Shown here one piece after another: positions 1-64,000 of a DNA stretch of 64,000 nucleotides. The notes below the pieces were generated by a model, which made no database searches, was not told the origin of the DNA, and saw nothing but the letters and a program-made list of their open reading frames with translations. Position 1 is the stretch's first letter, and each line of letters starts with the position of its first letter. The position numbers and the translations under genes were made by a program. Source of the stretch: Antedon mediterranea. Lineage: Eukaryota > Echinodermata > Crinoidea > Comatulida > Antedonidae. The stretch lies in NCBI RefSeq assembly GCF_964355755.1, contig NC_092678.1, positions 271,922 to 335,921 on the forward strand, given 5' to 3'.

Positions 1-637
1 ATTTTAGAATTATATATATAGAATTTTTTCTCTATGGTCCATGGTCATCATATAGGCCAATAGACTGGCTACTAGGTGTGAAACCAAGCTAAAACAGGCT
101 TGTTGTTGGTTCACACACACTCTAGCTGGACAAAACAAAGCAGTGTAAATCAAATCTATAGGCCCTGAAGAAAAACATAATACTCTGTTCAGAAGAAACT
201 AACGCATACTAGTACATTCATCAAAATTATTCAACTTACCTTAAACTAGGCCTAACTAGGGCCTGAACTAATTTTAATATTTCTTAGGAAAACAAAAACT
301 AAGCATCCTCCATCGTCGATTCCTAATTCGTAATTAAAAAGAGAGCTTGTAATATAGAGGGCAGCAGACCGAAAAGTGGAAATCACACATTTGATTGTTG
401 ATGTATTTTTGGATTTTCCAAGTTCTCTCTCCTCTTACATTTCTTTTAGACATAACATATGACAAATACAAATATACATTAAATATAGAAAACAAGTTTA
501 TTGTACATACAATATTTATACAAAGTATTTAATTTGATGAGTGGTAAGCCATACAGAACTTCATAACATTTTTTGTTAAAAGGTTAAAAATTAAATATAT
601 TAAAATTATTCATTTGCAAACTATGTTTTATCTGACA
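1..637. other. 3' flank of the first zinc-finger gene
   Basis: AT-rich DNA without a convincing gene. On the minus strand a canonical AATAAA polyadenylation signal lies at about 497-502, roughly 140 bp past the zinc-finger stop codon, so the 3' UTR probably occupies about 480-637. I see nothing else in 1-480. Confidence 0.55.
497..502 (-). terminator. Polyadenylation signal of the 14-finger gene
   Basis: AATAAA on the minus strand, about 140 bp downstream of the stop codon at 638. Signal seen in sequence; use is inferred from position. Confidence 0.5.
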
Positions 638-2198
638 TCATTGCCAATTATTAAGCTCCATTTGATGGATTAAATCATCTTCCTTGTGCATTTTTAAATG
701 TCTTTTTAAACTAGAAATTTCACTGAGTTTTTTGCCACAATGTTCACATTCATGTGATGGTCGATTATTTGAGTGAATTCTTAAATGCACTTTCCAAGTG
801 CCCCTTCTTTTAAATTTCTTTCCACATTCTTCGCATTCAAATGGCCGTTCTCCCGTGTGTGTTCTTAAGTGTAATTTTAATGATCCACTTTGGATAAACT
901 TTTTCTTGCAATATTCACATTTATATGGTTTTATCCCAGTATGAATTCTCAAATGCGTTTTAAAAGTAGTTCCTTGTCTAAATTGCTTCCCACAATGCTC
1001 ACACTTGTACGGTTTTTCTCCAGTGTGAATACGCATGTGACCTTTTCTAGAACTGCTATCTTTAAACTTCTTCCCACAATGTTCACATTCATACGGTGCT
1101 TCCCCTGTATGTGTTCGTAAGTGCCGTTTCAATGATCCACTTTGCCTGAACTTTTTCTCACAAAGTTCACATTTGAAAGGCGTCTCTCCTGAATGCGTTG
1201 ATAAATGTTTTATCAATTCACACTTGTGAATAAATCTTCTTCCACAAGCATCACATTCATGCGGTCTATCGCCTGTGTGTATTTTCACATGCGACTTTAA
1301 ATGACCACGTTCACGAAATCGTTTTCCACATTGCTCGCATTCATACGGCTTTTCTCCAGTGTGAATCCTAACATGTTTCGTCAGACCGCCATTTTCTCTG
1401 AATGCCTTCCCACAATGCTCACACTTGTACGGTTTTTCTCCCGTATGTATCCGCACATGAATATTTTTAGAACTAATAGTTTTGAATTTCTTTTCACAAT
1501 GTTCACATTCATAAGACGACTCCATCGTGTGTATTCTCAAGTGTTTTTTAAAAGCTCCAAATTGACTGAATATTTTCTGACAATGTTCGCATTCATAATG
1601 TTTATCGTCAGGTATTTCGCTCTTTTTTAAATGAGTTGCAAAGTGTAATTCCAAATGTTTTTCATCATCAAACATTATTTGACAATATTCACATTGATTA
1701 CATGAATGTGTCTTAATAACATGCTCATCTAAGTCGTCCTCATTCTCAAATATCTGTCCACAATGTTCACATTGAATTTGTTCAACTTCTGCATGTTTTT
1801 TGAAATGTGTTTTTAATTCATGCAATTCAAACTTTTCTCCACAGTGTTCACATTTATATTTGATTTGATTTCCATAGTTTAAAATTATTTCTCTATTTTC
1901 TTCTGATTGCAAATGCTCATTTTCTTGGCTTTCACTATAATTTATCTCGTCTTCTGTCGATGAACTGTTTCCCAATATTTCTCCAAAGTTTTCTAAAATA
2001 GAAATTATAACAACTACGGTATATAATTTTAAAAAGAATCAAAATGAAATTAAAATTATTTACATATTTCAAGTTTTATTTATAACATTTAATTAATTAA
2101 TTAATAGGCCTAATTATTTACTTCTTGAAAATATTTATTAAAAACTCACCTATTTTAACTTCTGGAATCATTATAAAGTCATTTTCATATTCTGCCAT
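638..2198 (-). CDS. C2H2 zinc-finger protein with 14 fingers
   Basis: Two coding exons are visible on the minus strand: 2150-2198 (start codon at 2198, MAEYENDFIMIPEVKI) and 638-1992, joined by a GTGAGT donor and a TTTTAG acceptor with matching phase. The protein is about 467 residues: an acidic N-terminal region followed by 14 C2H2 fingers, mostly of the form CEHCGKKF-x-HLRIH with TGEKPY-type linkers between many of the later ones. The first three fingers are spaced irregularly and lack standard linkers. Such proteins normally bind DNA in the nucleus and act as transcription regulators; the target cannot be read from sequence. A further 5' UTR exon ending near 2230 is likely, because TTTTGCAG lies just upstream. 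The second copy at 5.3-6.25 kb is a close paralogue. I do not recognise a named orthologue. Confidence 0.9.
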
Positions 2199-2880
2199 TC
2201 CTAAGAATAGTTTGCAATCAATATTGAAACTGCAAAAGAACAAACAAAAACAAAGTATTATTCCAGGGACGAACCGACCTCAAAATGTCTAAGTCCAGGA
2301 CAAAACGAAGGATCCGCCTGTTCAGTCAACACATTAGGCCATGGACAAGCTAAAAAAAGGAGGCCGCACTCAGTGCGTTCTCAAGATTTAAACATTATTT
2401 TTATAATGTAATAATTATAATAAAGCAATTATAAAAACGCGAATTTTATATTTACGATTGTTATTTTTGTATACAAGTCAAATGAACAAATCTCTTACCA
2501 TGTAGGGCCTAGCTAGGCCAGGCCTTTTTACTTGAATATTTTTTGCTGAAAAAATTATTACAGAGGGCGGCAAACAAGTTTCAGCAACAACAGTAAACAA
2601 AGATCAACTCGGTACCAAATGTCATGCTTTGCTTTTATTAGAACTATATAGCTGTATACTATTACTACATTATTAAGAAATCCAATACAAGAACAATGAT
2701 ATTTCAAACTGTTTAAGTTGGCGATACAAAGCTGCCGTTATCCAATCAAAAGCTTAATTCAACCCACAATGCAGTTAAATAAAAGATATGGTATGCATAA
2801 TACCTGAACAAAATAAACTACATCGTATCTATCCTACATGCACTACCCTTTAACTGCTATCAGTACCCTTCAACTGCTAT
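2199..2880. other. Upstream region of the 14-finger gene, duplicated at 6.25-6.9 kb
   Basis: This stretch matches about 6251-6900 over several blocks, for example around 2270-2345 and 6335-6410 and around 2690-2730 and 6770-6805. It therefore belongs to the duplicated zinc-finger unit and should contain that gene's 5' UTR and promoter. No other coding signal is seen. Confidence 0.6.
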
Positions 2881-3384
2881 CTTATTTTAACATTGATTAC
2901 ACTACTAATGACATAGGCCAGTCAATGTATAGAATCTGTCAACAGATATCTACATCATTATCATTAATAGTAGTACTTTTTTGTTCTGTGACTGAATACA
3001 AATAATCAGGATTCATATCAATGATTATTATTACAAATTGGGAGAAGATTGTGTAGATCTGCACGTGTAGTTACAGTATGTGTCATAGTTAGTTGATATA
3101 CCATAGGCCAGGCAGGTGTAGTGACGTATTATAGTTCAGACTGGAGTAGTGACGAACTTTAGACCAGCCTGGATGTCTCAGAGCCTTGGTTTGTTATAGT
3201 TGAATAAGGAACTTCATTGTTGTGTCACAAAAGATCTACCCAGTTAGGCAGTTTACAGCAATAATCCATGTGGTCCATCAGATTCTTATCTGTAGAGGAC
3301 AAAAGCGCCCAGGCGTAGATTTTCACACATTAAACATTCCATGAAATACACAAACCTTTTTAATGGAAAGATCATGTCATTATA

Positions 3385-6250
3385 TTATAAAAGATGTTTA
3401 CATGGTATCGTGTATGTGTGGTCTCTGTGAGCATCCCCTTGTTCTGACGATGTTTCACTGTGTTTACGTTTACGTGATGGTGGCCCTATATACACCATTT
3501 CATCCTCCTCTCTTGAATTTGGGCAGTACATACTCCGCCGTGATAGCTAAAACAAACAATACATAATAAATGCTTGGTTTCTACTAGAGATGCAGCGCTA
3601 AGACATAAACGCAAGAGATGCAGCGCTAAGACATAAACACAAGAGATGCAGCGCTAAGACGTAAACACAAGAGATGCAGCGCTAAGACGTAAACACAAGA
3701 GATGCAGCGCTAAGACATAAACGCAAGAGATGCAGCGCTAAAACATAAACGCAAGAGATGCAGCGCTAAGACATAAACGCAAGAGATGCAGCGCTAAGAC
3801 ATAAACACAAGAGATGCAGCGCTAAGACATAAACACAAGAGATGCAGCGCTAAGACGTAAACACAAGAGATGCAGCGCTAAGACATAAACGCAAGAGATG
3901 CAGCGCTAAGACATAAACACAAGAGATGCAGCGCTAAGACATAAACGCAAGAGATGCAGCGCTAAGACGTAAACACTAGAGATGCAGCGCTAAGACATAA
4001 ACGCAAGAGATGCAGCGCTAAGACATAAACGCAAGAGATGCAGCGCTAAGACGTAAACGCAAGAGATGCAGCGCTAAGACATAAACGCAAGAGATGCAGC
4101 GCTAAGACATAAACACAAGAGATGCAGCGCTAAGACATAAACACTAGAGATGCAGCGCTAAGACATAAACGCAAGAGATGCAGCGCTAAGACATAAACGC
4201 AAGAGATGCAGCGCTAAGACGTAAACGCAAGAGATGCAGCGCTAAGACATAAACGCAAGAGATGCAGCGCTAAGACATAAACGCAAGAGATGCAGCGCTA
4301 AGACATAAACGCAATGCAAGTCATTTGACCAACTACAAGCGATGGATTATTCAAACTCGCTTGTGTTGGTTTACGTCCTTGTGTTGCCTCTCTAGTGGGA
4401 ACTAAGCTTAAGCAAGTTATTAATGAAAGTTAAGTAAGAGGAGATAAATTGCTTAATTAAGTAGAGAACTTACCAAAGACAATCGAATACATTGCTTTAA
4501 CCTGCATTTCTGCCTAATCCTGTTTGGTCCGCCAAATTTCTTCATATCCTGAAAAAAACATTCATAATAATAATTAAAAAAAATGAAATTAGCAAAAAAT
4601 ATTTGTGCAAACATATACATATAAAGTGACATGGGGTTAATTTGCCACGCATTTTATTATACTGAAACAATCTATTTACCATGCAGTAGTCACATTCCCC
4701 GCAATCGTCTTGACGATAGCAAGCATCACAGTCTCCGCATCTCCGACTTGATCGCTGAAAAAAAATACAAACAAACTTTAAGTTTATGTTCTAAAACCAC
4801 ACAGTTATTAGCTAAAGCTAATTACTGACCACTTTGTGTAATTTATTGCAATGTCTATGGTATCTCTGTACACTTAAAAGTAGCATTAATCTAAATCCCA
4901 ACTTTATATCAATGGCTACCAGATGTCTCTATGTATACCGTTACCTGAACCAGTACTAAAGTGTGTGACTGTATTATAACCACAGTATGAGTTTTGACTG
5001 CTTAAACAAAAGAGCCTATGTTAAGTGTATTATTCTAGAGTGTTTGTTAGACTTATATACTGTACTGACTCCCAAGTATAAACCTAGAAATATAATAATA
5101 CTTTAAATGGATAATGCTTAGGAGATGCATGTATACAGGAGGACCACTTCAGTACACTACAAAGAAATTAGCAGACTAATACCCCAGGGTGGGCTTATAC
5201 ATGAATCAGAAATGGTAATCACAAATCAATGAATAACAAAATTGCAGGTAATGAGCTTACCACAAGTGGTAACTTAACATTATTGGCGTATTCATTACTA
5301 GAACCTTCTGTACCAGATTTCTTCTCTTCGTACGCTTTTAAAAGTTTATCACAAAAACTAGTATCCACTTTATCATCTGCACGTTTCTTTTTTTTCTTTG
5401 ATTTCTTTGATTTCTTCTTTCTATATTTAAATCTCTTCCCACAATGTCCTCCGCCTGTATGTGTTCGTAAGTGCCGTTTCAATGATCCACCTTGCCTGAA
5501 CTTTTTCTCACAAAGTTCACATTTGAAAGGCGTCTCTCCTGAATGCATTGATAAATGTTTTACCAATTCACACTTGTGAATAAATCTTCTTCCACAAGCA
5601 TCACATTCATGTGGTCTATCGCCTGTTTGTATTTTCGACTTTAAATGATCACAAACATGAACATTTTTAGAACTAATAGTCTTGAATTTCTTTCCACAAT
5701 GTTCGGATTCATAATATTTATCCTCATGTATTTCATTCTTTTTTAAATGAGTTGCAAAATGTAATTCCAAATGTTTTTCATCATCAAAAATTAGTTGACA
5801 ATAATCACATTGATTACATGAATGTGTCTTAATAACATGCTCATCTAAGTCGTCCTCATTCACAAATATCTGGCCACAATGTTCACATTGAACTTCTGTG
5901 TGTATATTTAAATGTGTTTTTAAATCATGCAACACAAACTTTTCTCCACAGTGTTCACATTTAAATTTTATTAGATTTTCATTGTTTAAAATGATTTCTC
6001 TTTTTTCTTCTGATTGCAAATGCTCATTTTTTTGTCTTTCACTATAATTTATCTTGTCTTCTTTTCCAAAGTTTTCTAAAATAGAAATAATAACAAATAT
6101 ATAATTTTAAAAAGAATTAAATATTTACATATTTCAAGTTTTATAATTAGGGGCCTATAAAATATTTAATAAATATTTATAAGTATTTATTAAAAACTCA
6201 CCTATTTTAACTTCTGGAATCATTGTACAGTCGTTTTCATATTCTGCCAT
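3385..6250 (-). CDS. Chimeric C2H2 zinc-finger / CXXC-domain protein
   Basis: Five coding exons with consistent phases: 6202-6250, 5261-6075, 4680-4754, 4474-4548 and about 3385-3546, predicting 391 residues. Exon 1 and most of exon 2 copy the neighbouring zinc-finger gene. There are five complete C2H2 fingers and one (the fourth) whose first cysteine is serine (YESEHC). A seventh finger is cut after CGKRFK, and the frame runs on into a lysine-rich stretch and ADDKVDTSFCDKLLKAYEEK, which is the end of CXXC1 exon 5. The next two exons give a full CXXC domain: CGDCDAC, CGECDYC, KKFGG, and the last two cysteines in QKCRLKQC. The last exon copies CXXC1 exon 8; its donor is changed and the frame stops 16 codons before... 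the equivalent region would continue into exon 9, giving a short new C-terminus. The predicted role is nuclear binding of DNA, with CpG recognition through CXXC. Expression is unproven, so a transcribed or silent pseudogene is possible, but all joins are open. Confidence 0.72.
3568..4411. mobile_element. MITE copy expanded by an internal 28 bp minisatellite
   Basis: The ends are inverted repeats related to GGTTCCCACTAGAGA (start near 3570, end near 4410). Nearly all of the interior, about 3590-4316, is some 26 tandem copies of a 28 bp unit beginning AGAGATGCAGCGCTAAGAC. The unit resembles the element's own terminal repeat. It lies in the intron between the copied CXXC1 exons 7 and 8, at the same place as the element at 17337-17850 in the parent gene. 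Confidence 0.75.
3590..4316. repeat. 28 bp minisatellite, about 26 units
   Basis: Unit AGAGATGCAGCGCTAAGACA plus TAAACGCA, with a few alternating variants (ACAT/ACGT, ACGC/ACAC/ACACT). Seen directly. Confidence 0.95.
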
Positions 6251-7338
6251 TCCTAAGAATAGTTTCTAAAGTGTAATCAATATACTACACAAGAACAAAA
6301 AAAAACAAAGTAATGACATGTTATAACAACATCCAAGGACGAACCGACCCCAAAATATCTAAGTCTAGGACCAAACGAAGGATCCGCCTGTTCAGTCAAT
6401 CAGGCCATGGACAAGCTAAAAAAAAGAAGACCACATTCAGTGCGTTCTCAGGATTTAAACATTATTTTTATAATAGGATATAATAAAGAAATTATAAAAA
6501 CGCGAATTTTATATTTTCGACTATTATTGTTTTATACAATTACAAGTCAAAGGAAAAAATCTCTTACCGTAGTAGGCCGGCCACCATGAATTAACTAGGC
6601 TACTAGGAGGAGGCTAGCCTGGAAAAATGATTAGAGAGGGCGGCAAACAAGTTTTTCTTATAATCATAAAAAAAAAGCTCAGCAAATAAAAACTAGTAAC
6701 AAATGTCATGCTTTGTTTTTATTAGAACTACATAGCTGCATACTACAGTATTAGGAAATTCAATACAAGAACAATGATATTTCAAACTGTTTTAGTTGGC
6801 GATACAAAGCTACATTTACATCTCCCTGATTCAACCCACAAGATATGGCAGGGATATAACCTGAACAAAATAAACTGCATATCGTATCAGGTCTATCCTG
6901 CATCCTTCACATGCTACTGACTTGAGTAGATCATTTGTCATGGACACAATATTCTATTTCAATCAACATGTGTTTATCTTACTTTTAACACTTATTACTC
7001 TACTGTAATTAATTATTTTGTTAAACTTTGTAACAAATTTTTAAAACAATTTTTATTTACTTATAAAAAAGCTTCAGAAATGATCTAGATTTGTACAAAG
7101 ATTATTTGATACTTAGTTGTATACTTAGTTGACAATAAGAACATACTTGGAGAACAATTACAGTTTCTCCTTTCTATAAAATTCATTAAAATTAAAAGAA
7201 AATATTGACATTACATAAAATGACCTAAAGAAGAAGTCATGACTGGCAACTTATAAGACTTTGAAACACAGTTAACGGCAAACAACTTAGGGTCAATTGA
7301 GGTTTCAAACCAACCATCTACAATATAAGTTACAAATA
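6251..7338. other. Intergenic region between the chimeric gene and the CXXC1 3' end
   Basis: The left part to about 6900 is a copy of the zinc-finger upstream region at 2199-2880 and probably holds the chimeric gene's promoter. A minus-strand AATAAA near 7047 could serve the CXXC1 3' UTR. No other gene is seen. Confidence 0.5.
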
Positions 7339-10300
7339 TTAAACAGTTTGTGCGACACCGATTGGCATTGCAGGTACTCCACCTACACCCCCTGAAACAC
7401 TTTCTGCCACTTTTGCAGATACATCTAGTCCACCTCCACCCCCTGAAACATTTGCTGTCTCCTGTGTATTTTCTTGAATCCTTTCTGCTGGCTTTTCTTT
7501 ACAAGTTGCTTCTTCAGTTGGCTGCGGTATTCCAATATTCATCTGGGTGTTCACTCCTGTGTTGAACCCAGACTGCATGTGCACCTGGGCCAGCATGTCA
7601 TGATCTATGGTCTGATGCAACATGAGGCCTAGAACACCCGCCCTCTCAGACATCGCCGTACGAATGTTACGCTCTTGCTCAAATAAATCATCCAATTTTA
7701 GCCACTAAAATTTAAAAAAAAATCAAGCTCAGTTCTAAACTAAGAAAGTACTTATTGAATTAATAATAATACAGATTTCTGGAGCATACTACACCACTAA
7801 AGGTGCTCAAGGGGCTGGAAGTATTAAATCAAGAACGTACTTAAATTAATCTTAGCTCTAGTAGTAATCAAAAATCACTATCAATCTCAGTTGTAAACTA
7901 AGAAAGTACTTATTGAATTAAAAGTAGTAAACTAAGAACGTACTTAAATTAATCTTATCTCTAGTAGTAATCACTTACCCAATGAACTCTTTGTAAATCG
8001 ATCTCAGCTCTACGGAGTTTCTCCCAATGAAAGTGTTTGTTGCATTTCTTTTTAGCCATCAGACAGAACTGGTCAGTTTCTTTTAGAATGTTACCCTTTG
8101 TGAGTGGACATCCACAAACCTCGTTGTCACTCACCTGTGGGTCAGAAATATGTCAATCATTAAATGTAACAACTCATTTAGGATTCCCCCTCCTTTGAGA
8201 CAACGATAAGGGGACACTTGAAGGTTCTACTTTAACTTAATACACAGACTACCACTAATTAAACTAGACCAACTGGCGAGGTTTGGTACCAGTAGTCTTT
8301 TAAAGCGAGTGAGGAGTGGCCGAACAGTTAAGACAGTGGAACCATAATTAGCGAGTGAGGAGTGGCCGAACAGTTAAGACAGTGGAACCATAATTAGCGA
8401 GTGAGGAGTGGCCGAACAGTTAAGACAGTGGAACCATAATTAGCGAGTGAGGAGTGGCCGAACAGTTAAGACAGTGGAACCATAATTAGCGAGTGAGGAG
8501 TGGCCGAACAGTTAAGACAGTGGAACCATAATTAGCGAGTGAGGAGTGGCCGAACAGTTAAGACAGTGGAACCATAATTATATAGCCATGACATCGGCAA
8601 GGGTTCGAGGCTGATGCATGGTTCTGGTGGTACGCCGGTGTATTAGTACACACACACTGATCATAACTGGGCCCTCTGGTATTTGACTGAAGAGGCTACA
8701 AAGTATAAAGAATTGATAATAATAAAGTGTTGGTAGAATAAGGAAGGATCCAGTGAACGCTGACTTGGTAATGAGACACTTACCTTTGGGTCTTTAGTGT
8801 GCTCTGGACAAAGTACTTTCAATCGTTTACAGTATGTACTCTGCTGCGGATTGAAATAGTCACAAAACATGGATTCTCTGTAAAAAAGAAAAACGCACTT
8901 AGATATTATAGACAGATTATATAAATCTCTGTCCACACTATCAAAACAAATGTGATGTGCCCAAATATGGTAGTAATATGACATCATTAGACAATAGTGA
9001 AAAAAAATGTTGATATATATTTACCCAGCAATTCTTGTTGGGTAAGCTGACCCATAAGATGTCTGACTCTCCAACTGAAATTAAAATTAAAATGATCGAA
9101 TTTAAACAGTTTTAGCCAAAAGTAATCAAGTTTGATTTACAATGTATTAATTTTAGCGAATATAGAACATTTTCTGATAAACAACATCAAATATAAACAA
9201 TGTTAATAGAATTGTAAATGTATGAATTTTAACAATTTTAATCTGTTTGAGAATTTATAACTTTAATGAATCCTCTTGTACCTTCATGTTTGAATGTTGT
9301 CTGTATATCTTTGAATTGTTTTTAATAGGGCCACTTCAAGTCAGCTGTACTGCTGTAGTACAGTTGTTAAGTTACCCTTGTGAAATGAAGTTGAATAAAT
9401 AAATAAATTGTTCGTTTTAGCCATACCTTACTGAAGCACCTTTGAAAGTGTCTAATAGCTCTGGTTAGGTTCACTGGCATTCCACAAGACACACAGTATA
9501 TACTGAGTTCTGCCTCTTCATCCTCTGTGTTCTAATAAAAAGAGGATGGTTACATTAAAGATGAGCAAAGAATAACAAAGTGACAAGATATGAGAACCAA
9601 CCCATGATCATAACATACATATTTTGATCTTATCACGGATGGTACCACAAAGAAATATAGCTTCTATATCTTTCCGATAATTTACTGGCATTACCAAATT
9701 ACAGACAGGAAGCTGGGGACAGAAGTAAGTTACCCTTTATTTAATTTTGATTTTATTAATTTCAGCAATATTTTAGAGGTGTCCATCCAGCCAAAGCTGA
9801 TCATTAGGGACCCTCACAAAAATACAATATGGCAAGAAATAAACATGTAACAATAAAAATTAAAAAGATAAATAAAATAATGCACAAAAAAATTAAAAGG
9901 AAGATCAAATAAAAAAACAATTAAATTAAATTGGCCATCTTAGAGAGAAGATGGGAAATAGGAAACAATAAACTTCCAAATTGGAGCCTATATCTCACCT
10001 CTTGATCCTGATCAATGGTACAACGTTTGGCCTTCTCAACAATCTTCTTCAATTGGTCAATCTGTTTATCAAGGTCTGCTATGTTTTTCTTTGCGTTCTC
10101 CATGTTTGTCCGAACAACTTCCAGTTCTTTTTTATTTTTCTCTTCCGCTATACAAGGACTCTCCTGCCACTGTTTGATGCGTTGCGGCAGAAACTCAAAG
10201 ATACGACTGTAAACGAACATAATTGTATTCATAGGTAGATTTAAGTATGAGGGTTGGGGTGACTTATTCAAAGAGGGGAGGGACACGTGGTAAATTGCAA

Positions 10301-13300
10301 TGCAAAAGCACTTTTTACAACAATTGTAAGTCCTACATAGGTCACACATATTTCAAAATCTTGGATACGTCACTAGTAAGCGCTCTGATCTTTATGAAAT
10401 AGCGCTATATAAATGTCGCATAGATAGATAGAATGTTTTCATAAGAGTATTTATAAACAGAAATAAAGCAATGGATACAGGGTAGACAGATATACAAAAT
10501 AGCATGTGCACTAATACGAGATATAATTATACAGTAGTTGTAACGGCTATGAGAACTCACTGGCAAGCTTATGGGGCAGAGCAGTGCCCAGAGCAACAAT
10601 AAGCATTACCATATGTCGAAAAGGGCTAAAAATGTCTGAGGCCTCCAGCGTTGGAGGGCCACTTAGAGTTCCTAAACCAGGGGCCTCAAGCCTCTGCGTT
10701 ACACCACTGGATAGATGCTTACTTAGTTGCAAGTTTAAGTCCACACTCATCACTGCAATACTTGCTGTTGGTTCTTGCAACCTTTGTACAGCCAGGTCCA
10801 TTACATTGTTTGGGGATATTTTTTTGTCTTTTTAGTCTTTCATCTCGGTCATCTTTTTGACTGAGTTTTCTCTTCTTTTCCTTCGTCTGGTTAAAAATAA
10901 ATAAACTCAATTAGAACTAGCATCATTACAAGAATGAAAATCACAATTTAAAAGACATGTTAGACTAACAGTTGTGTGTCCATTGGTATGTATATCATAT
11001 TTCAATTACATATTTTGATAATACTTAAATAAACTAAAATATAAACAGTAAAACATACATGTACTTGATATCTTTATAGTTTCAGAGTTCTTCTAAATAC
11101 AGTAAAATAGATCAGTATTCTACAAACAGGCATTTTATAATTAGTAAATATTCTATGCATTTACAAACCTTTTTGTCTTTGCCTTTCACATGCTTAGATT
11201 TCTTGTGTTTCTTAGATAAGCGCTTATCTTTTGCTGGTCTCATCACATAATCAAAGTGGTCTAATAAACTGGGGTCAACATCCTAAAGGTCAAAATGAAA
11301 ATAATAATTTATATGAAAAATAAGTAAATTAATTATTATGAAGAATTATTTTGAAATCTTTTTACAATTATATGTGATCACACACTACCTGAATTTTTAG
11401 ACAAGTCTGTTACGGTTGGCCATTATTTGACCTCTCCACAGTTCATGTGTAGAAGGCAGTAGCAACATTATTGTTTGGTTCCCACTAGGATGCAAAGCAA
11501 GGACGTCAGCACTATGCAACCGAATTGACCAATGACAAGCAACAGTTCAGATAAGTTACTTACATTGTGCTTACGTCCTTGCGTTGCGTCCTAGTGGGAA
11601 CCAAGGTTTAATCTTTATACTAGTTTGAACACTAGCCTAATGTACCTTATGAACTGACCAACTTGCACAAGTAAAACATCACCAATAAATTAACATTAGT
11701 AAAAACACTGTATAGTTTGTAAGAGTAGATTTATTGCACAAACTTAAATACAAGAGATGGTATTAAGAACACTAAATATAAATCAACAACAAATTCTAAC
11801 AAAGAATGAAAAACCAAAACTATAAATTAAGTCTATGTTTGTTTATTTAAATATTTACAAGTATAAAGAACAATTGATTTTGTACAAGTTTACAGCTATT
11901 TTTTTGGGCAAATACAAGATATTTCAATTGAATCATTTTAAAAGCTTGGTTCCCATTCGACACAATTCAGTGACATAGGCACAACGCAGTGATTTGACCA
12001 ATCACGTTGGATGATCTATCGCATCTTGATTGGTCAAATGACCTATTGTTGTGGGAACCAAGTGAAATTGATCTTGTCACTGAAAATGAAAAAAGGATTA
12101 AAACAACTACGACCTTTGACATCATCCATCAAAATATGTCATAAGTGAATTAAAAAAAAACACTGAAAATATATTTTAATTATACAGTATTATCATATTA
12201 TGTATAAGATGGATTTTATAATGTACAAAAATACCATTTTAAGTTGATTGTTAAAATAAATTTGAGATTTATTTACAGAGTTTTCAAATATTGTTAATAT
12301 ATATTCTATCGTAATTGTGTAGTTTTTGTGGACCTTTCTGATTGTTGTGAGCATATCACATAATATACCCAATATTCACAACCAATCTAAAATACTGTAT
12401 GCAACATGCCTTCTTCATTTATACAACAATATACACATTAAAAACAATTAGAAACAATATAGATTAAGATTTTTGGATATCCTCTCATTTCAAATTGAAT
12501 CGAAAAAAATTATAAGCTATATATAAGATATATATTATGCTTGTAGAACATGAATCTTAATAACAAATACAAAAACACAGGCTGCACTTGTTCATCTGTT
12601 GGCAAACTCTGAAGACTGCGTAGAAAATGCATTTTCAAATAATATACAAAAACACAGGCTTTAAACTGCTGTCTGCCATAACTTTACAACAATGCCCTTT
12701 CAGTTTAAATGATTAAAAAATGGAAGAAAAAAACTTATTTAATATGAAATACTGATAAACCTGATTAAATAATGTAGTATACAAATATTGACTGGAAACA
12801 GAGTACTGTATCGTACATGAATTTGTGCATTAAAACACGCACCCAGTTAGAAATTTAATCACTTATTACTATATTTTATCAATAAGCTACAAAAACTGAA
12901 AATTATTTTATTTGTTTAAATTTTAAAAATGGTCCAATGAAATATAAATAACAATCTGCCAAAGACATCCAAAACATTAATCATATTTACGACATACTGT
13001 ATACAATATTTGTTGACAAAAAAGTGTAACAAAACCCATAAAAATAAATATCTTTGGCACAAATGTTATATAAAATCAATAAGGTTTAAACCTCTGTTTA
13101 CACTATTGAACTTGTCTGAGAGTGTGATGTGCCCAAATATGGTAGTGATATGATGTCATATGTCCATATGGGCACATCACATAAAGTTTAATAGTGTAGA
13201 CTGAGCTTAAGTTGTGAAAATAACCTTTTTTAATTGTTTTTAGTGTACCAACATCATGGTAGCACAGTATTAACTATTTACTAGTGTACCAACATCATGG

Positions 13301-16300
13301 TAGCACAGTATTAACTATTTACTAGTGTACCAACATCATGGTAGCACAGTATTAACTATTTACTAGTGTACCAACATCATGGTAGCACAGTATTAACTTT
13401 TTACTAGTGTACCAACATCATGGTAGCACAGTATTAACTATTTACTAGTGTACCAACATCATGGTAGCACAGTATTAACTTTTTACTATTGTACCAACAT
13501 CATGGTAGCACAGTATTAACTATTTACAAGTCTTTTCTAATACAAACCAATAAACATTTTATATACAGATAATTTACAAAATGCTGTTCAAAGATTGAAA
13601 TAATGCATAAAACTATGTCAGACAGGATCCTTGTCAAAACAGACTGGCTTCTGTCAAACTTTATTACAGACTGGCTTCTGTCAAAACTCTATTAAAGACT
13701 GGCTTCTGTCAAACTTTATTACAGACTGGCTTCTGTCAAAACTTTATTAAAGACTGGTTTCTGTCAAACTTTATTACAGACTGGCTTCTGTCAAAACTTT
13801 ATTAAAGACTGGTTTCTGTCAAAATCTATTAGACTGGCTTCTGTCAAACCATTATTACAGACTAGCTACTGTCAAAACTCTATTACAGACTAGCTTCTGT
13901 CAAACTCAATTACAGACAGGATTCTGTCAAACTATTAATACAGACTGGCTTCTTTACAATTTTTCTGCAAATATTAAGCAGATTCTTTAACTCATATAAC
14001 AAAAAGAATAATCATTGGTTTAATATGTTAAAAATGTCTTGTACAATGTATAGAATAACCTTTATCCAATCGTACTGATTGCTTAGCAGGATCATGAAAA
14101 TGAATCCAGGTTGAATGACATAAGCCAGTCTTAATTAAACAATGTATAGAATAACCTTTATCCAATAGTAATGATTGCTTAGCAGGATCATGAAAATGAA
14201 TCCAGGTTGAATGACATAAGCCAGTCTTAATTAAACAATGTATAGAATAACCTTTATCCAATAGTAATGATTGCTTAGCAGGATCATGAAAATGAATCCA
14301 GGTTGAATGACATAAGCCAGTCTTAATTAAACAATGTATAGAATAACCTTTATCCAATAGTAATGATTGCTTAGCAGGATCATGAAAATGAATCCAGGTT
14401 GAATGACATAAGCCAGTCTTAATTAAACAATGTATAGAATAACCTTTATCCAATAGTAATTATTGCTTAGCAGGATCATGAAAATGAATCCAGGTTGAAT
14501 GACATAAGCCAGTCTTAATTAAACAATGTATAGAATAACCTTTATCCAATAGTAATGATTGCTTAGCAGGATCATGAAAATGAATCCAGGTTGAATGACA
14601 TAAGCCAGTCTTAATTAAACAATGTATAGAATAACCTTTATCCAATCGTAATGATTGCTTAGCAGGATCATGAAAATGAATCCAGGTTGAATGACATAAG
14701 CCAGTCTTAATTAAACAATGTATAGAATAACCTTTATCCAATAGTAATGATTGCTTAGCAGGATCATGAAAATGAATCCAGGTTGAATGACATAAGCCAG
14801 TCTTAATTAAACAATGTATAGAATAACCTTTATACAATCGTAATGATTGCTTAGCAGGATCATGAGAATGAATCCAGGTTGAATGACATAAGCCAGTCTT
14901 AATTAAACAATGTATAGAATAACCTTTATCCAATAGTAATGATTGCTTAGCAGGATCATGAAAATGAATCCAGGTTGAATGACATAAGCCAGTCTTAATT
15001 AAACAATGTATAGAATAACCTTTATCCAATCGTAATGATTGCTTAGCAGGATCATGAGAATGAATCCAGGTTGAATGACATAAGCCAGTCTTAATTAAAC
15101 AATGTATAGAATAACCTTTATCCAATCGTAATGATTGCTTAGCAGGATCATGAAAATGAATCCAGGTTGAATGACATAAGCCAGTCTTAATTAAACAATG
15201 TATAGAATAACCTTTATCCAATCGTAATGATTGCTTAGCAGGATCATGAAAATGAATCCAGGTTGAATGACATAAGCCAGTCTTACTTTAACATTGATTA
15301 CACTACTAATGACATAAGCCAGTCTTACTTTAACATTGATTACACTACTAATGACATAAGCCAGTCTTAATTAAACAATGTATAGAATAACCTTTATCCA
15401 ATCGTAATGATTGCTTAGCAGGATCATGAAAATGAATCCAGGTTGAATGACATAAGCCAGTCTTACTTTAACATTGATTACACTACTAATGACATAAGCC
15501 AGTCTTAATTAAACAATGTATAGAATCTGTCAACAGATATTCTACATCATTATTATTAGTAGTACTTTTGTTCTGTGACTGAATACAAATAATCAGGATT
15601 CATATCAATGATTATTATTACAAATTTGGAGAAGATTGTGTAGATCTGCACGTATAGTTATGTGTCATAGTTAGTTGATGTACCATAGGCCAGGCTGCAG
15701 TAGTGATATATTATAGTTCAGGCTGGTGTGGTGATGTACTATCGTCTAGGCTGGCGCATACCATAGTTCAGGCTGGTGTAGTGATGTACCATAGGCCAGG
15801 CTGGTGTAGTGATGTACCATAGTTCAGGCTGGTGTAGCGATGTAGCATAGTTCAGGCTGGTGTAGTGATGTACCATAGGCCAGGCTGGTGTAGTGATGTA
15901 CCATAGTTCAGGCTGGTGTAGTGATGTACCATAGTTCAGGCTGGTGTAGTGATGTACCATAGTTCAGGCTGGTGTAGTGATGTACCATAGGCCAGGCTGG
16001 TGTAGTGATGTACCATAGTTCAGGCTGTTGTAGTGATGTACCATAGTTCAGGCTGGTGTAGTGATGTACCATAGGTCAGGCTGGTGTAGTGATGTACTAT
16101 AGTTCAGCCTGGAGTAGTGACGTACCATAGATCAGGCTTGAGTGATGATGCACCATGAGTCAGGGATATGCTTTCTGAGATAACAATGTTCACAAATTGT
16201 AACTTTGCTGGAGACCAATATCACTGCTATTAGAACAAACTGGTCCCACTAATTCTTACTAACTTCCAAATGTTCTTTAGTACTCAACCAACTTTTGACA

Positions 16301-19300
16301 ACAGATCAGAAGGTCACCAGGTCACCAGATCCTGAGAAAGCTCTCCTCTATCCACTGTAGCACCAGTGCACCAGATCCTGAGAAAGCTCTCCTCTATCCA
16401 CTGTAGCACCAGTGCACCAGATCCTGAGAAAGCTCTCCTCTATCCACTGTAGCACCAGTGCACCAGATCCTGAGAAAGCTCTCCATTGTCCAACGTAGCG
16501 TGTAGCATTTTCCACATTAATGACGCTGTTCAAGACAATCTACTCATGCAGATGTATTCTTCTTAATGCCAGACAAGCACAGATTTCAGAATTCTTACTA
16601 GCATACTCTGCAACAACCAGGTCCAAATAACCATCACTTCTCTCTTCTCTCCAAGTAGTACTCACTCAGATATTTCAGGAATCAACGTCTCAAAGCCTTG
16701 GTGTGTCTTACTGTAGTTGAGGAAGGAACTGGTAGTTGTTGTGTCATGATAGATCCACCCAGTTAGGCAGTTTACGGCAGTAATCCATGTGGTCCATCAG
16801 CCACCAGAATCTTGTCTGTAGAGGACAAAAGCGCACAGGTGAACAGGCGTAGATCTTCATGCTGGGGAACTGGACAAATATACTTAGGGGAAGGCATAGT
16901 TTAACACTTACAGTATATTCAAACCTGATTAATACATTGTCTAAGAATTGCGTGATAAATGTTTCCACAACACAAATATTACATATTACATTTGGCCTTA
17001 ATTAATTTACATTTTTTAACATACAACGCTACAGTGTGCAAGTCTGCACTTTAAACTAATAACATTCACACATTAAACATTACATGAAATACACAAACCT
17101 TTTAAATGGAAATATGTGATAATATTAAAAAAGTATTGTGAAAAGAAATTGGTTCTTACCCTTGGTATCATGTACGTGTGATCTCTGTGAGCATCCCCTT
17201 GTTCTGACGATGTCTCACTGTGTTTACGTTTACGCGATGGTGGCCCTATATACACCATTTCATCCTCTTCTCCTGAATTTGGGTAGTACATGCTCCGCCG
17301 TGATAGCTAAAATAAATAAAACAATACAAAATAAATGCTTGGTTTCCACTAGAGACACAGCGCAGGAGTGTAACTGCAGCGCAGGGACGCAAGGACAGCG
17401 CAGGGATGTAAGCACAGCAGCGCAGGGACATAAGCACAGCAGCGCAGGGACGTAAGCACATCAGCGCAGGGACGTAAGCACAGCAGCGCAGGGACATAAG
17501 CACAGCAGCGCAGGGACGTAAGCACATCAGCGCAGGGACATAAGCACAGCAGCGCAGGGACATAAGCACAGCGCAGGGACGTAAGCACAGCAGGGCAGGG
17601 ACATAAGCACAGCAGCGCAGGGATGTAAGCACAGCAGCGCAGGGATGTAAGCACAGCAGCGCAGGGACGTAAGCACAGCAGCGCAGGGACGCAAGCACAG
17701 CAGCGCAGGGATGTAAGCACAGCGTAGGGATGTAAGCACAGCGTAAGAAAGTAACCGCAACACAAACAATGGACTATGCAAATTGTTGGTAAACTTGCTT
17801 ATGTTGGGTTTACGTCTTTATGTTGCCTCTCTAGTGGGAACTAAGCTTAAGCAAGTTATTAATGAAAGTTAAGTAAGAGGAGAGAAATTGCTTAATTGAG
17901 TAGAGAACTTACCAAAGACAATCGAATACATTGCTTTAACCTGCACTTCTGCCTAATCCTGTTTGGTCCGCCAAATTTCTTCATATCCTGAAAAAACATC
18001 CCATAATAACGATTAAAAAATATGAAATTAGCAAGAAATATTTTAGAGTATAATACTCAATTAAAAGGGTAGCCATCATGTGATAGGGTATTGCTAAACT
18101 GTGCAAACACAATGGACATTCTAACACCTTGAGACATCAAATCATCTGTAGGGTTAATTTTAGCGCATTTTATTATACTGAAACAATCTACTTACCATGC
18201 AGTAGTCACATTCCCCGCAATCGTCTTGACGATAGCAAGCATCACAGTCTCCGCATCTCCGATTTGATCGCTGAAAAAAAGATAAAACAAATTTTAAGTT
18301 TATGTCCTAAAGCCACACAGTAAAGTAGCAGAGTTTATTAGCTAAGTAGAGTGTGTGACTGTATTAAGAAGTATGCGTTTTGACTGCATAAAAAAAATAG
18401 ACAGTAGTAAATGTTTTATCTATTTGTATCATGTCTGTTTCTATGTGTGTGTGCCCAAATATGGTAGTGATATGTCATCATGTCTGTTTGTTTGTACTTA
18501 ATATATACTGTACTGACTTACGTATCAAGTTCTGTGTGTGTGTGCCCAAATATGGTAGTGATATGATGTCATCATGTCCATATATGGGCACATCACATTT
18601 TGTTGTCACATAGAGTTTGATAGTGTAGACAGAGCTTAAGGCTAGCTACAATAATAAATGGATAATGCTTAAGAGATGATTGTATACAGGAGGACCAAAC
18701 ATGAGAACATTACAAAGAAATTAGCAGACTAATACCCCAGGGTGGGCTTATACATGGATCAGTACGTTAATCATAAATGAATAAAAAAAAGGTTGTAATT
18801 ACAGGTAGTGAGCTTACCACAAGTGGTAACTTAACATTATTTGCGTATTCATCACTAGAACCTTCTGTACCAGATTTCTTCTCTTCGTACGCTTTTAAAA
18901 GTTTATCACAAAAACTAGTATCCACTTTATCATCTGCAGGTTTCATTTTCTTTGATGTTTTCTTCTTTCTATCTTTGTCTTTTGAGTGTTTCTTTTTCTT
19001 TTTGTCCTTGTGTTTTTTCTTGTGTTTATCTTTCACCTTGTTTCTATCTCGGTCTCTCGTTCTTGATTTTTTCTTCGCTTTCATTTTTTTTTCAATTTTG
19101 CGGTATATTACATTATTGAAAGGATCTTTTGCTATTTAAAAAACAAACCAGAAAATATGAATAAATATTACATGAATAAAAATTCTTTCTACATCCCATT
19201 AAAAAAAATTTGTACCAAACTAGGTTAATATCAAGTGTAAACCTAATGTTAACAGAATTGTTAATTTAATTAAGTAAATATGTTGTTACATAGTACTGTA

Positions 19301-22300
19301 CTTAGTACTGTACTTAGTACTGTACTTAGTACTGTACTTAGTACTGTAGTACTTGAGAAGGAACTTCTCCCATTCCCTTTACATTTCCTTAATTTCCCCT
19401 TCCTTCTTCACTTCTAAATTAGATCAACAATAAGATAACTCTATACAGCATTGTGTACTTACTGCGACATGGCGGACAGGCATATTTTCTGATATTCTTT
19501 GACGATGATTCTTTTAAATTAACGCAATCACCATGGTACCACTCATTACAGTAGTCACAGCATCTGAAAATGAATTAACAAACTTTTACAAACATTTATT
19601 AAAATGGTTTAAAATCAAGATATATTTTAGAGCATTGAAATTAAAAGGATAGCCATACATTCTTTATTGGTAATGGAAATACTACAGTAATTCTCTGTAA
19701 ATACATCAATCGAATAACACCTTTTATGATGAAGAATGTGTGCCATGAAATCATGTTAAGGGGTAATTTTCCCTGCATTATTCAGGATTAAATCAATAAA
19801 TATAGGCGTCACCATTTTTAGTGAACACTTTTGAGTAACTTAAAAAGCAGTAAATTACACAAAAAGTATGTTACTGTACTGTACACACAAAACCAAATCA
19901 TAATGATGAACACAGACACATAATGTGTTTTTTTATAATGGATGAATTTACGCAAAATCAAATGCAATTATCAATGGCCTGACTGTGACCTCTAAGGAAG
20001 TTTCTAGAGTACAGAATGTCAAAACCAATTGTACGTGCTTAGATAGGATACTCTAATTGACAGATTATGTTCATTACCGTGTAAAGTTTATCAACAAAGA
20101 AACAGAAATACTTGGACGTTATCATGATTTAAACAAAATTACTTTAAATATCAGAAACACTAGCTCGATAATTATGTATTAAGTCAGGGGGAAAAGTGGC
20201 AAAAGGCTTCCTAATTTAAAATAGTTTTATGTGGTTATCATCAGAGGCAGTAGTCTAAAGTATAACTGTATTATCTGTCACAAGTAAATAGACATCTGCC
20301 ACGGAATAAAGTAGCTTTCCAAAATAAAATATACAGTAGTTGCTACAAAACGACATAGAACAGTAAACACATGCTTGATAATCCTGTATTCTGTGTCAAG
20401 AGTAAATATAGGCTTCTGACACGGAATACAAAAATAAAAAATACATAATTTGCTACACGTTTGTAATACAAGTTAGACACATCATGATTGTTTACGAGAT
20501 GATTTTTGCAAGACGTGTCCAGATCGCTTGAGGTAGATTGATTTCTTTCCCAGTCAGTGAATCACTGGAAACGTTTTGAATGTAAAATTAACATAACTGT
20601 CTGAGACAATGCAAATGGTTAATGCAGGAAGCCAGAATGAAATCTGTTGGGATTTGTGTGTGTGTGGCTGGCATGTTACTACAGTAGCATGATTATTGTC
20701 ATGCTTGAATGAATCCTGCTTAAATTCTAAGAATTTAAATTGAAAACAAAGAAACTGATTGCTACTTCTTATAAAATTATAGTTATACCATGATGCAAAA
20801 AAAGTTGAAAGAAAAATAATGCATTTCTATGTGAATTAAATGATAAGATTATTTATCTAAATTCAATTTACATCAAGGGCCGTTGCCAGCTTGAGGCAGA
20901 CGAGGCATTCACCTCATCTGAAATTGTTAATTTTCTCACAACCCACCCCAATTCACCAGTAGAGATAATCGTGTTGTATATTAATAATTATATTTTAAGC
21001 ATCTTTATCTTGTCTGTTTTTAACGTTTACGGCATTGTAAATGCAATAATTCATTAATAACTTTCTATTTAAAGACTTAATTTTGTATTGTTTTGATACT
21101 CACATCATAAATCGTGAGGCATCAGTACTCTGACAAACACAATACAGCTCTGGTGTACTTCTGCTGTTATCTTTGACTGCTGGACCCTTGTCTTTTGCCC
21201 CCTTTTCCATAAATGTCATCAAGCCAGTTACCTTTGCAGCTCTTTCAGGCAACTTGTTGAAGGCCTTAGCAACTTCCTCCTGCTGCTGAAAATAAAATAC
21301 AACAACATATTATTTTCGCGTCTGTACGTCTGCTAAAGTACAGCGCTTAATTTGATGCACCTTTTTGCTTGATGTCATTGATTATCTTTCATAATCAATT
21401 CAATCTGCCGCTAAGTAAAGCTCAACACTATCAAACTTTATGTGTCAAAAAAATGTGATGTGCCCATATATGGACATGATGATGTCATATCACTACCATA
21501 TGTAAGCATAGTTCTACCATATTTGGGCACATCAAACTTTTTTGACAAATAAAGTTTGATAGTGTAGACAAGGCTTTATGTATATATTATCAATTTGATT
21601 CAAATAACATATAATCTTGCATTGTAAAAAGTAATATCATCTGTGTATTTTTTGTTCATCACCACTTTTGCTTTGCAAGAACTAATCATCTCGGATTTCT
21701 CTATGTCTAGATACAGTATGTGTTTAATAAAAATACCAATCTTAACGAACATTCTGAGAAACATAAATGTTTTCACCTCAACTTTATGAATGAAATTATA
21801 CGCAAAAGAATTTTGCTTTGATTTTGAATACTGTACTTAAATAAATGAAAAAAAGTTTGTTGTTTGAGATGCAGTTAAGAAATATGCAAATACAATGATA
21901 GTGTTAGAGTGCACGTAATCAACGCTGTAAAGAATCTGAAGTCTTCCTTCCCTACTGCAGTTAATTCACTAGGATACAATCTATAGATTTTCTTACACGT
22001 ACTAGGACACAATTGATTAAAGCAGGAACTTGATTGTTTTTGCATTTCCTTTTGATTTCTGTCTTATAATTTCAGAGACTTAGTTAGTTCAAGTCTGAAT
22101 TAAGTCTGAAGTATAAAAGATTAGGAAAAGCTCCAGAGTGGAATATAAATAATACACTTTTAATTGTTTTTGTCTATTGCATTGTTAAACAATTAAAAAG
22201 TACTATAATTTGGTCTAATATTTTTTAACAGATCTGTGTCATGTCACATTATTATTATTGAATGAATTACTGTACAGTAGCTTGCATGTCTACACAACTA

Positions 22301-23902
22301 ATAAATTGCTATTAAATGCTTTGATGATAAAGAGGATGTATCACCCTACACAGACGACGGATGATAAAGAGGATGTATCACCCTGCACAGACGACGGATG
22401 ATAAAGAGGATGTATCACCCTACACAGACGACGGATGATAAAGAGGATGTATCACCCTACACAGACAACGGATGATAAAGAGGATGTATCACCCTACACA
22501 GACGACGGATGATAAAGAGGATGTATCACCCTACACAGACGACGGATGATAAAGAGGATGTATCACCCTACACAGACGACGGAAAACATATCGGTAAAGA
22601 GGATGTATCACCCTACACAGACGACGGAAAACATATCGGTAAATGCAGAATAGGAAGTGCAATGCTCTGATGCTGCTGTCAACTTATGGGTTTGCACATG
22701 TGCAGTGCGTTGTCAGTTTATGATCTGCACATGTTGTCAGTTTTATGATTTGCACATGTGCAGTGCGTTGTCAGTTTATGATTTGCACATGTGCAGTATG
22801 CTAGCAAGAAACAAAGGACACTGAGAATGTGATGTGAACTTTTGTCTGCACATGAGCACAAATATGACGTTGGTATTTTTTTTAAAGTGCTGATACATAC
22901 TGAAAAGTAGTGTAATGATGTTTGGTTTGAATATGCTTTAAAATAAAACTTTTAAAATGAATAGGCTTTGAACTAGCTAGTATGTAGGACAGTAATGGTA
23001 TGATGATACAGTAGCAGAAAATGGTTGAATTTTTACTTACATCACTATCTGATGACATATAGTCAAGAGACTGAAAAAATCAACATTTTAAATAAAAATA
23101 TTTGTATAGGTTTATAATTGTAATAGCAGTTTTAGGCCTAAAAACATTTCTGAGCAATTCCTCCAGCTACTGTAGGCTCAACCAGTTCCTACTTATTTAG
23201 GCCTAAAATATTATTTATTTATTAATATAAAATATTTTGTCATTATTTATTAATTAATGACAAAATGGAGAGACACACCGTACCGGTGACAGCGTTTTGT
23301 TTAATGCTTTTGTCTCTCCTCGGCTTCGTGTCTTGTACAGTACTTCATATATATATATATTTCTATGTTTTGTAATTATTATTTCATGTTTATTGCCGAA
23401 ATGAATAAAATAAAAATAAAATAAAACTTTGTATTTGCAAAGACATGTTTACAAAACAACTCAATACACAGGGAACAGAGAAGATATTAATAATATTTTA
23501 AAGCAACAACAAATCTATAAACAAAAGTCAAAATAACTTTAAAAGTTCATAAAATATACATCAAATAATCATTTAATTTATTTGAATTATTATAGTATAG
23601 TCAAACAATTATAATTGATCAATAAACAAAGCCAGGCATTTAGTTCGTTAATTGTAAATAAAGTCCTAGGCCCCTAAAGTGTGGACTACTAAATTGTGAC
23701 ACGACAAAAATCCAGGTCAGTCCAGTTGGAATTAGCGTTACTTTATCGCGCAGACTCATAAATTTCCGACGAAGCGGGCCTAGAAAAACAAGACAATTGA
23801 CGCTGTTCATATCTCAATATTAAACAAATAAAATATTATTTTATTACCACCAAAACATAATCAATCACTTACAGATTTATTTGCTGAATCACTATCACTC
23901 AT
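7339..23902 (-). CDS. CXXC1: CXXC finger protein 1 (CFP1), SET1/COMPASS subunit
   Basis: Sixteen coding exons with matching phases: 23873-23902, 23041-23070, 21104-21285, 19463-19563, 18818-19131, 18196-18270, 17913-17987, 17160-17306, 11169-11282, 10723-10886, 9999-10206, 9427-9531, 9025-9074, 8784-8877, 7979-8134 and 7339-7704, giving 736 residues. In order: acidic start MSDSDSANKS; PHD finger (LYCVCQSTDASRFM, CCDYCNEWYHGDC, CPPC); long lysine-rich stretch; CXXC domain (CGDCDAC, CGECDYC, DMKKFGGPN, QKCRLKQC); basic region; the C-terminal CFP1 domain with CNGPGCTKVA, KYCSDECG, RIFEFLPQRIKQWQ and a coiled coil, IYCVSCGMP, TYCKRLKVLCPEH, DNEVCGCPL and LFEQERNIRTAM. CFP1 binds unmethylated CpG and H3K4me3 and brings SET1 methyltransferase to promoters. 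All zinc ligands I checked are present. An extra small exon between 11282 and 17160 cannot be excluded, although the phases join without one. Confidence 0.95.
8300..8690 (+). mobile_element. tRNA-derived SINE with amplified A-box head
   Basis: A box-like TGGCCGAACAGTTAAG and B box-like GGGTTCGAGGC (about 8599-8610) mark a tRNA-derived SINE on the plus strand. The A-box segment is repeated six times with a 46 bp period (about 8305-8580) before the single B box. It lies in a CXXC1 intron. Related copies are at 27918-28110 and 28785-29010. Confidence 0.75.
8305..8580 (+). repeat. 46 bp tandem repeat, six units
   Basis: Near-identical units starting GCGAGTGAGGAGTGGCCGAA. Each holds the SINE A box but no B box. 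Confidence 0.95.
8926..8990. mobile_element. Partial MITE (CTGTCTACACTATCAAA family)
   Basis: One terminal part: TCTCTGTCCACACTATCAAA, then GTGATGTGCCCAAATATGG. The matching inverted end is missing. Confidence 0.6.
11474..11607. mobile_element. Compact MITE with GGTTCCCACTAGG inverted ends
   Basis: Short element whose two ends are inverted copies of TTGGTTCCCACTAGGACGCA. It lies in CXXC1 intron 8. It is the unexpanded form of the elements at 3568-4411 and 17337-17850. Confidence 0.75.
11943..12064. mobile_element. Related MITE with TTGGTTCCCA inverted ends
   Basis: Ends TTGGTTCCCATTCGACACAA and (inverted) ACTTGGTTCCCACAACAATA. Interior TTTGACCAATCACG...TGATTGGTCAAA is itself an inverted repeat. 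Lies in CXXC1 intron 8. Confidence 0.65.
13092..13209. mobile_element. MITE (CTGTCTACACTATCAAA family)
   Basis: Inverted ends around CTCTGTTTACACTATTGAAC and GTTTAATAGTGTAGACTGAG. The palindromic core contains GTGATGTGCCCA...TGGGCACATCAC. Confidence 0.75.
13241..13528. repeat. 41 bp minisatellite, seven units
   Basis: Units beginning AGTGTACCAACATCATGGTA, nearly identical. In CXXC1 intron 8; no coding frame is implied. Confidence 0.95.
13636..13955. repeat. 27-28 bp minisatellite, about 12 units
   Basis: Degenerate units of CAGACTGGCTTCTGTCAAA with a short AT-rich spacer. Confidence 0.9.
14040..15530. repeat. 93 bp minisatellite, about 13-14 units, with mosaic end
   Basis: Units of 93 bp (containing AATGATTGCTTAGCAGGATC), very similar. 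The period is a multiple of three and one minus-strand frame stays open over much of the array (14028-14453 and 14460-15221), but the translation is a bare 31-residue repeat with no splice or family support, so I do not call it a gene. From 15280 the array mixes with a TAACATTGATTACACTACTA segment also present, unrepeated, at 2890 in the duplicated copy. Confidence 0.93.
15682..16150. repeat. 28 bp minisatellite, about 16 units
   Basis: Units GGCTGGTGTAGTGATGTACC plus ATAGTTCA or ATAGGCCA. The duplicated copy has only two or three diverged units near 3095-3170. Confidence 0.93.
16311..16495. repeat. 46 bp minisatellite, about four units
   Basis: Units CACCAGATCCTGAGAAAGCT plus CTCCTCTATCCACTGTAGCA and CCAGTG. 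Absent at the matching place in the duplicated copy. Confidence 0.92.
17337..17850. mobile_element. MITE copy expanded by a 22 bp minisatellite
   Basis: Ends match those of 3568-4411 (GGTTTCCACTAGAGA and the inverted TCTCTAGTGGGAACTA). The interior, about 17365-17755, is a 22 bp repeat containing GCGCAGGGACGTAAGCACAG. It lies in CXXC1 intron 7, at the position of its paralogue in the copied segment, but the repeat unit differs. Confidence 0.75.
18445..18490. mobile_element. MITE fragment (CTGTCTACACTATCAAA family)
   Basis: Internal part only: GTGCCCAAATATGGTAGTGA then TATGTCATCATGTC. A larger copy follows at 18527. Confidence 0.55.
18527..18641. mobile_element. MITE copy, 5' end truncated
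   Basis: GTGCCCAAATATGGTAGTGA, TATGGGCACATCACATTTTG and the terminal GTTTGATAGTGTAGACAGAG are present; the left inverted end is missing. Confidence 0.65.
19289..19349. repeat. 12 bp tandem repeat (AGTACTGTACTT), about five units
   Basis: Perfect or near-perfect units in the intron upstream of CXXC1 exon 5. Confidence 0.9.
19564..21103. other. CXXC1 intron 4, no feature recognised
   Basis: About 1.5 kb of AT-rich intron between the two PHD-finger exons. I see no ORF with family support, no RNA gene and no clear repeat. Confidence 0.6.
21419..21576. mobile_element. MITE, complete inverted-repeat copy
   Basis: CTCAACACTATCAAACTTTA at one end and the inverted AAGTTTGATAGTGTAGACAA at the other, with GTGATGTGCCCATATATGG and ATATTTGGGCACATCA inside. 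In CXXC1 intron 3. Confidence 0.75.
22323..22640. repeat. 37 bp minisatellite, about eight units
   Basis: Units GATGATAAAGAGGATGTATC plus ACCCTACACAGACGACG. The last two units carry an insertion AAAACATATCGGTAAA. Confidence 0.95.
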
Positions 23903-24256
23903 TTTTAACTAAATTCAGGTAAAATTGACATAAAATAGCAACAACTAACGCGAAAAACAAGACGCCATTTCAGCAACTTTGACCTTAATTTGCATTTTTA
24001 ATGAACTGTAACATTTATAATTTCTTTTCATCAAAATAATTGTTCAATGCTACATTACTTATTCATTTGAAAACAAATAATAAATAAAATGATATTTATA
24101 TTTATTAAACATTGAATTACATAAGTAACAATGTATTCTACATTGTTGTAGTATATACGTACCCAAAATTGTTTGTAAGAATCACCTAGTTCCCGTACGT
24201 TAGCTCAATGTTGTGAATCGTATGCGACACTGATTCACAACAACTCGGGAACCAGA
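23903..24256. promoter_or_regulatory. Divergent promoter region of CXXC1 and MRPL46
   Basis: The start codons of CXXC1 (23902, minus) and MRPL46 (24257, plus) are 354 bp apart and head to head. AAATGGCG (minus strand, near 23967) resembles a YY1-type element common at animal housekeeping promoters. No TATA box is obvious. Bidirectional activity is inferred from the geometry only. Confidence 0.6.
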
Positions 24257-26186
24257 ATGAGATCGAAAAATATGAAAACAAAGATGGCAACCCTCGTAAA
24301 GCATGCGAAACTGTTTTGTAGATTAAATACACAAATATATCCACCAACATCAATTTTAGATTCATTTAAGTCACAGATAAAGATATGTAAGTGAATTCGA
24401 ATATTAATGTAGGCCTAAATTACATTCATAGACAATTTATGCGTTTATAATAAGCTAAATAAAGTCGAGGTTCAACAATAAACATCCTCTTTCGTTAAAA
24501 AAGTCGGACCGACTCCTGATCTCATTGTTAGCTGGTCGGTTCGTCCTTGTTTGGTACGCCCCCTTTAGTCTGTTGTGTTACACACATACAGTAGTTTAAA
24601 CTTTGATTTTCCCCTAAAATCAGTCTGATTTGAAGTAAATTTATGTATGAAGTAGGCCTATGACGAAATTATGTTATTTGACAAAAGAACCCTCTTTATT
24701 TATTTTTGTACAGGTAAACGTTGTCATTTATCATCCCAACCAACTATGTACCGAAAGTATAGCCAACATGTCAACGCAGATCATGGAGAAGAAACAATTC
24801 CACGCCTTACATGGAAGCTAATGGGAGCAGTTTGCCTTGAACGTCCCCCAATTATTACAACAGATATGAGTAAGATTGAACAAGATTACATGAAAATGGT
24901 GGATGAGTTGGAATATGAGGCTAGTGTGTTATCTGATCACGAAATCCAACTAAATAAAGACAGGTTTGTAAAGCTTGCTTCTCATTGGATGCAATGTAAC
25001 GACGTAGGTAGGAGTTGCCAATCACAAGCGACACTTTGGATGATCCATTGCACCATGATTGTTCAATTTGCATCATTAATAGTGTGTCTTAAATATTAAC
25101 TGGTATAATTTCAGCGATTTATTGTTTATTTTTCAGAGAACAAATGAAGCAGAAACAACAAGGTGAACTAGACGACGAAGACTCATCAAACTTACTAACA
25201 GCGCAAGATATTGAGGATTTAGCGACAGAAGAGTACAACAGATTCAAAACAGCCAATAAACATACAGGTGTCAAAATATGCAAATTAACTTGTCATTCAT
25301 AATTTTGTCCAAATATGTCATTTAAAACACTAAATTATATTATTTAATTGGTTTATTAGAAGCAGATAAAACAGGAGGCATGACAACATCACATCGCAAA
25401 CTTGATGAGAATTTAATACTGTTTGTAAAGAATGAAATAGGAAATCAATCGGTGTGGATGCTGCCCCAAACGGAACACTTACCAGGAGAATCTTTATGTC
25501 AGGTAGTGTCTCTTATCACATACCTTGGCTTCAGTGGCCCTGAATGTATCATCATCTCTTATACAAACACTACTGCAGTTTAGATAAAATCTACTAACAA
25601 GTGTTTCATTGCTTTTACCAAATCTAGACTGCGGAACGGGCAGCCATGCAAGTTGGATCTGGCGCTAATGTAACGTTTTTTGGCAATGCGCCAATTGGTT
25701 TTTACAAGTACAAATTCCCTAATAAGGTTAAAAGTGAAACGGGTGCAATAGGAGCAAAGGTACTTGGGTAATATTATCACTATTTTGTAATATCACGAAC
25801 TTGTGTAAAAACAATCAATTGTTGTGTTGTGCTGTATACACCAGTCTTGTGAATAAATAAAGTTTATATATTATATCACCAGTCTATACAGTGGATTGTA
25901 GTTTGAAAATTGATTGACGACAATATGAAATTGTTAAAATTAAAAAACTCTATTTTAAATGGTCTTATAAAAGTACCTATATTTAATAATTAAAAATGTA
26001 CTATAAATAAACCATAAGTCTATACTTTTACATTCACAGGTATTTATCTTCAGAGCTAAAGTATTAAAAGGTCAATTTTCTGTCCTTGAAGGAGCAGTAG
26101 GTCAACACGCATGGGTCAACAAAGACGAAATGAAGGAATATCTTGTACCTGCATATCTAGAATCCATCCTTAGATTCATTCGGTAA
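24257..26186 (+). CDS. MRPL46: Mitochondrial large-subunit ribosomal protein mL46
   Basis: Six exons with matching phases: 24257-24386, 24714-24963, 25137-25267, 25360-25502, 25628-25759 and 26040-26186, giving 310 residues. The N-terminus (MRSKNMKTKMATLVKHAKLF) is basic and lacks acidic residues, as expected for mitochondrial import; an internal ATG at 24272 is an alternative start. Family landmarks in order: WKLMGAVCLERPPI, YEASVLSDHEIQLNKDR, LLTAQDIEDL, SHRKLDENLILFVKNEIG, VWMLPQTEHLPGESL, TAERAAMQ, FFGNAPIGFYKYKFP, GAKVFIFRAKVLKG and HAWVNKDEMKEYL. These fit mL46, a NUDIX-like-fold protein of the mitochondrial large ribosomal subunit. Length is close to the usual 280 residues plus a longer leader. 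AATAAA follows at about 26283. Confidence 0.95.
24976..25078. mobile_element. Partial MITE in MRPL46 intron 2
   Basis: TGGATGATCCATTGCACCAT and flanking sequence resemble the middle of the element at 11943-12064. Ends are eroded. It begins right after the exon 2 donor. Confidence 0.45.
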
Positions 26187-26565
26187 TCTTGTGAACATTT
26201 AATGAGGATAACATATTGACCTTTGACCTAAAATACATGGAATTGTTAATCTAAGAACATTGAGCAAGCTTGAACTTTACATAATAAAAGAAATAAATAA
26301 AAGCATTTATGAAAAATGATTTTAATTGTGTTTTCATAATAAGTATTGTACATTAAACAACTAATAACAATTTCTAGAAAATTAAACGGTTACATCAAAC
26401 AGAACTATAGAGGGCAGTACAGTTCATTAGAAAAACAGGGTGGTATAACGTACCACTCATTTCAGTAGCAATAAATTACAAAATTAGTAATTTTTCTCAT
26501 TTTATCTGGTAAACAAATAAAGTACATTTCTCCCATTTCTTAAATTATTAAACTAAAGATCTTGC
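26187..26565. other. Convergent intergenic region, MRPL46 and RBM5/10 3' ends
   Basis: 380 bp between the two stop codons. It holds the MRPL46 polyadenylation signal (26283-26288). No gene is seen. Confidence 0.6.
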
Positions 26566-47298
<20,733 letters not shown>

Positions 47299-47440
47299 TA
47301 TCCCTTGCCTTTGTTAGTTATTAACCACAGAAAACTGTTAAAATTAGTTTTATTTTCGCAGTTGTTAACTTAAAAACGCCATTACATTATTGAAAGAAGA
47401 CGAAGAAAAACATTTACAAAATGGCGGATAGCGTTTTCAT
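47299..47440 (-). promoter_or_regulatory. Probable RBM5/10 promoter and 5' UTR
   Basis: The region directly upstream of the inferred first coding exon contains AAAATGGCGGATAG (near 47417), a YY1-like motif typical of animal core promoters. The transcription start is not determined. Confidence 0.4.
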
Positions 47441-47984
47441 CATATTAATTGGCAGGATAATTTGAGAATAAAAAAATGTGAACATCAGTTTACAGATTTT
47501 TTGATGAAAAATGGTTAAAATAATTTATATTCAATCAATTCATATTTCCAAATTGTGAATCAAAGAATATAGCGTAACATTCCTGAACAAAATAAAAAAT
47601 AAATAAAAATACAGTTTTTCTAATTCTGGCAATACCGATAACCAGGTTCATTAATATTCATGAGGAGGAAACATGAATATTCAATTAGTTTCGCGATAAC
47701 GAGGCTCTACTAATAAAAGGCTATAAAGTTTAATCTGCATGTAAACTTTGTTTTACTTCTTCAATCCATGGTTTCATTATTGTTCAATATTTCTGTTGTT
47801 TAATCAATATTATGTATAGAAATACAAGATTTCAAAAGGGGAATTGTGTATGTATTTTTCATATGTATTGCTTTGAGATGGCACACATTATATTATAACG
47901 TGTAGGCTAGATCCAAATAAATACAATTTTTAAATAACGCAAGCATGACTTCAGTTGTACACATAATGTTTTCAAATATATACA

Positions 47985-48215
47985 TGTGAAGGCGTATCAA
48001 TTTGATCTCCGATGCGCGTGCGTACAATTGGGGGACTAGTGCTGTCTCGCTGTACCACGCTATCCAATCAAGTTTGAACAATACCCCTAATGGTAAGGAC
48101 ATATCAAGCAGAAGGTTCGAGTTCGAATCTCAATTGGGGGACTTTATTCTCATTCTCACAGATTCAAATTAATGAATTAAATTTCAGTACATCGCCAGCC
48201 AGGCGGTTTAGAATT
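47985..48215 (+). mobile_element. Second copy of the tRNA-containing repeat
   Basis: Opposite orientation to 42190-42560. The tRNA-like part (CCCCTAATGGTAAGGACATA then GGTTCGAGTTCGAATCTC) has lost several stem pairs. Confidence 0.55.
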
Positions 48216-49069
48216 TACCCGTTGTTTTTTCAAGCTCTGCGTTTCATTGCTGGAATCCCGTCATATTGTGTGAACACGATCAGTAAACTCGTTCATAAGA
48301 GGGGAAGACGCGTTATGGACTTTTTTGTGAAAAAAAAATCAATTTAATAATTGGTTATTTTTCCATTTTTTACAAAATATTTTCAACATTCAGCAAAACA
48401 ATTAACAAAATACTAATTTCTATAGAAATGTCGTGATTCGATTCGAGGATGATCCGCTATTGATTAGGTTAGCTTCAACCAAGCAGATTTGAGCGTGTGA
48501 GGCCCGCCTCTATGAAGGGATAACCGACGCAGAAATTATTCAGACACACTGTGTTGGTTGCCACAGAAAACTTTATTGTTTATTATCTCCTTCCGTATGT
48601 GCATATATTCACCTATGTTATTCTTACAAGAACAAAAAACCCTGAATCGAATAACTATGTTAACTTGTACATGTACATCATAAGTACCTTCCAACCATTA
48701 TAATCGACGATTATAATGGTATAACATGTTCATTCATAACAAGAATCATCGTAACATTGATATATAGAATTAAATACTTCTTAGACTTAATACATAACTT
48801 TCTGAAAATAAAATGTCTTCTACCAACGGCAACAAACAACAAGCCTTATAACGGAAGAGACTCATGGTATGCAAATTAAGTTTACATTCCAACGCGCGCC
48901 ACCAACCGATTCTAATATAGCAGACAGAATCGAACCGTGACAGAAAGATGAAAATTATTCCTATGATTATATTCACACATATTCATATTTACACGATTCA
49001 TGTACACACATCTATATACAAATCAAATTTTTTTTAAATTATATATAATTATAGTATATATATATATAT
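48216..49069. other. Intergenic, nothing recognised
   Basis: AT-rich sequence without supported ORF or repeat apart from a short (AT)n run near 49055-49070. Confidence 0.5.
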
Positions 49070-49365
49070 ATTCTACTTACATAGGACTTACATACCTGGA
49101 CTTACTTACATACATGGACTTACTTACATACATGACTTACTTACATACCTGGGACTTACATACATGACTTACTTACATAGAACTTACATACATGACTTAC
49201 ATACCTGGGACTTACATACCTGGGACTTACATACATGACTTACTTACATACCTGGACTTACTTACATACCTGGGACTTACATACATGACTTACTTACATA
49301 GAACTTACATACATGACTTACATACCTGGGACTTACATACATAGGACTTGCATACATGACTTGAA
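49070..49365. repeat. Degenerate ACTTACATAC satellite
   Basis: Irregular tandem copies of GGACTTACATACCT and TGACTTACTTACATAC. On the minus strand each ACTTAC reads GTAAGT, the 5' splice-site consensus. Same family as 50722-51065. Confidence 0.9.
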
Positions 49366-49689
49366 ACTGATTTGCTAATTTATATTTGTGTTAATTTTAG
49401 TATAGATCACCATTTTTTACATAAGTCAATTTATCATCAAAACAATGAAACATAAAATCTAATAACAGGACAGTATAAATTATTACGACATACTGTTCAT
49501 ACTACAGTACTATATCATTTTAATTTCGTTTGTACCTAGAGTGATTCCAGCTTTAAGTATGACACGCCATGTGTGCAATAGCTACCTAACTTTGTACAAA
49601 TATAAAGCTGGATCACCAATTTACTATTCTTTTGCAGTAGATTGTTAAAATATTATACATCAGATCCGTTTAGCATCAAACCATCGTTA

Positions 49690-49822
49690 TTATTTTTGTT
49701 GCCATTCACTGATTTTTAAATGTACGCCATTCACTTGTTGAAGGCTGGTGCATTTTACAAGTGTTGAAGTGCCCACATAATGAGACGCAAGAATACGATC
49801 ACCAACATGAATTGCACCGGTC
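49690..49822 (-). pseudogene. PDZ-domain-like exon (GRIP-like), probably terminal or decayed
   Basis: After a TTTGATAG acceptor the minus strand reads TGAIHVGDRILA, the carboxylate-loop half of a PDZ domain (ligand-side G-x-x-x-x-G-D-R-I-L), then a less typical stretch ending SLQQVNGVHLKISEWQQK and stops at 49690. The ending resembles the last helix and strand of GRIP-type PDZ domains. The middle (SHYVGTSTLVKC) fits poorly and no neighbouring exon was found, so this is an isolated, probably decayed exon. Confidence 0.45.
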
Positions 49823-49893
49823 CTATCAAAGAAAAAAAAACACCATGAAACCAATGATTTTATGCTAATTTATTGTTTTTATTGATTGCTGTA

Positions 49894-50041
49894 TAAAGCT
49901 CTGTCTACACTATCAAACTCTATATGACACAAAACTGTGATAATAAATAATAAAAATAATGTCATATCACGAACATATTTCAGCAGATCACTACCATATT
50001 TGGGCACATCACACTTTTTTGATAGTGTAGACAGAGCTTAA
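49894..50041. mobile_element. MITE, complete copy
   Basis: GCTCTGTCTACACTATCAAA and the inverted TTTGATAGTGTAGACAGAGC are perfect terminal repeats; GGGCACATCACACTTTTTTG lies inside. Confidence 0.8.
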
Positions 50042-50375
50042 TTGATAAGGGTAGAGGTGAGTAATACGCCAAACAAAGATAAGCCTCTGATTTAAGTCTT
50101 AGTTAAAAACCAAAAGACAATGTCCAACATAAGATAAACCTCTGACCAGGGAGTTGTTAATTAGACTTAGGTTTCTGCAACATATGTATGTATACAGTTA
50201 AGACATTTAATAATCTTAAACTTACATGCTATATTAAACTCAACTGTGTCACGAGGTATTGCAGTAATTGTAACAGTCAGCAATCCCATAAGTCACCACT
50301 GGCCGGTCGATATGTCATTGTTAGGCTCACAAGCATCCTTCATACTGCAACACTCTAGTTGATTTAAATGTACCT

Positions 50376-50512
50376 CCTCCTCCGCCACCTCGTCCACCGC
50401 CACCATGACCTCCATCTCCTCCTCCTCCACTATTATCCATTTCATCTCTAGGGATAGCTTTCTTTCCAACTTAACATTGCATCACCTCCAGTGTTTCTAC
50501 ATCCACCTGCTA
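50376..50512 (-). pseudogene. hnRNP A/B-like exon copy (KKAIPRDEM + Gly-rich), diverged
   Basis: Minus strand reads KKAIPRDEMDNSGGGGDGGH and further glycines, the junction of RRM2 and the glycine-rich tail of an hnRNP A/B protein, closely matching 51727-51832. Entering from the upstream acceptor at 50512 the frame hits a stop just before this part, so the copy looks fused to another short exon and is not intact. Confidence 0.55.
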
Positions 50513-50633
50513 AAGAAAACAAGATAATGAATTTTAAGAATCATTGTAATGTATTAATTACTTTGTGAATTGAAAATGAGCAAGTTCTACATATTTTTTA
50601 GTGAAATAGTGATAGAGGGTTACTTACCGGTAT

Positions 50634-50716
50634 TGTATGGTGTACCACCTCGGTTAATGTACTGCTGATCACCTTTCATTGGTCTGAATGCGAATTGAGT
50701 TCCCTGGTAATTCCCG
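50634..50716 (-). CDS. hnRNP A/B-like glycine-rich-tail exon
   Basis: Minus strand reads GNYQGTQFAFRPMKGDQQYI then NRGGTPYNTG and a GTAAGT donor. Partial copies occur near 52690 (plus strand), 61655 (minus), 62510-62570 and 62610-62640. The intron just upstream is the GTAAGT-rich satellite at 50722-51065, leaving a poor pyrimidine tract before the acceptor GCAG. Likely an exon of the glycine-rich tail. Confidence 0.5.
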
Positions 50717-50721
50717 CCTCT

Positions 50722-51065
50722 GCTTACATACATAGAACTTACATACATAGAACTTACATACATAGAACTTACATACATAGAACTTACATACATAGAACTT
50801 ACATACATAGAACTTACATACATAGAACTTACATACATAGAACTTACATACATAGAACTTACATACATAGAACTTACATACATAGAACTTACATACATAG
50901 AACTTACATACATAGAACTTACATACATAGAACTTACATACATAGAACTTACATACATAGAACTTACATACATAGAACTTACTTACATAGAACTTACTTA
51001 CATAGAACTTACATACATACATGACCTACTTACATACATGACCTACTTACATACCTGGGATTTGC
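50722..51065. repeat. 15 bp satellite of 5' splice-site motifs, about 20 units
   Basis: Nearly perfect units TTACATACATAGAAC; the minus strand reads GTTCTATGTATGTAAGTTCT, so each unit carries a TATGTAAGT donor-like motif. It abuts the exon at 50634-50716. All three frames of the minus strand stay open because the period is 15. Confidence 0.95.
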
Positions 51066-51221
51066 ATACATAGAACTAACATACATTTTAATTTTAGTAT
51101 AGATCAATAACCTAACAATATTAAAAGCGAAAATATTTTGCTATGTATGCTAAAACTACAATCTGCAAAATATTGATTTGGGTACATTATTTTTATCTAG
51201 AGAGAATTGTTCCTTACACCA

Positions 51222-51345
51222 TGATGGATCTTTGTGTACCGCCTCCAGCACCACCAAAACCACTTCCAATGTTTCCAGCCATATTCTGTCATGTTTCCTC
51301 TATATCCTCCTTGGCCGCCACCATACTTGCTTTATATTGAAATGC
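51222..51345 (-). pseudogene. hnRNP-like tail exon with frameshift
   Basis: Reads KYGGGQGGYRGNM, then after a frame change AGNIGSGFGGAGGGTQRSIM followed by GTAAGG. The ending GGGTQRSIM matches GGDTQRSIM at 62930. The frame change suggests decay unless a splice site lies between. Confidence 0.45.
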
Positions 51346-51368
51346 AAATAACTAAAGATTTAAATGTA

Positions 51369-51590
51369 CCTCGTCCGCCACCACTACCACCTCGTCCGCC
51401 ACCACTACCACCACCACTACCACCTCGTCCGTCACCACTACCACCTCGTCCGCCACCACTAACACCTTGTCCGCCACCACTACCACCTTCACCGCCAAAT
51501 TCTTTTTTCGCCCCTAAATGTTTGTCCCGGATTTGATGAAATTTCGTAATTTTTGGATCAATTCTTCTTCTTCCTCTGTAATTTCTAATA
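51369..51590 (-). CDS. Glycine/serine-rich exon of the hnRNP-like locus
   Basis: From GRRRIDPKITKFHQIRDKHL the minus-strand frame passes into GGEGGSGGGQGVSGGGRGGS and similar repeats and ends at a GTACATTT donor, as does the exon at 51727. The basic head is not familiar to me. Coding by composition and donor, with unproven splicing. Confidence 0.45.
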
Positions 51591-51726
51591 AAAAAAGTTA
51601 TAATTGTAAAGTTAATAAAGACTATTCTTATACTTATTCTATTAAGCGTGCACCAGTTGCTGTGTAGGTTACAATTAAAAAACAGAGCATAAATAAGTTT
51701 ATAAATAACTAAAGATTTAAATGTAC

Positions 51727-51832
51727 CTCCTCCTCCGCCACCACCACCACCACCTCGTCCGCCGCCACCATGACCTCCATCTCCTCCTCCTCCACTATTA
51801 TTCATTTCATCTCTAGGGATAGCTTTCTTTGC
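51727..51832 (-). CDS. hnRNP A/B-like exon: end of RRM2 plus glycine-rich tail
   Basis: Reads AKKAIPRDEMNNSGGGGDGG and further glycines to a GGAG/GTACAT donor. KKAIPRDEM is the usual end of the second RRM in hnRNP A/B proteins, which bind pre-mRNA in the nucleus. No complete upstream RRM exons were found in order, so whether this belongs to a working gene is open. Confidence 0.55.
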
Positions 51833-51993
51833 CTCAAAACATTCGTCACATACAGTACTGTATGAATTTTCTTAACTGCAAATAAAAAATTGGACACTAG
51901 ACCTAACAAATTTAAATTATCTATTTCATCTTTAGGGATAGCTTTCGTAGACCTACTATAATGAATAAAACTCCAATGATGATATTAACTATA

Positions 51994-53118
51994 GTAACAG
52001 TTAAATGTGTTACTTGACAAATATGGCAACATATTTGAAGATTCATATGAAGGTATAAAACGTGAGCTGCTCACATAAATATCAAAGAAAATGTCACCCG
52101 TGTCTATGTGAAAAAGAGGCCTTGCAAAAAGATCATCCTCTGCAGCAAGAAATTACAGAGGAAAGTTAAAAGAATATTGAGACAAATTACGGAAAGGTTA
52201 GTCTGTGGACATTCCACTTGAGAAAATATCCGGAAAGAAGCGTGGGTTCGCTTCTTGGTTTTGCTAACTTCCAAAAATCAACCATGGTAGACAATATGCA
52301 TTGTTTTTTTAAGCCAGCATGCAACGCCATTAGACGTGCTGCATTTTTGCTAGTCGGGTGAGAGGAAGTGTCACCCAAATTCAGGTATATTCCATATTAC
52401 TAAGGAATTGATTCCCTAAAAATGGCGACTACACGGCAAGAATAAAAATAAAATCACTGATTTTACTACGAAAGGAAGAAATATCAAAGAAAATGTCACC
52501 CCTGTCTATGTGAAAGCAAGGTTTGTCCCCTATGCTAACAAATTGAAAGTTGAAAGAGTTAAATAAGTTGGAAGAAAATAGTGTAATACTGTACACAAAG
52601 TAAAACAAAGTGAATGGGCAACCCCAATTGGGCCTAAAATCAGATGGCACAGAATCTGTGGCAATTATAGTGTAACAAAAGTAACAAAGAATTACCAGGG
52701 AACTCAATCCGCATTCAGACTAATGAAAGGTGGTCATCACTGCATGAACAGAGGTGGTATTTGCACAGAATCAGACACTAACATACAAAGATCTAGAGGT
52801 TTTGTATTTGTAACGTTTCAAAAAGGAAAGCATGGTAGATAAATGCATCCAGGATTACCATACGAGGGCACACTTCATTGACAAACGGAAAGTACAAGTC
52901 AAAAGAGCAGTATCAAGAGAGGCGATTTTAAAAATATAAATCTCGTACAAGTTTTAAAAAATCTACCATGAGACCCTACGAAAATATTTTTCAAAATATG
53001 GTGAAATTACGGACTATGTTAATTTTTTTCAGAGGTACGATGTTACTACTACTACACATTATGCCTAATTGCTATTGCAGAATTGCAGTTAACATTAAAT
53101 ACAATTAAATACAAATAC
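51994..53118. repeat. Left arm of a 1.1 kb inverted repeat
   Basis: Nearly identical, inverted, to 61257-62378; a 279 bp stretch (52429-52707) appears identical at the protein level in the arm's shared frame. The arm includes hnRNP-like fragments on the plus strand: NYQGTQSAFRLMKGGHHCMN, RSRGFVFVTF, a frameshifted SMVDKCIQDYHTRAH and LRKYFSKYGEITDYV. Confidence 0.9.
52685..53035 (+). pseudogene. hnRNP A/B-like RRM fragments, scrambled
   Basis: In order on the plus strand: tail motif GNYQGTQSAFRLMKG, RNP1-like RSRGFVFVTF, RRM1 end (KVQVKRAVSRE), then an RRM start LRKYFSKYGEITDYV. Frames shift between them and the order (tail, RRM end, RRM start) is not that of a real gene, so this is a rearranged pseudogene inside the inverted repeat. 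Confidence 0.6.
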
Positions 53119-53206
53119 TGTAGTGCATATATCACAAATTTTGGGTTTATCACTTCCCTATATGTTCATACCATCTACTACATTAGGTAGTTTCAATTTC
53201 AATTTC

Positions 53207-53415
53207 TGTTACGACCACTTTTGGCCTAGGCCGAAATACCTAAATAAATAGCAACAACGAGGCTTGGAACAAACAATAGTCGACACTCAGAGTATTATGC
53301 AAAGAGCACGAGCTCCATTTATTTCCTTTCACGAAGCACAAAATACATAACAACACAATTATAGATACGTATGATACCGAGTGGTTGGTTTGCCTGGCCA
53401 TCCGTACACATCACA
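53207..53415 (-). mobile_element. 3' LTR of the gag-protease retroelement
   Basis: Starts TGTTACGACC on the plus strand and ends ...ATCACA; the purine-rich GAATGGGGAGGT (minus strand) lies immediately inside and fits a polypurine tract. No second copy of this LTR is in the window, so the limits are inferred. Confidence 0.5.
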
Positions 53416-53464
53416 ACCTCCCCATTCTTATCGTCCTGCCTCGCTTCCAGTCTCAAGCACAGTT

Positions 53465-54286
53465 CTAACCGCAAGCGTCCTTAGCTGGCCCTGTCTCCTG
53501 AGTGACTCCCTTCTTTTTCACACACCCAGAACAGCTTTCCAAAATACCGCGCACCACCATGCTCCATTCTGATTTGTCCACTTGACCACCGGCGACTTGA
53601 TTCATTTGCATGTGACATGTGACACCTGACTCTACATTTAAGGAAGTGTCGCACTTTGTCTTTTTGATATCTTCACCTGGGTTATAAAATTCTAGATTTG
53701 ACATGAATGTCCCCTCTAAATCTAATCCATCGTTATCGGACATTCTATCTTCAATTTTCTGTGTCATTGCACGTGTTACAGCGCAGGCGGGGTATTCCCA
53801 ACCATTGTCGGGCGTACCAGTTTCACATAGCATATTAGACTTTTGTAGTGTGGAAGTTAAATTATCGTTAATCATTAATTCAGGTAACACCCTACCGCCA
53901 GCCAAATCATTACCCAAAAGCATATCAATTCCCTCTACTGGAAGCTCCGGTACAACACCTATTATCGCTTCCCCTTTAACTAATTCAGAATCAATTATTA
54001 CTTTGTGTAACGGGACATTAATAACATTCATCCCCACACCTCGAATTAACGCGGTCATACTCGTAGAACTACTTTTACCGAAAGAAAGAGCTCCCTCCAA
54101 CATCATAGATTTGGCACAGCATGTATCTCGCATGACCTTAATGCGTTTAAAGCAATCATCACCTTTTAGCGATACCCGTGCCTCTGACATAAATGGTGCA
54201 AAATTTTCATTAGTTTTATTACATTCAATTTGCTTATTTACTTTTGAAATGTTGTTGGTGTCCCCTTTTAATGTACTGTAGCACAT
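53465..54286 (-). pseudogene. Retroelement protease region
   Basis: Reads through a retropepsin-like segment: VMRDTCCAKSMMLEG where a catalytic D-T-G is expected but D-T-C is seen, then GVVPELPVEGIDMLLGNDLA, typical of gypsy elements with SCAN-like gag. The frame differs from the gag frame next to it, and the expected reverse transcriptase does not follow. Confidence 0.65.
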
Positions 54287-55288
54287 CCTACTGGAAGAGA
54301 AGATTTGTTACTATAGTTATTTGAGTTACGTTTGAGAAAATAACATTGAGACATAACATGTCCTGGTTTTTTGCAATGGTAACATGTTAATACCTTAGGC
54401 TTATCCCAACGCTTACTCTTAAACGGACTCTGTCTCTTAGTATCAGATACCCGTTTGTAATCACTTGGTTTATCCTCATGGTTAGGATTATTTATGTTTA
54501 TCGCACTTAATTTATGAGTCAATGCATAGTCATCGGCATATACTGCTGCGTCTTTTAATGTATCAATTTTACGTTCATCAAGGTGAATTTTAATATCAAC
54601 ATGAATGCACCTTTTAAATTCTTCTATTAACATCATTTGCTTTAAATTATCATAATTCAATTCTACATCTTTAGAACTAACCCATCTATCAAACATTTGC
54701 TCTTTAACTCTGGCAAACTCCACATGCGTTTGTTCACACTGTATCCTCGCATCTCTAAATCTTTGTCGATAAGTGTTGAAAATATTTATCAACTTCGGTT
54801 TCCTGAAATTTTGGAACAAGCCTAATGTGTTTAGACGCATTGAAAGCATCAGGCGCACTAGCAACATTTACTTTTCCTTCTCTCTCTCTCTCAATAATGT
54901 CTCTTTCAATTTGGTACTGCAATTTCGCAAGCTCTAACTCTACATCTGCTTTTTGCTTTGCCCTCTCCATTTCCATTTCCATCATCATTCTCTCTTTATC
55001 AATTTCCATCTTAGCCATTTGTAACTCTAATCCTTTCAATTTTACAGCTTCACTCTCTACTTCCTCAACCACAATCACTTCCTTTAAACATGATTCTTCT
55101 AAGTATTCTTCTCTTACAAGGGTTTCAATTAAATTATTTTTAACAACTTGTTTTCTCGTAGACTGTTTTAAATGCAGATCAAAATACCTTCCCAACGCCA
55201 ACAAATCTGGCTTTTTTAACGTATTAAATTTTTCCCAGGAAACACACTCTGCAAGGTATTTTTCAGCCTCAAACTCCATTATAAACAA
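54268..55288 (-). pseudogene. Retroelement gag with zinc knuckle, frameshifted
   Basis: Start near 55288. The N-terminal part has charged coiled-coil sequence (EIDKERMMMEMEMERAKQ-like), then after a frameshift near 54780-54865 a SCAN-like helical region (FARVKEQMFDRWVSSKDVEL) and a CCHC knuckle CYHCKKPGHVMSQC. Gag forms the particle and packages RNA. The frameshift breaks it. Confidence 0.7.
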
Positions 55289-55365
55289 ATGGTTAAGAAA
55301 AAATTACAATAGTGTAGCAGTGATTGTTTGTTCCAAACCCCGAGTGAGTCTAACAACTCCGGTTT

Positions 55366-55382
55366 TCCCGGACGAGCCCCCA
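55366..55382 (-). other. Primer-binding site for tRNA-Pro
   Basis: Minus strand TGGGGGCTCGTCCGGGA is complementary to the 3' end of tRNA-Pro and is the well-known primer-site type of several retroelements. It fixes the 5' boundary of the internal region. Confidence 0.8.
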
Positions 55383-55387
55383 ATTTC

Positions 55388-55689
55388 TGTACTTAAAGGC
55401 TCTCTTTTTCTACTTTTGGGTTCACACATTCCTCTCGAGAGACCGCTCTCTTAACATGAACCGTTTTACTGTTCAGACAATGTCCTGTCGTTTGGGAATC
55501 CTCCATGCACTTATCCACCATGCTTGCTTTTCTTAACGATACAAACCCAAATCCTCGGCTTTTTTTTGTATGGGGATATCTCACGATGAAATAATCAATA
55601 ATTTCCCCATATTTGGAGAAATACTGTCTCGACGTCATCATTTGTTTCATAATCAAGACCTCCAACAAATATTTTTTTGAGTTGTGGGT
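55388..55689 (-). pseudogene. hnRNP A/B-like RRM1 fragment with frameshift, cut by an LTR element
   Basis: Minus strand: LKKIFVGGLDYETNDDVE, then after a loss of about 8 bases RQYFSKYGEI, SRGFGFVSLRKASMVDKC and SKTVHVKRAVSREE: RNP2, RNP1 and the end of the first RRM of an hnRNP A/B protein. The frameshift inactivates it. Its upstream side is split from 60496 onward by the Ty3/gypsy insertion, its downstream side runs into the primer site of the other retroelement. Confidence 0.7.
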
Positions 55690-55936
55690 TGTGATGTTAT
55701 GTCTTTGTTTGTACACAACAATATAATATATAAATGAACGAAGACGTTAGTTTGGTTTGGTAGATGTTTATTGTAGCTCAGCAATATAGCAAGTGGTTAT
55801 GAAACATTAGTTATCATTACTAATACCTCTGGTATGTGGTTGTCATGGCTATGAGGATAGCTAACCTAGATACCAGTAAGGTGTGTGGACCTGTTGAACC
55901 TGTAAGTTCAGTCACTTGTAATGTAATATCATTACA
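55690..55936 (-). repeat. 3' LTR of the Ty3/gypsy element
   Basis: 247 bp, starts TGTGATG and ends TTACA; appears identical to 60249-60495. Confidence 0.92.
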
Positions 55937-56132
55937 TCTTCCCTCTTTTGAAAGTTAAAATATTTTTCTTAGTATTCTTTTAAATCCGTTATTTATGTAT
56001 CCATAGTTCATGCATAAGATTTCAAGAGTATTATACTTAGATTTTTTTTTTAAAATATTTTTATCTTGTTATTTAAATTTATTTATGTACATGCTAGCAT
56101 TATTCATAAGTCGTTGCATAATTGTCTATACA

Positions 56133-57830
56133 TTATATTTTGTCTGTAACATAGTCGTCTAAGTATGCTGGTCGTCGGGCTTGACGTCGTGGTCGGTTTT
56201 GATCGATAGTTTTACCATTTCTGTCATTTGTAACCGGTACGTCGTCATCCGAGTCATAGTCGTCATTGTCATATCTGTCAATGGATGGTATTGGCATGAT
56301 GTGCCTTCTGTTCCGTCTATAGATATCATTTCCACATTTCACAAGATAAGATTTATGAGGTAGTGATTTGTGAATTGTTCCAACTTTGTTCCACAACTTA
56401 GATGTTGTATCATATACAGTACTTTAACTTTCTGTCCGTATTGTATGGTTTCTAGAGTTTTTGAATGTTTGTTATAGTTCTGCGCTTGTTTTTGCTTTAG
56501 CTCATCCTTCTTTTCCTTTAATTCAATAAGTTTTGGTTTTAGCGCTGACTCATTAACTGGGAGGTTTGATCTGATTTTCCTTGAGAACATCATTTCTGCT
56601 TGACTAAGTCCATGCTCGAGTGGTGTAGCACGATATATCTGTAGTGCTAAGTATATATCTTCCTTTGTCTCTGTACATTTCTTGATAATTTGTTTGACTA
56701 TCTTTACTGCATTTTCAGCTTGTCCATTTGACTGCGCAAAATATGGACTGGAAGTTGTATGTTCAAAGTTCCATTCGTTGGTGAATTTCCGAAATTCTTC
56801 ACTGACGAATTGTGGTCCATTATCAGAAAAGAGTACAAATGGTGTACCATGTATCGCAAACCATGATTTCAGTATGTTGATTACAGCTGCTGAAGATGAA
56901 CTTGTTAGTTGACGAACTTCAATGTATTGAGAATAATAGTCAACACATGTGATATAATTGTTATTGTTTACCGTGAAAAGATCAATCCCAATTTTCTGCC
57001 ATGGTTGGGTGTTATCGGCTGCATATATCATTGGTTCCTTTGGTTGCATTGGTTGGTGTTTCTGGCATGTCGGACAAGATTTTACTTTGTCATCTATGTC
57101 CTTGTTGATGTTTGGCCAGAATATTACTTGTCTAGCCCGTCTCCTGCATTTTTCGATACCCAAGTGTCCAGTATGGATTTGCTTAAGCATGTCCTTTGTC
57201 ATTTTAGCAGGTATTACGATTCGATCACCTTTGAATACGAGATCGCCTTTTATTGATAGCTCATCACGATAATTCCAGTAATCTCGTGTTGCTGGGTGGC
57301 ATTTGTTTCGCTTGTTAGGCCATCCTTGTTGAATTGTGCGATTCAGTTCTCTTATTGCTTCATCGTTGCCTGACTCAACTTCAATTTCCTTGAGTTTTTT
57401 GTCAGTAGTAGGTAGCGCTGCAATTATTGATTGTACATACATATCAATGAAATCATTAAATTGTTGCTCTGACGACAGTTGGTATGTCGCGTCAACTGCT
57501 CGTGAAAGAGTATCCGCTGTTTGGAGTGATTTTCCAGGTACATAGATTATCTTTATGTCGTACTTTTGCAGTCGCAATCGCATTCTTTGGAGACGAAGAG
57601 GTCCATCAGCTAGCGGTTTCGAGAAAATTGATACAAGTGGCTTGTGATCAGTCTCGCATATAACTGATTGTCCATAAAGAAATTGGTGGAACCTTTCACA
57701 TGCAAACATTGTGGCTAGGCACTCTTTTTCAATTTGTGCGTACCTTGTTTCTGCTGAGGTCATTGCTCTTGAGGCATATGCTATTGGCGCCCATCTACAG
57801 TACCGGACAGAATTATTGCAGATTTTGAAT
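56133..57830 (-). pseudogene. RNase H and integrase part of gypsy pol
   Basis: RNase H tail (PIAYASRAMTSAETRYAQIE, CETDHKPL), then integrase: zinc domain HTGHLGIEKC...CPTCQKH, and the core with D (GIDLF), D (FSDNGPQF) and E (GQAENAV) in the usual order. A short C-terminal part continues in another frame to about 56133. The N-terminal half of RNase H is missing at the 57800 junction, so the enzyme chain is incomplete. Confidence 0.85.
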
Positions 57831-58222
57831 GCATTCAACGCATTGTTAAAGTGTTGACAACGCGTTGAAACTGCGTTGTCCGTTGGCATTGAAAGTGTTG
57901 AGTTCGTTGAACTGTTTATTCAACCAACACAATGTGTTGCGTTGAGTTTGCGTTGAAATAACGAACAATCGGATTCGTATGGTATTTACAGATTGCCAGT
58001 GTGTATTAGTAGTAGTAGTAATAGTATAAAATACAGTATTACAAATATTTAAGAAAACAAACATAATGTGTATTTTTCCGCGGAAACCTAGCTTAATATA
58101 TTACACTAGGCTAGGCCTACTACTAACGAGTAGGCCCCGTGTGTATATGAGCCGCGTCTGCCATCGCAGTTAAAAGTAGTGGTCATGTCCTTAATTATGC
58201 CTATATTAACTGGAGTATTAAA
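57800..58222. other. Foreign segment replacing part of gypsy pol
   Basis: About 420 bp without pol similarity lies where the end of reverse transcriptase and the start of RNase H should be. Its left end is rich in GTTGA/TCAAC direct and inverted words, and the right half carries TAGGCCTA-type repeats. It may be an insertion plus deletion. Confidence 0.6.
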
Positions 58223-59133
58223 TACCAAAGTTAAGCTTGGTTGAGGGTTGTGGCATATTTGTTATTGCCTTAATTTTCTCTGGATCTGGCTTTATGCCTT
58301 TATCTGTCAGTAAATCACCAAGGAATACAACTTGCTTGACACAGAACTCACATTTTCGTTTGTTTAGCTTTATGCCATTCTTCTCTATGATGTCAAGTAC
58401 TTGGCTTAATTTGTCTATGTTCTTCAATTGTTTTAGAGGATATTATGATGTCATCTTGCATTGAGTTTACTCGTGGTATGTTTTCCAACAAGTTGCTAAT
58501 TGCCACTTGGAACCCTTCGCTTGCGCAGTTAATTCCAAATGGTAAACGTTTGAAGATGTAACGTCCCACAGGTGTAATAAAGCATGTTAGTTGAGCACTT
58601 TCGTCATTGAGAGGTTGCTGCCAATATCCTGATGTGAAATCTAGTTTTGTAAAAAATTTAGCATCAGCGAATTCGGCCATAATTTCTTCCCTCGACGGTA
58701 GCTTGAAGTGTTCACGCTTTATGGCTTTATTGAGATTTCTAGGGTCAAGGCATAGGCGAATGTCACCATTCCGTTTGTTCACGGTAACGATGTTGCTTAC
58801 CCATTCAGTTGGTTCCTGAATTTTTTCTATCACACCAAGCTGTTCCATGCGATCAAGTTCCATTTTAACTTTATCTCTTATCTTGAAGGGTATTTTCCGA
58901 CAAGGACTTTGAACTGGTGGAATCGATTTGTCAGTGTGTATGTGATACTTCCTTGGTAAGCACCCAAGACCTTTGAAGACATTATCGTGTTTGTTTACAA
59001 TATCTTGTACATGATGAATGCCGTTAGTGGTGTTTCGTTCCACTGTATTCAGTGACGCTTCCTCAAAGTTTGGTATTATTAGTTGTAGCTGCAAACATGT
59101 ATCGGCACTTAATAGTGGTTTATAATTTGTCAA
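58218..59133 (-). pseudogene. Reverse transcriptase part of gypsy pol
   Basis: Palm motifs in order: TVNKRNGDIRLCLDPRNLNK, FTKLDFTSGYWQQPL, FKRLPFGINCASEGFQ, then MQDDIIIS at the catalytic aspartates (usually preceded by an aromatic residue), a frame change near 58430, and KLNKRKCEFCVKQVVFLGDL. The polypeptide ends at the foreign segment. Not functional as read. Confidence 0.85.
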
Positions 59134-59252
59134 TTTGTCATCAACTATGTATACTGCAAATGTTCCTTTACGATCCTTACTGTACGCTATGTCCAGGTTG
59201 CATTTGCCTAAAATTGGGATAGCAGCATCAGAGTAGCTTTTGACTGGCGTAC

Positions 59253-60073
59253 TTACGGGAATGAGGAGTGGTTTATGTCAAGTTGACAGAAAAATCCATG
59301 GGAGGGTTTTGAAATGGCGTTACACTCTATTTCAATTGTGCTCAATAGAAAGGTTTCCTCCTCAGATTCAGATTCTGATGCTACAACCACATTCGCTCTT
59401 TTAAAGCTTTTGCTGCGATACTTTTGTTTATCATCTTTTGCGTGTTTCTTTGCGTAGCTTGTTTTCGTTGTGCAGCATTTTCCGAAGTGATTGCGCCCGT
59501 TGCATTTGTCACATATTTTACCAAATGCTGGACATGATTTTGGTCCATGTTTTGTGGCGCACCTTCTACAGTCAAAGTGTTTAGTAGTGCTCCTTTTTGA
59601 GTTACTATGATTATTCATGCTCAATGCATTTAGTTGACTTGCCGATGCTTGCAACGTGTCATCACTAACTTCTTGATTTTGTGCAATGCTGATTGCCTTG
59701 TCCAGGGTTAGATTGTCCCCTTCATCCATACACTTTTCCTTGACTCTGGGATGAATGGCTCTCAGTACAATAGCATCGCGCAACATCCTTTCCTCTAGAT
59801 CGCCATATTTAAAACCCCAATCAGCATCTCGTTTTCTGCAGGTATTGCTGCTTGGTCACCATTTTCGGGCTGAGCTGCGGCCCATACAAATTTCCCATAT
59901 ATTTCTCGTCCACGGTCCCCAATATAAGTCATTAAATAGTTAACTTTTTGTATTTCCGTCTTTGCGTCTAAAGGACCATCAAACGTGAATTGACAGTGTT
60001 GTTTGAACCGTTTAAATTCTCTCAACAAATCTGGTGATGCCCAGTCCATTGCTGGTTTATTCTTGTCGGCCAT
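59253..60073 (-). pseudogene. gypsy gag, frameshifted
   Basis: Start at 60073 (MADKNKPAMDWASPDLLREF). The first 92 codons shift frame near 59790, after which MLRDAIVLRAIHPRVKEKCM continues into a cysteine-rich nucleic-acid-binding part (CRRCATKHGPKSCPAFGKIC and CDKCNGRNHFGKCC). This is the usual gag with two knuckles for this gypsy group. Confidence 0.8.
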
Positions 60074-60248
60074 TGTTAATGTGTTATAAAATAAAGTTAC
60101 TCACAGACCTTGATATTATCCACTGAAGCAAGAAGAGTCCAAAGATCCGAAGAAAACAGAGGTCTAACTTCAATATGCCAATGGAAAAATTAATCCGATG
60201 ATAACATAAAATATATCCACATTAAATTGGTTCGAATTTCTGACACCA

Positions 60249-60495
60249 TGTGATGTTATGTCTTTGTTTGTACACAACAATATAATATATAAATGAACGA
60301 AGACGTTAGTTTGGTTTGGTAGATGTTTATTGTAGCTCAGCAATATAGCAAGTGGTTATGAAACATTAGTTATCATTACTAATACCTCTGGTATGTGGTT
60401 GTCATGGCTATGAGGATAGCTAACCTAGATACCAGTAAGGTGTGTGGACCTGTTGAACCTGTAAGTTCAGTCACTTGTAATGTAATATCATTACA
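60249..60495 (-). repeat. 5' LTR of the Ty3/gypsy element
   Basis: 247 bp, appears identical to 55690-55936. Should carry promoter and polyadenylation signals for the element; not dissected further. Confidence 0.92.
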
Positions 60496-60835
60496 TGGGT
60501 TTTCTTCGTTTTCGGTTACGCCTACCATGATTGTCTATATAAAGCAACCAACGTAAAGAAGTGGAAGTCTAAATCCAAGGGATTTCATTTTATTCAACGG
60601 AACTTAGACAGGACTTTGGGAAACTATTTTGCTCGACGTCATCATTTGTTTCATAATCAAGACCTCCCAACAAATATTTTTTTGAGTTGTGGGTTTTCTT
60701 CGTTTTCGGTTACGCCTACCATGATTGTCTATATAAAGCAACCAACGTAAAGAAGTGGAAGTCTAAATCCAAGGGATTTCATTTTATTCAACGGAACTTA
60801 GACAGGACTTTGGGAAACTATTTTGATGGTCAAAC
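60496..60835. repeat. Tandem duplication containing the empty LTR insertion site
   Basis: 60496-60630 (with 55640-55689 on the other side of the LTR element) matches 60632-60835, which is uninterrupted: GAGTTGTGGGTTTTCTTCGT appears whole at about 60681. So one repeat copy keeps the pre-insertion state. The sequence includes an RRM1 start on the minus strand (KKIFVG) and, on the plus strand, a possible RRM piece (VFGYAYHDCLYKATN). Confidence 0.85.
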
Positions 60836-61102
60836 AAATAAAGTGATAGTTCAGCAATGTCATCGGATGTAATATCTATGGATCTACGTGACTTTCAAAT
60901 GAAATTACATGTAGAAAGTGTACTTAGCGTTTTGTCTGAACCATTCATTGTTCCGCCGGTGTGTGTCCCATCGCCATCTTGGGTCTCATCACAGTACTTG
61001 TTCTTGGCAGCTTCAAATAATATCTTCCTTGCTTTTAGTAGCTCATTGATAGTGAAATTAGTGCTTAGAAGTGACTTTATTGGAATACTAGTGAATTTTT
61101 GA
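60836..61102 (-). pseudogene. Unrecognised ORF fragment
   Basis: Minus strand reads KFTSIPIKSLLSTNFTINEL, ARKILFEAAKNKYC, GGTMNGSDKTLSTLST and, past a stop, RRSIDITSDDIAELSL. The helix LLKARKILFEAA recalls small ORFs found beside retroelements in marine invertebrates, but I cannot name the family. One in-frame stop. Confidence 0.35.
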
Positions 61103-61256
61103 TGTCTATGATGATTTTCTGTATCCTTAGATCGATTTCTGTTAAGAAACTCAGAGAGCCTGTGTAACGCACGTCTACGTTCAAAGCCAGTGTTCGATAG
61201 CTACTTGAATAATTTCATTTACACCAAACATGTGAAGTTGGTATACCATTTAAGAA

Positions 61257-62378
61257 CTATATTTGTATTTAATTGTATTTAATGTTAACTGCAATTCTGC
61301 AATAGCAATTAGGCATAATGTGTAGTAACATCGTACCTCTGAATAAAATTAACATAGTCCGTAATTTCACCATATTTTGAAAAATATTTTCGTAGGGTCT
61401 CATGGTAGATTTTTTAAAACTTGTACGAGATTTATATTTTTAAAATCGCCTCTCTTGATACTGCTCTTTTGACTTGTACTTTCAGTTTGTCAATGAAGTG
61501 TGCCCTCGTATGGTAATCCTGGATGCATTTATCTACCATGCTTTCCTTTTTGAAACGTTACAAATACAAAACCTCTAGATCTTTGTATGTTAGTGTCTGA
61601 TTCTGTGCAAATACCACCTCTGTTCATGCAGTGATGACCACCTTTCATTAGTCTGAATGCGGATTGAGTTCCCTGGTAATTCTTTGTTACTTTTGTTACA
61701 CTATAATTGCCACAGATTCTGTGCCATCTGATTTTAGGCCCAATTGGGGTTGCCCATTCACTTTGTTTTACTTTGTGTACAGTATTACACTATTTTCTTC
61801 CAACTTATTTAACTCTTTCAACTTTCAATTTGTTAGCATAGGGGACAAACCTTGCTTTCACATAGACAGGGGTGACATTTTCTTTGATATTTCTTCCTTT
61901 CGTAGTAAAATCAGTGATTTTATTTTTATTCTTGCCGTGTAGTCGCCATTTTTAGGGAATCAATTCCTTAGTAATATGGAATATACCTGAATTTGGGTGA
62001 AACTTCCTCTCACCTGACGAGCAAAAATGCAGCACGTCTAATGGCGTTGCATGCTGGCTTAAAAAAACAATGCATATTGTCTACCATGGTTGATTTTTGG
62101 AAGTTAGCAAAACCAAGAAGCGAACCCACGCTTCTTTCCGGATATTTTCTCAAGTGGAATGTCCACAGACTAACCTTTCCGTAATTTGTCTCAATATTCT
62201 TTTAACTTTACTCTGTAATTTCTTGCTGCAGAGGATGATCTTTTTGCAAGGCCTCTTTTTCACATAGACACGGGTGACATTTTCTTTGATATTTATGTGA
62301 GCAGCTCACGTTTTATACCTTCATATGAATCTTCAAATATGTTGCCATATTTGTCAAGTAACACATTTAACTGTTACT
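61257..62378. repeat. Right arm of the 1.1 kb inverted repeat
   Basis: Inverted match of 51994-53118 with few differences. Carries the same hnRNP-like fragments, here on the minus strand. A further direct copy of about 90 bp of the arm follows at 62380-62480. Confidence 0.9.
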
Positions 62379-62506
62379 TTTGTTACACTATAATTGCCAC
62401 AGATTCTAACTGTGCCATCTGATTTTAGGCCCAATTGGGGTTGCCCATTCACTTTGTTTTACTTTGTGTACAGTATTACAGTGAGAGCACAGTTTAACAT
62501 TACTTA

Positions 62507-62645
62507 CCGGTATTGTATGGTGTACCACCTCTGTTAATGTACTGCTGATTACCTGTCATTGGTCCGAATCTACAGAAGTCCTACATATTTATAGTGATAG
62601 AGGGTTACTTACCGGTATTATATGGTGTACCACCTCTGTTATTTT
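62507..62645 (-). pseudogene. Two copies of the hnRNP-like RGGTPYNTG tail exon
   Basis: At 62507-62570 the minus strand reads PMTGNQQYINRGGTPYNTG before a GTAAGT donor; at 62610-62645 a shorter piece (NRGGTPYNTG plus donor) repeats. They match 50634-50716. Confidence 0.5.
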
Positions 62646-62929
62646 GATGCATGTGAGACTGAAATTACTCGCATGCGTTTTGGAGGAGTCTAGTTGCTAA
62701 CAATCTGTGAAACCAGAGCAAAACATAAAATAAATTACAAGCCAACAACTGTTTATGTCTATTCAGACGGATAAAATATTAATTGAAATCATTGTGTAAT
62801 CTTTGTATTAACTAACAATATAGCGAAAGCTAAAATATTTTGCTATGCTAAAACTACAATCTGCAAAGACAGTAATTCTCCTAAAATCTTGATTTAGGTA
62901 CATTATTTTTTTCTAGAGAATTGTTCCTT

Positions 62930-63070
62930 ACATCATAATCGATCTCTGTGTATCGCCTCCAGCCATATCGCCTCCAGCCATATTCCCTGCAGTCATATTC
63001 CCTGTAGCCACACCACTACCACCTCCAGTAACGGCCACACCACGTTCATTGTTTCCATATTGACCTGCTA
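62930..63070 (-). CDS. hnRNP-like glycine-rich exon
   Basis: After TTTAGCAG the frame reads GQYGNNERGVAVTGGGSGVA, then NMTAGNMAGGDMAGGDTQRS and IM before GTAAGG. The style (GNMAGG repeats) fits a glycine-rich hnRNP tail, and the end matches 51222-51345. The matching acceptor context also occurs at 50512. Confidence 0.45.
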
Positions 63071-64000
63071 AAGAAAACAAGATAATGAATTTTAAGAATG
63101 TATTCAGGGCCGTATCCAGGTTTGACGGTGGGGTGGATAAGTTGTTTAGTGGAACCATACCCTCGAATTTTTTTTTTTTTATGTGGCTGCAAATCGCATT
63201 TTCGGCTATTCTCTTATGTAACTATATAATTTGGTGTAATTTCCAGCCCACGAATTTCAATTGCCGACCTTAAATTGTCAGAGAACGGCATTCTCTTGCC
63301 GACGACTAGGCTAGATCCCTCCTCCTTTCAAGCCTCCTAGCAACCACATGGTACATTAAGGGATCGTATCATTGAGACTTTAACAGGCATATTCACCATC
63401 ATGTGGTGTTTAGGTAACAAACCATGGAATTAAGATGATCCCAGAATTCACTCAACCATTGCATCATGCACTTGCGTGAGCTGCATGCTTTCTCTATCAA
63501 GCTGGCTTGGCACGTCACACGCACGCGGAGACCTGTGTAGGGGAATACCCTATGTCAAGCAAACAACTATGCTCTGTGTACGGCTAGCTCCAGAACCACG
63601 ATGTTTAGTAGTTATCAAATAGAATTTATCTTTTTAGTTATTTTAGTGTTAGGTTTTTATATTTCAGTTAAAATATATTTTATATTCTTTTTGCATAATA
63701 TATAGCTAGGGAGGCTTAGCTTAGCAAGAAGTTAGGCCTTGGTGAAATTTCTATTTTTAGAACTGCCGAGACTGCCGACTTTGGCGAATTCTTTTTTCTG
63801 AATTTCGTGAGCTGAATTTCTTCACTATTTATAGAGCGCCATATGCCATTTTTGAAGAATGTGACCGCCAGACATCCGGACAAAAGTATTGAAATAAAAA
63901 AAAACAAAATTTATTTTGGCGTACCACGACACACTCACACACACCCACCACAGTTGATACAGAAACTCCCTGCTATTATCGTTAAAAAGAGCCTGTTGAC
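63071..64000. other. Right end of window, nothing recognised
   Basis: AT-rich sequence with a (CACA)n stretch near 63925-63950. No supported gene, RNA or element. Confidence 0.5.

Follow-up and report, generated by a model that had tools for sequence, protein, structure and literature searches.

A chimeric gene joining C2H2 fingers to a CXXC domain between its two parent genes in Antedon mediterranea

The birth of a chimeric gene from duplicated neighbours is already known from Sdic and from other tandem-duplication chimeras. Sdic of Drosophila melanogaster came from a segmental duplication over the two adjacent genes sw and AnxB10, the copies being fused via deletions (PMC7475035). In Drosophila yakuba, tandem duplications that ignore gene borders have produced genes whose 5′ end stems from one gene and whose 3′ end stems from a second (PMC5460883). 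The locus described here likewise combines parts of two adjacent genes, one of which encodes a CXXC protein. CXXC domains occur together with other modules in KDM2A/B, FBXL19, MLL1/2, DNMT1, MBD1, TET1/3, IDAX/CXXC4 and CXXC5 (PMC3685328), as they do in this chimera. In CFP1 the RQ motif of the domain contacts CpG, and the KFGG motif probably confers rigidity (PMC3685328). Binding of H3K4me3 by CXXC1 is assigned to its PHD finger, and binding of SET1 to its central SID region (PMC7145517).

The window, that is, the whole stretch of 64,000 nucleotides analysed here, corresponds to C9:271922-335921 of a 354 Mb assembly made up of 18 contigs. Within it, a gene composed of C2H2 finger exons and CXXC exons lies between the two genes from which these exons were copied.

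Structure and origin of the chimeric gene

The chimeric gene occupies 6250-3385 of the minus strand and has five exons, with a reading frame that has no internal stop and encodes a product of 391 aa; all four introns are of the GT-AG type. These features confirm the five-exon fusion adjoining both parents that had been proposed from the sequence-only reading, and the junctions 6075/6202, 4754/5261 and 4548/4680 given there are exact in the gene model. Along one strand the order of transcription is CXXC1, which donated the 3′ part, then the chimera, then ZNF, which donated the 5′ part; both parents are apparently intact. The features of the locus are as follows:

638..2198, minus strand: ZNF parent, with exons 2198-2150 and 1992-638, 467 aa and 14 finger motifs
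2830..2880, unstranded: second joint, from ZNF upstream sequence to CXXC1 intron sequence; a putative deletion scar, placed to this interval only
2880..5428, minus strand: CXXC1-derived segment, collinear blocks equivalent to 15461-18976 with introns; the unaligned gaps are mainly repeat arrays
3385..3546, minus strand: chimera exon 5, the terminal exon; the donor of the parent is degraded here and a stop follows a few codons on
3586..4314, unstranded: minisatellite inside the final chimera intron, 28-bp unit, 26 copies
4474..4548, minus strand: chimera exon 4, coding for the latter half of the CXXC domain (DMKKFGGPNRIRQKCRLKQC), with one synonymous difference from the parent
4680..4754, minus strand: chimera exon 3, coding for the first half of the CXXC domain, with donor GTAAAT (GTAAGT in the parent)
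5261..6075, minus strand: chimera exon 2, 815 nt; ZNF exon 2 as far as the truncated finger, followed by the end of the CXXC1 exon upstream of the CXXC-domain exons
5421..5428, minus strand: fusion joint, AAATATAG in the chimera and AAAGATAG in both parents
5421..6888, minus strand: ZNF-derived segment, blocks matching about 1060-2829, with the intron and upstream side included
6202..6250, minus strand: chimera exon 1, 49 nt, bearing the ATG; a copy of ZNF exon 1 with donor TAG/GTGAGT
7339..21290, minus strand: CXXC1 parent, with exons for PHD, CXXC and CpG_bind_C; exon borders are placed in part and the 5′ end is not fixed

The chimera is a DNA-level copy that includes introns of both parents. 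Its exons correspond to ZNF 2198-2150 and 1992 to about 1060, and to the CXXC1 exons 18818-18976, 18196-18270, 17913-17987 and 17160-17306. Exon 1 differs from the ZNF parent at 3 of 49 bases, the donor being the same in both. The fusion joint falls within coding exons of both CXXC1 and ZNF, at an 8-base match common to the two parents (AAAGATAG), which encodes Lys-Asp in the same codon phase and leaves the joined frame open. A lysine codon run had been described as common to both sides, but the common stretch is this Lys-Asp match, and the lysine run follows it on the CXXC1 side. Similarly, the placement of the break inside finger 7 holds for the chimera, in which the module is the seventh finger-like one remaining, but not for the parent, where it is finger 10 of 14.

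At the other end, the chimera terminates after exon 5, because the former donor is degraded and the frame meets a stop a few codons later. The donor remnant has a U1 duplex value of -2.0, compared to -8.9 in the CXXC1 parent, and the downstream sequence contains ATTAAA at 3364 and AATAAA at 2639. Read-through splicing from the chimera to ZNF exon 2 appears unlikely, as the terminal donor remnant is weak and the joined codon, from the reading of the phases, would be TAA.

The order of the segments, their breakpoints and the diverged intron copies show a tandem duplication, which we infer to have been a single event. The ancestral locus would have carried CXXC1 and then ZNF in the order of transcription. 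A duplication spanning from the inside of a CXXC1 exon to the inside of a ZNF finger would have left CXXC1 and ZNF whole and created between them a gene that starts with the upstream region, first exon and fingers of ZNF and continues in frame into CXXC1 exons. A later deletion probably removed the 3′ half of CXXC1 from the copy, so that the chimera ends just after the CXXC domain; one complex event may have taken the place of duplication and later deletion. Beyond the left edge of the window, C9:254000-271921 (L010 and L011) contains C2H2 frames of 540, 613, 463 and 820 aa in the same orientation, and the ZNF parent is thus the last member of a finger-gene array adjoining CXXC1.

The locus is also rich in repeats. 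At the intron position of CXXC1 that matches the 28-bp array of the chimera, a 22-bp minisatellite of 17 copies is found (17376-17742). By eye the two units look related, as if one seed had expanded separately after the duplication. An inverted repeat at 11475-11604 (72% over 133 bases) has ends (gttcccactag...) that, also by eye, resemble the minisatellite flanks in both copies; it may be a MITE-like element within which the arrays expanded. In addition, the CXXC1 intron region 13241-16484 carries arrays of 41-, 28-, 96- and 46-bp units, of which the 96-bp array has 13 copies with 98% matches.

Domains kept and lost

Pfam places a zf-CXXC domain at residues 289-333 of the chimera (E 6e-15, 55.5 bits against a cut-off of 26.5). 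The CXXC part also matches the CFP1 structure 3qmb (“CpG-binding protein”) with an E of 7e-21, and the eight cysteines line up, which bears out the earlier claim of a complete CXXC domain. With a score above the curated cut-off, eight cysteines and KFGG followed by RQ (DMKKFGGPNRIRQKC), where domains of this class have RQ or KQ in the DNA-binding loop, it is a type-1 ZF-CxxC domain like that of CXXC1/CFP1 (PMC3685328).

The modules that accompany this domain in CXXC1 are missing from the chimera. Pfam found neither a PHD finger nor a CpG_bind_C region in the 391-aa product, in agreement with the prediction that the fusion lacks the PHD and SET1-side parts. The neighbouring CXXC1 carries both in its other exons (PHD finger, E 7e-11; CpG_bind_C domain, E 2e-98). 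Judged by these two modules, which the neighbouring parent has, the chimera is not a CXXC1/CFP1 orthologue. The SID is presumably encoded among the CXXC1 exons absent from the chimera, judging by where these exons lie, downstream of the CXXC domain.

The finger half, compared to its parent, is reduced and worn. In a motif scan, five C2H2 fingers of the chimera and 14 of the ZNF parent had a full set of ligands, and Pfam, which is stricter, reported one zf-C2H2 stretch versus 10. One finger remnant has Ser in place of the first Cys, and the final finger is truncated. Moreover, the exon 3 donor of the chimera has lost the G at +5, with a U1 duplex of -5.3 kcal/mol compared to -8.6 kcal/mol in the parent.

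The assembly contains at least five CXXC matches, two of which (L008 and L009) are the CXXC1 and chimera exons. By frame reading, L007 (C6:27650618) has a CXXC exon that appears TET-like, in a stretch with a 558-aa open frame, and L005 is probably a KDM2/FBXL19-like CXXC locus. A C2H2 fusion was not evident in the short stretches of listed frames at either of these two loci.

Constraint on the two halves

Substitutions were compared pairwise between chimera and parent. In the CXXC half, 137 codons that exclude the join, the lysine-rich stretch and the last codons contain eight synonymous and five nonsynonymous differences (dS 0.104, dN 0.015, ratio 0.148). For a chimera evolving neutrally since its birth beside a parent without any protein-level change, synonymous and nearby noncoding sites together predict 15.2 nonsynonymous differences (P=0.001), and synonymous sites alone as the neutral rate predict 8.7 (P=0.035), against the five seen. 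Addition of a borderline Pro-to-Arg change just before the 137 codons gives P=0.0026 with both site classes and 0.056 with synonymous sites alone. A cruder Poisson test over all noncoding blocks yields P=1e-5, on which we do not rely because it ignores the uncertainty of the neutral rate. The changes are unevenly spread, exon 5 holding six of the eight synonymous and three of the five nonsynonymous ones. From the first to the last CXXC cysteine there is no amino-acid change at all, the single amino-acid substitution within exon 3 (N to S) preceding them.

The finger half behaves otherwise. Its 233 codons contain 15 synonymous and 37 nonsynonymous differences (dN/dS 0.488), and 37-39 nonsynonymous differences would be expected on a neutral chimera branch, so no constraint is visible. 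Per site, the odds of nonsynonymous change in the finger half exceed those in the CXXC half by a factor of 4.4 (P=0.0005), whereas the two halves are alike in synonymous change (P=0.65). Comparison of the first 137 residues of the finger half with two paralogues resolved 8 of 25 differences, assigning seven to the chimera and one to the parent and leaving 17 ambiguous. The dN/dS and neutrality check suggested by the sequence-only reading gives a divided answer, with a CXXC half that appears constrained and a finger half that fits neutrality. These substitution patterns, read from the DNA, favour retention of the CXXC half.

The history of the reading frame bears on the same question. All six alignment gaps in the ZNF part of exon 2 (24, 9, 84, 144, 6 and 15 bases) are in frame; among the gaps of the noncoding blocks, 3 of 15 are multiples of the frame. 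Gap placement depends on the alignment, as other cut ends give 25, 9, 84, 144 and 6 bases plus an 8-base gap on the opposite side; we read the first and last of these (25 and 8) as end effects. The 84-base gap equals one finger unit and may stem from repeat recombination, which keeps the frame by itself, and the same may apply to the 144-base gap. When the finger-length gap is left out and those of 144 and 6 bases are merged, four gaps are left (P=0.012 at one in three). Neutral simulation of the 370 retained codons produced no stop in 2.6-5.1% of runs, and a neutral phase over only half of the branch gave a probability of no stop of 0.14-0.24. From the full inferred ancestor, a generous target since it contains fingers later deleted, 0.84% of neutral frames remained open when substitutions alone were modelled, and none of 5000 did once indels were added. 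Neutrality of the chimera from birth is unlikely, and the values for a half-branch neutral phase make a recent death possible.

A recent death is what the strongest rival explanation holds, namely that the chimera, born by the same duplication and preserved for some of its life or by chance, is a pseudogene or dying gene now decaying without protein function. The neutral rate of the finger half, the broken finger, the weakened exon 3 donor and the degraded terminal donor are all consistent with such decay, as are the half-branch simulation and a CXXC test that is borderline on synonymous sites alone (0.035, or 0.056 with one more change). However, it has to account for five nonsynonymous changes in the CXXC half where about 15 are expected, for six of six in-frame gaps in exon 2, for four of four GT-AG introns, and for the failure of any frame to stay open in 5000 neutral runs with indels from the generous full ancestor. 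We therefore regard decay as possible but rather doubtful.

It is improbable that the chimera acts via its zinc fingers with the CXXC domain as helper or passenger. Five fingers with all ligands do stand at the front of the protein, but it is the CXXC half that appears constrained, and the excess of nonsynonymous change in the fingers has no counterpart at synonymous sites. Nor does the proposal that the fingers give specificity fit a half that changes at the neutral rate and has kept so few ligand-complete fingers.

In nine noncoding blocks the copy differs from the parents at 120 of 962 sites, and in the noncoding DNA around the CXXC exons at 60 of 544. A far ZNF upstream block (73/303, poorly aligned) and the stretches 2880-3313 (repeat-rich, 80-86% identity) and 4957-5033 (77%) were omitted; being more diverged, their omission is conservative. 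The noncoding blocks beside the CXXC exons differ by 9-16% (one by 5%), compared to 1-6% within these exons. Gene conversion is an unlikely source of the exon conservation, because the differences rise at the exon edges. A 339-base junction query against the 354 Mb assembly returned 22 matches, only one of which has full coverage, so the chimera is single-copy; the two parents rank next, followed by 19 weaker hits of partial coverage with 65-84% identity. Misjoining of two haplotypes or repeats during assembly, which the repeat arrays close by might invite, is very improbable: a noncoding divergence of about 11-12.5% is not that of an assembly echo, exon 2 has deletions of its own, the whole junction is matched at one place only, and the segment order is that predicted for a tandem duplication.

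Proposed role and comparison with known systems

We consider it rather likely, on the basis of the DNA, that the locus is a retained chimeric protein-coding gene from tandem duplication, most likely working as a small CpG reader. Its product would bind unmethylated CpG through the CXXC domain, under ZNF-type regulation and without the PHD and SET1-side parts. Lacking these parts, it could occupy CpG sites without bringing SET1, and might in this way compete with CXXC1. The finger half holds the frame open but looks functionally relaxed. More tentatively, a young gene may here have made the CpG module of a SET1/COMPASS recruiter into an independent CpG reader under different regulation and with no effector, one that competes naturally with CXXC1 at unmethylated CpG and whose fingers are being shed or re-tuned. 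If expressed, the chimera would represent a case in which one exon-shuffling event has naturally uncoupled CpG recognition from the machinery for H3K4 methylation, and would allow the effect of an effector-less CXXC protein on the chromatin of CpG sites to be tested in a living animal.

Compared to CXXC1/CFP1, the chimera lacks the PHD finger and CpG_bind_C and has C2H2 fingers in front. In the account of the 12 mouse ZF-CxxC proteins in PMC3685328, as far as it was available, no C2H2 fingers are named, unlike in the chimera. A limited search of the open-access literature found no C2H2-CXXC protein, which does not show that none exists. Nothing on this pair was found in the available part of PMC2993927, whose table covers chromatin-domain partners only and so weighs little against such pairs.

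With respect to gene birth, Sdic has other parents, is tandemly expanded and has measured male expression (PMC7475035), whereas the present chimera is one copy, read from DNA only. The chimeras of D. yakuba are polymorphic and thought to be mostly very young (PMC5460883), in contrast to the noncoding divergence of about 11-12.5% between the copies here. Since both parents still flank the chimera, the steps of its birth are readable. Unlike in D. yakuba (PMC5460883), the two parents are joined within coding exons of each, and with an 8-base match, the same codon phase on both sides and a frame kept across the joint, the locus offers a well-resolved case of gene birth.
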